Part shown: one piece after another, positions 1 to 64,000 of the stretch
How positions within the stretch are numbered: the first letter of the stretch is position 1
Layout: every line of letters starts with the position of its first letter
Assembly: GCF_023015625.1 (NCBI RefSeq)
Contig: NZ_JALKAH010000001.1
Coordinates: forward strand, 992,001 to 1,056,000
Reading direction: 5' to 3'
Source of the DNA: Yoonia sp. F2084L
GTDB taxonomy: Bacteria > Pseudomonadota > Alphaproteobacteria > Rhodobacterales > Rhodobacteraceae
Length of the DNA stretch: 64,000 bases
The notes under the pieces: generated by a model
Database searches by the model: none
Seen by the model: the letters and a program-made list of their open reading frames with translations, nothing else
Told to the model about the DNA's origin: nothing
Program-made: the position numbers and the translations under genes

Positions 1-447
1 ATTCGGTTCATCACGCAAGCCACCTTGCGCGCCACCGGCAGCTTTGCCCCTGTCGTGATCACCAAAGGGGCCTTGCACAATGACAATGACCTTGTGGTGC
101 GCCCCGACCATCGCCTGTTCATTTACCAACGCGAAGATCAACTGGGGGCCGGACGCTCCGAGGTTTTGATCAAAGCCCGGCATCTGATTGACCACAGTAC
201 GGTCGTGCGGCGACGCGGTGGATTTATCGACTACTTTCAGCTGATCTTTGATGACCATCACATCATCTATGCCGAAGGGATCGCTGCCGAATCCCATTTG
301 ATTGATCCCCGCACCCGCCATGCGTTGCCCAAGGGCGTATCATCCCCCGATCATGCCCATCGCCCGCATCTGGATTATGAGGTCAAAGATACCTTGATCC
401 GCGCCGACCAGACGGCAACGCTTTTGCGCAAAGCCTCTGCCCGCTAG
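1..447 (+). CDS. Hint-domain protein, C-terminal part (partial)
   Basis: The frame is open from the first base of the window, so the N terminus lies upstream and only about 148 residues are seen. The block VRPDHRLFIYQ followed by DYFQLIFDDHHIIYAEGIAA matches the C-terminal half of the Hint (Hedgehog/intein) domain found in many secreted or RTX-like proteins of Rhodobacterales, where a conserved His and an AEG-ES segment follow the P-D/Q-H-R block. In these families Hint is usually the C-terminal processing or anchoring module of a larger extracellular protein. What it is attached to cannot be seen. The family call is from motif memory; the cargo is unknown. Confidence 0.7.
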   Translation: MRFITQATLRATGSFAPVVITKGALHNDNDLVVRPDHRLFIYQREDQLGAGRSEVLIKARHLIDHSTVVRRRGGFIDYFQLIFDDHHIIYAEGIAAESHLIDPRTRHALPKGVSSPDHAHRPHLDYEVKDTLIRADQTATLLRKASAR

Positions 448-456
448 CGGCACCGC

Positions 457-1068
457 TCAGGGCATTGCAGGCACTTCGCCGATCACCACGATCGTGCCGT
501 CGCGCACCTCTCCATTTTGGGTGATGTCTGTTTCAAGATCTGCTGCGGCAAACGCCCCGACCGGGTTCCCCAGAAACGCACCCTGCATGCGCCCGCTCAA
601 TGCCAGCACATCGCCCGCGTTCGTCAGCGCGCCCGCATAGTCCAACCCCAGATCAGCCCCGGCCAAATCTGCGCTCAGATCAATCACGCCAGCGTAATCC
701 ACCACGGCCCCAGCCGCGTTATTGCCAAAGAAGTTGTTCAACGTACCCGTGCCGTCCTGCGTATCAAAACGCATCTCAAGATTGGCATCTCCGAACAACA
801 CCAGCGGATCAGCACCCGTTTCAACCCGCAAGGTGGCAGACCCGGCGAAGGCCATCGTTCCCATGGTCGGCAGATTTTCTAACTGTGTCATATCCATCGC
901 AGGGACACCCGCGCCGGGGTTGCCCAGCACGCGGGTTTTCTGCGCCTCATAGATATCAAGCCGGGCAAGCCGCGGATCAATCCCGCTGCCGCCTCCGCCG
1001 CCACCCCCGCCGCCACAGGCAGCGAGGCAAAGCAGCAGAGCTATCGCTGTCGCATGTTGTTTCATCAA
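457..1068 (-). CDS. Secreted lipoprotein with poly-Gly linker, unknown function
   Basis: A 203-residue protein with a clear lipoprotein signal: Met-Met-Lys-Gln, a hydrophobic core and lipobox LAAC with Cys18, followed at once by nine glycines and SG. The rest is Gly/Ala/Asp-rich with repeated short beta-like segments (for example FFGNNAAGAVVDY, LSADLAGADLGLDY), which resembles the beta-barrel lobe of TbpB-like or Slam-dependent surface lipoproteins, but I cannot assign it. It converges on the Hint gene and is divergent from prfC. The unusual glycine run may act as a flexible tether from the lipid anchor. Function is not known. Confidence 0.75.
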   Translation of the reverse strand: MMKQHATAIALLLCLAACGGGGGGGGGSGIDPRLARLDIYEAQKTRVLGNPGAGVPAMDMTQLENLPTMGTMAFAGSATLRVETGADPLVLFGDANLEMRFDTQDGTGTLNNFFGNNAAGAVVDYAGVIDLSADLAGADLGLDYAGALTNAGDVLALSGRMQGAFLGNPVGAFAAADLETDITQNGEVRDGTIVVIGEVPAMP

Positions 1069-1165
1069 AGACCCCCGCAGCCCTAGCTAGCGATAATTCC
1101 CAAATCTTCGGTTAAGCCGCGCCACATGATTGCCCTTTGCGCCCCAACCGCATAAAGCGAACCCC

Positions 1166-2761
<1,596 letters not shown>

Positions 2762-2771
2762 GGAGAGGCGT

Positions 2772-3512
2772 TTGAGCGACGAAACCGAAACTTTCCCCGG
2801 CGGTATCGTGTCCTTGCTTGCGCAATACCAAAAGCGCCGCGCGTTGCTGACCGGTGCGGACCTGCCACCACCGGATGTGGATTTCAATGCACTGGCCGCC
2901 ATGCCCCTGCCCCCGCAAGACCTGCCGCGTCCGGATGGCCTTACCCGTGTCGAAAAGAAACGGCACATGCTCTTGGGCGAACTGACGGGCCATAGCGAAT
3001 TAGCGCTACTGCATGGGTTGCTGATCTCACATTTGCGCAAACACACTTACCCCGATGGCGCGCCTGCGCTTTTCCTGCGGCTTTGGGCCGAGCAAGAAGA
3101 CTGGCTTTTGCAAAATCTACCTACCCGGTGGCTTATCTCTGCGGTGATCACATTCGCTGAGCACGGGGTGACAGAAGCCGACCGCAACCTTGCTGCCCGC
3201 ATGAACATGCTGTTTTCGCTAATGAAAATCTATGAAGCAGAACGCGCATTTTCCGGCAAAGCCCCGCAAGACCCGTTCCGCACCCAAGACCGCAACAAAT
3301 CACCCATGCCCATGAACATGAAGGATTTTTCCGTCCTACAAGGCGATCTTGAGGCGCATCTACTTGCACCTCTCTGGCGCGATGCCGAAAAAGCGCCCGC
3401 CATTGGCAATCTGACCCGCCATCTGCTGACCACGTTGAACACCGACGACGGTACTGTATTTCGCCGCTTTGCACTGATGCGGGCGAAGGCAGCAAAACTG
3501 CCCTCAACTTGA
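2772..3512 (+). CDS. Conserved hypothetical protein downstream of prfC
   Basis: A 246-residue, probably cytosolic protein with no signal peptide or membrane segment. The start is TTG, chosen because GGGAGAGG lies 5 bases before it and overlaps the prfC stop. The sequence is helical and rich in charged residues; the middle (LLHGLLISHLRKH, FLRLWAEQEDWLLQNLPTRWLISA) suggests an alpha-helical bundle. I do not recognise a named domain. Tight coupling to prfC suggests co-expression with translation termination, but this is inference. It is followed by a 118-base gap and the helicase gene. Confidence 0.75.
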   Translation: MSDETETFPGGIVSLLAQYQKRRALLTGADLPPPDVDFNALAAMPLPPQDLPRPDGLTRVEKKRHMLLGELTGHSELALLHGLLISHLRKHTYPDGAPALFLRLWAEQEDWLLQNLPTRWLISAVITFAEHGVTEADRNLAARMNMLFSLMKIYEAERAFSGKAPQDPFRTQDRNKSPMPMNMKDFSVLQGDLEAHLLAPLWRDAEKAPAIGNLTRHLLTTLNTDDGTVFRRFALMRAKAAKLPST

Positions 3513-3630
3513 CGCACACCGCCTTATCCGGTATCGGCACTTACGGCCTGCAAAGGCCCACGACGCGGGACGCTCGGAACAATGCGTCCTTTCACAGATT
3601 GCGGACCGAATCCGCATACATAGGACGTAT

Positions 3631-5088
<1,458 letters not shown>

Positions 5089-5136
5089 ACGAAAAGCTTA
5101 CGGCTTGGGTAAAGCAAAGCGGCGAAGGTATTCAGG

Positions 5137-5424
5137 TTGGAATGGTTCCTAGAGGCATTTACCAAACTATTGTTCTTGAACGCCTTTATCTCGTTCTTTT
5201 ATGCGTTTTATTACCAAATCAAAGTGGGTCATGCTTTGAACAAAGAAGTGGCGCACCTCAGCGGCATGGACAAATACAATGTGTCATATTCGAACTTCTC
5301 ACTGTTCTTGTCCGGCCAGGTTTTGCCCGATTTATGCAGGAAATGGCTAAGGGCCGTCAAATGGGTTGTCGTTAGCTACTTCTTGTTGTTTGCATTTGCA
5401 GGCGTCGCTGCGCTCTTTGATTAG
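5137..5424 (+). CDS. Small membrane protein, unknown
   Basis: A 95-residue protein with two hydrophobic segments, about residues 8-28 (LLFLNAFISFFYAFYY) and 75-93 (VVVSYFLLFAFAGVAALF), separated by a polar loop, so a likely two-pass inner-membrane protein. There is no ATG; the TTG at 5137 is the first usable start after an in-frame stop at 5108-5110, with a GAAGG-like site upstream. An overlapping ATG frame from 5142 was rejected because it lacks the hydrophobic pattern. Base composition is lower in GC than the neighbours. It converges on rnj. No function can be assigned. Confidence 0.5.
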   Translation: MEWFLEAFTKLLFLNAFISFFYAFYYQIKVGHALNKEVAHLSGMDKYNVSYSNFSLFLSGQVLPDLCRKWLRAVKWVVVSYFLLFAFAGVAALFD

Positions 5425-5453
5425 AGTTTTCGGCGGTCCATAAGCCTCGTACC

Positions 5454-7118
5454 CTACCCCAACCGCGACACAATCACTGTCACCTCTGGCTTTTTCCCGA
5501 TCTCGCCCTGCGCTGACTTGCGCGCAATCGTCTTGAGCTCTTTTTCCAGCTTCACATCGTCGCGCAACGTCTTGGCATTGGCGCGGTTCATGAATTGGCT
5601 CAGGTCTTCTTCCACCACATCGACCAAGGCTGCGTTGTTGCGCCCTGTTTCGGCCAGACCTGATATCTCAACCCAAGGATCACCCAACGGTTCGTCATTT
5701 TCGTCGATGATCAGCGTCACGATCAAATGCCCGTTCATCGCCATACGAATCCGGTCGCGCACGATGCCGTCCATTGCACCCACTTGCACGGACCCATCCA
5801 GATAGGTGCGCCCGGTGTCGATGTACTCGGCCACGGTCGGTTGGTTGCCCGACAGATCAATCATCATCCCGTTCACAGCCACAATGCCTGACAGACCCGA
5901 GGCTGCACCAAGTTTCACGTGCTCGCGCAGATGCCGGTGTTCGCCATGCATCGGGATCAGCGTTTGGGGTTTGGTAATCTGGTGCAGGCGCTCCAGATCC
6001 GGCCGGTTCGCGTGGCCCGATACGTGATATTTGCCGCCTGCGTCATCGACGACATCAACGCCCAGTTCGGAAAGCTGGTTCATGATGCGGATCACGCCGC
6101 GCTCGTTACCGGGGATGGTTTTGGAGGAAAACAGGAAGGTATCCCCGTCCTTCAGCTTGATCCCCATATAGTTGCCTTGCGCCAGTTGGGCCGATGCCGC
6201 ACGGCGTTCGCCTTGGCTGCCGGTCACCAGCAACATCACGTTTTCACGCGGCATTTGCAGCGCGTCTTCGGGCGAGACGACCGATGGGAACCCTTTCAGA
6301 ATGCCCACTTCGGTCGCTGCCTCGACCATGCGGCGCATGGCCCGGCCCAAAAGCACAACCGAGCGGTCGGCCTTTTGTGCGGCAATCGCAAGTGTTTTCA
6401 GGCGCGCAATGTTGGAGGCGAATGTGGTCGCGACAACCATGCCGGACGCCTCTTTCATCATCTCGGCAATCGCATCCCCGATGGAGGCCTCGGACCGCCC
6501 CGGTTCCTGCGAGAACACATTGGTGCTGTCGCAGATCAGCGCCTTGACGCCATCCTTTGAAACCTCTTCCCAAAGTGCTTCGTTCCAAGGGTCACCCACC
6601 ACTGGGGTTTCGTCGATTTTGAAATCGCCTGAGTGCAAAACGCGCCCTTCTGGCGTGTCGATCAGCAGGCCCGCACTTTCGGGGATGGAGTGGCTGATCG
6701 GCAGGTAGGACACAGTCATCGGGCCGCATTTGATCATCTCGGGATAGACGCCAACAACTTTGACCACGCTTTCGGGATGCCCGTGTTCGTCCAGTTTGCG
6801 CCGCGCGATGTTCGCGGTGAATGGCCGCGCATAGACGGGTGCGCCCAGCTGTTCCCAATAGTGCCCGATGGCGCCGACGTGGTCTTCGTGGGCGTGGGTG
6901 ATGAAGATACCCTCGATCTGTGCTTTGCGCGCTTTCAGCCACGAAATATCAGGCAGGATCAAGTCCACCCCAGGGGTGCCGTCCATATCAGGGAAAGTCA
7001 CGCCCAGATCGACCACGATCAGCCGCTCTTTGCCCGGTGCGCCATAGCCATAAACATAGGCATTCATGCCGATTTCACCGGCGCCCCCAAGAGGCAGGTA
7101 GATCAGGCGGTCGGTCAT
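5454..7118 (-). CDS. rnj: Ribonuclease J
   Basis: A 554-residue metallo-beta-lactamase/beta-CASP ribonuclease. The N terminus holds GGAGEIGMN and the zinc site ITHAHEDHVG with H75, H77, D79 and H80; later blocks (HSIPESAGLLIDTPEG, HSGDFKID, CDSTNV, VTGSQGERRA, HVSGHANRPDL) are the usual RNase J signatures. In alphaproteobacteria RNase J does 5'-3' exonucleolytic trimming and mRNA turnover. Its ATG overlaps the coaX stop by four bases (ATGA), so it is translationally coupled as the last gene of the nuoN-birA-coaX-rnj string. Confidence 0.97.
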   Translation of the reverse strand: MTDRLIYLPLGGAGEIGMNAYVYGYGAPGKERLIVVDLGVTFPDMDGTPGVDLILPDISWLKARKAQIEGIFITHAHEDHVGAIGHYWEQLGAPVYARPFTANIARRKLDEHGHPESVVKVVGVYPEMIKCGPMTVSYLPISHSIPESAGLLIDTPEGRVLHSGDFKIDETPVVGDPWNEALWEEVSKDGVKALICDSTNVFSQEPGRSEASIGDAIAEMMKEASGMVVATTFASNIARLKTLAIAAQKADRSVVLLGRAMRRMVEAATEVGILKGFPSVVSPEDALQMPRENVMLLVTGSQGERRAASAQLAQGNYMGIKLKDGDTFLFSSKTIPGNERGVIRIMNQLSELGVDVVDDAGGKYHVSGHANRPDLERLHQITKPQTLIPMHGEHRHLREHVKLGAASGLSGIVAVNGMMIDLSGNQPTVAEYIDTGRTYLDGSVQVGAMDGIVRDRIRMAMNGHLIVTLIIDENDEPLGDPWVEISGLAETGRNNAALVDVVEEDLSQFMNRANAKTLRDDVKLEKELKTIARKSAQGEIGKKPEVTVIVSRLG

Positions 7119-7888
7119 GTATTTTCCTTGTTATACTTATGGATCACGGTCAGCCCGTGGATCGTCAAGTCGTCTTCAAATGCATCAAACAGCGGTTCAG
7201 ACTGTTGAAAAAGCGGGGCCAGGCCACCCGTGGAAATTACCTTCATCGGCACACCACGCTCGGCCTTGATCCGCGCACATATCTCGCGGACCAATCCGAT
7301 GTAACCCCAAAAGACACCTGATTGCATGCAGGCCACGGTATTGGTGCCAATGACCGCCTGTGGTTTGGAAATATCGACATGCGGCAAGGCGGCAGCGGCG
7401 TTGTGCAGCGCCTCAAGCGATAGGTTCACACCGGGGGCGATCACGCCGCCGACATAGGCCCCGTCTTCGGCCACAACGTCAAAGGTGGTTGCCGTCCCGA
7501 AATCGACCACAATCAGATTGCCGCCATGCCGGTCATAAGCCCCAGCAGTGTTGACCAAGCGGTCCGGGCCGACTTGTGTGCCTTCATCGACGCGAGGGTT
7601 CGCTGGCAGCAGGCAGTCGGATTTGCCTACGACCATCGGGCGGCAGTTATAATAGCGATCCGCCAACACACGCAGGTTAAAGACCACCCGTGGCACGGTG
7701 GAGCTCACGATAACCTCGTCAATGGCGACATCGACATTTTCAAACCGCATCAGCGTCGACAACCAGACGTAATACTGGTCGGCCGTGCGCTGCCACTCGG
7801 TACTGGTCCGCCATGTGGCGATGAACTGTTCACCGTCCCAGATGGAAAACACAGTATTGGTATTGCCGCAGTCGATGGCGAGAAGCAT
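7115..7888 (-). CDS. coaX: Type III pantothenate kinase
   Basis: A 257-residue CoaX, catalysing ATP-dependent phosphorylation of pantothenate, the first step of CoA synthesis. Seen directly: LLAIDCGNTNTVFSIW at the N terminus (ASKHA phosphate-1 loop), the VGPDRLVNTAGA block, VVDFGTATTFDVV (phosphate 2) and GGVIAPGVNLSLEAL. Length is normal. It sits 17 bases after birA and overlaps rnj by four bases. Type III kinases are not feedback-inhibited by CoA, as known for the family. Confidence 0.97.
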   Translation of the reverse strand: MLLAIDCGNTNTVFSIWDGEQFIATWRTSTEWQRTADQYYVWLSTLMRFENVDVAIDEVIVSSTVPRVVFNLRVLADRYYNCRPMVVGKSDCLLPANPRVDEGTQVGPDRLVNTAGAYDRHGGNLIVVDFGTATTFDVVAEDGAYVGGVIAPGVNLSLEALHNAAAALPHVDISKPQAVIGTNTVACMQSGVFWGYIGLVREICARIKAERGVPMKVISTGGLAPLFQQSEPLFDAFEDDLTIHGLTVIHKYNKENT

Positions 7889-7905
7889 TGGGTCGCCTCC
7901 TTGTC

Positions 7906-8667
7906 CTAGAAAAATACGTCCGCAGCAGGGATCGCGCGTGGTCCGGTGCCTGTGATCAGCACAAGGTTGCCGTCACGGTCGATGCTGTCAAAGATGCCGG
8001 TCACGTCTTCACGGCCTGTGCGGGCTGTGATCACCTCACCCAAGCGCGCGGCGTTCGACATCCAGTCATCGCGGATACGGTCAAAGCCAAGACGTAGCAG
8101 TTTGGCTTCTTGCGTGGCATAGGCATCGGCAACGGTTGAAAGAAAGTCCTTGGGGGACACGTCTTCGCCACCTGCGTTTGCGAGGCTGATTGGTGCGAAA
8201 CTGGCATCTTCAACGCCTTCGGGCGTATGTCGCAAGTTCACGCCAATCCCGATGGAAAGCCAATCGACAAAGGGCCCCTGCCCGCTGCTTTCCAGCAAGA
8301 TACCTGCGACCTTGCCACCAGAAAGCAGCACGTCATTGGGCCATTTCAGCGACAGTTTGTCGGCTGAGATATAGATCGCCAGCGCTTGATACAGCGCATT
8401 CGCCGCAAGGAATGACCGTTTTGCCGCCTCAGCCGGTGTGGCCTCTGGCCTGAAAATCAAAGTGGCGTTCAGATTGCCCTCAGGCACAACCCACTTACGT
8501 CCGCGTCGTCCGCGCGCGGCAGTTTGCGTCTTGGCCATGATCCATGTGGGCCGCTGAATATCTGGTGCACGCCGCATGGCTTCGGCCATCGTGCTGTCGA
8601 CACTATCCAGCACAACGCGGTCGTAGCCCTCGGGCCACGGGCTATGATCATCTTGCTTAGTTGACAA
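7906..8667 (-). CDS. birA: Biotin--[acetyl-CoA-carboxylase] ligase
   Basis: A 253-residue biotin protein ligase that attaches biotin to BCCP domains; the methylcrotonyl-CoA carboxylase in this same window would be a substrate. Motifs: [11 protein letters not shown] (biotinyl-AMP loop), [30 protein letters not shown]. It lacks the N-terminal helix-turn-helix of E. coli BirA, so it is a monofunctional ligase rather than a repressor. The start is a TTG at 8667, inside the end of nuoN (11-base overlap), which indicates coupling to the nuo operon. Confidence 0.95.
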
Positions 8668-10093
8668 GCGTCGCCGCCGCTGCCGCTGCGATTGGCTCGA
8701 TCCCGAAGAGGTTCACAACACCAATCAGCATTACCGCAGCAGAGCCCATCAAGAAGGTCCAAAGCACCGGGTTCATCTTGCCATCAAGCGCTTCGCCTTC
8801 TTCACCAAAGTACATGAAATACACGATACGGATGTAGTAGAACGCGCCGATCACGGATGCGATCACACCAGCGACGGCAAGCCATGCAAGGCCACCATCA
8901 TAGGCGGCACGCAGCACGTAGAACTTGCCGAAAAAGCCGACCATCGGTGGCACACCAGCCAGGCTGAATAGCAGCACAAGCATCGCAAGCGCGCGCAACG
9001 GCTGACGTTTGGAATACATCTTGAGGCTGTCGATGTTGGTCACTGGCCGCCCGTCACGCTCCATCGCAAGGATGAAGGCAAAGGTGCCGATGTTCATCGT
9101 CACATAGATCGCCATATAGATCAGCATCGCCTGCACGCCGAAAGCCGTGCCAGCGGCCAGACCCATCAGCGCAAAGCCCATATGCGCAATGGATGAATAG
9201 GCCATCAGGCGTTTGATGTCTTTTTGGCCAATCGCAGCGATTGCGCCAAGAAACATGGACACGACCGAAAGGAATGCCACGATCTGCTGCCAATCACCGA
9301 CGATCCCGCCGAAAGCGTCATGCACAACGCGGGCGAAAAGCGCCATCGCAGCAACCTTTGGGGCGGTTGCAAAGAAGGCGGTCACCGGGGTGGGCGAACC
9401 TTCGTAGACGTCTGGTGTCCACATGTGGAACGGGGCGGCGGATACTTTGAACGCAAAGCCCGCGATCAGGAAGACGAGGCCGAAAAGGAGGCCGAGCGAT
9501 GGCTCATTCGCGGTGGCTTCGATGATGCCGGCGAAAAGTGTTGTGCCTGCAAACCCGTAAGTCAGCGACGCACCATAAAGCAGCAAGCCAGAAGAGAGTG
9601 CGCCGAGCACGAAGTATTTCAAACCCGCCTCGGTCGATTTCACGCTATCACGGCGCAGCGATGCAACCACGTAAAGCGCCAGCGATTGCAGCTCAAGCCC
9701 CATATACAGCGCCATCAGGTCGCCTGCTGACACCATCACCATCATGCCAACCACGGCAAGTGCGATCAAAATAGGGTATTCGAACCGCAGTAACCCACGC
9801 CGCTGCATATAGCTTTCGGACATCAACAGAACCGCAGCCGCAGAGAGCAGGATCACAATCTTGGCGAACCGCGAAAAACCGTCATCAACAAACATGCCCC
9901 CAAAGGCGATGTTCGTCCCCTGCCCGTTGATCCCGATCCAGACCGCCAGCAGCACGAACAAACCCGACGTCGCCCATGTCAGCAGCGGGGCCATGCCGTC
10001 TTTGGTGGTATAAACCGCCGCCATCAATGCGCCCATGGCGTAAACCGCCAGCAGAATCTCGGGCATCAGGATTTGGATATCAGCGCCAATCAT
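8657..10093 (-). CDS. nuoN: NADH-quinone oxidoreductase subunit N
   Basis: A 478-residue, strongly hydrophobic antiporter-like subunit of the complex I membrane arm, contributing one proton channel. Conserved stretches include [34 protein letters not shown] and the channel segment [18 protein letters not shown], followed by [18 protein letters not shown]. Length fits the family. It follows nuoM by 12 bases and is the last nuo subunit gene before birA. Confidence 0.97.
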
Positions 10094-10105
10094 AACGGGC
10101 TTTCC

Positions 10106-11647
10106 TTAATTCGCAGCAAACTGCGTGGCGGCCTCAAAGGCCGCCAGCGCGGTTTCATAGTTGCCGACCAGCGCAGAAACGCTTGGGCCAATAATGTCGA
10201 GGACAAGGGCGGGATAGACCCCCAAAAGAAGGGTCATGACAACCAACGGTGCAAAGATCACCCGCTCGCGTGTGCCCATGTCTGTGATGGTTTTCAGGCT
10301 TTCCTTGATCAGATCGCCAAAGACGACCCGGCGATAAAGCCACAGCGCATAGGCCGCCGACAGGATCACACCCGAAGTCGCGAAAAGCGCGATCCATGTG
10401 TTCACCTGGAAGATACCCATCAGCACAAGGAACTCACCCACAAAGCCCGATGTGCCCGGCAGGCCGACGTTGGCCATCGTGAAGAACATGAAGATCAGCG
10501 CATAGGCCGGCATCCGGTTCACGAGGCCCCCATATGCATCAATCTCGCGCGTGTGCATCCGGTCGTAAATCACGCCGACACACAAGAACAGCGCACCAGA
10601 GATAAATCCGTGGCTGATCATCTGGAAGATCGCCCCGTCGATACCCTGCTGGTTGACCGCAAAGATCCCCATGGTCACGTAACCCATGTGCGCGACAGAA
10701 GAATACGCGATCAGCTTTTTCATGTCTTCCTGCACCAATGCGACCAGCGATGTGTAGACAATCGCAATGGCAGACAGGGTCAGAACCAGCGGCCCCATCA
10801 CCTCTGATCCGACAGGGAACATCGGCAGGCTGAAGCGCAGGAAGCCGTAGCCGCCCATTTTCAACAGGATCGCGGCCAGTACGACCGAACCCGCAGTTGG
10901 CGCCTGTACGTGCGCATCCGGCAACCACGTATGGACCGGCCACATCGGCATTTTGACCGCGAAGCTGGCAAAGAACGCGAGCCACAGCAGCGTTTGCATG
11001 CCGCCAACGATCTGCACACCAAGAACGCTGAAGTTTTCGGTCCCAAAGGTATGCGTCATCAGCGTCGGGATGTCCGTCGTACCAGCATCCGAGAACATCG
11101 CGACCATCGCCACCAACATCAGGACAGAGCCTAGGAAGGTATAAAGGAAGAACTTGAAGGACGCATAGATCCGGTTCTTGCCGCCCCAGATACCGATGAT
11201 CAGGAACATCGGGATCAGACCCGCCTCAAAAAACAGGTAGAACAGTACCAGATCAAGCGCGAGGAAGACACCCAGCATCAGGGTTTCCAAGATCAGGAAG
11301 GCGATCATGTATTCCTTGACGCGGGATTTCACATCCCAGCAAGAAGCGATCACCAGCGGCATCAGGAATGTGGTCAGCATCACGAAGAGGATCGAAATGC
11401 CATCAACGCCCATCTTATATTGCAAGCCCAGCAACCAATCGCGGGTTTCCACCATCTGGAAACCGGTGTCGGCGGGGTTAAAATTCGTCAGGATGAACAA
11501 CGAACAGATGAATGTTACCGCTGTCGTAACCAGCGCCACCCATTTCGCGTTGCGCTGTGCGGCCGCATCATCACCACGCAGGAACAGCGCCAGAATGACC
11601 GCACCTAGCAATGGCAGGAACGTGGTGAGTGAAAGGATATTGCCCAT
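10106..11647 (-). CDS. nuoM: NADH-quinone oxidoreductase subunit M
   Basis: A 513-residue proton-pumping antiporter-like subunit of complex I. Typical blocks: [38 protein letters not shown] and [18 protein letters not shown], which carry the channel lysines and the TM5 glutamate equivalent. Its ATG overlaps the nuoL stop by one base (TGATG), which indicates translational coupling. Length is normal. Confidence 0.97.
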
Positions 11648-13764
11648 CAGTTCGCTCCCCCGAACAGCGTCATCCAGGTCAGGAGGACCGCAATCCCAAG
11701 CACCATCGCAAAGACATAGCTAAAGATGTAGCCAGACTGCGCACGACCCGCGAGCCGTGTCAGGAACGGCACGATCCCCATAGCGACACCATTGATCCCG
11801 CCGTCGATTGTGTTGGTGTCACCCTGTTTCCACAGGATGCGGCCCAAGGCGAATGCGGGACGGACGAAGACGAAGTTATAGATCTCGTCAAAGTACCATT
11901 TGTTCAGCAGGAACTGATAAAGCGGCGCTTGCTGCTCGGCCAGTTTCGCGGGCCAGTCGGGGCGACGGATGTACATTTGATAGGCCAGACCCAAGCCTGC
12001 GAGCATTGCCACGAACGGCGCAATCTTGACCCAGACAGGGACTTCATGGGCGTCGTTCAGCACGTGGTTGTCGGGGCTGTTGTGAATGGCCCCTTCACCC
12101 GGTGCGCCGACAAGATTGTAGTGCGCTTTGCCGTGGCCGCCCTCTTCCGCGTGATCATCACCGTGATCATCCTCAGCCTTCGCTTCACCATGCTCGCTGG
12201 CTTCGGCGTAAGGCACGCCAAAGAACTTGCCGACCTTGTCGTTGGAGCCAAAGAACGACCCGTACCAGACCATACCGCTGAAGACCGCGCCGATCGCTAG
12301 CACATAAAGCGGGAACAGCATTGAGTTCGGCGCTTCATGCGCGTGCTCATGCGTGTGCGCATCGCCGCGTGGCGTACCGTAGAAGGTCAGGAACATCAGA
12401 CGCCAGCTGTAGAAACTGGTCATCAGTGCCGCCACAACCAGCATCCAGAAGGCGTAGCCGCCAGCGGTGCCTGCATAGGCGCTTTCGATAATCGCATCCT
12501 TGGACACGAAGCCTGCGAAACCAATCGGGAAGCCCACGTAAAGCAGCGGAATACCAACGCCGGTGATCGCCAGCGTGCCGATCATCATCATCCAGAATGT
12601 CTTGGGGATCTTATGTCGCAAACCGCCATAGTTGCGCATGTCCTGCTCGTGATGCATCGCGTGAATGACCGAACCGGCCCCAAGGAACAACATCGCCTTG
12701 AAGAAGGCGTGTGTGAGCAGGTGGAACATGGCAACAGAGTAGACGCCAAGGCCAGCAGCCACGAACATATAGCCCAGTTGCGAACAGGTGGAGTACGCAA
12801 TGACGCGCTTGATATCGTTCTGGACCAGACCCACGGTCGCGGCGAAGAAGGCAGTGGTCGCACCAAGGAAGACGATGAAGTTCGTCGTCGCCTCAGCATA
12901 TTCCATCAGCGGCGACATGCGGCAGACAAGGAACACACCAGCGGTCACCATGGTCGCGGCGTGGATCAGGGCCGACACGGGCGTCGGGCCTTCCATCGCG
13001 TCGGGCAACCATGTGTGCAGGAACAGTTGCGCGGATTTACCCATCGCACCGATAAACAGCAGGAAGGCAATCAGGTTCAGCGTGTTCCAGTCACGCCACA
13101 GGAAGGTGATGGTCGCATCTTGCAGATCAGGGATCGCGGCGAAGATGTCATCAAACTTGATGCTGTCGGTCACCATATAAAGCGCGAAAATACCCAAGGC
13201 GAAGCCGAAGTCACCGACCCGGTTCACCACAAAAGCCTTGATCGCAGCGGCGCCAGCGGATGGCTTACGGTAGTAGAAACCGATCAGAAGATATGAGGCC
13301 ACGCCCACGCCTTCCCAGCCAAAGAACATCTGCACAAGGTTGTCGGCTGTCACCAGCATCAACATCGCAAAGGTGAAGAACGACAGGTAGGCAAAGAAAC
13401 GGGGGCGATAGCTTTCGTCTTCTTTAAAATTCTCGTCATGGGCCATGTAGCCAAAGGAATAAAGGTGGACGAGGGCCGACACCGTGTTGATCACAATCAG
13501 CATGATCGCGGTCAGACGGTCCATCTTGATCGCCCAATCGGTCGACAGCGTGCCGCTTTCGATCCAGCGCAGGATGTTGACTGTATATGCACCGTTTGGA
13601 TGGGCAGACGGATCAAATGTCAGGAACACGACCCAAGACAGGATCGCAGCAAGGAACAATAGGCTGGTCGCGGTCCACTGCGCGGCCGTTTCACCGATCA
13701 GTTTCCAGCCAAATCCGCAAAGGATGGCGCCGACAAGCGGGGCAAAGAGGATGATGGTTTCCAT
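11647..13764 (-). CDS. nuoL: NADH-quinone oxidoreductase subunit L
   Basis: A 705-residue distal antiporter-like subunit of complex I. Seen: [36 protein letters not shown] with [18 protein letters not shown] next to it, and the C-terminal lateral-helix region. Between late membrane segments there are two unusual hydrophilic stretches rich in His and acidic residues, near residue 468 (HTHEHAHE) and about 521-549 ([18 protein letters not shown]). These loops make the protein longer than the roughly 610-residue E. coli form. It is coupled to nuoM by a one-base overlap. Confidence 0.97.
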
Positions 13765-13769
13765 TGAAC

Positions 13770-14075
13770 TTAACCCTTCATCACGTTGACGTCTTCAACG
13801 TCGATGGTCCCGCGGTTGCGGAAGAAACACACGAGGATCGCAAGGCCAATCGCGGCCTCGGCGGCGGCGACGGTCAGCACGAACAGGGTAAAGACCTGGC
13901 CGACCAGATCACCCAGATAGCTGGAGAAGGCCACAAGGTTGATGTTCACCGCCAGCAGCATCAATTCGATGCTCATCAGCAGGATGATCACGTTCTTGCG
14001 GTTCAGGAACAATCCGAAGATCCCGATGACAAACAGGGCCGCGGCCACCGTAAGATAATGTTCAAGTCCGATCAT
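13770..14075 (-). CDS. nuoK: NADH-quinone oxidoreductase subunit K
   Basis: A 101-residue three-helix membrane subunit of complex I. The conserved acidic residues of the quinone-to-pump relay are present in [19 protein letters not shown] and [15 protein letters not shown]. Length is standard (100-102). It is 5 bases upstream of nuoL and follows the inserted 156-residue gene by 52 bases. Confidence 0.97.
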
Positions 14076-14127
14076 TCATTCGTCCCTCCGGGGCATTCCC
14101 CGATCTTCTTGTCTGTTGCGCCGCGGT

Positions 14128-14598
14128 TTAACCCGCGAGCATAAATTCCGTCTTGTCGCCGCGCAGTTCTGGATAGGCTGCCGCGCAGGCGCAGTTTTCT
14201 GTTGTTTCTGTCGTGATCACGATGTCGCGCGCGATGAATTCAAGGTCCGCCGCAATCCGCTCGAACGTGGCAAAGACGCGGGCACCGGATTGATGGCGCT
14301 CCAGCACTTCCAGCGCGTCATCGGTGCGGTCAAAGGCACTGCGACGGCCCATGTTTTCCTCAGCACTCCAAAAGCGCAGCATCTGGCCGCTGGCACATTC
14401 CACCAGCGAAAAACCCTTCGCGGTGCCTTCCTGCGACCACCAGTCCATCCACATCACGCGGCCTTCGCCCAGATCTGCATGGCGGATTTCACCACCATGA
14501 CTGGGATGGGTCGTGCGTTTGCAATCGGCCAGCGTCAGGGCTTGGCCCTGACCGGCGACCAGCATCGCAGTGGTTGATATGATAGCAAGGTTGCGCAT
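14128..14598 (-). CDS. Secreted protein of unknown function inserted between nuoJ and nuoK
   Basis: A 156-residue protein with an N-terminal signal peptide (MRNLAIISTTAMLVAGQGQA) and a soluble remainder that should be periplasmic. It has several cysteines (TLADCKR, VECASG, NCACAA), suggesting disulfides, and Trp-rich MWMDWWSQEG. I do not recognise a domain. It begins 6 bases after nuoJ and lies 52 bases before nuoK, so it is read with the complex I genes. Whether it serves complex I is unknown; the Paracoccus nqo cluster is also known to carry extra reading frames. Confidence 0.7.
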   Translation of the reverse strand: MRNLAIISTTAMLVAGQGQALTLADCKRTTHPSHGGEIRHADLGEGRVMWMDWWSQEGTAKGFSLVECASGQMLRFWSAEENMGRRSAFDRTDDALEVLERHQSGARVFATFERIAADLEFIARDIVITTETTENCACAAAYPELRGDKTEFMLAG

Positions 14599-14604
14599 GC
14601 CCGC

Positions 14605-15210
14605 TTACAGACCCTGCCCCGGTTTCACGTCTTTCAATTCCATCGCCTTTGCAGGGTCACGGTACATCTGGGACAGCACATTCTGCCGCTTGATATCGAC
14701 ACGGTGGCGCAGCGTCAGGACAATCGCCCCGATCATGGCGACCAACAAGATCAGACCCGACAGCTGGAACAGCAGGATGTACTTGTCATAAATCAGCAGA
14801 CCCAGTGCGCGGGTGTTATCCAGATCACCGGTCGGGGCTGCAATCCGCCCTTCAACCCCGTCCGCAAAACCCCAGACACCAAGTGCCAGCGCCAATTGCA
14901 TCAAGATCACAACGCCGATCAGCAAGGCAAGAGGCAAATATTTCGTCATCTCCGCTTTCAGTTCGGCAAAATCGACGTCCAGCATCATCACCACGAAGAG
15001 GAACAACACGGCGACGGCGCCCACATAGACAATGATCAGCAGCATGGCGACGAATTCCGCTCCCAAGGTCACGAAAAGGCCGGCAGAGGACAGAAACGCC
15101 AGGATCAACCACAGCACCGAATGTACGGGGTTGCGGCTGACGACTGTCATCAGGCCGCCCGCAATGGTCGACACGGCAAAAAGGTAAAATGTGAACGCGA
15201 AGACGGTCAT
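14605..15210 (-). CDS. nuoJ: NADH-quinone oxidoreductase subunit J
   Basis: A 201-residue complex I membrane subunit next to the quinone site. Seen: [20 protein letters not shown] and [21 protein letters not shown], the pi-bulge TM3 region, then [13 protein letters not shown]. Length is normal for alphaproteobacteria. The ATG overlaps the stop of the preceding carboxymuconolactone-decarboxylase-like gene by four bases. Confidence 0.97.
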
Positions 15211-15605
15211 GCGCTTTCGTCCTTTTCCAACACTTCATTGGCCAGTTCCATCGCTTTGGTCATGGCTGGCACGCCAGCGAACATGCCCATCTGGGCAATC
15301 GCTTCGGCAATTTCTTGTTTGGTGGCATCCGCCTCAACCAGATGACGGACGGTTAGCCTGATCTGCGCCTCGGCCTGCGCGCCCAGGACGGTCAAACCGG
15401 CGAGCGTCAGCAAAAGCCGCGTTTTGGCGTCCAGCCCGTCTTTGTTCAGCCCCTTGCCAAAGAACATCTCCATCGTTTCTTTGGGCATGGTGGGCCAAAG
15501 CGCTTCAAACCCTTTGGGGGTAAAGGTATCGGCATCGACGTTCATCGACTTGGCCCAGTCTTGACCCATCTTCATCATCGCTTCAAAGGGGTTCTGATCA
15601 GTCAT
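15207..15605 (-). CDS. Carboxymuconolactone decarboxylase family protein (second copy)
   Basis: A 132-residue AhpD/CMD-fold protein. The C-terminal part ([23 protein letters not shown] and [20 protein letters not shown]) matches the CMD helical repeat. The CxxC of AhpD-type peroxidase partners is absent, so thiol peroxidase activity is unlikely and it is closer to gamma-carboxymuconolactone decarboxylase-like proteins. The true substrate is unknown. It is coupled by four-base overlaps to the preceding paralogue and to nuoJ. Confidence 0.85.
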
Positions 15606-16000
15606 GCCGCCTCCTCCGCCTCGAACACCTCAATCGCGGTGTTCAGCGCGTTAACCATCGCAGGGAACCCGCCGTAAAGTGCCATCTGGTTGATCACCTC
15701 AGCCACCTCGCGCTTTGACGCGCCCGCCCGCAACGCGTTGCGAATATGCACGCGCAGTTGCGGCGCCGTTTGGCCACCCAAGGCAGTCAAGGCCGCAACC
15801 GTTGCCAGATATCGCGTCTTATCGTCTAGACCATCCCGTGTGTAATAGTGCCCATAAGCCACCTCAATCAGCGATTCCGCAAAACCCGGCAGCAACGCAT
15901 CATAGCGGTCGCGCAACGTGTCCTCGATACCGGGGTTCGTTGCTTCTGCCGCAGGTTTGCCGCGCAAATACGCTTCGCTTTTGGGGACAGTGTCGATCAT
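15602..16000 (-). CDS. Carboxymuconolactone decarboxylase family protein (first copy)
   Basis: A 132-residue paralogue of the next gene. The CMD core is clear: [20 protein letters not shown] then [20 protein letters not shown] and [10 protein letters not shown], very like the gamma-CMD signature. No CxxC is present. Together with its neighbour it could form a heteromeric CMD-like assembly, since both have the same length and are coupled by ATGA overlap. It also overlaps the nuoI stop by four bases. Why two such genes sit between nuoI and nuoJ is not known. Confidence 0.87.
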
Positions 16001-16491
16001 CGGTAGGGCGCATCCAGTTCAAGGTTGCGTGCAATCTCGGATTCCCAGCGGTCCCCGTTTTCCAGCAGCTTTTCCTTGTCATAATACAGCTCTTCACGGG
16101 TCTCGGTGCTGAACTCGAAATTCGGGCCTTCAACGATGGCATCCACCGGGCAGGCTTCCTGGCAGAAACCGCAGTAGATGCATTTGGTCATGTCGATGTC
16201 ATAGCGGGTCGTGCGGCGGCTGCCGTCATCACGCGGTTCGGCGTCGATGGTGATGGCTTGGGCGGGGCAAACGGCCTCGCAAAGCTTACACGCGATGCAG
16301 CGTTCTTCGCCGTTGGGATAGCGGCGCAGGGCATGTTCACCCCGGAAACGGGGGCTAAGTGGCCCCTTTTCATGCGGATAGTTCAGCGTGGCCTTGGGCG
16401 AGAAGAAATACTTCATCCCTAGTTTGAACCCGACCCAGAAGTCCTGAAGCAGGAAGTATTTCGCGGCGCGGGTGTAATCCATTTGCGTCAT
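15997..16491 (-). CDS. nuoI: NADH-quinone oxidoreductase subunit I
   Basis: A 164-residue ferredoxin-like subunit holding clusters N6a and N6b in the peripheral arm. Cysteines are all present: C65, C68, C71, C75 ([12 protein letters not shown]) and C104, C107, C110, C114 ([12 protein letters not shown]). The N-terminal amphipathic region ([16 protein letters not shown]) is that of the mitochondrial TYKY-type subunit. It starts 3 bases after the nuoH stop. Confidence 0.98.
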
Positions 16492-16494
16492 TGA

Positions 16495-17535
16495 TTAAGC
16501 TCCTACTGCCCAGCGTGCCCAAAAGCCGCCGAGTACTTCGTACTTTGCCAAGAACGACACGATCACAACCCATGCCAGTGACATTGGCAGGAACACTTTC
16601 CAGCCGATCCGCATCAACTGGTCATAGCGGTAGCGTGGCGTGATGGCCTTGACCATCGAGAACATGAAGAAGACCAGCGCCATCTTCAGGACCATCCACA
16701 AAATGCCGTCTGGCAGACCCGGGATCGGGGACAGCCAGCCGCCGAAGAACAAAAGCGAGATCAGCGCGCACATCAGCACGACGGCCATCAATTCGCCGAT
16801 CATAAACAACAGGAACGGGGTGGATGAGTATTCCACCTGATAGCCTGCGACCAGTTCTGATTCAGCCTCTGGCAGGTCAAACGGTGGGCGGTTGGTTTCG
16901 GCCAAGGCACTGATAAAGAACAGGAACAGCATCGGGAAATGGGCGACCCAGAACCAGTTGAAGATACCCGCGTTGCCGTCTTGCGCCGCAACAATGGCAC
17001 CAAAGTTCATGGACCCGGCTGAAATGATGACGCCAATAATGATCAAACCGATTGAGACCTCGTAAGAGATCATCTGTGCCGCCGACCGCAACGATCCAAG
17101 GAACGGATATTTGGAGTTCGACGCCCAGCCGCCCATGATCACGCCATAAACCTCAAGCGATCCGACAGCCAAGATAAACAGAATGGCCACGTTGATATCA
17201 GCCAATACCCATCCGTCGTTGAATGGGATCACCGACCACGACACTACGGCCAGAACAAAGGCAATCAGCGGTGCGAGGAAGAACACGACCTTATCCGCGC
17301 CTGCAGGAACCACTATTTCCTTGACGATGTACTTCAGAAAGTCCGCGAAGGACTGCAACAGCCCAAACGGACCGACGATATTCGGCCCTTTGCGCATTTG
17401 CACGGCGGCCCAAATTTTGCGGTCAGCGTACATCAAAAACGCCAGTGCGACCAAAAGCGGGATCAAAACCAGCAAACATTGCCCCAGGATCAGCAAGACG
17501 ATGCCAAGGTTGGTATTGGTAAAGAATTCAACCAT
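16495..17535 (-). CDS. nuoH: NADH-quinone oxidoreductase subunit H
   Basis: A 346-residue complex I membrane subunit forming the quinone chamber. Seen: [37 protein letters not shown], and the acidic loop [20 protein letters not shown] with GYQVEYSS next to it. Length is normal. It is 11 bases after nuoG and 3 bases before nuoI. Confidence 0.98.
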
Positions 17536-17546
17536 TGTCGTCGTCC

Positions 17547-19565
17547 TTATTCCGCAGCCATTGGCGCGGATTTACGTGCCTTTGCATTCGCGCTGAGTTC
17601 GGCCATCAGGCTGGAGGCGCGTGCAATCGGGTTCGTGAGATAGAAATCAGTGATGGCATTGCGGAAATCTGCACTGCCGGGCTTTTTGACAGGCAGCGGT
17701 TGCCATGCGTTTTCGGCAACTTCGTCAATATCACCCAGATGCGGGTGTGCCGCGACCAGCGCCTGACGCAGTTGCGCCATGCTGTTGTAGGGCAGTGTCG
17801 CATCCAATTCAGCGGACAAGGCTCGCAGGATCGCCCAGTTTTCCTTGGCCTGTCCCGGCGGGAAGCTGGCGCGCAATGCCAGTTGCGGGCGGCCTTCGGT
17901 GTTGACGAACAGGCCGTTTTCTTCGGTATAGGCCGCAGACGGCAGGATGATGTCGGCGCGATGCGCGCCACGATCACCATGGCTGCCTTGGTAGATCACA
18001 AATGCGCCGGGCTTTACCTCGACCTCGTCCGCGCCCAGATTGTAGATGACTTCGGCACCCTCAAGTGCTGCCTCCAGCCCACCCTCTGTCGCAGCCCCGA
18101 CGTCCATCGCACCCACGCGACCAGCGGCGGTATGAAGCACCATAAGTTTGCCGTTGGTCTTTGCGGCGACATCCATTGCGGCGGCCAAGACAGCCTCACC
18201 ATCGGCCTCTTGCAGGGCGCCCTGCCCGACAATGACCAAAGATGGTACATCTTTGACCTCACCAAATTTGTGGTTAGTCAATGCGACAAGCGCCTCACGA
18301 TCTGTCCCCATATGCACGTAGTCATAGGTCAGATCCACATGCTCACCGATCAGCGCGACATTGGCCCCGCGTGACCATGCCCGGCGGATACGCGCGTTAA
18401 GAACCGGCGCCTCGTCCCGTGGATTGGTGCCGATCAGCATGATGTATTGGGCGTCATCAATATCTTCGATCTTGGCCGTTCCGACATAGGCCGAGCGGTT
18501 GCCAATCGGCAGTTTCGCCCCATCGGTGCGGCATTCGACGCGGCCACCCTGCCCTTCGATCAACTGCTTAAGCGCGAATGCGGCCTCAACCGGGGCCAGA
18601 TCACCGACAAGGCCCGCAACCTTCTTGCCATTCATGGCAGCCGCAGCGGCAGAGAGCGCTTCGGGCCAACTGGCTTTCCGCAACCTGCCGTTTTCGCGGA
18701 TGAAAGGCGTATCAAGGCGCTGCTTGCGCAGGCCATCCCATACAAAACGGGTTTTGTCGGAAATCCACTCTTCGTTCACGCCGTCATGGTTGCGCGGCAG
18801 AAAGCGCATGACTTCGCGACCTTTGGTATCCACACGGATGTTGGATCCTAGCGCATCCATCACATCGATTGATTCCGTCTTCGTCAATTCCCAAGGGCGT
18901 GCGGTGAAGGCGTAAGGTTTCGACACCAGCGCACCCACGGGGCAAAGATCAATGATGTTGCCCTGAAGGTTCGAATCGAGCGTTTCCCCCAGATAGCTCG
19001 TAATCTCCGCATCCTCACCACGGCCGGTCTGGCCCATCTGGTGAATACCCGCGACCTCTGTCGTGAAACGCACACAGCGGGTGCAGGAAATGCAGCGGGT
19101 CATGTGGGTTTCGACCAATGGACCAAGGTCCAGATCTTCGGTCGCGCGCTTGGGTTCGCGGAAACGGCTGAAATCGACGCCATAGGCCATCGCCTGATCC
19201 TGCAAATCGCACTCGCCACCCTGATCGCAAATCGGGCAATCCAGCGGGTGATTGATCAGCAAAAACTCCATCACGCCTTCACGGGCCTTTTTGACCATAG
19301 GCGAATTGGTTTTCACAACAGGGGGTTGGCCTTCTGGCCCCGGGCGCAGATCCTTGACCTGCATCGCACAGGAAGCGGCAGGTTTCGGCGGGCCGCCCAC
19401 AACCTCAACCAGACACATGCGGCAGTTACCCGCGATGGAAAGCCGTTCATGATAGCAGAAACGCGGGATTTCTATCCCGGCTTCTTCGCAGGCCTGTATC
19501 AGGGTCATAGCCCCGTCAACTTCGACCTCATTCCCATCAATGATGACTTTACGCAGATCAGACAT
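17547..19565 (-). CDS. nuoG: NADH-quinone oxidoreductase subunit G
   Basis: A 672-residue 75-kDa-type iron-sulfur subunit. The N terminus carries the 2Fe-2S ferredoxin motif ([19 protein letters not shown]), then [18 protein letters not shown] (N5/N4 region with the His ligand) and [11 protein letters not shown] degenerate molybdopterin-oxidoreductase-like domain follows. Its length matches mitochondrial and alphaproteobacterial forms rather than the 900-residue E. coli form. An intrinsic terminator lies 102 bases upstream of its start, so nuoG and downstream genes may use their own promoter or read-through. Confidence 0.98.
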
Positions 19566-19666
19566 GGCGTGTCCTATGTGTTCCCTCTCGCGCTTTGATC
19601 GCTTGGGACCACACGCGTTGCCCCGCGTTCTAACGCGACAGGTCCCGCGATGCCAGTCAGATCGTC

Positions 19667-19693
19667 AAAAAAAGGCGCAATTTTCGCGCCTTT
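19667..19693 (-). terminator. Intrinsic terminator between the DUF5333-like gene and nuoG
   Basis: On the minus strand an 8-bp perfect stem (AAAGGCGC / GCGCCTTT, 19671-19693) with a 7-base loop is followed by a run of seven T, three of which lie in the stem. It starts 10 bases after the stop of the DUF5333-like gene and precedes nuoG. This has the full form of a rho-independent terminator. How efficient it is in vivo is unknown; partial read-through would act as attenuation within the nuo locus. Confidence 0.75.
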
Positions 19694-19702
19694 GCCAGTG
19701 TC

Positions 19703-20107
19703 TTAGCGCAAGAGCCAGCCAACGCGCGTATTTGCATCCATTTGGGCACGTCCGGCTGCGCAATATGTGGCCTCATTGCCCTCTACGACACCTATGAGGG
19801 CAAGCTGCTGGCGTGCGATGGCCTCCAACCGGTCTTTTTCAGCGTCGTCGTTGATATAGGCCTCAATCTCAGCCTCGGAATAGCCAAGATCGCGGGCATG
19901 GCTGCGCAAGGATTGCAGATAGTTAATCCCACGGAATAAACGTGCATTGATACTGCCGCATTCCTCGGAAATCTCATAGGCCATGCCCACATAGATGATC
20001 CCGTCACGCACTTTTGCGACGTCTTTCAAAGCGGTTTGCGCCGACAGATGACCAGCGGAAAATACGGTGGCCAAGGCCACAACGGCGGTAAGGGCAAGCT
20101 TTTTCAT
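19703..20107 (-). CDS. DUF5333-like periplasmic protein
   Basis: A 134-residue protein with a signal peptide (MKKLALTAVVALATVFSAGHL then SAQ) and a helical mature part (SINARLFRGINYLQSLRS, LGYSEAEIEAYINDDAEKDR). I recall this pattern as DUF5333, a Rhodobacterales-restricted family often found beside nuo genes. Two Cys in the mature part may form a disulfide. It sits upstream of nuoG with a strong terminator right after it. Role unknown; proximity suggests envelope-side support of complex I, but this is inference. Confidence 0.75.
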   Translation of the reverse strand: MKKLALTAVVALATVFSAGHLSAQTALKDVAKVRDGIIYVGMAYEISEECGSINARLFRGINYLQSLRSHARDLGYSEAEIEAYINDDAEKDRLEAIARQQLALIGVVEGNEATYCAAGRAQMDANTRVGWLLR

Positions 20108-20207
20108 TTTTCATCTCCTGCAGGGCACTTTGAATGCCGCTTGGTTCTGGACTGAGATCACCACTTTTGGCCCGCTATTCAATATCAGGCGGTTGTCATC
20201 GGTTGCA

Positions 20208-20672
20208 TTACGCCGGTTGACCAAGAGCCAGAGCCTTTAACCTTTTGGCATCAAATACTTTTTCACTCTCGCCGTGATCTTGCAACAATTGCCACTTTGT
20301 CATGCCTTCTGCCACATTGGGGCGGTAATTAGCCGGTACCCACCAGCACACAAGATGTCCGCTGTCGCCTGGAACAAACCAATCAGGTGCACCGCGCATG
20401 ATGCGCGCATGCAAGGTTTTCGTCACAAAATGATACAAGGCATACGGGCTTTCCCACGTTGACAGCGTCGAGGCCGTATTGGGCCTGTCACGCAGCGGGC
20501 CGTTGGGGTCGTTCTGTGCTGCATCCATGTCTTCATCAGACATCCGCCACACAAACCCCGGACTGCGCGCACCAATGGCATTGACCTGATCGACCGCATC
20601 CTCAAACCCGGCTATCCGAGGGTCGCCCCAAGGGTAGGCTAAAGTGCCAAAGTTGAACTCGGCCAGATGCAT
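20208..20672 (-). CDS. DUF3291 domain protein
   Basis: A 154-residue soluble protein. The pattern AEFNFGTLAYPWGDPRIAGF, SPGFVWRM, STWESPYALYHFVTKTLH and VCWWVP matches DUF3291, a dimeric alpha/beta-barrel family related in fold to antibiotic-biosynthesis monooxygenases. The frame is open further upstream, but the ATG at 20672 begins the conserved sequence, so the extra 22 residues were dropped. The active ligand is unknown. It lies inside the nuoF-nuoG interval, 13 bases after a small membrane protein. Confidence 0.8.
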   Translation of the reverse strand: MHLAEFNFGTLAYPWGDPRIAGFEDAVDQVNAIGARSPGFVWRMSDEDMDAAQNDPNGPLRDRPNTASTLSTWESPYALYHFVTKTLHARIMRGAPDWFVPGDSGHLVCWWVPANYRPNVAEGMTKWQLLQDHGESEKVFDAKRLKALALGQPA

Positions 20673-20685
20673 GCGCGCCACCTTC

Positions 20686-20919
20686 TCAGCGCCGCCGTTG
20701 CCTTGTCGGGGCGACACCACCGATGCCTTTGCGCACAAAGGCCAGCGTGAGAATGATGCCGATCACACCCAAACCACCGGCCGCCGCATAAGCCCACACC
20801 GGTGCGATATCAGCCCTGATCGCGGTGATGGTAAACCATGCAGGCAATCCGCAGACCGCCGATGTGACAAGGGCCGCGCCAAAGCTCGCGGCCCCATCCA
20901 AAATGTTGCGAAAAGCCAT
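20686..20919 (-). CDS. Small two-helix membrane protein in the nuoF-nuoG interval
   Basis: A 77-residue protein starting at the ATG at 20919 (MAFRNILDGAASFGAAL). Two hydrophobic spans are visible, about residues 11-34 (ASFGAALVTSAVCGLPAWF) and 42-65 (PVWAYAAAGGLGVIGIILTLAF), with a basic tail ending RQRRR. No known domain. It is 11 bases after the lipoprotein gene and 13 bases before the DUF3291 gene, so it is cotranscribed with nuo genes. Confidence 0.65.
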   Translation of the reverse strand: MAFRNILDGAASFGAALVTSAVCGLPAWFTITAIRADIAPVWAYAAAGGLGVIGIILTLAFVRKGIGGVAPTRQRRR

Positions 20920-20930
20920 AGGCGTTGCCC

Positions 20931-21332
20931 TTAGGCGGGAACCAACATCGCGCTGATCGCCGATCCTTCGAGGATTTCGGCATCGCCCGCTGCACAAAGA
21001 TCACCACCGGGGATTTCAACATCGTGCTTTACGGCAAAGCTACGTTGCGCGACGTCTGTTTCCAACTCAATCGCGTTGCGCTGGCTGATTGCGGCCAAGG
21101 ATCCGCGCCCAACTTCGTTGCGCGCTTCGTTCAGCGCGGAATCAAGTCCGGCGTCGTAGGTGTAGCGCGGGCAGCTTTGCGCGATCTGATTGGCGATGTT
21201 CAGGCTCGCGTAATACTGCGGCGTTGACATCGCAAACAGCTTTTGCACCGCCGGATCATCCAGTGACCGCCCGCCCGCTGCACAAGCGGCCAGTGTCAAA
21301 GCCGCGCCAAACATCAATCCACGTGTCATCAT
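20931..21332 (-). CDS. Lipoprotein downstream of nuoF
   Basis: A 133-residue lipoprotein; the signal [21 protein letters not shown] has a lipobox LAAC. The mature part includes [20 protein letters not shown] and a second Cys near the C terminus (GDLCAAGD), a likely disulfide. The start at 21332 overlaps the nuoF stop by four bases (ATGA), which favours it over an upstream in-frame Met. It shares the general look of DUF5333-like proteins but I cannot place it firmly. Function unknown. Confidence 0.7.
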
Positions 21333-22615
21333 TCTGCTGCCATCCCTGCCATGCGTTTGTCTTTGATCCGGTCCTCGATCTCGTCCCGGAAGTTTTTTAT
21401 CAGCCCCTGGATCGGCCATGCGGCCGCATCACCCAATGCGCAAATCGTATGTCCTTCGACCTGTTTTGTCACGTCCAACAGCATGTCGATTTCTTCCACG
21501 CTCGCGTTGCCTTCCACCAGACGCGCCATCACGCGCATCATCCAGCCGGTGCCTTCGCGGCAAGGCGTGCACTGGCCGCAGCTTTCGTGTTTGTAGAATT
21601 TGGACAACCGCCAGATCGCCTTGATCATATCGGTGGAGTTATCCATCACGATGACCGCAGCGGTCCCAAGCGAGGACCCTTTTTCTTTCAGCGCATCAAA
21701 GTCCATCACCGCATCGCGCATGTTTTCGCCGCGCACACATGGCACGGATGACCCACCGGGGATCACCGCTTTCAGGTTGTCCCACCCGCCGCGAATACCG
21801 CCGCAGTGCTTTTCAATCAGCTCTTCAAAGGAAATCGACATTTCCTCTTCGACCACACATGGGTTGTTCACGTGACCGGAAATCGCAAACAGCTTGGTAC
21901 CAGCGTTGTTGGGGCGGCCCATGCCTGCAAACCAGTCGCCGCCACGGCGCAGAATGGTCGGTACAACGGCAATCGATTCAACATTGTTCACAGTCGTCGG
22001 GCAGCCATAAAGGCCCGCGCCCGCCGGGAACGGTGGCTTCATGCGCGGCATACCCTTTTTGCCTTCAAGGCTTTCGAGCAATGCGGTTTCTTCGCCGCAA
22101 ATGTATGCTCCCGCACCGTGGGTCAGGTAGATGTCGAACGGCCAACCGGATTTCGCGGCATTCGGACCCACGAGACCCGCCTCGTAGCATTCGTCAATTG
22201 CCGCCTGCAGCGCCTCTTTCTCGCGGATGTATTCGCCGCGAATATAGATGTAGCAGGCGTTGGCATTCATCGCGAAAGACGCAATCAGACAACCTTCGAT
22301 CAGCGTGTGCGGATCATGGCGCATAATCTCGCGGTCTTTGCATGTGCCGGGTTCGGATTCGTCGGCGTTGACGACCAGATAGGCCGGGCGCCCATCGCTC
22401 TCCTTGGGCATGAAAGACCATTTCAGTCCGGTCGGGAAACCCGCCCCACCCCGACCGCGCAGACCGGATGCTTTCATTTCATTGATGATCCAGTCACGCC
22501 CCTTTTCGATGATCGCAGCGGTGCCATCCCAATGGCCGCGCGCCTGCGCGCCTTTCAGCGTACGGTCATGCATCCCGTAAAGGTTCGTGAAAATCCGGTT
22601 CTCATCTTTGAGCAT
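21329..22615 (-). CDS. nuoF: NADH-quinone oxidoreductase subunit F
   Basis: A 428-residue 51-kDa subunit that binds NADH, FMN and cluster N3. Seen: [20 protein letters not shown] (FMN/NADH site), [41 protein letters not shown] and the N3 motif [14 protein letters not shown] with a fourth Cys in TICALGD. Length is normal. Its ATG overlaps the DUF5337-like stop by one base, and the following lipoprotein overlaps its stop. Confidence 0.98.
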
Positions 22616-22845
22616 CAGTCATCGCCCTTGTCGTTTTGGCGCGCGCGCCAGAGTTGGTAGGTCTGCCACAGGGCAAACCCGAAACCGGCGAGCGCTGCAA
22701 GATCAAAAAGCGCGCGTGTGCGGTTGGACCAGTTATATTCTGCCCCAAGCATGATCGCCAAGACCCAGAAAACACCAGTTCCGGCAACAATCAACGCGAC
22801 GCGTTGTCCGGCCTTGGCCTGATTTGTGTGTCCTTGCTGGGTCAT
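22615..22845 (-). CDS. DUF5337-like small membrane protein
   Basis: A 76-residue protein with two membrane spans ([18 protein letters not shown] and [19 protein letters not shown]) and a charged C terminus ([10 protein letters not shown]). I recognise this as DUF5337, a Rhodobacterales family encoded next to nuoF. It is coupled to nuoF by a one-base overlap. No function is known; a membrane-arm accessory or assembly role is only a guess from position. Confidence 0.75.
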
Positions 22846-22860
22846 GGCCTTGGTTGCGCT

Positions 22861-23517
22861 TTAGTAAACGTCGCCCTTGTCGACCTTTTTTGAAAACTCG
22901 GTCGCGCCACCGGCGGCCAGCGTTTTAGCCTGCGGCACCCATTCGTCACGGGTCGCACGGCCTTTGAAGCCAGCAAGGTTGTCATCCATCCAGGCCTGTT
23001 CCTTGGGGCCCCAGTCAGCGATCTGGTCAAAGTGGTAGATGCCCATTTCGTGCAAGGTCTTTTCGAGTTTGGGACCAACGCCTTTGATCTGCTTCAAATC
23101 GTCCGGGCCGCCTTCGCGTGCCGCACTGAGGAACTTTGGCGTGCCATCGTCGCTGGATGCAACGGTTTCAGCGACCGGAGCAGGTTCTGGCTCAGGCGCG
23201 GGTTCTGGCGCCGGGACTGGTTCTGGCGCAGGAGCCGGTGCTGCTGCAACGGGTGCAGGCGCGGGCTCAGCAGGTGCAGGTGCCGGTTCGGCAACTGGCG
23301 TCTTTGCAACCGGTTCCTCAACCGCGTCCGGTCCCGGTGCTGGCGCACGCCAGCCAATCGCCAGTACAATTGCCGCAATCAGGCCGACGCCACCGCCGAT
23401 GCAGGCCGATGCAAAAAACGAGAAATCATAAAGAACGAATGCAACTCCGGCTGCAATAACGGCGAACAAGGCCGCCACGGCAATGATGCCCTGGCTGATC
23501 GGTGCTGTATCTTTCAT
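22861..23517 (-). CDS. Membrane-anchored protein with a helix-hairpin-helix domain shared with the NuoE tail
   Basis: A 218-residue protein in three parts: two membrane spans (about 9-31 and 35-56), a Pro/Ala/Glu-rich linker (about 58-120), and a C-terminal domain (about 139-195) with DDLKQIKGVGPKLEKTLHEM then FDQIADW, a helix-hairpin-helix-like fold. The same domain closes NuoE, encoded just upstream ([27 protein letters not shown]). The layout would place a flexible cytosolic domain next to the membrane. Annotation pipelines often call such proteins NADH dehydrogenase subunit E-like. Function is unknown; a complex I accessory role is inference. Confidence 0.8.
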   Translation of the reverse strand: MKDTAPISQGIIAVAALFAVIAAGVAFVLYDFSFFASACIGGGVGLIAAIVLAIGWRAPAPGPDAVEEPVAKTPVAEPAPAPAEPAPAPVAAAPAPAPEPVPAPEPAPEPEPAPVAETVASSDDGTPKFLSAAREGGPDDLKQIKGVGPKLEKTLHEMGIYHFDQIADWGPKEQAWMDDNLAGFKGRATRDEWVPQAKTLAAGGATEFSKKVDKGDVY

Positions 23518-23707
23518 CGTGTATCTTCTCCCTCAGGTGGCCGCTTGAGCAGCGGTGCAGACGTAGCGCGGCTGGTCTGCGTCAATTCGACCCATCCATG
23601 CGCCCCATAACATCTCTACCCGAAACTTTGCTGTTGGGTAAAGAAATACTGCAATTCAGTCCACTTAGTTGGCCACAAGCCCAGTAACGCGCACAATCAA
23701 AGGGCGC

Positions 23708-24763
23708 TTACTTGCCCTTCGCCAGATCTGCCGCCTGCGCCATCCAGTTGTCGCGCTCAATGCGGCCTTTGAATTTCAGACGGCTATCAACCCATGCGAT
23801 TTCGTCCATGGTCCATTTGGCGATCTGATCAAAGTGCCAGAAGCCAAGATCGTTCAAGACGCTTTCAAGCTTGGGTCCAACACCACTGATCTTTTTAAGG
23901 TCATCAGCACCACCATCACGCGGCGCCGACAGCGTTTCTGGCTGTTTTTCGGCAACTGGCGCAGCCGCTTTTGGTGCAGCTTTCACGGGCGTTGATTTGA
24001 CAGGCTTTGGTTTCGGCGTCGTGGCCTTTGCCTTTGGCGAAGGTGCCGCTTTGGCGTCTTTTACCCAAGGGGTCAGCAGTGGCACTTCAGTTCCATCAAT
24101 CCGCTTGATGGTATCACCGATATCCGTCGCAAGTTGCGCGCTGGCGTTATACTTAGTCTTACCGCTGTCATAGCCTTTCAGACTGGTCAGCCCTTTCAGA
24201 GGCTCGGCAGCAAAGCGGCCGTTTTGCGGGCCGGGCGTTGGAACGCGACCAGCGGCCAATTCATCAATGATTTCGCCCAACCGCTCGGCGGTCAGGTCTT
24301 CGTAGTAATCCTTGCCGATCTGGGCCATCGGTGCGTTTGCACAAGAGCCGAGGCACTCGACCTCTTCCCACGAAAACTTGCCATCTGCCGACAGGGCATG
24401 GGGCTTATCGGATATCTTGTCCTTACACACACCAATCAGGTCCTCGGCCCCACAGATCATGCAAGACAGAGTGCCGCAGACCTGAATATGGGCAATTGAC
24501 CCAACGGGCTGCAATTGGAACATGAAATAGAACGACGCGACCTCGAGCGCACGGATATAGGCCAGATCAAGCATTGCCGCGACATATTCAATTGCCGGGC
24601 GGGACAGCCAGCCTTCTTGCTCTTGCGCGCGCCACAAGATCGGGATGATGGCCGATGCTTGGCGCCCTTCGGGAAACTTCTTCATCTGTGCCTCGGCCCA
24701 TTTCTGGTTGTCTGGCGTGAAGGCGAATGTTTCAGGCTGGTCTTGGTAAAGGCGGCGTAGCAT
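23708..24763 (-). CDS. nuoE: NADH-quinone oxidoreductase subunit E with long C-terminal extension
   Basis: A 351-residue 24-kDa-type subunit, far longer than the usual 160-240. The thioredoxin-fold 2Fe-2S (N1a) ligands are C96, C101, C137 and C141. After residue 180 comes an extension: a Lys/Pro/Ala linker (about 238-273) and a helix-hairpin-helix domain (about 286-345) homologous to the end of the next gene's product. The first 180 residues are sufficient for the known electron-transfer role. Long NuoE tails are common in Rhodobacterales. Confidence 0.97.
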
Positions 24764-24836
24764 CAGGTCTTTCCGGTCATCTTTATGGTCACTTTATCCC
24801 CTAACACACCGGCCACGCCGGGCAAGAGATTTGTCG

Positions 24837-25139
24837 TCAGGCACAGGCCCCACCGGTGATCCGGAAGGTTGCCCCATCAATCTCGCCACGCCCCTCAGAG
24901 CGCAGTTCTGTCATCACTCGCGCCATATCTTGACGCGACAATACAGCGTCGGCCATGATCACATCGGTGTTGGCGCTGGTCAACGCACAGCCATTGGCCG
25001 CGACACTGCTGACAAAGCGTTCTTTGGCTGATTGTGGCACGACCATTGGCGTGGGCGCCGGTGTTGGTACTGGCACAGCAATTGGCACGGCACAGGCCGA
25101 AAGGCCCACAAATGCAACAAGGGTCAGTCTACCGATCAT
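24837..25139 (-). CDS. Small lipoprotein between nuoD and nuoE
   Basis: A 100-residue lipoprotein with signal MIGRLTLVAFVGLSAC (Cys16), a Pro/Val/Thr-rich spacer (VPVPTPAPTP) and a small mature domain (AKERFVSSVAANGCALTSAN, RSEGRGEIDGATFRITGGAC) with two further Cys. Unknown family. It is in the nuo direction, 73 bases before nuoE and 49 bases after the 65-residue membrane protein. Confidence 0.65.
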   Translation of the reverse strand: MIGRLTLVAFVGLSACAVPIAVPVPTPAPTPMVVPQSAKERFVSSVAANGCALTSANTDVIMADAVLSRQDMARVMTELRSEGRGEIDGATFRITGGACA

Positions 25140-25188
25140 CTTCTTCGCTCCCGGTTATTTGGGCGACAAGCCCTAGGGCCTGCCTTTG

Positions 25189-25386
25189 TCAATTCTCTGC
25201 CGCCACAGGCGCAACTGCAAATACGTCCGTTAGCCCGTAGACCAGTACAAAGACCGATACGGCCAGTCCGGCCACGCCACCGATCACAACCCCGGCCATC
25301 CGGCCACGAAAGGCCCGCGCGACAAAGGCTGACACGAAAAACCCCAAGGACACCATAATCCCCAAGAGCAGGTCACCCGTTGTCAT
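25189..25386 (-). CDS. Small two-helix membrane protein coupled to nuoD
   Basis: A 65-residue protein with two hydrophobic spans ([18 protein letters not shown] and [20 protein letters not shown]) joined by a short basic loop (RAFRGRMAG). The ATG overlaps the nuoD stop by four bases, so it is translated with nuoD. No named family recognised. Position suggests a complex I accessory protein, unproven. Confidence 0.65.
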
Positions 25387-26621
25387 CTGTCAATCTCACC
25401 GAACACGACATCCATCGTTCCGATGATCGCGCTGACATCGGCCAGCTGATGGCCTTTGCAGATATAGTCCATCGCTTGCAGGTGAAGATAGCCCGGCGCG
25501 CGCAACTTGGCGCGATACGGCTGGTTTGTGCCGTCGGCGACCAGATAAACGCCGAACTCGCCCTTTGGCGCTTCAACAGCGGCGTAAACCTCGCCTGCGG
25601 GCACATGGAACCCTTCGGTATAAAGTTTAAAGTGGTGGATCAGCGCTTCCATTGAGGTCTTCATTTCGCCACGCGTGGGCGGCGTCATCTTGCCTCGCGC
25701 CATGATATCACCCTTCTCGTGACGCAGCTTTTCGCAGGCTTGGCGGATGATGTGGGTAGACTGGCGCATTTCCTCCATGCGGCAAAGATAGCGGTCATAG
25801 CAATCGCCGTTCTTGCCGACGGGGATCTGGAATTCAAACTCGTCATAGCATTCATAGGGCTGGGCACGGCGCAAATCCCAGGCAAGGCCGGACCCGCGCA
25901 CCATCACACCAGAAAACCCCCAATCCTGAATGTCGTCTTCGGTCACGATACCAATGTCGGCATTGCGCTGCTTGAAGATACGGTTTTCGGTCAGCAGCCC
26001 GTCGATGTCGTCCAGCACTTTGGGGAATTCAATCGCCCACGTGTCGATGTCTTCGACCAATTGATCTGGCAGGTCCTGATGCACGCCACCGGGGCGGAAA
26101 TAGGCCGCGTGCAGGCGCGCACCACAGGCACGCTCGTAAAAGATCATCAGCTTTTCGCGCTCTTCAAAACCCCACAGCGGCGGGGTCAGCGCGCCGACGT
26201 CCATCGCTTGTGTCGTCACGTTGAGAAGATGTGACAGGATGCGCCCGATCTCGGAATAGAGCACGCGGATCAGGGACGCACGACGCGGGACTTCGGTGCC
26301 GGTCAAACGCTCAATCGCCAAGCACCAAGCATGTTCCTGGTTCATCGGGGCTACGTAATCCAACCGGTCCAGGTAAGGTAGGTTTTGCAGGTACGTGCGG
26401 CTTTCCATCAGCTTTTCGGTGCCACGGTGCAGCAGGCCGATATGCGGATCGCAACGCTCTACGATCTCGCCATCCAACTCCAGTACCAGACGCAAAACGC
26501 CATGCGCCGCCGGGTGTTGCGGGCCAAAGTTAATGTTGAAGTTTCTGATCTGCTGCTCATCAGTGGCCGCATCAGTCGATCCATCATCATAGGTGTTTGT
26601 ACGGATATCGCCGTCCATCAT
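25383..26621 (-). CDS. nuoD: NADH-quinone oxidoreductase subunit D
   Basis: A 412-residue 49-kDa subunit that forms the quinone-binding pocket with NuoB. Seen: [20 protein letters not shown] with the catalytic His in the beta1-beta2 loop, [45 protein letters not shown] and the C-terminal GEIDR end. Start at the first of two adjacent ATG codons; GAGGG lies about 10 bases upstream. It follows the sulfotransferase by 3 bases. Confidence 0.98.
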
Positions 26622-26624
26622 GGC

Positions 26625-27518
26625 TTAAGCCCTCGCTAAATTGTCTTGCCACCGCTGTGGCAGGGGCCCGACATTGCGCGCCACCCATTCATAGTGTTCA
26701 TTCAACAGCCCCAACGCGCGGGGGCGCAGCTTGTCCAGCATCACGACCTCAGGTCCCTCATTGGCCGGGCGGGCGACTTCTGCCTTGACCGGTTTAATGC
26801 CGAGGAAAGCGCAAAGCTTGGCCAGCCCGTCTGGTGTAAACAGGTCCTCAGTAAACTGGATCAACAACCGACCTTCGGGGATCACGCGACGCAGCTTGCG
26901 GATGATCTTGGGATAGTCGCCCCGCTCAAGGATATGCGTTTCTTGGCCCCGGTTCAGAATGCGATAGAGGATGTTGTTGGATTTCTTCTCGTAGACTTCA
27001 TGGTCCTGGCGCTGGCGGCGGGCCTGCATGCGGATATGCGACCAAAGGCGGTCCAGCGGATCGCGGATCAGATAGAGGAACTTCGTACTGGGTGACAGAT
27101 CGCGCATGCGCACAAGGTCATCATCGGAAAGGGTTGCATAATTGGGGGTGATGTCGCCCACAACCAGCGCCCCATCGCGGCCGGTCATCATCCATGCCGC
27201 GTAAGCACTGTCATCGCTGCGGTCCGCTTCAAGCGTCGCAATCAGGGCTTTCATCTCATTGATGCGGCGATCCAAGTTCTCAACCTGCCAGCCACGGCCT
27301 TCCGCGCCGGCTTGGTCCTGTGCCGCACGCATCTCTGCCAAGCGGGCCTGGTAGGCCACCAACTGCGGATCACGCTTCTCGGCATCAAAAGTATCCCAAT
27401 AATGGGCCTCTTTCACCGCAGGCATCGCGCAATCAGGGTGGTCGTGCAGATAGCGATAAAGCCAAGAGGTGCCGGCCTTCGTGGCCCCAACGCAATACAG
27501 GATGGTTGGTGCGGTCAT
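26625..27518 (-). CDS. Sulfotransferase family protein
   Basis: A 297-residue protein. The PAPS 5'-phosphosulfate loop is GATKAGTSWLYRYL near the N terminus and the 3'-phosphate site is FLYLIRDPLDRLWSHIRM. These two motifs define the heparan-sulfate-type sulfotransferase fold. The acceptor cannot be predicted; a glycan or exopolysaccharide is usual. The ATG at 27518 overlaps the GFA stop by one base; a GTG one codon earlier is an alternative. It sits between nuoC and nuoD, cotranscribed with complex I, which is odd for this activity. Confidence 0.88.
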   Translation of the reverse strand: MTAPTILYCVGATKAGTSWLYRYLHDHPDCAMPAVKEAHYWDTFDAEKRDPQLVAYQARLAEMRAAQDQAGAEGRGWQVENLDRRINEMKALIATLEADRSDDSAYAAWMMTGRDGALVVGDITPNYATLSDDDLVRMRDLSPSTKFLYLIRDPLDRLWSHIRMQARRQRQDHEVYEKKSNNILYRILNRGQETHILERGDYPKIIRKLRRVIPEGRLLIQFTEDLFTPDGLAKLCAFLGIKPVKAEVARPANEGPEVVMLDKLRPRALGLLNEHYEWVARNVGPLPQRWQDNLARA

Positions 27519-27946
27519 CACGGGTCACCGTCCGGCATATAATGCGCAAACACCTCAGCCTCGGTCATTGTTTTGGTGTCATTGGCCAAGGCGTAGTTCT
27601 CGGGCTTTTTGTCGATAAACACCTGAATGCCAATCTCGAACTGGCTGGGATCCTCGAAAGCCTGAATAGAAACGTGCTGGTTCTGGCCGTCCTGGGTTTG
27701 CCACAACAGCGACGAGCCACATTCCTTGCAAAACAAGCGCGCACCCCATTCGGAACCCTTGTAGGACCCCACTGGCGCGCCATCGTCAAAGACCACCGAA
27801 GACCCGCAATCAACGGACAGATACATCCCGCCCGACCATTTTCGGCACATCCCGCAGTGGCAGGCCCCTGCGCCAAGACCGCCGGGCGTGGGCGTCGCAG
27901 TGAACGTAACAGCACCGCACATACATTTGCCCGGCAAAGCAGCCAT
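27518..27946 (-). CDS. GFA family (CENP-V/glutathione-dependent formaldehyde-activating-like) zinc protein
   Basis: A 142-residue protein with the full GFA zinc pattern: C8 and C10 (CMCGAVTF), C29, C31, C34 (CHCGMCRKWSGG) and C73, C76 (FCKECGSSL). Family members include S-hydroxymethylglutathione-forming proteins, but most are of unknown substrate. It begins with a one-base overlap with the nuoC stop and is coupled to the sulfotransferase. Thus it is inside the nuo operon. Confidence 0.9.
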   Translation of the reverse strand: MAALPGKCMCGAVTFTATPTPGGLGAGACHCGMCRKWSGGMYLSVDCGSSVVFDDGAPVGSYKGSEWGARLFCKECGSSLLWQTQDGQNQHVSIQAFEDPSQFEIGIQVFIDKKPENYALANDTKTMTEAEVFAHYMPDGDP

Positions 27947-28557
27947 CAGCCTGTTTTCTCTTCCGTCTTTTCATCACCCGGCAGGATGTACTCCGCACCT
28001 TCCCACGGCGACATGAAATCAAACTGGCGGTACTCCTGCACAAGGCTGACAGGTTCGTAGACGACGCGCTTTTGCACTTCGTCATAGCGGACTTCGGTAT
28101 AACCCGTTGTCGGGAAATCCTTGCGCAGCGGATGCCCGCGAAATCCATAATCCGTAAGGATACGGCGCAGGTCAGGGTGACCCGAAAACAGGATGCCGAA
28201 CATATCGAATACTTCACGCTCGAACCAGTTGGCCGAGGGGTGCACGGACATGATCGACGGCAGCATATCTTCTTCGCGGATTTGAACCCGCAACCGAATG
28301 CGGTGGTTCTGATACATGCTGAGGAAATGGTAGACGACGTCAAACCGCTTGGCGCGACTGGGGTAATCCACGGCCGTGATGTCGACCAGCGACGAGAACT
28401 TGCAGGTCGCATCGTTCTTGAGGAACTCCACAAAGCTGACAAGCGAGGATGGGGCAACGGTCACCGTCAGCTCATCATTGGCGACTTCCCAAGACAGCAC
28501 GCAATCCGTGCGCTTCAGCTCCAGATGAGTGCCGAGTTCTTGCAGGGCTTCTGTCAT
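27946..28557 (-). CDS. nuoC: NADH-quinone oxidoreductase subunit C
   Basis: A 203-residue 30-kDa subunit of the peripheral arm. Seen: the signature around [20 protein letters not shown], then [20 protein letters not shown] and FDFMSPWEG. It is a separate gene, not fused to nuoD. Its ATG overlaps the nuoB stop by four bases. Confidence 0.98.
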
Positions 28558-29084
28558 CGTACAATTGTCCCCGTCCGACGCATTTTGCGTTGCAACTGCA
28601 AAATCCCGTACAGCAGCGCCTCCGCTGTTGGTGGGCAGCCCGGCACATAGATATCGACCGGCACGATGCGGTCACAACCGCGCACGACCGAATAGCTATA
28701 GTGATAATAGCCGCCGCCATTCGCGCAGGACCCCATTGAGATCACATAACGCGGCTCTGGCATCTGGTCGTAGACCTTGCGCAGCGCAGGGGCCATCTTG
28801 TTGGTCAGCGTCCCGGCCACAATCATCAGATCAGACTGACGAGGGGATGCCCGCGGCGCTGTGCCAAAACGCTCAAGATCATAGCGCGGCATCGAGGTAT
28901 GCATCATCTCAACCGCGCAACAGGCCAGCCCAAAGGTCATCCAGTGCAGGGACCCTGTGCGCGCCCAGTTCACGATGTCAGCGGTCGAGGTCACAAGGAA
29001 ACCCTTGTCCTGCAACTCAGAATTAATCAGTTGCGCGCCGTGTTCTTTGTCGGCCCCAACGGAGGTTCCGGTCATCACGCCCAT
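28554..29084 (-). CDS. nuoB: NADH-quinone oxidoreductase subunit B
   Basis: A 176-residue subunit carrying cluster N2. Ligands are the adjacent C55-C56 ([11 protein letters not shown]), C120 ([10 protein letters not shown]) and C150 ([14 protein letters not shown]). The start ATG at 29084 has GGGAGAG upstream. Unlike the usual nuoA-nuoB contact, nuoA lies 1.6 kb away beyond a convergent diguanylate cyclase gene, so nuoB needs its own promoter in the 185-base gap at 29085-29269 or read-through across an antisense gene. Confidence 0.98.
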
Positions 29085-29269
29085 GCAGGCTCTCCCATGG
29101 CTTTAGTCCCTGCTTTTCAACTAAGCCCCGCCCCGCCGAAGGTCAAGCAGACAACCGTGGTGCGCGTCATTATGGCTTTGCTAAAATGCTCCGCAAAGGC
29201 CCGGTTGATTTAAGAGGTTGTTAACGGTCCCCCAATACCTAAAGCGCACGTATTGCTGGAGCCGTCCAA
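29085..29269. promoter_or_regulatory. Divergent intergenic region nuoB / diguanylate cyclase
   Basis: These 185 bases separate the starts of nuoB (-) and the diguanylate cyclase (+). No clear -35/-10 pair could be fixed by eye on either strand. A GGAG lies just before the cyclase ATG. By logic it must hold the cyclase promoter and may hold the promoter of nuoB-N. No open frame of interest is seen in it. Confidence 0.45.
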
Positions 29270-30694
29270 ATGAATATCGAACGACATGTGGCATCCGATG
29301 GGCAGGACGATGCGCATCGGCTGGCATGGCGCATTTTTTTGACCTCAGTCGCGAACGGCCTGACCGCAATCGTCGTGATCATCGGGGTCGCCATCTGGAT
29401 GGCTAATCACGCGAATATGCAGGCCCGATCCACGACAGCGGCGCAGTTGGAAGCGGCCTTACAGGCCGAACTAGATAGTGTCGCCATTAGCACCCAAGAC
29501 TACGCCCATTGGGATTACGCGCACACGCTCGTCACCAACCGGTCAACCGCAGATTTTTATGAAAACTTTGGATCAGGGGCGACTGAATCGACAACATTCG
29601 ACTTTATCTATGTGCTCGATGGCGATGGAACCCCGCTTTATGCTTATGAAACCGGAGGCAGTGCTTCTGACTTAAGTGTATATGATCATAGGCTCTCTGC
29701 CCCTTTTTATGCGGCAGTCGTCGATAGTCCGGTCGTACCATATTTTACAAAAACAGGTTTTGCATTAAACGGCGACCGGTTTGCGGCTGTGGCAGCTGTA
29801 CGGATCCAGCCGGACGAACCTGCATCTGACGGGCTGACGGATTTTCCGGTCATGATCGCAGGGAATTGGATCACACCAACACGGCTTGCAACATTGGGCC
29901 GCAAATTCTTTGTCACTGATATCACATTAGACACCGCAACCAGTGCGGCGACGGCAGAGCAATCCACGCTGTTGTTCAACGATATCACCGGGCAAAGTAT
30001 CGCCTCACTGCATTGGACCCCGGATCGCCCCGGCCAGCGGTTGTTGAATACCGCCCTGCCCGTAATTCTGGCTCTTTGTCTTTTGACGCTGGTGTCCAAC
30101 CTTGTTGTAGGGCGGGCGTCGTCCAGACAAACGCGCGCCTTGCTGGACCAACAGCAACTGGCGCGCACCGACCGCCTGACGGGGCTGATCAATCGGGCCG
30201 GTCTTGATACACTTATTTCCCTGCCAACGTATCGTGAGGCTATTGCGACCGGGCGCATCGCTGCAATTTATCTTGATCTGAACGGATTTAAGCAACTTAA
30301 CGATAGCCAAGGTCACGATGTGGGGGATCTGGCGTTGCAAGTCTTTGCGGAACGCGTCCGTGGCACATTACGCGCACAGGACGCGATAGTGCGCATTGGC
30401 GGGGATGAATTTGTTTGCATTTTGCGCGATGAAAACCCGTGCCAAACCGCCGAAACGATCGCATGGCGCATCATCAAAGCCACCACGCCCCCGGTCCGCA
30501 TCGGTGACAGGGCGCATAAGATTACGCCTTCAATCGGGGTCGCCATCGGTGCTGAGGGTATCTGCTGGCCAGAGCTTCAAAAAAATGCTGATCGCGCGAT
30601 GTATCGAGCGAAGGTTTCAGGTATCGCAGAGCCTGTCTTTTATGCCAAGGATACCAATAATACGCAGCCTCTATTCACGGCAGTTACTGGCTAG
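29270..30694 (+). CDS. CHASE4-GGDEF diguanylate cyclase
   Basis: A 474-residue membrane sensor that should make c-di-GMP. Layout: TM1 about 22-44, periplasmic CHASE4 domain about 48-258 with the typical STQDYAHWDYAHTLV at 74-88, TM2 about 263-281, then GGDEF domain from about 298. The active site is intact (GGDEF at 377-381) and the inhibitory I-site RxxD is present at 368-371, five residues before it. The ligand of CHASE4 is unknown. It is convergent with nuoA (20 bases between stops) and divergent from nuoB, so it interrupts the nuo operon. Confidence 0.93.
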   Translation: MNIERHVASDGQDDAHRLAWRIFLTSVANGLTAIVVIIGVAIWMANHANMQARSTTAAQLEAALQAELDSVAISTQDYAHWDYAHTLVTNRSTADFYENFGSGATESTTFDFIYVLDGDGTPLYAYETGGSASDLSVYDHRLSAPFYAAVVDSPVVPYFTKTGFALNGDRFAAVAAVRIQPDEPASDGLTDFPVMIAGNWITPTRLATLGRKFFVTDITLDTATSAATAEQSTLLFNDITGQSIASLHWTPDRPGQRLLNTALPVILALCLLTLVSNLVVGRASSRQTRALLDQQQLARTDRLTGLINRAGLDTLISLPTYREAIATGRIAAIYLDLNGFKQLNDSQGHDVGDLALQVFAERVRGTLRAQDAIVRIGGDEFVCILRDENPCQTAETIAWRIIKATTPPVRIGDRAHKITPSIGVAIGAEGICWPELQKNADRAMYRAKVSGIAEPVFYAKDTNNTQPLFTAVTG

Positions 30695-30714
30695 GGGGCA
30701 TGGCTTTTGCCAGC

Positions 30715-31071
30715 TTACTCCCACTCAAGCGCGCCTTTTTTCCATTCGTAGGCAAAGCCTATGGTCAGCACGCCCAGAAACACCATCATTGACCAAAAGC
30801 CGACCATGCTGACGTCTTGGAATGCGACCGCCCAAGGGAACAGGAACGCGACCTCAAGGTCGAAGATGATGAACAGGATCGCAACCAGATAGAAGCGCAC
30901 ATCGAATTTCATCCGTGCGTCATCAAAAGCGTTAAATCCGCATTCGTAGGCAGATACTTTTTCAGGGTCCGGGTTGCGCACCGCAACAACAGCCGCAGCA
31001 AGGATCAGGATCAGGCCCAGCGCAATCGCAAGCCCCAAAAAGATCATGATCGGCAGGTATTCAGAGAGCAT
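30715..31071 (-). CDS. nuoA: NADH-quinone oxidoreductase subunit A
   Basis: A 118-residue three-helix membrane subunit. Seen: [20 protein letters not shown] and [20 protein letters not shown], the loop lining the quinone site. The frame is open 14 codons upstream; ATG at 31071 matches the usual N terminus (MLSEYLPI), though AGGA is only about 3 bases from it and a TTG at 31080 with GGAA upstream is an alternative. A good sigma70-like promoter lies 60-90 bases upstream. Confidence 0.96.
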
Positions 31072-31134
31072 TTCCTGCAAGGGTTGTTCCTTTCGGCTCG
31101 GGGCGCGACGCACCCGTACTGTTGGCTACGCGAA

Positions 31135-31163
31135 TGCATACCGTTGCCGCCGTGCAGGGTCAA
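31135..31163 (-). promoter_or_regulatory. Predicted sigma70 promoter of nuoA
   Basis: On the minus strand TTGACC (31163-31158) and TATGCA (31140-31135) are separated by exactly 17 bases, near the consensus for housekeeping promoters in Rhodobacterales. The expected start of transcription is near 31128, giving a leader of about 57 bases before the nuoA ATG. It lies between the end of the 313-residue membrane protein gene and nuoA, as expected for the head of the nuo locus. Confidence 0.55.
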
Positions 31164-31201
31164 CCAAGCGAAGTATCACTTATGACGCAATTTGAAAGGA
31201 A

Positions 31202-32143
31202 TTAGTCGGCGCGGTTCGCAACCGGTTGGCGTGGTGACAAAAGCGTGCCTGCCACGGACAAAAGCGAAACAGCATGCGCCAAACCGTTTGCGCGGTCGCT
31301 TTGCCCAAAGATCACATCTGTCATCTCGGTCAGGTTGTCAGCCTGCTGATCAGTCAACCAGAACATCGCGTGCATACCAAGGGTAAAATCGCCTGGCATA
31401 TCAAGGATTTCGATCTGGCAGCCTTCGTTGAGTTGCGCAAACCGCTGCGATGTCACTGTGACCGACCCGTTTGGCAACACGATCATCACATCGTGCTGAT
31501 CATCGGTCGACGATAGCACCTTTGCGTCCACTTTCACGACAAGCGGCTGCGTTGGATTTTCGGGATCAGCGACATTGGCAGATGCGACTGCGACATCAAA
31601 AAAACCATCGTCATCAGCCGTTCCGGCCAAAACACGACCCCGGCGGGTTTGTGGCTGAAGCGCGCACTGACGCCGCGCGACGCTGGCAGAACACGGCAAG
31701 GTTTGACGGGTTGTCAGACGGATGCGCAAGGCGGGGCCTGCATAGGCCAATGCATTCAGCGCCAATTGCAGCAGCGCCATCAAAACGCCCATGGCCGCAA
31801 CAGCAAGGGCGACAAGAATAACCAAGGCTGCCGAAACGTGCTCGGCCGGTGCCCAATGCGCGACTGCTTTGATCCACGGCATCACCAGCACGAGTGCGGT
31901 GACAGACAAAGACAGGCTGATCGTTTCCAGCGTGACATTGGGAAACAACATCACATGGCCCACAACGAGCGCGGCAACCGCAAGCGACGCAATCGTTGCA
32001 TGTTGAGGTGTCAGGACGGCGGGGTCAACAAGCGCGACACCCAGCATCACAACCACAGGAATGACGACGGCCAAGGCGACCAAGCGGCGCAAGCGCATCA
32101 CGCGGTACATCATCTGTTCAGCTGTCGGCCAATCGAAAAGCAT
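31202..32143 (-). CDS. Membrane protein with four TM helices and a soluble C-terminal domain, unknown
   Basis: A 313-residue protein. Four hydrophobic spans fill the first 135 residues (LVALAVVIPVVVMLGVALV, LAVAALVVGHVMLF, LSLSVTALVLVMPWI, VILVALAVAAMGVLMALL). A soluble region of about 175 residues follows with DDDGFFDVAVASANVADPEN and a beta-rich part (VTSQRFAQLNEGCQIEILDM). I recognise no domain. AGGAG precedes the ATG but lies in a small hairpin (32147-32164). It lies between the leucine-degradation cluster and nuoA. Confidence 0.7.
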   Translation of the reverse strand: MLFDWPTAEQMMYRVMRLRRLVALAVVIPVVVMLGVALVDPAVLTPQHATIASLAVAALVVGHVMLFPNVTLETISLSLSVTALVLVMPWIKAVAHWAPAEHVSAALVILVALAVAAMGVLMALLQLALNALAYAGPALRIRLTTRQTLPCSASVARRQCALQPQTRRGRVLAGTADDDGFFDVAVASANVADPENPTQPLVVKVDAKVLSSTDDQHDVMIVLPNGSVTVTSQRFAQLNEGCQIEILDMPGDFTLGMHAMFWLTDQQADNLTEMTDVIFGQSDRANGLAHAVSLLSVAGTLLSPRQPVANRAD

Positions 32144-32146
32144 TTT

Positions 32147-32164
32147 CGTCTCCTGTTTGAGACG
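32147..32164 (-). promoter_or_regulatory. Hairpin overlapping the Shine-Dalgarno of the 313-residue membrane protein
   Basis: On the minus strand CGTCTC-AAACAG-GAGACG forms a perfect 6-bp stem. The AGGAG ribosome site spans the loop edge and the 3' arm, and the ATG follows the stem by 3 bases. TGAGACG is repeated 35 bases apart (32158-32164 and 32193-32199). The geometry would allow control of ribosome access, but the stem is short and this is inference. Confidence 0.4.
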
Positions 32165-32211
32165 TAAATTTCCTCTTAAAATCGGTCAGAAGTGAGACGC
32201 AATTCTGGCAA

Positions 32212-32997
32212 TTAAGACTTTGACGTGGCGTCCCATCGGGGCTTTCGCCGCTCAAAGAAGGCAGAAATGCCTTCTTCTGCCTCGTCGCCCTCCCATTGTG
32301 CGATCAGCGCATCAATCGAACGCGCCACCACCGAATCGTCGATTGTCGGCCCAAGACTGCGCGCAAAGCGTTTTGCCGCAGCCACCGCGCCCGGTGCGCA
32401 TTTGAGGTAGGGGGTGACCTCCGCCTCAACCGCAGCGTCCAGATCAGCCTCGGGAACTTCCTTGGCGACGATGCCCAGCGTTGCGGCCTCCGTGGCATCA
32501 AAGATGCGCCCGGACATAAACACGCGCCGCGCATGTGCCTCTCCCATGCGTCCCAGAACGTAGGGGCCGATAGTGGCCGGGATCAAACCTAGCTTAGTCT
32601 CGGTCAGGCCGAATTTGGCGTGATCGGCAGCGATGGCTGTATCGCAAACGCAAGCCATCCCGATCCCACCGCCAAACGCATTGCCTTGGATGCGCCCGAT
32701 AACCGGTTGTGGCAGGCTATTGATCGCGCCCAGCATCTGCGCAATAGATTGCGCTGCGGCCCGTTTCATGGCCGCGTCACCGGCCATCTGATCCTGCATC
32801 CATGACAGATCGCCACCGGCACAAAACGACGGGCCCTGCCCTGTCAAAACCACGACGCGAATGGTTTTATCGGCTGCAATCTGCTCTGCGGCAGCACGCA
32901 GCGCGTCAATCAAAGCTTGCGACAAGGCGTTGTGCTTGTCCGGCCGCGCCAGTGACAGTGTTGCGACACCGCGCGCATCAACGGTCAGATCAATCAT
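32212..32997 (-). CDS. liuC: Enoyl-CoA hydratase/isomerase, probable methylglutaconyl-CoA hydratase
   Basis: A 261-residue crotonase-family enzyme. Seen: LARPDKHNALSQALIDAL, the oxyanion block GQGPSFCAGGDLSWMQ and QGNAFGGGIGMACVCDTAIA with the catalytic Glu region GLTETKLGLIPATIGPYVL. Sequence alone gives crotonase family; the position after HMG-CoA lyase in a leucine cluster makes 3-methylglutaconyl-CoA hydratase the likely role. It is coupled to the lyase by four bases. Confidence 0.88.
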   Translation of the reverse strand: MIDLTVDARGVATLSLARPDKHNALSQALIDALRAAAEQIAADKTIRVVVLTGQGPSFCAGGDLSWMQDQMAGDAAMKRAAAQSIAQMLGAINSLPQPVIGRIQGNAFGGGIGMACVCDTAIAADHAKFGLTETKLGLIPATIGPYVLGRMGEAHARRVFMSGRIFDATEAATLGIVAKEVPEADLDAAVEAEVTPYLKCAPGAVAAAKRFARSLGPTIDDSVVARSIDALIAQWEGDEAEEGISAFFERRKPRWDATSKS

Positions 32998-33854
32998 CGC
33001 ATTCCCTTTGCCATTTCGGCCGCCTGCGCAATTACCGCGGGGTCCACGCCGGTTTCAAATCCACGCTGGTCTAGAAGCTCCAGCACCGCCTCGGTCGCCA
33101 CATTCCCCGGCGCGCCGGGGGCATAAGGACAGCCGCCCAAACCACCGACTGCACTGTCAAAGGCACGCAGCCCCAGATCAAGGGATACGTCAATATTCGC
33201 CAATGCCTGCCCGCCGGTATCATGGAAATGTCCGGCTAGCTCGGCGGCAGGTACCACTGCCAACACTGCCTCTAACATGGCCCCGACACGGTCCGGTGTG
33301 CCTTTGCCAATGGTATCGCCCAATGAGATCGGCATCGGTGCGACCTGTCGTAGCAACGCCACGGCATCTGCAACCTGTTCCGGGGCTGTGGGTCCATCAA
33401 AAGGACAATCAGTGACACAGGACACATAGCCACGAACAGCCACACCAGCTTCGGCAGCGGCCGCGACAACCGGACGCAAACGGGCCACAGACTCAGAAAC
33501 GGAACAGTTCAAATTGTTCTGTGAAAACCCTTCAGAGGCGGAAATGAAAACAGCAATATCAGGCAAGAAATGCAACCGACGGGCGGCCAGATACCCTTCC
33601 CAGCCGCGCATATTTGGCACCAGAACAGCATATCGCACCCCCGCAACAGGCGTCAGCTGCGCCAAGACCTGATCAGTATCGGCCATCTGCGGCACCCATT
33701 TGGGGCTGACAAAGCTGCCCACCTCAATATCGCGCAGGCCAGACCGGCTGAGCAGATCAATCAGCGCCACCTTGCGGGCGACAGAAATCACCCCCGGTTC
33801 ATTCTGCAATCCATCGCGCGGGCCAACCTCGTGGATACGCACCGTCTCAGCCAT
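32994..33854 (-). CDS. mvaB: Hydroxymethylglutaryl-CoA lyase
   Basis: A 286-residue TIM-barrel enzyme splitting HMG-CoA into acetoacetate and acetyl-CoA, the last step of leucine breakdown. Seen: HEVGPRDGLQNEPGVI, EVGSFVSPKWVPQMADT, ELAGHFHDTGGQALANI (metal-binding His pair) and the C-terminal signature GGLGGCPYAPGAPGNVATE with the catalytic Cys. A repeat element immediately upstream provides its Shine-Dalgarno-like GAGAAG. Confidence 0.95.
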   Translation of the reverse strand: MAETVRIHEVGPRDGLQNEPGVISVARKVALIDLLSRSGLRDIEVGSFVSPKWVPQMADTDQVLAQLTPVAGVRYAVLVPNMRGWEGYLAARRLHFLPDIAVFISASEGFSQNNLNCSVSESVARLRPVVAAAAEAGVAVRGYVSCVTDCPFDGPTAPEQVADAVALLRQVAPMPISLGDTIGKGTPDRVGAMLEAVLAVVPAAELAGHFHDTGGQALANIDVSLDLGLRAFDSAVGGLGGCPYAPGAPGNVATEAVLELLDQRGFETGVDPAVIAQAAEMAKGMR

Positions 33855-33861
33855 CGGCCCT

Positions 33862-33917
33862 GCTTCTCATGTTCAAAAATACCTCGGGGGAGGCCGCAGG
33901 CCGGGGGCAGCGCCCCA
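33862..33917 (-). repeat. Rhodobacteraceae-type intergenic repeat with two hairpins
   Basis: Read on the minus strand the element has a hairpin GGGGCGCTGCCCC, a second hairpin GGCCTGCGGCC, then TCCCCCGAGGTATTTTTGAAC. I recall this string pattern as a common intergenic element in Rhodobacteraceae genomes, often found after genes. Here it fills most of the 78-base gap between the GST and the HMG-CoA lyase genes. I see only this copy in the window. Confidence 0.55.
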
Positions 33918-33932
33918 ACAAGATCAAGCCAT

Positions 33933-34583
33933 TCATTTCGCCACCTCCCAAGGTGGGTAAAACGCGCGGGCATAGAGCCCCGGCCCCTCGGGCAAGGCGC
34001 GCAGATAGCCAGGCCGCGCTTGCATCCGCGCAAACCATGCAGCCACACGCGGCAAATCATCCAGCGCCACAAAATGCCGCGCCATATAAACGGCCTGCCC
34101 CACACCAATGTCGGCAGCCGAAAAATCAGACAGCAGATAGTCACCTTCCAAACGTGCCTCGATGGTGCCAAGGGTCTTGGCCAGACGTTTAGCCTCCAAC
34201 TGCATCACAATGGGCGAGCGCATCGTGTCATCATAAAGCGCCACATGTTGCTGGGTTAATGCCGCCGTATGTTGTGATATCGTCTCGGCGAAATGGATCC
34301 AGTTGAGCCACATCGGGCGCTCCGCGTGACTTGGGTCTCGACCCAAGCCCGCCTGCGGGAAAAGCTCGCACAGGTATTCGGCAATGGCCCCGCTTTCGGT
34401 CAGCACCACCCCGTCGATTTCCAGCGTCGGCACCCGCCCTGTGGGGTTCAGCGACCGGTAGGGTTCTTCGCGCAGGGTTTTGTCGAAAGGGTATTCCACA
34501 ACGTCAAAGTCAACGCCCAGCTCATGCAATAACCACAGGCTGCGCATGGACCGTGTTTGCGGGCAATGGTGCAAACGGATCAT
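33933..34583 (-). CDS. Glutathione S-transferase family protein
   Basis: A 216-residue GST with an N-terminal thioredoxin-like domain (HHCPQTRSMRSLWLLHEL, then PTGRVPTLEIDGVVLTESGA with the cis-Pro and ES glutathione site) and an alpha-helical C-terminal domain (LLSDFSAADIGVGQA). The active residue near the N terminus is a Ser in the CPQTRSMR segment rather than Tyr. It overlaps the carboxylase alpha subunit stop by four bases. Its role in leucine degradation, if any, is unknown. Confidence 0.9.
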   Translation of the reverse strand: MIRLHHCPQTRSMRSLWLLHELGVDFDVVEYPFDKTLREEPYRSLNPTGRVPTLEIDGVVLTESGAIAEYLCELFPQAGLGRDPSHAERPMWLNWIHFAETISQHTAALTQQHVALYDDTMRSPIVMQLEAKRLAKTLGTIEARLEGDYLLSDFSAADIGVGQAVYMARHFVALDDLPRVAAWFARMQARPGYLRALPEGPGLYARAFYPPWEVAK

Positions 34584-36490
34584 GTTTCGTCCTCCAGACG
34601 GACCATCAAAGCACCTGCGGTCACCTGATCCCCTGTTGCCACGGTCACATCTGCAATGACGCCGGCACGGGGCGCGCGCAGGACATGCTCCATTTTCATT
34701 GCTTCCAGCACCACTAGACGATCCCCCTCTGCCACCGTTTGCCCGACTGCAATGGCGACAGCACGGACCAGCCCCGGCATCGGAGCCAACACTGTGTCGC
34801 CACCCATTGCCGTTCCAGCCCGCGCCAATGGGTCCACGATTTCAAAGGTGAAATTTTCACTGCCGAAAACGGTGACGTGTCCGCCGTGCAGGATTGCGTG
34901 CAAACCCCAATGCCCGGCACGGCGATGTAGGCGCACCGCGGCATCTTCGATCTGCACCACACAGTCCGTGGCGGATTGAACAGTCAGAAAAGCAACCGTT
35001 TCGTCGTCGCCATCACGCAATGCGATCCACCGTTGCAAGGGCTGCCAAAGCGTAAAGCCTGTCAGTGGCTCATCGCCAAACTGAGCGGCTGTTGCAGCGG
35101 CAACCGCAAGATCATGTGGCGTCGGTGACGGTTTTGCACAGAGCGTTTCGCTGTGCCTTGCGATCAGCCCTGTATCCACGTCACCCGACACAAAATCAGC
35201 CGCACGCGCCAAGCGCCGCAAGAACCCAAGGTTTGTCACGGTCCCCGCCACCTGCGTCGCATCCAAAGCTGCTGACAGCGACTGCAGGGCGCGCGCGCGG
35301 TCCGGGCCATGCACGGTGACCTTGGCGATCATCGGATCATACCAAGGCGAGATTTCATCTCCGGCACTCACCCCGCTGTCAATGCGGGCATCGGGTGGAA
35401 ATGACAGATGATCAATCATCCCGGTCGCTGGCAAAAACCCGGCAGGCACGTCCTCCGCGTAAAGCCGCGCTTCAAACGCATGACCGTTGATGGCAAGGTC
35501 TTCCTGTCGCGCAGGCAGTGGCTCACCCGCCGCCACGCGCAACTGCCATTCCACCAGATCAACACCCGTGATCGCCTCGGTCACCGGATGTTCGACTTGC
35601 AACCGCGTGTTCATTTCCATGAACCAGAACCCGTCGGCGCGTAGCCCGTCGCTGCCATCGACGATAAACTCAATCGTGCCCGCACCCGCATAGCCAATGG
35701 CCTTGGCCGCTGTCACCGCCGCATCGCCCATCGCTTTGCGCACATCATCCGTCATCCCCGGCGCTGGCGCTTCTTCGATCACCTTTTGATGGCGGCGCTG
35801 CAGCGAACAATCCCGCTCAAACAGATGCACGGCATCTTTGCCATCCCCAAAGACCTGCACCTCGATGTGACGCGGGCTTTGGACGTATTTCTCGATCAGC
35901 ACATCGGCGTTGCCAAAGGCGGTGCGCGCCTCCGCCTGGGCGGAGGCCAGATTTTCCAGAAAATCTGGCGCCCTCTCAACCAGCCGCATCCCCTTGCCGC
36001 CACCACCGGCGACGGCCTTGATCAAGACGGGATAACCGATTTCATCCGCCTTGCCCGCCAGAAACGCCGCGTCCTGGTTGGCACCATGATAGCCGGGCAC
36101 CACCGGCACACCCGCCTTTTCCATCAGCGCCTTGGCTGCATCTTTCAGCCCCATCGCACGGATCGCATCCGCCGAAGGCCCGATAAAGGTTAGCCCCGCC
36201 TCTTCAACATCGGCGACAAAATCGGGGTTTTCGGACAAGAACCCATAGCCGGGATGGATCGCCTGCGCACCGGTATCCAACGCCGCCTGAATGATCAGAT
36301 CACCGCGCAAATAGCTATCAGCAACAGGGGCCGGACCAAGACGCACGGCCTCATCCGCCATCGCGACGTGCAGAGCCTGCGCATCGGCATCGGAATAGAC
36401 AGCAACCGTGCGAACCCCCATCGCGCGGGCGGTCTGGATGACACGGCACGCAATCTCGCCTCGATTTGCAATCAGGATTTTTGAGAACAT
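34580..36490 (-). CDS. liuD: Methylcrotonyl-CoA carboxylase biotin-containing alpha subunit
   Basis: A 636-residue enzyme. N-terminal biotin carboxylase (MFSKILIANRGEIACRVI, GGGGKGMRLV ATP-grasp loop, MEMNTRLQVEHPVTE) and a C-terminal biotinyl domain with VVLEAMKMEHVL, where the Lys is biotinylated (probably by BirA encoded in this window). The start at 36490 is chosen by conservation; an ATG at 36496 overlapping the beta-subunit stop as TGATG is equally plausible. The partner is the adjacent carboxyltransferase. The sequence alone does not fully separate it from other acyl-CoA carboxylases; the cluster does. Confidence 0.94.
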   Translation of the reverse strand: MFSKILIANRGEIACRVIQTARAMGVRTVAVYSDADAQALHVAMADEAVRLGPAPVADSYLRGDLIIQAALDTGAQAIHPGYGFLSENPDFVADVEEAGLTFIGPSADAIRAMGLKDAAKALMEKAGVPVVPGYHGANQDAAFLAGKADEIGYPVLIKAVAGGGGKGMRLVERAPDFLENLASAQAEARTAFGNADVLIEKYVQSPRHIEVQVFGDGKDAVHLFERDCSLQRRHQKVIEEAPAPGMTDDVRKAMGDAAVTAAKAIGYAGAGTIEFIVDGSDGLRADGFWFMEMNTRLQVEHPVTEAITGVDLVEWQLRVAAGEPLPARQEDLAINGHAFEARLYAEDVPAGFLPATGMIDHLSFPPDARIDSGVSAGDEISPWYDPMIAKVTVHGPDRARALQSLSAALDATQVAGTVTNLGFLRRLARAADFVSGDVDTGLIARHSETLCAKPSPTPHDLAVAAATAAQFGDEPLTGFTLWQPLQRWIALRDGDDETVAFLTVQSATDCVVQIEDAAVRLHRRAGHWGLHAILHGGHVTVFGSENFTFEIVDPLARAGTAMGGDTVLAPMPGLVRAVAIAVGQTVAEGDRLVVLEAMKMEHVLRAPRAGVIADVTVATGDQVTAGALMVRLEDET

Positions 36491-36495
36491 CGCCA

Positions 36496-38058
36496 TCACA
36501 TCCGGAACACGCCAAAGCGTGTCTCCTCAATCGGTGCATTCATGGATGCGGCAAGCGACAGCGCCAGCACCTCACGGCTTTTGCGCGGGTCGATGATGCC
36601 GTCGTCCCACAGCCGTGAACTGGCATAAAGCGGGTGGGATTGTTCGGTGAACATATCAATGGTCGGCTGTTTGAAGGCCGCTTCGTCTTCGGCGGACCAG
36701 CTTTCGCCTGCGCGTTCGATCGCGTCCCGCTTAACTGTCGCCAGCACACCAGCGGCCTGTTCGCCGCCCATCACCGATATGCGCGACGTGGGCCATGACC
36801 ACATGAAGTTCGGGCTGTAAGCTCTTCCTGACATGCCATAATTACCGGCACCAAAAGACCCACCGACGACCATCGTGATCTTGGGCACCTTCGTTGTGGC
36901 CACCGCAGTGACCATCTTGGCCCCGTGCCGCGCGATCCCTTCGTTTTCGTATTTCTGGCCGACCATGAAGCCGGTGATGTTTTGCAGGAACACCAGCGGG
37001 ATTTTGCGCTGGCTGCACAGTTCGACGAAATGCGCGCCCTTCTGTGCACTTTCCGAAAACAGCACCCCATTGTTCGCGATAATCCCACAGGGCCAGCCGT
37101 CAATATGAGCAAAGCCGCAGACCAGCGTTTCACCAAAACGCGCTTTGAATTCATCAAAGCGAGACCCGTCCACGATGCGCTGGATCACCTCGCGGATGTC
37201 GTAGGGCGTGCGCAGATCGGCGGGGACCACATCGAAGAGGGTATCAGGCTCAAGCGCAGGAGCTTCAGGCGGTAACCTATTCGCTTGCAATGATTTATCC
37301 AGATTACAGGACGCTACGGCTTGCCGCGCCAAGGCCAGTGCATGCGTATCATCCTCTGCCAAATAATCCGCTACGCCAGACAGGCGCGTATGCACATCAC
37401 CGCCGCCGAGGTCTTCTGATGACACGATCTCTCCTGTCGCCGCTTTCACCAGCGGAGGGCCCGCCAGAAAAATCGTGCCTTGCTCTTTTACGATAATCGA
37501 CACATCGGCCATGGCGGGCACATAAGCCCCGCCAGCCGTGCATGATCCCATCACAACCGCGATCTGAGGGATGCCCTTGGCGGACATCTGCGCTTGGTTG
37601 TAGAAAATCCGGCCAAAGTGATCGCGATCGGGGAACACCTCGTCCTGATTGGGCAGGTTCGCACCACCTGAATCCACCAGATAGACGCAAGGCAGATGAC
37701 AGGCCTCTGCAATCTCTTGGGCGCGCAGGTGTTTCTTGACGGTCATCGGGTAGTAGGTGCCGCCTTTGACGGTAGCATCGTTGCAGACGACCATAACGTC
37801 GTGGCCATTCACACGGCCGACGCCCGCAATGACCCCTGCGCATGGGGCGGCACCATCATAAAGGCCGTGGGCGGCGGTCGCGCCCACCTCCAGAAACGGG
37901 CTTCCGGGGTCGAGCAATCCTGCGACGCGATCACGCGGCAGCATCTTGCCGCGGCTGACGTGGCGTGCGCGGGATTTCTCGCCGCCACCTTGTGCTGCCG
38001 CAGCCGCAGCCTGCGCGACCTCATTCAAAGCCGCCAGATGTTGTTTGCGATCACTCAT
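36496..38058 (-). CDS. liuB: Methylcrotonyl-CoA carboxylase carboxyltransferase beta subunit
   Basis: A 520-residue crotonase-fold carboxyltransferase. Seen: [77 protein letters not shown] and the C-terminal [41 protein letters not shown]. The GGxNLPxQ and GNYGMxGRAY blocks are those of MCC/geranyl-CoA carboxylases rather than propionyl-CoA carboxylases. It directly precedes the alpha subunit. Confidence 0.95.
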
Positions 38059-38142
38059 TCTTCATCTTGCTCCATGCAGAGTCCTGCGCCTGAACGGGGC
38101 TCGCGCCGATCAACGCCAGCACGCGTGTCATGCACAATACGG

Positions 38143-38436
38143 TCATGCCCCCGGCTCTGTCGGTGGGGGCAAGGCTTCGCCGCGGGGACCAACAAAATAG
38201 GTCGTGGTCAAACCCGACGGATTGGCGCAACTGACGACCATGCGCACCGCCGGATCAGGATGCGGGGTGGCCGCGCAATCGGTCGGGGCTGCCCCGCTGG
38301 GTGCGGTTTTCATATAGGCGGCAGCGTAGCGGTTGATGATATCGGTTTCGGACGGCACCTTGCCCCATTGCAGGCCAAGGTAGGCTGCAAAGGCGATGAG
38401 GGCCGCGAGGGGGAGGAAGAAATAGGCGCGTTTCAT
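38143..38436 (-). CDS. Small membrane-anchored protein, unknown
   Basis: A 97-residue protein with one N-terminal membrane anchor or signal (YFFLPLAALIAFAAYLGLQW) and a short periplasmic part with two Cys (TDCAATPHP, VVSCANPSG). Ends Pro-rich. It overlaps the LprI-like gene stop by four bases, so the two form a pair. Pattern not recognised. It lies within the leucine cluster without obvious metabolic link. Confidence 0.65.
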   Translation of the reverse strand: MKRAYFFLPLAALIAFAAYLGLQWGKVPSETDIINRYAAAYMKTAPSGAAPTDCAATPHPDPAVRMVVSCANPSGLTTTYFVGPRGEALPPPTEPGA

Positions 38437-38936
38437 TGTATCGGTGCCCTGTACTGCTCAAGCTCCAAAACCCGTTCAGCCGTCATGCGCATGTTGCACA
38501 TTGCTCCTGCAACCTGTCGTAAAGATCCCGCGCCATACCGACCATAGGACATAGTGCAGTTGGCATCGCGAAAAGCGATCCAAGCCCTTTGGGCGTTCAG
38601 GACTTGCTCTTGACGGACGGCATACTCAGGGAAGTTTGAAAGATCACTTTCATCCCGCTCCAACGCAAATTTCTTCACCAACTGATATTCTTGATTAAGC
38701 AAGAAGTCCCAAACACCAGCTTCATCCGACAGGCAGAACATCATGCCAACTGTACTGTAGCCATTTGCCTCTTGCTCCATACAGGTATTCGCAGCGTCAC
38801 CAATACAGTCGTCAGATCCGTTTGCGGCGGTTGCGGCTGCGTAACAATCATGCACGGCGCTTTCATAGGGCCAGCTTTCTTGTGCCACGGCGGACGTGGC
38901 GAGCAGTAACGCAGCCAGTCCGCAAAGACGACTCAT
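38433..38936 (-). CDS. Lysozyme inhibitor LprI-like (DUF1311) periplasmic protein
   Basis: A 167-residue protein with signal peptide MSRLCGLAALLLATSAVAQ. The mature part has the DUF1311 pattern: paired Cys (HDCYAAA, DDCIGDAANTCMEQE), the helical segment QEQVLNAQRAWIAFRDANC and a final Cys in GAMCNMRMTAERVLEL. LprI in mycobacteria inhibits lysozyme, but most DUF1311 proteins are untested. It is located between the isovaleryl-CoA dehydrogenase gene and the MCC genes, coupled to the 97-residue protein. Confidence 0.82.
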   Translation of the reverse strand: MSRLCGLAALLLATSAVAQESWPYESAVHDCYAAATAANGSDDCIGDAANTCMEQEANGYSTVGMMFCLSDEAGVWDFLLNQEYQLVKKFALERDESDLSNFPEYAVRQEQVLNAQRAWIAFRDANCTMSYGRYGAGSLRQVAGAMCNMRMTAERVLELEQYRAPIQ

Positions 38937-39015
38937 CCAGCCGCCTCCCGCGTTTCTCGCTCAGCGCCGCACCGATCTGCCATCGCCACTGCACCTTTTT
39001 GTTCGACAGGCACCC

Positions 39016-40179
39016 TCACCCCATCGCCCCCATCATCTCACGACCCACCAGCATCCGTCTGATCTCTGACGTCCCTGCCCCGATTTCCATCAGCTTGGCG
39101 TCCCGGAACAAACGAGCCACGGGCGCGTCGTTCAGGAAACCGGCCCCACCCATCGCCTGTACCGCTTGGTGCGCCTGTTTCATTGCTTCTTCCGAGGCAT
39201 AAAGGCAGCAGGCAGCCGCATCTTGTCGGGTCACAGTCCCCCGGTCACAGGCCTTCGCCACCTCATACACATAGGCACGCGCTGAATTCATTGCCGTGTA
39301 CATATCCGCGATTTTGCCTTGCATCAGTTGGAAGTTCCCGATGGGTTCGCCGAATTGTTTGCGGGTGCTGACATAGGGCATCACCTCGTCTAGGCAGGCC
39401 GCCATGATCCCAAGGCCGATGCCCGCCAGCACAACGCGCTCATAGTCGAGGCCAGACATCAGAACGCGGACACCTTTACCCTCTTCGCCCAGAACGTTCT
39501 CAAACGGCACCTGCACATCGTCAAAGATCAGCTCGGCCGTGTTGGACCCCCGCATCCCCAGTTTGTCGAAATGGGGTGAGGTGGAAAACCCGGTCATTTC
39601 CTTTTCGATCAGGAAGGCGGTGATCCCTTGGGACCCCGCATCAGGGTCAGTCTTGGCATAAACCACCAGCGTATCGGCGTCGGGTCCGTTGGTAATCCAG
39701 TATTTATTGCCGTTCAGACGGTAATGATCGTTGCGCTTCTCGGCCCGCAGCGACATCGACACCACGTCGGACCCCGCCCCGGCCTCAGACATCGCCAGTG
39801 CGCCGACGTGTTCGCCGGATATCAGGCGCGGCAGGTATTTTGCTTTCTGTTCGTCAGAGCCATTCAACTTGATCTGGTTAACGCAAAGATTGGAATGTGC
39901 GCCGTAAGACAGGCTTATCGAAGCGCTCGCGCGGGCGATTTCTTCGATTGCGACCGTATGCGCGAGGTAGGACATGCCTGCCCCGCCGTATTCTTCATCA
40001 ACTGTGACGCCCAGAAGCCCGAGTTCACCCATTTCCGTCCAAAGCGCCGGGGGAAATGCGTTTGACTGATCAATCTCAGCCGCCATCGGTTTCACTCGCG
40101 TCTGCGCCCAGTCGTGCACCATATCGCGCAGGGCATTCACATCTTCACCCAAATCAAAGGTCATAGAGGCGTGAAACAT
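39016..40179 (-). CDS. liuA: Isovaleryl-CoA dehydrogenase
   Basis: A 387-residue FAD acyl-CoA dehydrogenase opening the leucine pathway (isovaleryl-CoA to 3-methylcrotonyl-CoA). Seen: [74 protein letters not shown], and the C-terminal [20 protein letters not shown] then [18 protein letters not shown]. Isovaleryl-specific calls rest on [18 protein letters not shown] plus the MCC neighbours. The start at 40179 has GGAG 8 bases upstream; an upstream in-frame Met was rejected. Confidence 0.94.
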
Positions 40180-40192
40180 TGGTAGCTCCGCA

Positions 40193-40215
40193 TTAATTGA
40201 ACGCTTGTTCATTAA
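40193..40215 (-). promoter_or_regulatory. Candidate operator upstream of the isovaleryl-CoA dehydrogenase gene
   Basis: TGAAC-GCTT-GTTCA (40198-40211) is a perfect dyad, extended on both sides by TTAAT/TTAA with a one-base slip. It lies 14-36 bases upstream of the start codon, where a bound repressor would block the promoter or ribosome entry. Its form suits a TetR-type regulator. LiuQ (TetR) and LiuR (MerR) are known regulators of this pathway, but I cannot match their motifs from memory. Confidence 0.45.
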
Positions 40216-40292
40216 ATAAGCAGCCAAGAGGCCACCTGTCGAGTCATTTCTGCTTCAAGTACTTGCTGCAGGGCTACGCATTTTCGTGGCGT

Positions 40293-41498
40293 TTATTCTG
40301 CCGCGGCTTGACCCTGATAAGCAGCCGCCACCTCGGCCTGGATGATGCGGGCCAGCAACGCGCAGTCCTCAGGGCTGAAGGTCAGCGGCAGGCGCATGTC
40401 GATCACCCCGGCCAAGATACGGTCTGAAGCCGGCATCGGCGCGGACGGCGCATAGCGCCAGCTGTCGTAGCGCGAGGTGAAGCCCTTGGGCTCTGCCCCG
40501 CCAAACCACTTGAGCTCAACCCCGCGCGAGGCGCAACGGCCAAGTACGGTTTGGATCGCCTCTGGCTGCCAATCCAACAGCAGGAATTGAAAGGATGAGG
40601 CGACGAATTGTTCTTTCTCAGGCCGTGGGATCAGGTGCAGACCGGGCGTGTCAGACAGCCCCGTTTCCAGCACGCGATAACGTTCGTTCCAGCGCGCGGC
40701 CTGTGTCGCCAGATTGCGCAACTGCGGACGCAGGATCGCCGCACGCAGGTTGTCCATCCGGCCAGAGATATTGGGGGTCTCGTATTTGATCTTCGCAAAT
40801 GTCTCGACCGGCGGTGCCGCGCGGTGCTTTTCAAACAGCATATAGCTGCCCGACAGCATGATCGCGCGCGCCATATCCTCGGCCCCGTCACAGATCAGGA
40901 AGCCACCCTCGCCCGAGTTGATGTGTTTATAGGTCTGTGTCGAGTAGCAGCCAAACCGCCCCCAGCGCCCGCTGGGTACGCCGTTCCAGGCGGCCCCCAT
41001 CGTATGCGCACAATCCTCGATTACGGTCACACCCGCCGCGTCACACATCGCCATCAGCCGTTCCATATCGCAGATATGGCCACGCATGTGGCTCAGCAGC
41101 AGAACCTTGGCCTGATCCAGCTTTGCCGCCAGATCATCAAGGTCGATCACAAGATCCTCGGTCACGCCGACAAAGACGGGCACGCCGCCCACGGCCGCAA
41201 TCGCACCAGGCACCGGGGCCAGCGTAAAGGCGTTGGTCAACACCTTGTCACCATGTTGCACGCCCGATGCGCGCAAAGCTGTCGTCATTGCATAGCCGCC
41301 AGAGGCCACGGCGAGGCAGTATTTGGACCCGACCGAGGCCGCGAACTCCTCTTCCAGCAAAGCGGTTTCCGCGATTTCATCCCCGCTGGTGTTGTAGCGG
41401 TGCAAGCGGCCCGATTGCATCACGGCATTGGCTGCCGCGATCCCTTCTGCGGGGATTGGTTCTTGTTGGGTGAAGCTGCCGGTGAATATCTCTGTCAT
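40293..41498 (-). CDS. DegT/DnrJ/EryC1/StrS-type aminotransferase
   Basis: A 401-residue PLP enzyme of the sugar aminotransferase type. The PLP lysine is K191 in YSTQTYKHINSGEGGF, preceded by VIEDCAHTMGA with the cofactor Asp/His. Start ATG at 41498 (MTEIFTGSFTQQE) with GAGAA upstream; 22 upstream codons in frame were dropped. These enzymes usually aminate nucleotide-linked keto sugars for glycans, but no sugar genes are adjacent apart from glmU/glmS 1 kb away. Substrate unknown. Confidence 0.88.
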   Translation of the reverse strand: MTEIFTGSFTQQEPIPAEGIAAANAVMQSGRLHRYNTSGDEIAETALLEEEFAASVGSKYCLAVASGGYAMTTALRASGVQHGDKVLTNAFTLAPVPGAIAAVGGVPVFVGVTEDLVIDLDDLAAKLDQAKVLLLSHMRGHICDMERLMAMCDAAGVTVIEDCAHTMGAAWNGVPSGRWGRFGCYSTQTYKHINSGEGGFLICDGAEDMARAIMLSGSYMLFEKHRAAPPVETFAKIKYETPNISGRMDNLRAAILRPQLRNLATQAARWNERYRVLETGLSDTPGLHLIPRPEKEQFVASSFQFLLLDWQPEAIQTVLGRCASRGVELKWFGGAEPKGFTSRYDSWRYAPSAPMPASDRILAGVIDMRLPLTFSPEDCALLARIIQAEVAAAYQGQAAAE

Positions 41499-41565
41499 GG
41501 CGCTATTCTCTAGGCGCTTTTCGTCCGCGTCAAATGGCCACTTCGACCCAGGTGATAAGGCCAAT

Positions 41566-42234
41566 TCAGCCGATCAGGCGCGCGACCACATCATCAAGCT
41601 GATCATAGCTGTCGATTGTGGCCTCTGGATCAAGTGCCAGCACATCGTCACGCCCCGGTCCAAAGGTCACCAAAACGGATGGCACACCCGCATTGCGCGA
41701 CGTATCGCGGTCGGTCGCGGTATCGCCCACCAGCAGCGAACGGCCCGTATCACCGCCCGCGCGCCGCACGGCCTCAAAATGGTGTTCGGGGTCGGGTTTG
41801 CGCACCGGCAGTGTGTCGGCCCCGACCAGCGAGGCAAATGCATCGCGCACGCCAAGGCTTGTCATCAGAGTTTCGGCCAATCCTTCAGGTTTGTTTGTGG
41901 CAATACCGACCGCGTAATCGGCCAAGAGCAGGCGCTCTACTGCCTCCATCGCGCCGGGATACATGACGGTATGGGTATCAATGTCTGCGGCATAAGCGTC
42001 CAACAAAACTGGATACTGCGCGTCAACCTCCGCCTTACCGAACCCTTCCACCCGTGAAAAACCCAAGGTCAGCATCGCGCGACCACCCCGCAGCGCGGTC
42101 GCGGCGTCTTGGCTGTGGTCCAGCAAATCACCCAAACCCAGCCCACGAAAGCAGGTGTTCGCCGCTGCGATCAAATCGCCGCTGGTGTCGGCCAACGTGC
42201 CATCAAGATCGAAAATCACTGTGCGCTTTGTCAT
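41566..42234 (-). CDS. gph: HAD-family phosphoglycolate phosphatase
   Basis: A 222-residue HAD hydrolase of the phosphoglycolate phosphatase type. Motif I is VIFDLDGTLAD with nucleophile D9 and acid D11; IATNKPEG holds motif II, RKPDPEHHFEAV motif III and VGDTATDRDTSRNAGVPSVL motif IV. Start set at the ATG of MTKRTVIFDLDG. It follows glmU divergently (122-base gap) and precedes the aminotransferase gene by 67 bases. Phosphoglycolate comes from repair of DNA 3' ends or from photorespiration; other small phosphates are possible. Confidence 0.88.
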   Translation of the reverse strand: MTKRTVIFDLDGTLADTSGDLIAAANTCFRGLGLGDLLDHSQDAATALRGGRAMLTLGFSRVEGFGKAEVDAQYPVLLDAYAADIDTHTVMYPGAMEAVERLLLADYAVGIATNKPEGLAETLMTSLGVRDAFASLVGADTLPVRKPDPEHHFEAVRRAGGDTGRSLLVGDTATDRDTSRNAGVPSVLVTFGPGRDDVLALDPEATIDSYDQLDDVVARLIG

Positions 42235-42356
42235 GGCCCTGCCTTTTATCTCGCTGACACTCTGTAACGCCATGTAAACTGATGTGAACCCCCATCCCCT
42301 TGTGATAATCAAAAAGGGCAGTAGAAGTCGCATCAACAACAAGGTTTGAGGCAGCA

Positions 42357-43700
42357 ATGGCAACCGCACTGATTATCCTAGGCGCCGGCATGGGCACGCG
42401 CATGAATTCCGACCTGCCCAAGGTGCTGCATCAGATCGCAGGCGCGCCGATGCTGGTACATGCGATGAAATCCGGTGCAGCGCTTGAACCGGAGCGCACC
42501 GTTGTGGTTGCGGGGCATGGGGCGGATTTGGTTGAAAAGGCGGCTAAGGCTTATGATTCCGATGTGACCATCGCTATTCAGTCTGAACAGTTAGGCACTG
42601 CCCATGCCGTGAACCAGGCCCGTGAAGCTTTGAAAGGGTTCACAGGTGATGCCTTGGTGCTTTACGGCGACACACCCTTCATTCGCCCCGAAACACTTGC
42701 TGCCATGACAGCGGCACGGCTGACCCATGATGTGGTTGTGCTGGGGTTCGAGGCGGCTGATCCGGGACGCTATGGCCGTTTGATCATGCAAGACGATCAG
42801 TTGGACCGGATTGTGGAATTCAAGGATGCAACGGATGAAGAGCGCCGCGTAACCCTATGCAATAGCGGTGTTGTTGCCGCAGATAGCGCAACGCTCTTTG
42901 ATCTGATTGACGCGGTTGGAAACGACAATGCCGCTGGCGAATACTACCTCACCGATATCATCGGCATTGCCCGCGCACGCGGGCTGTCAGCCACTGTGGT
43001 GCGCTGTGATGAGGCCGAGACGCTTGGGATTAATTCCCGCGCCGAACTTAGCCAGGCCGAAGCGCTGTTTCAGACCCACGCCCGTGCGGATGCTCAGTCT
43101 GATGGCGTGACGCTGACCGCCCCCGAAACGGTGTTCTTCGCGCATGATACGGTGATCGGGCGGGATACTGTGATCGAGCCCAACGTCGTCTTCGGCCCCG
43201 GCGTCACCGTTGAATCAGGCGCCACCATTCGCGCCTTCAGCCATTTGGAAGGGTGTCATGTGTCGCGCGGTGCCGTCGTCGGCCCTTACGCCCGTCTGCG
43301 CCCCGGCGCGGAACTGGCCGAGAACGTGAAAATCGGCAATTTTGTCGAGGTCAAGAATGCGCAAGTGGCCGAAGGCGCAAAGGTCAATCACTTGTCCTAC
43401 ATCGGCGACGCCGCTATCGGCGCGCGTAGCAACATTGGTGCTGGCACGATCACCTGCAATTATGATGGTGTCTTCAAGCATAAAACGACGATTGGCGAGG
43501 ATGCGTTTATCGGATCCAACACCATGCTGGTTGCCCCTGTCACCATTGGTGATCAGGCGATGACGGGCAGCGGGTCCGTCGTGACAAAAGACGTACCTCC
43601 GGGCGATTTGGCCGTTGCGCGCGCACGGCAGGAAAACAAGGCAGGCTTTGCAGTGCGCCTGTTTGAAAAACTCAAAGCCAGAAAAGCAAAAGGGTCCTAA
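42357..43700 (+). CDS. glmU: Bifunctional UDP-N-acetylglucosamine pyrophosphorylase / GlcN-1-P N-acetyltransferase
   Basis: A 447-residue two-domain enzyme for the last two steps to UDP-GlcNAc. The uridyltransferase signature LGAGMGTRMNSDLPKVLH is at residues 8-25; the left-handed beta-helix acetyltransferase domain occupies the second half with hexapeptide repeats, RLRPGAELAENVKIGNFVE, NHLSYIGDAAIG and GAGTITCNYDGVFKHKT. Divergent from gph, 3 bases before glmS. Confidence 0.97.
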   Translation: MATALIILGAGMGTRMNSDLPKVLHQIAGAPMLVHAMKSGAALEPERTVVVAGHGADLVEKAAKAYDSDVTIAIQSEQLGTAHAVNQAREALKGFTGDALVLYGDTPFIRPETLAAMTAARLTHDVVVLGFEAADPGRYGRLIMQDDQLDRIVEFKDATDEERRVTLCNSGVVAADSATLFDLIDAVGNDNAAGEYYLTDIIGIARARGLSATVVRCDEAETLGINSRAELSQAEALFQTHARADAQSDGVTLTAPETVFFAHDTVIGRDTVIEPNVVFGPGVTVESGATIRAFSHLEGCHVSRGAVVGPYARLRPGAELAENVKIGNFVEVKNAQVAEGAKVNHLSYIGDAAIGARSNIGAGTITCNYDGVFKHKTTIGEDAFIGSNTMLVAPVTIGDQAMTGSGSVVTKDVPPGDLAVARARQENKAGFAVRLFEKLKARKAKGS

Positions 43701-43703
43701 ACC

Positions 43704-45527
43704 ATGTGTGGCATTGTCGGTGTATTGGGCGATCACGAGGCCGCCCCATTGTTGGTCGAGGCGCTTAAGCGGTTGGAATATCGCGGATACGACAGCGCAG
43801 GGATCGCCACCATCAACGACATGCGGCTGGACCGACGGCGCGCGGTTGGCAAGCTGGTGAACCTGTCTGACATGCTGGTGCATGACCCGCTGCCGGGCAA
43901 AGCAGGCATCGGCCACACCCGCTGGGCGACCCATGGTGCGCCCAATGCAGGCAACGCACATCCGCATCGCGCAGGTAGTGTCGCTGTTGTGCATAACGGG
44001 ATTGTCGAGAATTTTCGCGAATTGCGCAGTTTTCTGGCCGACCAAGGCGTTGGGTTTGAAACCGATACAGATACGGAAACCGTGGCGCTTTTGGCGAACT
44101 ACTATCGCGATCAAGGGCTAAGCCCGCGTGACGCAGCAGAGCAGACGATTGCGCGGCTTGAAGGCGCATATGCGCTGTGCTTTCTCTTCGATGGCGAAGA
44201 CGATCTGCTGATCGCCGCCCGCAAGGGCTCGCCACTGGCGATTGGCTATGGCGACGGTGAAATGTTCGTCGGCTCCGATGCTATCGCGCTCGCACCTATG
44301 ACCGACCGGATCAGCTATTTGGAAGAAGGCGATTGGGCGGTGATTACCCGCACCAGCGTTGAAATTCGCGATGCGAACGGGGCCATCGCCAACCGTGCGG
44401 TCAAAACTATCCAGATTGATACCGCCCGCGTCGATAAGGCCGGGTTCAAGCACTTCATGGCCAAGGAAATCGCCGAGCAACCCGTCGTGCTGCAAGGGGC
44501 GCTGTCGCATTACATCAGCGCTGATGGCACGGCGGTGACGATGCCTGAACCAGAGGTCGACTTTGCAAAGGTCGAACGCATGACCATGGTCGCCTGCGGT
44601 ACGGCATTTTATGCCTGTCTGGTTGCGAAGTACTGGTTCGAGCAGATCGCCGGTATCCCGGTGGAGGTCGATGTCGCGTCCGAATTCCGCTACCGCGAAC
44701 CACCGGTGACGTCCGGCACTGTGGCACTGTTTGTCAGCCAGTCGGGCGAAACCGCCGATACACTCGCCGCGCTGCGCTACATGGAAGGCAAGGCCGACAA
44801 AATCATGTCAGTCGTCAATGTCCCCGAAAGCTCAATCGCGCGCGAAAGCGATATGGCGCTGCCGATTTTGGCCGGAACCGAGATTGGGGTCGCCTCAACC
44901 AAGGCATTCACCTGCCAACTGACGACCCTCGCCATCCTTGCTTTGCGCGCCGCACAAATGCGCGGCAAGTTGGGCGATGCTGCACTAGCGGAAAAACTGG
45001 TCGCTTTGCGCGCGTTGCCGGGGCTTTTGAACCACGCACTGGGGATTGAGGAGAAGTCCAAAGACATTTCGCGCAAGCTGGCTGAGGCGCGTGATATTCT
45101 GTTCTTGGGGCGTGGAGCGATGTATCCGCTTGCTCTTGAAGGTGCACTTAAATTAAAAGAAATCAGCTATATACATGCCGAAGCTTATGCATCTGGCGAA
45201 TTGAAACATGGCCCCATCGCCTTGGTCGACAAACATGTGCCCGTGATCGTCATGGCCCCCCGCGACAGCCTTTTCGATAAAACCGTATCCAACATGCAGG
45301 AAGTCATGGCGCGCGGCGGCAAGGTACTGTTGATCACCGATCAAAAGGGCGCCGATGAAGCGGGCGAAGGCGTTTGGGATATGATCATCATGCCGGAAAT
45401 TGATCCGTTCCTCGCCCCGATCCTTTATGCGATCCCAGCGCAACTGCTGGCCTATCATACGGCTGTCGCCAAGGGCACGGATGTGGACCAGCCCCGCAAT
45501 CTGGCCAAGTCAGTGACCGTCGAATGA
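43704..45527 (+). CDS. glmS: Glutamine--fructose-6-phosphate aminotransferase
   Basis: A 607-residue enzyme making GlcN-6-P. N-terminal class II amidotransferase with the catalytic Cys2 (MCGIVGVLG), GHTRWATHGAPN and NGIVENFRELR; then two SIS isomerase domains (SQSGETADTLAAL, KEISYIHAEAYASGELKHGP) and the C-terminal DQPRNLAKSVTVE. No glmS ribozyme is expected in this clade and none is seen. With glmU it makes an amino-sugar operon. Confidence 0.98.
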   Translation: MCGIVGVLGDHEAAPLLVEALKRLEYRGYDSAGIATINDMRLDRRRAVGKLVNLSDMLVHDPLPGKAGIGHTRWATHGAPNAGNAHPHRAGSVAVVHNGIVENFRELRSFLADQGVGFETDTDTETVALLANYYRDQGLSPRDAAEQTIARLEGAYALCFLFDGEDDLLIAARKGSPLAIGYGDGEMFVGSDAIALAPMTDRISYLEEGDWAVITRTSVEIRDANGAIANRAVKTIQIDTARVDKAGFKHFMAKEIAEQPVVLQGALSHYISADGTAVTMPEPEVDFAKVERMTMVACGTAFYACLVAKYWFEQIAGIPVEVDVASEFRYREPPVTSGTVALFVSQSGETADTLAALRYMEGKADKIMSVVNVPESSIARESDMALPILAGTEIGVASTKAFTCQLTTLAILALRAAQMRGKLGDAALAEKLVALRALPGLLNHALGIEEKSKDISRKLAEARDILFLGRGAMYPLALEGALKLKEISYIHAEAYASGELKHGPIALVDKHVPVIVMAPRDSLFDKTVSNMQEVMARGGKVLLITDQKGADEAGEGVWDMIIMPEIDPFLAPILYAIPAQLLAYHTAVAKGTDVDQPRNLAKSVTVE

Positions 45528-46210
45528 TCACCGCAAAGACAGCAATTGCACAACTGCGCGCTTTGGGTGATCCGGTCAAAGCGGCTGAGATGCACAAGTA
45601 TCACAAGGTGGACCGCCCCTATCTGGGTATCGCAAATCCGGCGATTGATGAGCACGTGAAAGCATGGCGGGCTGATGTGGATCTTGAACAGCGGTTGGCG
45701 CTGGCGAAGGGTCTTTGGAAGGGAAACACCCACGAAGGGCGTATTGCGGCGGCAAAACTGCTTACGCAGGCGCGGATCAGGCCTGATGACGCAGGCGCTT
45801 GGGCACTGATCACCGCGTGGGTGCCAGAGTTCGACGCATGGGCCATCGCCGATCACGCCAGCATTGCCGGGCAAAAGCGACTGGTCGCTGACCCATCGCG
45901 TTTAGATGAAGTCGAAGTGTGGACAACATCGGATCATATGTGGACCAAACGTGCAGCCTTGGTCATGACCCTGCCCTGGACCAAACAGAACCACCCCAAA
46001 CCCGCCGATACAGCGATCCGAGACCGGGTTCTGGGCTGGGCTGCGTCTTATGTCACTGATCACGATTGGTTTATACAAAAAGCAATCGCGTGGTGGCTGC
46101 GCGAGCTATCCAAGCATGACCCGGACCGGGTGCGCAACTTTCTGGATGCCCACAGGGCTGACATGAAACCCTTTGCCGTCAAAGAGGCCGCGCGTAAACT
46201 GCCCGACTAG
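45524..46210 (+). CDS. AlkD-like DNA alkylation repair protein
   Basis: A 228-residue HEAT-like helical protein of the DNA alkylation repair (AlkD) family. Typical parts: YHKVDRPYLGIANPAIDEHV near the N terminus, LWKGNTHEGRIAAAKLL, WTTSDHMWTKRAALVMTLPW and WFIQKAIAWWLRELSKHDPD. AlkD enzymes remove alkylated purines without base flipping. Its ATG overlaps the glmS stop by four bases; its own stop shares CTAG with the stop of the convergent lipoprotein gene. Confidence 0.88.
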   Translation: MITAKTAIAQLRALGDPVKAAEMHKYHKVDRPYLGIANPAIDEHVKAWRADVDLEQRLALAKGLWKGNTHEGRIAAAKLLTQARIRPDDAGAWALITAWVPEFDAWAIADHASIAGQKRLVADPSRLDEVEVWTTSDHMWTKRAALVMTLPWTKQNHPKPADTAIRDRVLGWAASYVTDHDWFIQKAIAWWLRELSKHDPDRVRNFLDAHRADMKPFAVKEAARKLPD

Positions 46211-46686
46211 GGCGCGCCATACACTGTGACTTCCGGCAATGATGTTAAAGGCGCTTCGATCAGGCGCATCGCGGCAAGGCTCATCTGGCTGCCGGACCCT
46301 GCGGCACCGCCTGAGGGGCGCAGTTCGATGTTGATCGTCTTGCCTTGGTATTCGACGCGACCAGCGGTGAGCGCGGTCACCAAGGGCGTTTTCAGCCAAA
46401 TTCCCGGTTCTGCTGGTGGCCCGAGCGATGCAATCGTCGTACCCAGCGCCTGATCATCGCCCGTCGGTTCTTCGGTGACGACAGCCGCATCGCGTTCTGC
46501 CTGACTGGTCGTGTCAAACTGCTCGGCGGTGACTGCCGTTACTGGTGGCCGTGGCGGCGGCGTGGGGTTCAGCGTTGGCACGGGTGCGGCAATGGCGGGT
46601 GCCGCAGCGGTGCCAAACAGCCCCTGAAATGACGGGGTGGAACAGCCGGCGAGGGCCACGATAGGCAGGATCAAAACTAGTCTCAT
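46207..46686 (-). CDS. Hypothetical lipoprotein
   Basis: A 159-residue lipoprotein with signal MRLVLILPIVALAGC (Cys15), a Pro/Ala-rich linker (PVPTLNPTPPPRPPV) and a soluble part with GIWLKTPLVTALTAGRVEYQ and INIELRPSGG. I recall similar proteins in Rhodobacterales mis-annotated as D-galactarate dehydratase; the sequence shows no such catalytic domain. It is divergent from moaA and ends in the CTAG shared with the AlkD-like gene. Confidence 0.72.
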   Translation of the reverse strand: MRLVLILPIVALAGCSTPSFQGLFGTAAAPAIAAPVPTLNPTPPPRPPVTAVTAEQFDTTSQAERDAAVVTEEPTGDDQALGTTIASLGPPAEPGIWLKTPLVTALTAGRVEYQGKTINIELRPSGGAAGSGSQMSLAAMRLIEAPLTSLPEVTVYGAP

Positions 46687-46771
46687 AGCGTCACCCTATG
46701 CCGCCATTTGATGCCATGCAACGGCCCTCATGGCGCTTGCGCAGCGCATCGCCCGTGCTAAGGTTACCAGT

Positions 46772-47776
46772 ATGACAGAGCCATTGATCGACCCGTTTGC
46801 CCGCACGATTGAATACCTTCGAGTATCGGTCACCGATCGTTGTGATTTTCGCTGTGTGTACTGCATGTCAGAGAACATGACCTTCCTGCCCAAAAAAGAG
46901 CTTTTGACGCTGGAAGAGCTGGACCGCATGTGTTCCGCCTTTGTCCGGCTTGGTGTGCGCAAACTTCGGATCACCGGGGGTGAGCCTTTGGTCCGCCGCG
47001 ACATCATGACGTTCTTTCAAAGCATGTCGCGGCATCTGGATACGGGCGCATTGCACGAGCTGACGCTGACCACGAATGGCAGCCAGCTTGAGCGCTTCGC
47101 CGATGATCTGTTTGCGGCTGGTGTACGGCGGATCAACGTGTCGCTCGACACGCTGGATGAGACGAAATTCGCTGACATTACGCGCTGGGGCCGCCTGCCC
47201 CAGGTTTTGCGCGGGATTGATGCCGCACAAAAGGCCGGGTTGCGGGTCAAGATCAATACCGTCGCACTGAAAGGCTTTAACGAGGATGAGCTGGAAACGC
47301 TCACCGATTGGTGTGCCTCGCGTGACATGGATCTGACGTTCATCGAAGTGATGCCAATGGGCGATATCGGAAACGAAGATCGGTTTGGGCAATACTGGTC
47401 GCTAAAAGACCTGCGCGCTCGCCTTGAAGCACGGTCAACGCTGACCGATTTGCCTGAACGCACCGGTGGACCGGCGCGCTATGTGAGGGTTGAAAATACC
47501 GGACAAAAGATCGGCTTCATCACCCCGCTCAGCCATAATTTCTGCGAAAGTTGCAACCGCGTCCGGATCACCTGCACCGGTGAGATATATACCTGCCTGG
47601 GTCAGGAAGGGCATTCCGACCTGCGCGCACCGTTGCGCGCGTCCGAGGCAGATATTGACCTCGAAAACGCGATCCGGGCTGCGATCGCACTAAAGCCCAA
47701 GGGGCATGATTTTGACTATTCGCGCCAGAAGGTCGACGGGCAGGTCAGCCGGCACATGTCGCATACGGGTGGCTGA
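46772..47776 (+). CDS. moaA: GTP 3',8-cyclase MoaA
   Basis: A 334-residue radical SAM enzyme starting molybdopterin synthesis. The SAM cluster is C24, C28, C31 (CDFRCVYC), ITGGEPLVR follows, and the second cluster is in [18 protein letters not shown]. The conserved C-terminal Gly-Gly is present (SHTGG). Start at 46772 with AAGG upstream; an upstream frame-open Met at 46730 was dropped. Other moa genes are not in the window. Confidence 0.97.
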
Positions 47777-47961
47777 GCTTGCAGGCTCATTGCGCCCCGG
47801 AACTGCTGCTCCCATGTGACAAAACCTATGCGGGAACGTGCCCAAAGCAAGAATAACTGGCTGACGTCCTATCCTTTAGGACAGAACGCGAGTTTTTCTC
47901 TCATGGTGTCCTCGTCATCCCGCTAAGCTATTTTAATGTATAGTAAAGGTTAGCGAGTAAC
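47777..47961 (+). other. Intergenic region downstream of moaA
   Basis: A 185-base gap with lower GC toward its end. It contains a short hairpin GTCCTA-TCCTT-TAGGAC (47866-47882) and, near the small secreted gene, TATTTTAATGTATAGT, which could include a -10 box. No convincing terminator for moaA or complete promoter could be fixed by eye. Confidence 0.4.
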
Positions 47962-48279
47962 ATGTTTAACAAATCCAACGGTAAGATCACCGCAGTCATT
48001 TTTTTCACCGCGTTGGCGGTGCCAACCATCACCACCGCAGAACAAATTGAGCTTCGTTCTTACGATGGCTCAGCCAGCATGGCTGGCAAGCTAACGGGCT
48101 ACAACGACGGCCTCTATCAATTGGAAACAGCGCTAGGCAGCCTGATGATTTCTGCAAGCCGGGTACAGTGTGAAGGCGCGGCATGCCCCTTGGCGTCAAC
48201 TGTGCTGTCAGATCTCCAAGCTGCGCAGGATGAACAGCTATGTGAGAACGGGATGCCAACCGATATCCTAACCAACTAG
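47962..48279 (+). CDS. Small secreted protein resembling the N-terminal domain of OmpA-type phosphate-binding proteins
   Basis: A 105-residue protein with signal peptide (KITAVIFFTALAVPTITTA) and a short domain: IELRSYDGSASMAGKLTGYN, YQLETALGSLMISASRVQC, EGAACP. From memory this corresponds to the first mature domain of the substrate-binding/OmpA family proteins of Rhodobacterales, which read on into a phosphate-binding and OmpA module. Here the frame stops at 48279 with no such continuation. It may be a standalone domain or a remnant. Lower GC than the surroundings. Confidence 0.55.
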   Translation: MFNKSNGKITAVIFFTALAVPTITTAEQIELRSYDGSASMAGKLTGYNDGLYQLETALGSLMISASRVQCEGAACPLASTVLSDLQAAQDEQLCENGMPTDILTN

Positions 48280-48379
48280 GGTCAGGATCCATCTTTGGTA
48301 AGCGGGGCAGATTGCCCTCACTTTCGACCGCATGGGCTGTGTTGCTACAACAGGGTTAGTTTTGGCGCAAACCAGCAAT

Positions 48380-49543
48380 TCACCCTGCTGGCATCCTTTG
48401 CTCTACGATCTCGGCCCACCATGAACATCCTGCTGGAATAGCTTCATCCGCAAAGTTGTATTCGGGATGATGCACCGACGCCGTATCGCCGTTGCCAACC
48501 AGAATATACGCTCCCGGACGCTCTTCGAGCATGAATGCAAAGTCTTCGCCGCCCATCACCAAGGGGGCGTACTCGCATGCCCCGGACACTGATTTTGCCA
48601 CCTCGGCTGCGAACTCTGTCTGTGCTTCGCTGTTCACCATTATCGGGTAGCCGCGCACATAGTCCACGTCCGCAGTGGCGCCAAATGTCGTCGCTATCCC
48701 TTCTGCAATCTCGATCAACCGCTTTTCGGCCAGATCACGCATTCCCGCAGAAAGCGTGCGCACGGTTCCACGCAGATGCACTGTCTGCGGGATGACATTG
48801 TGGGCTTTGGATGAGGTCTCAAAGCTGGTGACCGAGACAACCACCTGTTCCACCGGATCAACGTTGCGCGATGCGATTGTCTGCAATGCGATCACGATTT
48901 GGCTGGCCACCACGGTCGTATCAATCGTTTCCTGAGGTTTGGCGGCGTGCCCACCCTTGCCTTCAATCGTCATTTCAAACTGATCTGCTGCGGCAAAGAA
49001 TGCGCCCGGCCGGATCGCAAAGCTGCCGACCGGTTTACCGGGCCAGTTGTGCATGCCGTAAACCTCTTGAATACCCCAGCGGTCCATCATGCCATCGTCA
49101 CACATTTCCTTGCCGCCACCGCCGCCTTCTTCGGCAGGTTGGAAAATGACCACAACCTTCCCGTCGAAATTGCGGGTTTCAGAGAGGTATTTCGCCGCCC
49201 CCAGCAACATCGCGGTATGCCCGTCGTGTCCACAGGCGTGCATCGCGCCATCCACTTTCGACTTGTAGTCGAGCCCGGTTTGTTCGTGAATCGGAAGGGC
49301 GTCCATATCGGCGCGCAAACCGATGACTTTGCCTGATGTGTCGCTTTTGCCATTGATCACGCCGACCACGCCGGTGCGCCCGATGCCTGTGACGATTTCA
49401 TCGCAACCAAATTCCTTGAGTTTTTCGGCAACGATGGCCGAAGTCCGATGCGTCTCAAACAGGATTTCGGGGTTCTCATGCAGGTCGCGGCGCCACGCTG
49501 TAATTTCGGGCAGGAGTTCTGCAAAGCGATTCTTGACGGGCAT
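48380..49543 (-). CDS. M20 family amidohydrolase, hippurate hydrolase-like
   Basis: A 387-residue zinc peptidase. Metal-site blocks: GLRADMDALPIHEQTGL, MHACGHDGHTAMLLGAAKYL with the Cys-Gly-His-Asp-Gly-His pattern, VVIFQPAEEGGGGGKEM, and MGGEDFAFMLEERPGAYI near the end. Family enzymes cleave N-acyl amino acids (hippurate, IAA-amino acids, N-acetyl-diaminopimelate). Start has GGAGG upstream. Encoded after argE and divergent from a peptide ABC importer, so import followed by amide hydrolysis is a likely scheme. Confidence 0.9.
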   Translation of the reverse strand: MPVKNRFAELLPEITAWRRDLHENPEILFETHRTSAIVAEKLKEFGCDEIVTGIGRTGVVGVINGKSDTSGKVIGLRADMDALPIHEQTGLDYKSKVDGAMHACGHDGHTAMLLGAAKYLSETRNFDGKVVVIFQPAEEGGGGGKEMCDDGMMDRWGIQEVYGMHNWPGKPVGSFAIRPGAFFAAADQFEMTIEGKGGHAAKPQETIDTTVVASQIVIALQTIASRNVDPVEQVVVSVTSFETSSKAHNVIPQTVHLRGTVRTLSAGMRDLAEKRLIEIAEGIATTFGATADVDYVRGYPIMVNSEAQTEFAAEVAKSVSGACEYAPLVMGGEDFAFMLEERPGAYILVGNGDTASVHHPEYNFADEAIPAGCSWWAEIVEQRMPAG

Positions 49544-49580
49544 TTTTAGGGCCTCCGGTTAAATATATACATTATGTGGT

Positions 49581-50741
49581 TCAATCGGCGAGCATGTCCA
49601 CCAGCCGACCGATAAACGCTTCGCCCTGCTGAAACTGATCCACTGTCACAAATTCATTTGGTTGATGGGCCTGCGCAATATCGCCGGGTCCACAGATCAC
49701 GGCAGAATAGCCGCGTTCCTGAAATTGGCCGGCCTCGGTGCCATAGCTGACAACATTGCTGGCGTTTTCACCAGTCAGTTGACGCACCATGGCTTCGGCT
49801 TTGCCATCTTGTTCGGGGACGAGTCCCGGCACTCTGAAATACTGCTCTGCGGTGATCCCGGCTTCTGGACGGACGGCTTTCATTTCCGCCTCAAGTTCGG
49901 CCACTTTCGCGTGAAACCGAGCCTTCCATTCAGCGATATCTTCGCCCGGTACGATGCGGAAATCAAAACCGAAGTGGCAGTCCTTGGCGGTGATGTTATG
50001 CGCCGTGCCGCCGCTGATCGTGCCTACATGCAGCGTGGTGTAAGGCGGGAAAAAATCGGCAGACAAATCACTGGGGGTGCGGGCCGCGTTTTCGGCGTTT
50101 ACCTCATTGGCCCAGTTGATCAGCTTGGCCGCCATCATCACGGCGCTGACGCCGGTGGGGGCAAGTGAGGAGTGCACTTCGAACCCGCGGAAATGCATCT
50201 TGTAGCCGATGCCACCTTTATGGCCGGTGACAACTTTCATCATCGACGGCTCCCCCACCAATACAGTGTCCGCACGGGGCAATCCCATGCTAACCATATG
50301 GTCGATCATGGGAGGAGCGCCGACGCAGCCGACTTCTTCGTCATAGCTCAGCGCGATCTGTAGCGGTCGTTTTATGCCGCGCTCCAAGGCCAATGGCACA
50401 GCCGACAACGCCAAGGCGTCAAAACCCTTCATGTCGCAGGTGCCACGCCCATAAAGCTTGCCGTCGCGCTCGGTTACGGTGAACGGGTCGGTGTCCCATG
50501 CTTGCCCATCGACAGGCACAACATCCGTATGACCGGATAGTACAACACCGCCATCGACCTGTGGTCCCACATGGGCATAGAGTGCCGCCTTCGTGCCATC
50601 CTCATTGGGCACGCGTGTCGACTTGACGCTAAATCCTGCAAGATAATCCTCAACAAAATCAATCAGTTCAAGATTGCTGTCGCGACTCACTGTCGGATAT
50701 CCAACCAATCGGTCCATTAATTCACGAGCGCTAAGCGTCAT
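49581..50741 (-). CDS. argE: Acetylornithine deacetylase (ArgE-type M20 peptidase)
   Basis: A 386-residue M20 peptidase. Seen: LSGHTDVVPVDGQAWDTDPF, LYGRGTCDMKGFDALAL, LSYDEEVGCVGAP and HQPNEFVTVDQFQQGEAFI with the last zinc His. Best fit is ArgE (N-acetylornithine to ornithine), but in this clade biosynthesis often uses ArgJ, so a catabolic deacylase is possible. AAAGGA lies before the ATG. Divergent from the ABC importer operon. Confidence 0.88.
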   Translation of the reverse strand: MTLSARELMDRLVGYPTVSRDSNLELIDFVEDYLAGFSVKSTRVPNEDGTKAALYAHVGPQVDGGVVLSGHTDVVPVDGQAWDTDPFTVTERDGKLYGRGTCDMKGFDALALSAVPLALERGIKRPLQIALSYDEEVGCVGAPPMIDHMVSMGLPRADTVLVGEPSMMKVVTGHKGGIGYKMHFRGFEVHSSLAPTGVSAVMMAAKLINWANEVNAENAARTPSDLSADFFPPYTTLHVGTISGGTAHNITAKDCHFGFDFRIVPGEDIAEWKARFHAKVAELEAEMKAVRPEAGITAEQYFRVPGLVPEQDGKAEAMVRQLTGENASNVVSYGTEAGQFQERGYSAVICGPGDIAQAHQPNEFVTVDQFQQGEAFIGRLVDMLAD

Positions 50742-50957
50742 ATCTATCCTTTCAAGACAATCCGTATTTCACGCAAGATAGAGCATATCTTGTGCAAAAC
50801 ATGGACAGCGACACTGTGGCGTGTTCATTACTGCACTGTAAACAGGTTTCGACTTGCGGGATCGAAATTTGATGATACCGTCTGTCGCTAAGGTCACCGG
50901 CGATTAATAAGTACGGGGCAAAAAAACAAGAATACTGAACCACTTGGGAGGTTCTAT
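50742..50957. promoter_or_regulatory. Divergent control region argE / peptide ABC operon
   Basis: These 216 bases carry the two opposite promoters. Two inverted repeats are visible: CAAGATA-GAGCA-TATCTTG (50774-50792), just in front of argE, and TTTCGA with TCGAAA at 50847-50852 and 50862-50867. GGGAGG precedes the first ABC gene. No -35/-10 pair is strong enough to call. The region is richer in AT than the genes. Confidence 0.5.
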
Positions 50958-51954
<997 letters not shown>

Positions 51955-51962
<8 letters not shown>

Positions 51963-52998
51963 TGAGGTCAAGAAACCACTGGTCAGTGTTCGCGACCTGA
52001 AGATGCATTTCCCCATCTATGCCGGCCTGCTGCGCCGCCGCGTGGGCGAGGTGAAGGCGGTCGATGGCGTTAGCTTTGACGTTATGGAAGGCGAAACGCT
52101 TGGGCTGGTGGGTGAAAGTGGGTGCGGGAAATCCACCTGTGGCCGTGCGGTGCTGCGTCTTTATGATATAACCTCTGGTTCAATACAGATTGACAACCGC
52201 GAGATCGGTCCGACCCCTCAATCGCAACTGCGCAGTATGCGCCCCACCATGCAGATGGTGTTCCAGGACCCGCAAGCGTCACTGAACCCCCGCATGACCG
52301 TCGAAGACATCATCAAAGAGCCGCTGGACGAACACACCAAAGGAACAGACGCCGAAAAGCGTGAAAAGGTCGGCGAATTGATGGATGCGGTCGGGTTAAA
52401 CCGCAAGTTTGCCAAGCGCTACCCGCATGCGTTTTCCGGCGGGCAGCGGCAGCGCATCGGTATTGCCCGCGCGCTGGCGCTGAACCCCAAATTTATCGTT
52501 TGCGACGAACCGATTGCCGCCTTGGATGTATCCATTCAGGCGCAGGTGGTGAACCTGCTCGAAGACCTGCAAGAGCAGTTTGGCCTGACCTATCTTTTCA
52601 TCAGCCACGATTTGTCGATGGTCCGCCATATCGCAACCCGTGTTGCCGTGATGTATCTGGGCAAGATTGTCGAACTGGCCCCGCGCGAGGCGCTTTATGC
52701 CGATCCACTGCACCCCTACACCAAGGCGCTTTTATCCGCAGTCCCAGAACCGGACCCCAGCCTTGCACGCGCAACCGAACGCATCATCCTGCAAGGTGAT
52801 GTGCCATCCCCGTCAAATCCCCCTAAAGGATGCAACTTTTGCACCCGCTGCCCGTCGGTGATGGACATCTGCAAGGATGTGGAACCAGATTACCGCGAGG
52901 TGCGCCCTGGCCGGTTCACGGCCTGCCACCTTTACAACGAAACAACCGACGCTGCCGATGCAACGGCAGGTCATGAGGCCGAAGAGCACACAACATGA
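51955..52998 (+). CDS. Peptide ABC transporter ATP-binding protein (DppF/OppF-type)
   Basis: A 347-residue ATPase. Walker [21 protein letters not shown]-loop [16 protein letters not shown], signature [17 protein letters not shown], Walker [15 protein letters not shown] and the C-terminal [20 protein letters not shown] cysteine tail. The start at 51955 has GGAGG 8 bases upstream; the frame is open earlier but inside the previous gene. A soluble C-terminal extension is Ala/Asp/Thr-rich. Confidence 0.95.
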
Positions 52999-53023
52999 CA
53001 AAGACCAACAAGGAGAAGTCAAA

Positions 53024-54745
53024 ATGAAACTCAAAACAGCCCTGATGGGCGCTGTTGCCAGCTTGGTGCTTGCACCGATGGCCTATGCCGATGGGCACGA
53101 AGGCGAGCGCGGCCGCGATGGCAATGTTAACATCATCTATTGGCAAGCCGTTTCAATCATGAACCCGTTCCTGTCGGGTGGTACGAAAGACATCGAAGCC
53201 GCCAGCCTCGTGCTGGAGCCGCTTGCACGCTACAACGAAGAAGGCGTGATGGTTCCTTATCTGGCGACCGCAATTCCGACCGTCAGCAACGGCGGTGTAT
53301 CAGAGGATCTGACCTCGATCACTTGGCAGATTGACCCCGATGTTGTCTGGTCTGATGGCACACCCGTCACATCCCGCGATGTACAGTTCACATGGGAATA
53401 CTGCACCGCTGAAGGCGGTGGCTGTGCGCAGGGTGCCAAATTCTCAAACGTTGATAACGTTGAAATTATTGACGAAAAAACGGTGAAGGTGAACTTCACT
53501 GGTCCCGCGCCAAACCCTTATCAGGCGTTTGTTGGCCACGAGTCGCCAATTCTGCAAGCCGCACAATTCGCTGAATGCCTTGGGCCTCGTGCACCGGAGT
53601 GCACAGACGCCAACTTTGGCCCAATCGGCACAGGTCCGTTTGTTGTCACAGATTTCCGCGTCAATGACGTTGTGCAGTTTGCGGCGAACGAAAACTACCG
53701 CGATCCCGGCAAGCCTGCCTTTGCGACAGTGACCTTCAAAGGTGGCGGCGATGCAACGGCTGCCGGTCGTGCTGTCATGGAAACAGGCGAATTTGACTAC
53801 GCCTGGAACATGCAGCTGGCACCTGATGTGATTGCTGCTATGGCCGAAGGCGGCATGGGCGTGCCTGTGTCCGCATTTGGGACATTGGTTGAGCGGATCG
53901 AAATGAACCTGACCGATCCATCACCAGAACTGGAAGAAGGCGTGCGCTCAACTGTTGCGGCACCGCATCCGTTCCTGACTGATGCCCGCGTGCGTGAAGC
54001 ACTGTCCATCGCAATCGATCGCGATCTACTGGTTGAAGTGGGCTATGGTCAGGCCGGTCGTCCGACATGTAACCTTGTGCCAGCGCCTGCGCTTTATGCG
54101 TCTGACAACACGGCATGCCTGACACAAGACATGGAGCGCGCGAATGCGTTGCTTGATGAAGCAGGCTTTATGATGGGCAGCGATGGTGTGCGTGTGAACG
54201 CAGACGGCGTACGTTTGTCGGTTCTCTATCAGACATCCACAAACGCCGTGCGTCAGGATTTCCAAGCCCTGATCAAGCAGTGGTGGGAAGAGATCGGTGT
54301 TGAAACCGAGCTGCGCAACATTGATGCGGGTGTCTTCTTTGGTGGTGATCCGGGTTCGCCTGACACATTCCAGCGCTTCTATGCTGACGTTGAAATGTAC
54401 GCCAACAACTTCCCCGGCACGGATCCACAGGCCTATCTGGGTGCGTATCTGTGCGACAACATCCCGTCGCCAGAAACACAGTGGCAGGGTGAAAACATCA
54501 ACCGTGTTTGCGATCCAGCCTATGACGCGCTTTGGGCCGAGTTGGCTGCGACAGCTGACCTCGAAGAGCGGGGCCGCATTGGCCGTGAGCTCAATGATAT
54601 GCTGACCAAGGACAGCAACATCATCGTGCCACTGGTCGATCGTGGCCGTGTGTCTGCACATTCCGTTACACTTGGCGGCGTTGTCCTGAACACATGGGAC
54701 AGTGAGCTGTGGAACATCGCTGACTGGTATCGCATCAGCGAATAA
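53024..54745 (+). CDS. Peptide ABC transporter substrate-binding protein (family 5)
   Basis: A 573-residue periplasmic protein. Signal peptide MKLKTALMGAVASLVLAPMA, then the SBP_bac_5 fold (WQIDPDVVWSDGTPVTSRDV, GTGPFVVTDFRVNDVV, DARVREALSIAIDRDLLVEV, VDRGRVSAHSVTLGGVVLN). It has an even set of Cys, unusual for the family, suggesting disulfides (CTAEGGGCAQ, CLGPRAPEC). AAGGAG precedes ATG 53024. Ligand not predictable; peptides or N-acyl amino acids fit the neighbours. Confidence 0.94.
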   Translation: MKLKTALMGAVASLVLAPMAYADGHEGERGRDGNVNIIYWQAVSIMNPFLSGGTKDIEAASLVLEPLARYNEEGVMVPYLATAIPTVSNGGVSEDLTSITWQIDPDVVWSDGTPVTSRDVQFTWEYCTAEGGGCAQGAKFSNVDNVEIIDEKTVKVNFTGPAPNPYQAFVGHESPILQAAQFAECLGPRAPECTDANFGPIGTGPFVVTDFRVNDVVQFAANENYRDPGKPAFATVTFKGGGDATAAGRAVMETGEFDYAWNMQLAPDVIAAMAEGGMGVPVSAFGTLVERIEMNLTDPSPELEEGVRSTVAAPHPFLTDARVREALSIAIDRDLLVEVGYGQAGRPTCNLVPAPALYASDNTACLTQDMERANALLDEAGFMMGSDGVRVNADGVRLSVLYQTSTNAVRQDFQALIKQWWEEIGVETELRNIDAGVFFGGDPGSPDTFQRFYADVEMYANNFPGTDPQAYLGAYLCDNIPSPETQWQGENINRVCDPAYDALWAELAATADLEERGRIGRELNDMLTKDSNIIVPLVDRGRVSAHSVTLGGVVLNTWDSELWNIADWYRISE

Positions 54746-54753
54746 GCCAACCC

Positions 54754-54779
54754 GTTGGCCGGGGTCCGCCCCGGCCGAC
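54754..54779 (+). terminator. Intercistronic hairpin after the substrate-binding protein gene
   Basis: An 11-bp stem (GTTGGCCGGGG / CCCCGGCCGAC, one G-T pair) with loop TCCG, followed 5 bases later by five T. It lies between the substrate-binding gene and the first permease. In ABC operons such elements often protect the upstream mRNA or terminate part of the transcripts, so that binding protein exceeds permease. Energy not computed. Confidence 0.6.
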
Positions 54780-54817
54780 ATCCCTTTTTCCGAAAGCCAT
54801 GTATAAAGGCGTCGTAA

Positions 54818-55825
54818 ATGCTCACCTACACCATCCGTAGATTGCTGCTGTCGATCCCGACGCTTATCTTCATTGCTTTTGTCATCTTCATGCTGCTGGA
54901 ACTTGCACCCGGCGATCCGATGGCCAGCATGCCCCTTTCAATACCGCCCGAAGTCCGCCAGCAAATGCGCGAAGCGCTGGGTCTGGGAGAACCGTGGTGG
55001 ATCCGCTTCCCGCTTTGGCTGAACCAGTTCTTTATCGTCGAACCGCAGTATTGGATCGACAACGCCTTTGGCACGAATTTCGCCGATGGTGCCCAGCGCA
55101 TCATCAGCTTCCAGTCCCGCAGCCCCGTATTTGACGTGATTGCCCAGCGCCTGCCACAGACACTCTGGGTTGTGGCGATGTCCTACGTTGTTGGTGTGCT
55201 GATCGCCCTGCCGATCGGGATTATCAGCGCCTACAAGCAGTATTCAGTCTTTGATCAGGCCGGTACTTTCATCAGCATGATCGGGTTTTCCGTGCCACCG
55301 TTCTTTTCCGGCGTGTTGCTGATTGTGATCTTCTCGGTGCAATTGGGATGGCTGCCCTCCATCTACGATACAACCTTGGTTGTGAACTCTTGGGACACGT
55401 TCACGCAACAGCTTCAGCAGATGATCATGCCCGTGATGGTTCTGGCCTTGCAGACCACTGCACAGGTCAGCCGTTACATGCGGGCATCCATGCTGGACAA
55501 CCTCAGCCAGGATTACGTCCGCACCGCCCGTGCCAAGGGGATGTCGGAAAGCGTTGTTGTTCTCAAGCATGTGCTGCGCAATTCGATGATCCCCGTCGTG
55601 ACCGTGATCGCGCTTGGCATCCCGTCTATCTTTGGCGGGGCGATCATCACCGAACAGATTTTCAAGGTGAATGGCCTGGGCCAATTGCTGATCATTGCCT
55701 TGCAAGGTTCTGACATTCCGATGGTCATGACGATCACCTTCCTGCTGGCGGTGCTGATCGTCATGATGAACCTGATTGCCGATGTGCTTTACGGCATTCT
55801 TGATCCGAGGATCCGCTATGACTGA
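54818..55825 (+). CDS. Peptide ABC transporter permease (DppB/OppB-type)
   Basis: A 335-residue inner-membrane permease with the typical first span (LLLSIPTLIFIAFVIFMLLE), the hydrophilic segment after it, and the EAA loop DYVRTARAKGMSESVVVLKH, GIPSIFGGAIITEQIF. Coupled to the next permease by an eight-base overlap. Confidence 0.95.
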   Translation: MLTYTIRRLLLSIPTLIFIAFVIFMLLELAPGDPMASMPLSIPPEVRQQMREALGLGEPWWIRFPLWLNQFFIVEPQYWIDNAFGTNFADGAQRIISFQSRSPVFDVIAQRLPQTLWVVAMSYVVGVLIALPIGIISAYKQYSVFDQAGTFISMIGFSVPPFFSGVLLIVIFSVQLGWLPSIYDTTLVVNSWDTFTQQLQQMIMPVMVLALQTTAQVSRYMRASMLDNLSQDYVRTARAKGMSESVVVLKHVLRNSMIPVVTVIALGIPSIFGGAIITEQIFKVNGLGQLLIIALQGSDIPMVMTITFLLAVLIVMMNLIADVLYGILDPRIRYD

Positions 55826-56771
55826 TACAAGCCTCGAAAAAGAAGTCGTTATTGAGAAGCCGCGCAATCAGTGGCTGGATGTTTGGGACCAGTTCCGCAC
55901 CCACAAGGGCGCTGTCTTTGGTCTGGGGTTCCTGATTTTCATCACCCTGTTTGCGACCATCGGCCCATGGCTGTGGCAAGTCGACCCCGGACGGCTGGAT
56001 ATCCGCAACAAGGACCTTCGTCCGATCTACATGGCGCTTTTCGACGGCGATGCAAAGGTGAGTTGGGCCAACCCGATGGGCACAGACAACCTGGGCCGCG
56101 ATATCATGGCAAACATCATGCAAGGCGGCCGCATCTCGCTCGCCGTTGGATGGACCGCGATGATTTTGGCGGTGTTTTTGGGGACGCTGATTGGCGTTCT
56201 GGCCGGATACTTCCGCCGCCTCGACGGCATATTAATGCGCTTTACCGATCTGGTGCTGTCGCTCCCATTGCTGCCATTGCTGCTGGTCATGATGCTGCTC
56301 TTCCGTGATCCGTTGCGGGCTGCCTTTGGGCCAGAGAACGGCATATTCATTTTGATTGTGACAGGCATCGGCATCACCTCGTGGATGCAAACCGCCCGTA
56401 TCGTGCGCGGTGACGTCATGGCGCTGAAAGAGCGCGAGTTCGTGCTGGCCGCCCGCTCCATCGGTACCCCTGCCCGGCGAATGATCACACGGCACCTGCT
56501 GCCCAACGTCTTGTCACCGATTATGGTCTCGGCCACGCTTGGGCTGGCCACCGCCATTATTACCGAAAGCGCGTTGTCCTTCCTTGGCCTTGGCTTCCCG
56601 TCCGACTTTCCCACATGGGGCAAGATCCTGTTTGATAGCGTTGACCGGATGACCGCATTCCCCGAGCGCGTGCTCTGGCCCGGTCTGGCGATTTCGCTGA
56701 CGGTGCTGGCGGTGAACTACATCGGCGACGGGCTGCGCGATGCGTTGGATCCGCGGATCAGAGGGTTATAA
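55818..56771 (+). CDS. Peptide ABC transporter permease (DppC/OppC-type)
   Basis: A 317-residue permease. Seen: the N-terminal soluble helix and TM1 (GAVFGLGFLIFITLFATIGP), NPMGTDNLGRDIMANIMQGG, the EAA loop EFVLAARSIGTPARRMITRH and FLGLGFPSDFPTWGKIL. Start at 55818, overlapping the previous stop. Last gene of the operon. Confidence 0.95.
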   Translation: MTDTSLEKEVVIEKPRNQWLDVWDQFRTHKGAVFGLGFLIFITLFATIGPWLWQVDPGRLDIRNKDLRPIYMALFDGDAKVSWANPMGTDNLGRDIMANIMQGGRISLAVGWTAMILAVFLGTLIGVLAGYFRRLDGILMRFTDLVLSLPLLPLLLVMMLLFRDPLRAAFGPENGIFILIVTGIGITSWMQTARIVRGDVMALKEREFVLAARSIGTPARRMITRHLLPNVLSPIMVSATLGLATAIITESALSFLGLGFPSDFPTWGKILFDSVDRMTAFPERVLWPGLAISLTVLAVNYIGDGLRDALDPRIRGL

Positions 56772-56782
56772 CAGAAAAAGGT

Positions 56783-56808
56783 GCAAAGCCGGCGTAGGTC
56801 GGCTTTGC
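56783..56808 (-). terminator. Terminator of the 45-residue ORF, possibly bidirectional
   Basis: A 9-bp perfect stem GCAAAGCCG / CGGCTTTGC with an 8-base loop. On the minus strand it is followed by ACCTTTTTCTG, a usable T tract, and starts 21 bases after the stop of the small ORF. On the plus strand it is 11 bases after the last permease but has no T tract. Confidence 0.6.
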
Positions 56809-56828
56809 GGACAGAGTTGCCATTTATA

Positions 56829-56966
56829 TCACGATTGCTCCGACAGCTCCTGAACTTCACGTTCATGCATTTCTCGTAATTCGGCACGCAACGAAAACCA
56901 GATGTATGAGGAATAAGCGCCAACTGCCAACCCAAACAAAAGAATGATTAGAGCATATTTTTTCAT
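56829..56966 (-). CDS. 45-residue membrane peptide, unknown
   Basis: MKKYALIILLFGLAVGAYSS opens a single membrane span, followed by a short charged helix (LRAELREMHEREVQELSEQS). GGAAT lies before the ATG. The frame is open 84 codons upstream but that part has no protein-like pattern. The hydrophobic/charged layout and the terminator behind it support a real small gene, but this is not proven. Confidence 0.45.
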   Translation of the reverse strand: MKKYALIILLFGLAVGAYSSYIWFSLRAELREMHEREVQELSEQS

Positions 56967-57165
56967 TTTATTCCGGCTATTTGAATCTGCAAAAGCAATT
57001 GCAAACCTGACCTTACATTGACTCAACTGATCAGCGAGGGAAGTCGATGACTCGAAAGGTATGTTAGTCCACTTGATTATGTAAGTGTAGTGTTTCAGGC
57101 AGGACTGCTTTGGGCTCAAACTAGTCATTGGCCCACTATAGGGTGTTGAGACGCCGTAAAACAAG

Positions 57166-57193
57166 AAAGCCCCGCTGCTCGCAGCGGGGCTTT
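57166..57193 (-). terminator. pntAB transcription terminator
   Basis: A 13-bp perfect stem AAAGCCCCGCTGC / GCAGCGGGGCTTT with a minimal loop (57166-57193). Read on the minus strand, downstream of pntB, it is followed by CTTGTTTT. On the plus strand a short T run also follows, so it could work in both directions. Typical strong rho-independent form. Confidence 0.8.
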
Positions 57194-57197
57194 TGCC

Positions 57198-57223
57198 GTA
57201 AGGTGGATCATGATCCACCTTAC
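57198..57223. repeat. 26-base perfect palindrome between pntB and its terminator
   Basis: Half-site GTAAGGTGGATCA is followed directly by its exact reverse complement (57198-57210 and 57211-57223), 7 bases after the pntB stop (minus direction) and 4 bases before the terminator stem. It could form a long hairpin in the 3' UTR or be a protein site. No similar sequence is seen elsewhere in the window. Confidence 0.7.
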
Positions 57224-57230
57224 CTGATCA

Positions 57231-58748
57231 TCAGTCAATCTTCGGCAGCAGCGCATCCAGTGAAGCTTTCGCATCACCATAGAACATCCGCGTGTTGTCC
57301 TTGAAGAACAGCGGGTTCTCGATGCCCGAATACCCTGTCCCCTGCCCACGCTTGGACACAAACACCTGCTTGGCTTTCCAGCATTCCAACACCGGCATAC
57401 CTGCAATTGGGCTGTTAGGGTCGTCCTGTGCCGCAGGGTTCACGATGTCGTTGGAGCCGATCACGATCGCGACGTCCGTATCTGGGAAATCATCATTGAT
57501 TTCGTCCATTTCCATCACGATGTCATAAGGCACCTTCGCCTCGGCCAGCAGCACGTTCATATGCCCGGGCAGACGCCCCGCAACCGGGTGGATCGCAAAG
57601 CGCACGTTCTTGCCCTTGGCGCGCAGCTTGCGCACCAGTTCGGACACCGCCTGCTGCGCCTGTGCGACGGCCATACCGTAGCCTGGAATGATGATGACGC
57701 TGTCTGCTTCGTTCAAGGCCGTGGCCACGCCATCAGCGTCAATCGCGACCTGTTCGCCTTCGACCGCCATCTGTTCGCCCGCAGGGCCGCCAAAGCCGCC
57801 CAGAATGACAGACACAAATGACCGGTTCATCGCCTTACACATGATGTAGGACAGGATCGCACCGGAAGAGCCGACAAGCGCACCGACGACAATCAACAGG
57901 TCATTGCCAAGGCTGAAACCAATCGCCGCTGCGGCCCAGCCGGAATAGCTGTTCAGCATGGACACGACGACGGGCATATCCGCGCCGCCGATACCCATGA
58001 TCAGGTGATAGCCGATGAAGAGGCCAGCGAGTGTCAGCAACACAAGCGCCCAGGATCCGCTGCCGCCCATATACATGATCAGCAAGATCACGGAGAGCGC
58101 CGCGGCACCGGCGTTCAGGAAGTGCCCGCCCGGCAGCTTGTTCGCGCCTGTGTCTACCTTGAACGGCAGCTTGGAAGAGTTACCCGCAAGCTTGGCATAG
58201 GCAATCACGGACCCGGTAAAGGTCACCGCACCGATCCAGATACCCAGCACAAGTTCGACCCGCAGAATGCTGATCTCGACACTGGATTTCTTGGCGATCA
58301 ATTGCCCAAAGGCGCTGAGACCATCGTAAGCCTCTTTCGGCAACCCGATGGCGGTAATCCCATCTGGCCCAACGGCGCCCAGCACTTGGCCGTTCGCCTC
58401 ATAAAGCGCGGCCATATTGTTGATCATGATATCGGCGTTAAAGCCGACAAAGACCGCCGCCAACCCGACCATAGAGTGCATGATCGCGACCAGCTCTGGC
58501 ATCTGCGTCATCTCTACCTTGGTCGCCAGTTGATAACCAACCATGCCGCCCAGACCGATCAGGATGACCGACAGGATACCCAAGCCCGCACCGGGCCCAA
58601 CAAGCGTGGCAAAGACCGCCAGCGCCATACCTGCGATCCCGTACCAGACGGCCCGCTTCGCGCTTTCCTGCCCGGACAGGCCACCCAATGACAGAATGAA
58701 AAGAATACCTGCGACCACATAGGCCGCGATTGTAAATGCGTTATCCAT
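57231..58748 (-). CDS. pntB: NAD(P) transhydrogenase beta subunit
   Basis: A 505-residue subunit with an N-terminal membrane part (about eight spans) and a C-terminal NADP-binding domain III ([80 protein letters not shown]). It uses the proton gradient to make NADPH from NADH. 12 bases after pntA. Confidence 0.97.
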
Positions 58749-58760
58749 TGCCCTGCCCCT

Positions 58761-60341
58761 TTAAGACTTTTGGAACATGGCGAGCATGCGCCGTGTCACG
58801 AGGAAGCCACCGAAGATGTTCACGGCGGCCATAAAGATACCAAGTGCGGCCAATATCGTGATCAGCACACTGCTTGATCCGATCTGGATCAACGCGCCGA
58901 GGATAATGATCGACGAAATCGCGTTGGTCACAGCCATTAGCGGCGTATGCAGCGAATGTGCTACATTCCAGATCACCTGGAAGCCGATGAAGACTGACAG
59001 AACGAACACGATAAAGTGCTGCATAAAGCTGGCTGGCATGCCGGGGATCAAACCCAAGCCAAGGATCAACGCCGCACCTGCGCCCAAAAGGGTCACTTGC
59101 GTCTTGGTCTCTTTCTGGAAAGCGGCCACTTCTGCGGCACGCTTTTCATCGGCCGTCAGTTCCTTTGGCTTTTCCTTCTTAGGTGCAGCCGCAATCGCAG
59201 CCACCTTTGGTGGTGGCGGCGGGAAGGTAATCTCGCCTTTGTGCGTCGCTGTCGCCCCACGGATCACGTCGTCTTCCATGTTGTGGTTTGGCGTGCCGTC
59301 TTTTTCAGGCGTCAGATCCGTCATCATGTGACGGATGTTGGTCGCATAAAGTGTCGAGGACTGCGCGGCCATCCGGCTGGGGAAGTCGGTGTAACCTACG
59401 ATCGTCACACCGTTATCGGTGACGATCTTTTCGTCCATGACGGTCAGTTTGCAGTTACCACCACGTTCAGCCGCCAGATCAATGATAACCGAACCGGGCT
59501 TCATGCTTTCAACCATGTCTTTGGTCCAAAGCTCTGGTGCGTCGCGGCCCGGGATCAGCGCCGTCGTGATCACAATATCAATATCAGGCGCGATTTCGCG
59601 GAACTTGGCAAGCTGTGCTGCCGCAAATTCAGGCGAGGACACGGCAGCATAGCCACCTGTCGCAGAACCGTCCTGCTGTTCTTCTTCGAAATCGAGGAAG
59701 ACAAATTGAGCGCCCATGGATTCGACCTGCTCGGCCACTTCGGGGCGCACGTCGAAGGCGTAAGTGATGGCACCCAGCGATGTTGCCGTACCAATTGCTG
59801 CCAAACCAGCCACACCAGCGCCGACCACCAGAACTTTCGCGGGGGGTACCTTACCAGCGGCAGTCACCTGTCCGGTAAAGAAGCGGCCAAAGTTGTTACC
59901 GGCTTCGATGACGGCGCGGTAGCCGGCGATGTTCGCCATCGACGACAGCGCGTCCATTTTCTGCGCGCGGCTGATGCGTGGTACCATGTCCATCGCGATC
60001 ACGGTCGCGCCTTTGGCGTTCGCGGCTTCCATCAGTTTTTCATTCTGCGCGGGATAGAAGAACGAGATCAGGGTCTGACCTTCGCGCAGTTTCTTGACTT
60101 CGGCATCCGACGGGGGGCGTACCTTGGCCACGATGTCTGCCGCTTTGTAAAGCGCAGCGGCAGTCTTTACGACCTCAACTCCGGCGTCCTTGTAAGCCTG
60201 ATCAGAGAACCCAGCGGCAGCACCGGCCCCTGTTTCAATCACGCAATCATAGCCAAGCTTTTGCAGATCCTTGGCAGAGGCGGGTGTCATTGCGACCCGG
60301 TCTTCGCCTTCGAATATCTCTTTTGGTGTGCCGATCTTCAC
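58761..60341 (-). CDS. pntA: NAD(P) transhydrogenase alpha subunit (fused form)
   Basis: A 526-residue subunit: NAD-binding domain I (KIGTPKEIFEGEDRVAMTPA, VLVVGAGVAGLAAIGTATSL, YTDFPSRMAAQSSTLYATNI), a Pro/Lys linker (PPPPKVAAIAAAPKKEKPKE) and C-terminal membrane spans. Domains split as pntA1/pntA2 in some alphaproteobacteria are fused here. The start is GTG at 60341 with GGGGGA upstream; the longer frame was dropped. Confidence 0.95.
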   Translation of the reverse strand: MKIGTPKEIFEGEDRVAMTPASAKDLQKLGYDCVIETGAGAAAGFSDQAYKDAGVEVVKTAAALYKAADIVAKVRPPSDAEVKKLREGQTLISFFYPAQNEKLMEAANAKGATVIAMDMVPRISRAQKMDALSSMANIAGYRAVIEAGNNFGRFFTGQVTAAGKVPPAKVLVVGAGVAGLAAIGTATSLGAITYAFDVRPEVAEQVESMGAQFVFLDFEEEQQDGSATGGYAAVSSPEFAAAQLAKFREIAPDIDIVITTALIPGRDAPELWTKDMVESMKPGSVIIDLAAERGGNCKLTVMDEKIVTDNGVTIVGYTDFPSRMAAQSSTLYATNIRHMMTDLTPEKDGTPNHNMEDDVIRGATATHKGEITFPPPPPKVAAIAAAPKKEKPKELTADEKRAAEVAAFQKETKTQVTLLGAGAALILGLGLIPGMPASFMQHFIVFVLSVFIGFQVIWNVAHSLHTPLMAVTNAISSIIILGALIQIGSSSVLITILAALGIFMAAVNIFGGFLVTRRMLAMFQKS

Positions 60342-60378
60342 GGACCATCCCCCATATCTGTTCTTGCAGTCAGTTTGC

Positions 60379-60405
60379 ATTATAGCGCGCAAGAATATTT
60401 CACAA
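60379..60405 (-). promoter_or_regulatory. Predicted pntAB promoter
   Basis: On the minus strand TTGTGA (60405-60400) and a perfect TATAAT (60384-60379), spacer 15 bases, which is short; an activator could compensate. The expected transcript start is near 60372, about 30 bases before the GTG. A 19-base inverted repeat sits 13 bases upstream of the -35. Confidence 0.5.
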
Positions 60406-60417
60406 GGGACTGGCGGC

Positions 60418-60436
60418 CATGACATTAAATGTCATG
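60418..60436. promoter_or_regulatory. Inverted repeat upstream of pntA, candidate regulator site
   Basis: CATGACATT-A-AATGTCATG: perfect 9-base arms around one central base. It lies in the pntA promoter region and 10 bases after the stop of the isoprenylcysteine methyltransferase-like gene. Position upstream of a -35 with a poor spacer fits an activator. The cognate factor is unknown. Confidence 0.5.
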
Positions 60437-60445
60437 CGCTAACAG

Positions 60446-60901
60446 TCACACCCAGCGGCGCGTCTTTTGGCAATAGCGGGCAAATTCAGCACGGAATTTC
60501 ACCCGGAGGCGGTTTTCTTCGGGAACAATAAAACGCTGTGTGATCGTGAAGATGAACAGCGGGACAAGTACCAATGCGATCGGTGCATCCCAGCGCAGGG
60601 CAAGCCCCGCAAGAACCAGCGTATCCCCAAGATAAATCGGGTTGCGCGAGCGTTTAAAGATACCCGAAGTGACCAGCCTGTCCGCCTCCATATGCGGAAT
60701 GATCGTCGTGCGCTGTTTGCGCAATTCAGCGGCTGCCAGCAGGATCAGCACGATCCCACCACCAACGAGCAAACCGCCCAATAGCTCGGTCACTGGCCCA
60801 CCAACGGCCCATGCCATCGGCTGAAGTGCTGCAATCCACCACGTCAACACCAGTGCCAGCAGCAACCAAACAGGCGGTATGTCGATCCATTTCATGCTCA
60901 T
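60446..60901 (-). CDS. Isoprenylcysteine carboxyl methyltransferase family membrane protein
   Basis: A 151-residue protein with about four membrane spans (WLLLALVLTWWIAALQP, LLVGGGIVLILLAAAELRKQ, ALVLVPLFIFTIT) and the family block FKRSRNPIYLGDTLVLAGLA and VPEENRLRVKFRAEFARYCQ that binds SAM. Family members methylate lipids or small molecules; bacterial substrates are mostly unknown. Start at 60901 or 60895 (two close ATG); the SD is weak. Divergent from the SDR gene. Confidence 0.85.
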   Translation of the reverse strand: MSMKWIDIPPVWLLLALVLTWWIAALQPMAWAVGGPVTELLGGLLVGGGIVLILLAAAELRKQRTTIIPHMEADRLVTSGIFKRSRNPIYLGDTLVLAGLALRWDAPIALVLVPLFIFTITQRFIVPEENRLRVKFRAEFARYCQKTRRWV

Positions 60902-60975
60902 GTTTCTGCAGCAACGCTTTGCCCTTGTCCATGCCCGCCGTGCGGTTAGCATATACCCAAACGAAAGGATTGATC

Positions 60976-61734
60976 ATGGAACATGCAGGCAAACACGCGC
61001 TGGTCACAGGCGGGGGTTCGGGCATCGGCGCTGGGATCGCGATGGCGCTGGCCGAGGCCGGGGCTGAGGTCACGATCACCGGTCGTCGCGCTGACAAGCT
61101 TGAGGAAGTCGCCGCGACCTCTGACCGTCTGCATGCCTTGGTGATGGATGTGGATGATGAGAGTTCCGTGCGTGACGGGATTGCCGCCGCATCGCAGGCG
61201 CGTGGTCCGATCCAGATTTGTATTGCAAATGCCGGGATCGCCGAAGGTGGTCCGTTTGAGAAAACCACGCTGGCGCAGTGGCGAAAAACGATGGTGACAA
61301 ACCTTGATGGTGTTTTCCTGACCTTTCAGGCGGCACTGGCGACGTTAGAAGACGCAACCCCTGCCCGTATGATCGTGGTCAGTTCAATTGCAGGTGTGCG
61401 TGGTTTGAAGAATGCGATCCCCTATACCGTGACCAAACATGGTGTCATTGGCCTGATCCGCGGCTTGTCAGAAGAGTTTATGCGCCGTCCGATTACTTTC
61501 AACGCGCTTTGCCCTGGTTATGTGGACACCGACATCGTGCGCAATCAAATCCCCGGCCTGATGAAACGGTTCGGCGTCGATGAACAAGGGGCGATTGACG
61601 CGATTTCCAAAGGGAACCGACATCACAAGCTGCTTGAGGTCGATGAAACCACCGCCGCTGCGATGTGGTTGTGTTCGGAGGGCGCGCGCAGTGTGAACGG
61701 CCAAACGATACAGATATCTGGAGGACAAGTCTGA
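60976..61734 (+). CDS. Short-chain dehydrogenase/reductase
   Basis: A 252-residue SDR. Seen: TGGGSGIG at 11-18, NAG at 85-87, Ser136/137 in VVSSIAG, Y150-x3-K154 as catalytic pair, and PGYVDTDI after it. Classical SDR length. The substrate cannot be set from sequence. AAAGGA precedes ATG 60976. Its stop overlaps the DUF1304 start (TGATG), so it belongs to the kynureninase operon. Confidence 0.93.
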   Translation: MEHAGKHALVTGGGSGIGAGIAMALAEAGAEVTITGRRADKLEEVAATSDRLHALVMDVDDESSVRDGIAAASQARGPIQICIANAGIAEGGPFEKTTLAQWRKTMVTNLDGVFLTFQAALATLEDATPARMIVVSSIAGVRGLKNAIPYTVTKHGVIGLIRGLSEEFMRRPITFNALCPGYVDTDIVRNQIPGLMKRFGVDEQGAIDAISKGNRHHKLLEVDETTAAAMWLCSEGARSVNGQTIQISGGQV

Positions 61735-62087
61735 TGGTTGGTCCCGCTCTCGTCATTCTCGTCGCACTGATCCACGCGTATTTCTTGGTGCTGGAGATGT
61801 TTCGCTGGGAAGCACCACGCACCCGCAAAGTGTTTGGCACCACGCCAGAATTTGCTGCGGAAAGCAAAGTGATGGCCGCCAATCAAGGGCTCTATAATGG
61901 GTTTCTGGCGGCTGGTTTGCTTTACGGCCTTGTGCTGGGTGTCGCTGGCGGACAGATGGTTGTCTTCTTATTGCTTTGCGTCATTGTCGCTGGCGTTTAC
62001 GCCGCTATGTGCGGGATAAAAGCGGCACTCTTTGCGCAGACTGTCCCTGCCACGCTGGCGCTGATCGCCCTACTTCTGAATATCTAA
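61734..62087 (+). CDS. DUF1304 family membrane protein
   Basis: A 117-residue protein with four membrane spans (ALVILVALIHAYFLVLEM, NGFLAAGLLYGLVLG, MVVFLLLCVIVAGVYAAM, TVPATLALIALLL) and the family blocks EMFRWEAPRTRKVFG and ANQGLYNGFLAAGL, which I recognise as DUF1304. No function known. Coupled to the SDR and 9 bases before kynU. Confidence 0.88.
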   Translation: MVGPALVILVALIHAYFLVLEMFRWEAPRTRKVFGTTPEFAAESKVMAANQGLYNGFLAAGLLYGLVLGVAGGQMVVFLLLCVIVAGVYAAMCGIKAALFAQTVPATLALIALLLNI

Positions 62088-62096
62088 GGACCGCCC

Positions 62097-63290
62097 ATGA
62101 CCGACTTTGCCGCGACCAAAGCCATGTTCTATTTGCCGGATGGCATGATCTATCTCGACGGCAATTCGCTGGGTCCATTGCCCAAGGCAACGGTCGCACG
62201 GGTGGAGCGGGCGGTCACCGCTGAATGGGGCGAGAAGGTGATCACAGGCTGGAACCGCGCAGGTTGGATGGCGCAGCCGACCGAACTGGGCGACCGGATC
62301 GGGCGGTTGATCGGTGCCGAGCCGGGGCATGTGGTGCTGGGCGATACGCTATCTATCAAGGTCTATCAGGCGCTGGCAGCAGCGATTGATCTGGTGCCGG
62401 ATCGCCGCGTGATCCTGACCGATAGCGGGAATTTTCCATCCGACATTTACATGGCCGAAGGGCTGATCAAGTCGCTAGGCCGCGGGCATGAATTACGTGT
62501 GGTCGACCCAGAAGATGTGGCGAACCACATCAACGATGATCTGGCCGTATTGATGCTGACGCAGGTCGATTACCGCACCGGGCGTCTGCATGACATGAAG
62601 GCGTTAACCGCGAAAGCCCATGCTGCAGACGCTGTAACCTGCTGGGATCTGGCGCATACGGCGGGCGCGATGGCCGTTGATCTACAGGGTTGCAACGCTG
62701 ACTTCGCGGTCGGTTGTACCTATAAATACCTGAATGCCGGGCCGGGTGCGCCCGCGTTCATCTATGTGGCACCCAAACACATCAGTAGCTGTCAACCGGC
62801 CCTCTCAGGGTGGTTGGGCCATGAAGCCCCCTTTGCCTTCGACCTCGACTATCGCCCCGGAACGGGAATTGAGCGGATGCGCGTCGGCACGCCCTCTGTG
62901 TTGCAGATGGCGGCCCTCGATGCATCACTCGATATCTGGGATCAGGTGGATATGGACGCGTTGCGCAAAGCCTCAATCGCGCTGACCGAACGGTTTATCG
63001 CAGGGGTTGAGGCGCGTTGCCCGCAACTCACCCTCGCCAGCCCCCGCGATCCGCAGGCGCGCGGCAGCCAAGTGTCTTTTGCGTTTGAGGACGGATATGC
63101 CGCGATGCAGGCCTGTATCGCGCGCAATGTTATTGGTGATTTTCGTGCACCGAACATCATGCGTTTCGGGTTTTGTCCGCTCTTTATTGATGCAGGCGAT
63201 GTGGACGCAGCCATTGATGTGATTGCCGATGTGATGGGCAACAGGCTTTGGGATGATCAGACGTACAAACAGGTCGCGCGGGTGACCTAG
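62097..63290 (+). CDS. kynU: Kynureninase
   Basis: A 397-residue PLP enzyme that splits kynurenine or 3-hydroxykynurenine to anthranilates and alanine. Seen: YLDGNSLGPLPK near the N terminus, TDSGNFPSDIYMAEGL, CWDLAHTAGAMAVDL and the PLP lysine K210 in VGCTYKYLNAGPGAPAF; C-terminal FRAPNIMRFGFCPLFID. The other kyn genes (dioxygenase, formamidase) are not in the window. Its stop shares CTAG with the convergent BrkB gene. Confidence 0.95.
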   Translation: MTDFAATKAMFYLPDGMIYLDGNSLGPLPKATVARVERAVTAEWGEKVITGWNRAGWMAQPTELGDRIGRLIGAEPGHVVLGDTLSIKVYQALAAAIDLVPDRRVILTDSGNFPSDIYMAEGLIKSLGRGHELRVVDPEDVANHINDDLAVLMLTQVDYRTGRLHDMKALTAKAHAADAVTCWDLAHTAGAMAVDLQGCNADFAVGCTYKYLNAGPGAPAFIYVAPKHISSCQPALSGWLGHEAPFAFDLDYRPGTGIERMRVGTPSVLQMAALDASLDIWDQVDMDALRKASIALTERFIAGVEARCPQLTLASPRDPQARGSQVSFAFEDGYAAMQACIARNVIGDFRAPNIMRFGFCPLFIDAGDVDAAIDVIADVMGNRLWDDQTYKQVARVT

Positions 63291-64000
63291 ACAAACGTCG
63301 TATCTTGGGCTTCCGGGGGCCTGTCGTAGCCGTGAACTTCAACGTTCAAGGCCGCACCCAATAAGATCAGATATGCACTGACGTAAAGCCAAAGCAACAA
63401 GCCAATGACGGCGCCGATGGAACCGTAAACCTCATTATAACTGGCAAAGTTGGTCAAGTAGTAAGACAGCCCCGCCGAGGCCGCGACCCATAAAACCACG
63501 ACTGCAAAAGCACCCACCGTGATCCAGCGCCCTCGGCTGCCGATACGGGCAGGACCAAAGCGATACAGCAGGCTCAGCCCCGTCATCAGAACGCCCAAAG
63601 CAACAAGCCAGCGGATTCCCTCCAACAGCCATGCGGTTGAATTCGCAACCGGGATGAAGGCCAGCCCAATCGGCACGATGACAACGACGGTCAACGCCAC
63701 AATGGCCAAGCTGACCAAGGCTACCGTCAGCATCAGCGCCACCACCATCTGCCAAATCCCATTGCGCATCCGCTGACCGGCGATCGCATTGAGACCGCCA
63801 ATGAGCGCCGCTACACCTGCCCGGCAAGACCACAAGGCCAGAGATATCGACACAAAAGTGGCCCAGCCCAGTGCGCCGGACGGGGCCGCAACCAGTCGAA
63901 ACACCTGGCTTGCGATCAGATTGTAGGCATCGGGGGGGATGATATCCTCCATCAACGCCAGTTGTTCGGCAATAACGACTGGATCAGCGATCAGCCCAAA
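63287..64000 (-). CDS. YihY/BrkB family inner-membrane protein (partial, N terminus outside)
   Basis: About 237 residues are visible and the frame runs to the last base of the window (ADPVVIAEQLALMEDIIPPD continues upstream). Typical blocks: PPDAYNLIASQVFRL, ALWSCRAGVAALIGGLNAIA, and the repeated membrane spans ending in GSIGAVIGLLLWLYVSAYLI and LGAALNVEVHGY. This family was once called RNase BN in error; its function is unclear. Six or so spans in the full protein. Confidence 0.9.
   Translation of the reverse strand, partial: FGLIADPVVIAEQLALMEDIIPPDAYNLIASQVFRLVAAPSGALGWATFVSISLALWSCRAGVAALIGGLNAIAGQRMRNGIWQMVVALMLTVALVSLAIVALTVVVIVPIGLAFIPVANSTAWLLEGIRWLVALGVLMTGLSLLYRFGPARIGSRGRWITVGAFAVVVLWVAASAGLSYYLTNFASYNEVYGSIGAVIGLLLWLYVSAYLILLGAALNVEVHGYDRPPEAQDTTFV

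Follow-up and report, generated by a model that had tools for sequence, protein, structure and literature searches.

Why should NuoE, a subunit of the complex I peripheral arm, and the product of the gene beside it end in the same domain? The question is raised by a 64,000-nucleotide stretch of the Yoonia sp. F2084L genome (hereafter the window), whose minus strand carries nuoE, a gene for a 218-aa membrane-anchored protein (the anchor) and nuoF, in that order. The nuoE gene (23708..24763, minus strand; 351 aa) was recognised as an open reading frame and by its match to NF009040, the model of NuoE with a C-terminal extension, which it passes with 580.4 bits against a cut-off of 514. Its product comprises a [2Fe-2S] thioredoxin-like core (residues about 1-235), a basic linker of Pro, Ala and Lys (about 236-277) and a C-terminal helix-hairpin-helix (HhH) domain of 74 aa (residues 278-351; 23711..23932, minus strand), the latter identified by genome search, model and conservation. 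The anchor gene (22861..23517, minus strand), identified by its reading frame, PDB homology and an AlphaFold2 model, encodes three parts on the same strand: a two-helix membrane hairpin (residues 7-29 and 34-55; 23353..23499), placed by the model and by alignment to 8yy9_O; a flexible linker rich in Pro, Ala and Glu, acidic in the window genome (residues 56-126; 23140..23352), delimited by sequence and model; and a C-terminal HhH domain with the conserved end GGxTEFSxxVxxGDVY (residues 127-218; 22864..23139), supported by model and conservation. Downstream lies nuoF (21329..22615, minus strand), an open reading frame that also served as locus marker in our survey. Scans for a promoter and a terminator around the anchor gene counted 2 versus 1.1 and 3 versus 3.6 in shuffled sequence, about the level of chance, and signals of its own were rejected for this gene. 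Further inserts in the nuo cluster (24837-25139, 26625-27521 and 27518-27946, all on the minus strand) we take to resemble a small lipoprotein, a sulfotransferase and a GFA-type protein.

A search of the whole window genome with the 74-aa NuoE tail retrieved the query itself, the anchor tail (60% identity, E 1.6e-23) and, as the sole other match, the C-terminus of ribosomal protein L21 (53%, E 3.4e-19). The likeness of the NuoE and anchor tails is far above chance, as a sequence-only reading of the locus had recognised; given the L21 copy, the domain is not limited to this pair. The motif residues listed in that reading (D-L, G-G-P, Q-A-W, GR, R and W) are near-invariant across 113 NuoE tails and 89 anchor tails, and its two-span anchor with a Pro/Ala linker reappears in the AlphaFold2 model, in which the linker is of low confidence and the C-terminal helical domain reaches a pLDDT of about 95. 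Predicted singly, as had also been suggested, the NuoE tail matches the anchor tail in the order and spacing of its main helices; the NuoE core was poorly modelled (mean pLDDT 69, shallow alignment), and only the tail portion was therefore used. In a fold search with the NuoE model, the 50 matches listed all represent chains of the NuoE type, from complex I or NuoEF, and carry no information on the tail.

The anchor as an orthologue of protein-O

A single-sequence search of the PDB with the anchor matched 8yy9_O (E 2.5e-39) and 9wqv_a (8.5e-32), and a profile of 52 relatives matched 8yy9_O (3e-84, positions 1-254), 9wqv_a (2.9e-63) and 9lts_A (2.3e-10). By their titles these entries represent the RC-LH1 of a marine photoheterotroph (8yy9), the LH1-RC of Rhodovulum sulfidophilum (9wqv) and the RC-LH1 of D. 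shibae (9lts), and reaction-centre L chains are present in all three. The modelled hairpin superposes on 8yy9_O over 52 residues (rmsd 1.5 A, Z 7.7); by sequence, the hairpin alone had no match in the PDB, and Foldseek with the anchor model returned nothing at E up to 0.001. The anchor is thus an orthologue of protein-O, and is known from RC-LH1 structures, not from complex I.

The protein-O family and its NuoE-like tail are already in print, the D. shibae complex being described in PMC12079452; a literature search of partial coverage found no paper for 9WQV and none for 9LTS. According to the available portions of PMC12079452, protein-O of Dinoroseobacter shibae (PDB 8YY9/8YZ2/9JPB) sits between RC-L and LH1, with a function that is called unknown; its gene lies between nuoE and nuoF, and its tail resembles that of NuoE. 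In the RC-LH1 maps the hairpin is ordered, with contacts to lipid, LH1 and RC; its cytoplasmic end, which is the disulfide end, touches loops of RC-L and RC-H, while the tail is without density. The window anchor shares with this protein the nuoE-nuoF position, the two-helix hairpin, the flexible linker, the C-terminal domain and the final tail, but lacks both cysteines of the Cys10-Cys59 disulfide described there. Chain 9wqv_a of the Rhodovulum sulfidophilum LH1-RC likewise combines a two-helix hairpin and a flexible linker with the same C-terminal domain; it lacks the final tail of the window anchor, and has no cysteine at the aligned first position (in an alignment without its residues 1-7). 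The same portions of PMC12079452 place the hairpin of protein-U/Y of Rhodobacter sphaeroides similarly between RC and LH1 and, by their description alone, its sequence is quite distinct from protein-O.

The window genome is phototrophic, with two Photo_RC genes and PufX, and contains no match to PufC. With PufX present, no PufC match and no protein-O cysteines, the window species therefore differs from the D. shibae case. The cysteine pair is found in 36 of 47 anchors from non-phototrophs, 13 of 17 from PufX- phototrophs and 8 of 24 from PufX+ phototrophs, its absence from the window hairpin being a common PufX+ state (16/24). The disulfide varies among relatives, and was hence treated as non-defining for the protein-O family.

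Occurrence of the two tails across genera

For the survey, one genome was drawn from each of 140 genera in the family of the window species, all with NuoE, and each nuoE-nuoF locus was examined (at loci L115 and L174 nuoF was not reached). Phototrophy was called by PF00124, over the cut-off in 116 of 296 genomes and in 54 of the 140 genera. Both the NuoE tail and the anchor were found in 78 genera, the NuoE tail alone in 35, the anchor alone in 10 and neither in 17. An obligate NuoE-anchor pair is excluded by these counts. The constant co-occurrence of the two genes that a pairing of their tails would lead one to expect does not hold, and the wide occurrence of one domain without the other, which the sequence-only reading had counted against its own proposal, is largely what we found. 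A raw association of anchor and NuoE tail (138 loci, 78/34/10/16; Fisher p 0.006) and one of anchor and phototrophy (138 loci, p 0.011) both failed to reach significance once the comparison was confined to phylogenetically independent pairs, only 13-14 being supported (13 for anchor and NuoE tail). Beyond the family, the NuoE tail was present in 1 and the anchor in 0 of 60 fetched loci, hand-picked, mostly as the better-scoring ones, from 111 non-family genomes with NuoE.

The anchor was present in 41 of 54 phototroph and 47 of 86 non-phototroph genera. Protein-O is therefore not only a photosynthesis protein, and a dedicated photosystem protein was rejected as its description. Thirteen of the 54 phototroph genera (one cut locus counted in) have a nuo locus without the anchor, which is also absent from that of Phaeovulum veldkampii (L309). 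A replacement of protein-O by PufX was likewise rejected, the anchor being found in 24 of 30 PufX+ and 17 of 24 PufX- phototrophs (at G130, one of the PufX- loci, the contig ends within the locus). In a plasmid collection, 7 of 72,556 records matched the anchor query, over 28-37%, i.e., the tail. No paper on protein-O in non-phototrophs or on the function of the NuoE tail was recognised in our partial search of the literature. Nor did that search turn up the spread of protein-O in non-phototrophs, the split between hairpin and tail detailed below or the link to PhaH, all three of which appear to be new.

NuoE tails of the same signature occur in loci that lack the anchor (e.g., L307 of Roseibium suaedae, and L176), and the signature is as frequent with the anchor (46/78) as without it (21/35; p 1), so that the anchor was rejected as its cause. 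Because such tails occur without an anchor, the NuoE tail is probably the older one and the anchor tail derived from it. Within one genome the two tails are slightly more alike than between genomes (0.667 vs 0.627, permutation p 2e-4). At the DNA level, recent copying of the domain from one gene to the other is visible in the three loci examined, namely L051 (254 nt at 89%), L087 (300 nt at 82%) and L099 (300 nt at 98%); in L099 the copies form a direct repeat (3874-4173 and 4836-5135) of nuoE tail and anchor tail, and the 98% identity points to recent copying inside the locus. The extended final tail is shared by anchors (65 of 89) and NuoE sequences (63 of 113), and was found in 0 of 10 soluble copies of the domain (3 of these 10 not parsed).

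Such likeness, copying and shared final tail would be in keeping with a direct contact of the two tails, or with their joint binding of a single protein, by which complex I and RC-LH1 (or complex I and the anchor in the membrane) would be joined in a respiratory-photosynthetic assembly, the more so as the genes adjoin and both tails would lie in the same compartment, the disulfide end of the hairpin being cytoplasmic in the available portions of PMC12079452. We nevertheless regard this scenario as unlikely: 35 genera have the NuoE tail without the anchor and 10 the reverse, the NuoE signature is indifferent to the anchor, only 9 of 78 NuoE tails have their own partner as best match, and the domain is also carried by L21 and S2. 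The same-genome excess may be explained by gene conversion between neighbours or by shared ancestry. The linker charges in the window are +7 and -10, which would recommend opposite charges as a docking aid; over 78 pairs, however, equal signs (48) outnumber opposite ones (23) and the correlation is positive, and this aid was rejected.

Hairpin and tail in relation to phototrophy

The hairpin follows phototrophy and the tail does not. Phototrophy requires 14 parsimony changes on the hairpin tree, 22 on that of the NuoE+NuoF core and 30 on that of the anchor tail, each with 88 rows; for the 78 rows of the NuoE-tail tree the number is 23. When nearest phototroph and non-phototroph loci were paired, with close relatives excluded from the reference, the phototroph hairpin was the more phototroph-like in 37 of 41 pairs, compared with 25 of 41 for the anchor-tail control, such greedy pairs being not strictly independent; within a core distance of up to 0.25 the hairpin was right in 18 of 19. 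Strictly independent pairs, of which only 10 were supported, gave on average 5.9 right, 0.4 wrong and 3.7 tied for the hairpin (median p 0.06), and 2.4 right against 1.9 wrong for the tail. A held-out set of 60 loci outside the 140 genera (30 phototroph and 30 non-phototroph, best by tail score) yielded 51 anchors, 5 of them of a different single-span type. For the remaining 46, nearest-neighbour calls of phototrophy over four neighbour settings were right in 41-43 cases by hairpin and 27-31 by tail, and for all 51 in 44-46 and 30-33, respectively, with the proviso that held-out genera may be near training genera. The hairpin likewise told PufX+ from PufX- phototrophs in 15 of 17 pairs, whereas the tail, as control, did so in 6 of 17. 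The columns that differ most strongly are those where the first helix begins; phototrophs have hydrophobic residues there, the other species polar or basic ones.

This is the pattern expected if the hairpin binds RC-LH1 in phototrophs. From these comparisons we conclude that the hairpin is probably fitted to RC-LH1 in phototrophs, the window species presumably included, and would serve elsewhere in other species. A simpler scenario would make protein-O a mere fitting piece of RC-LH1 like protein-U, with the tail a passenger copied from nuoE. PMC12079452, in the portions available, speculates on a protein-U-like role in assembly for a protein whose tail remains unseen in the density; the hairpin evolves along with phototrophy and PufX, and in some loci the tail has indeed been copied between the two genes. 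A fitting piece would hardly be expected, though, in the 47 of 86 non-phototroph genera that keep the protein, nor would a passenger be its best conserved part: in a same-genus pair the anchor tail is 86% identical and the hairpin 68% (dN/dS about 0.05, with dS near-saturated), and across the family the mean identity of the tail is 0.61-0.70 versus 0.23-0.41. We thus view this scenario as improbable.

The position of the gene invites another explanation, namely that every species uses the anchor as an accessory factor or assembly factor of complex I, its presence in RC-LH1 being secondary. In 88 of the 140 genera, phototroph or not, the gene is flanked by nuoE and nuoF, and a weak structural alignment relates the hairpin to one small chain of complex I from mammals (9w2v_Y, Z 5.4; 8ud1_1Y, 4.8; 8uca_AM, 4.7); the hairpin aligns likewise to chain K of photosystem I, and helix pairs commonly give such scores. 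Set against this are the ordered state of the hairpin and its contacts in the RC-LH1 maps of PMC12079452, as available in part, and the closer tracking of phototrophy and PufX by the hairpin than by the nuo flanks. No complex I chain is found among the anchor's PDB profile matches either, a result which such a factor could still accommodate. On balance we think it very unlikely.

Carriers of the domain and a putative shared ligand

The NCBIfam models that match the tail domain are those of NuoE, L21, S2 and the phasin PhaH. The C-terminal part of the PhaH model NF045508 matches the NuoE tail (6.7e-23) and the anchor tail (2.1e-18), with 82.1 and 67.4 bits, short of the whole-protein cut-off of 250; by this measure NuoE and the anchor are not phasins, and what they share appears to be the domain only. 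Among the control genomes, Caulobacter vibrioides gave a score above the cut-off of the PhaH model, and 0 of the 13 others did. Salinas 2023 is said to be the primary work on Caulobacter PhaH. In a sample of the class, matches at E up to 1e-8 occurred in 13 of 134 genomes, none over the cut-off, and it is therefore the domain, not PhaH, that is shared. L21 and S2 with a C-terminal extension (NF008915/NF008916 and NF008966) carry the same domain after a linker, on alphaproteobacterial ribosomal proteins; in the L21 copies examined the GGETEFS tail is missing.

Ten genomes of other alphaproteobacteria gave a match to the domain; in 7 of them it is preceded by a membrane span, as judged by hydropathy (eight proteins), and in the remaining three it is found on L21. 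Loci L380-L385, L388 and L395 from these bacteria combine varied N-terminal membrane spans with the same tail, the L384 frame having two tail copies. A second, single-span type of anchor (around MFRDWGFLLGEIW...GWLLFGR) with the same tail was observed in L026, L283, L288, L308, L334, L337, L356, L359 and L366, with no NuoE seen in L283, L288 and L308. A further, soluble gene with this tail lies between nuoE and nuoF in L068, L086, L107, L116, L124, L136, L152 and L158. By eye the N-termini of the soluble copies look phasin-like, a 55-aa N-terminal piece of one was assigned no family by Pfam, and the C-termini match the PhaH model far under its cut-off (three of the eight, and L091). A 975-aa frame (G173:C98:4481-5605) has three copies of the domain. 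Residues 135-205 of the anchor align weakly (Z about 4.5) with a large-subunit protein of the trypanosome mitoribosome (6hix_BS, 6yxx_BS, 7aoi_BS), a chain different from the one named bL21m there (AV).

What might such a domain bind? The sequence-only reading had found a usually DNA-binding fold puzzling in a respiratory locus, and a relative does offer a precedent. In Caulobacter PhaH, as reported in the available portions of a review (PMC13052382), the N-terminus binds granules and the HhH domain binds DNA non-specifically, which makes PhaH a tether between two cell structures; its C-terminal HhH is of the same sequence family, and in place of its granule-binding front the window proteins have a membrane hairpin or NuoE. 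For NuoE and the anchor, DNA binding by the tails would be an extrapolation from this relative, and our partial literature search turned up no experiment that addressed it in NuoE or protein-O. In these tails the hairpin Lys is kept in 88% (NuoE) and 87% (anchor), and both loop Arg of KGRxxR in 99% and 100%. A DNA tether is made less plausible by a slightly negative median net charge of the domain (NuoE -2, anchor -1), by Glu in 93% of NuoE and 96% of anchor tails at a position that the usual HhH Ala occupies in most (80%) of the 10 soluble copies, and by Pfam HhH models that stay under their gathering cut-offs on the anchor (HHH_5 18.2 vs 27, Cdd1 18.7 vs 25.5, IMS_HHH 15.8 vs 24.4 bits). The anchor tail does align to HhH regions of NusA (Z 5.1) and of Y-family polymerases (Z 2.9-4.6), scores too weak to classify it.

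In this context, we put forward that complex I and, in phototrophs, RC-LH1 are flexibly tethered to one and the same ligand in the cytoplasm, for which the nucleoid is the likeliest candidate, an explanation to which we give a little less than an even chance. The protein-O orthologue would hold its cytoplasm-facing HhH domain on a long flexible linker, with the two-helix hairpin fixing it in the membrane. In phototrophs the hairpin would lie between the reaction centre and the LH1 ring, as seen in D. shibae and presumed for the window species; in non-phototrophs the anchor would need another site, for which complex I or its vicinity is plausible, the gene being part of the complex I operon. 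NuoE would display the same domain on the peripheral arm, and both flexible arms may reach for the same ligand, for which the nucleoid is suggested by PhaH; the tethers might also have a positioning role. Of the two proposals made from the sequence, the tether to a common partner thus remains the best idea, whereas a private NuoE-anchor pair does not survive the genera with only one of the two. The repeated fusion of the domain to membrane anchors, complex I, granules and ribosomes gives it the look of a tag by which its carriers dock to one ligand in the cytoplasm, and DNA appears to be the only ligand with reported support that we found (PhaH, in the available portions of PMC13052382). A broader version, which we hold to be rather doubtful, would see in this HhH module a general alphaproteobacterial tag for docking large machines to the nucleoid or to nucleic acid: complex I via NuoE, the photosynthetic core via protein-O, granules via PhaH, ribosomes via L21 and S2, and further membrane anchors.

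A protein reported as a photosystem subunit thus turns up in the nuo locus of many non-phototrophs. That only its hairpin tracks phototrophy suggests an older, broader role for the tail and an adaptation of the hairpin to RC-LH1. If the broader docking role is real, respiratory and photosynthetic complexes would be positioned relative to the chromosome; with PhaH as precedent, the attachment of such membrane complexes to the nucleoid becomes a testable question.
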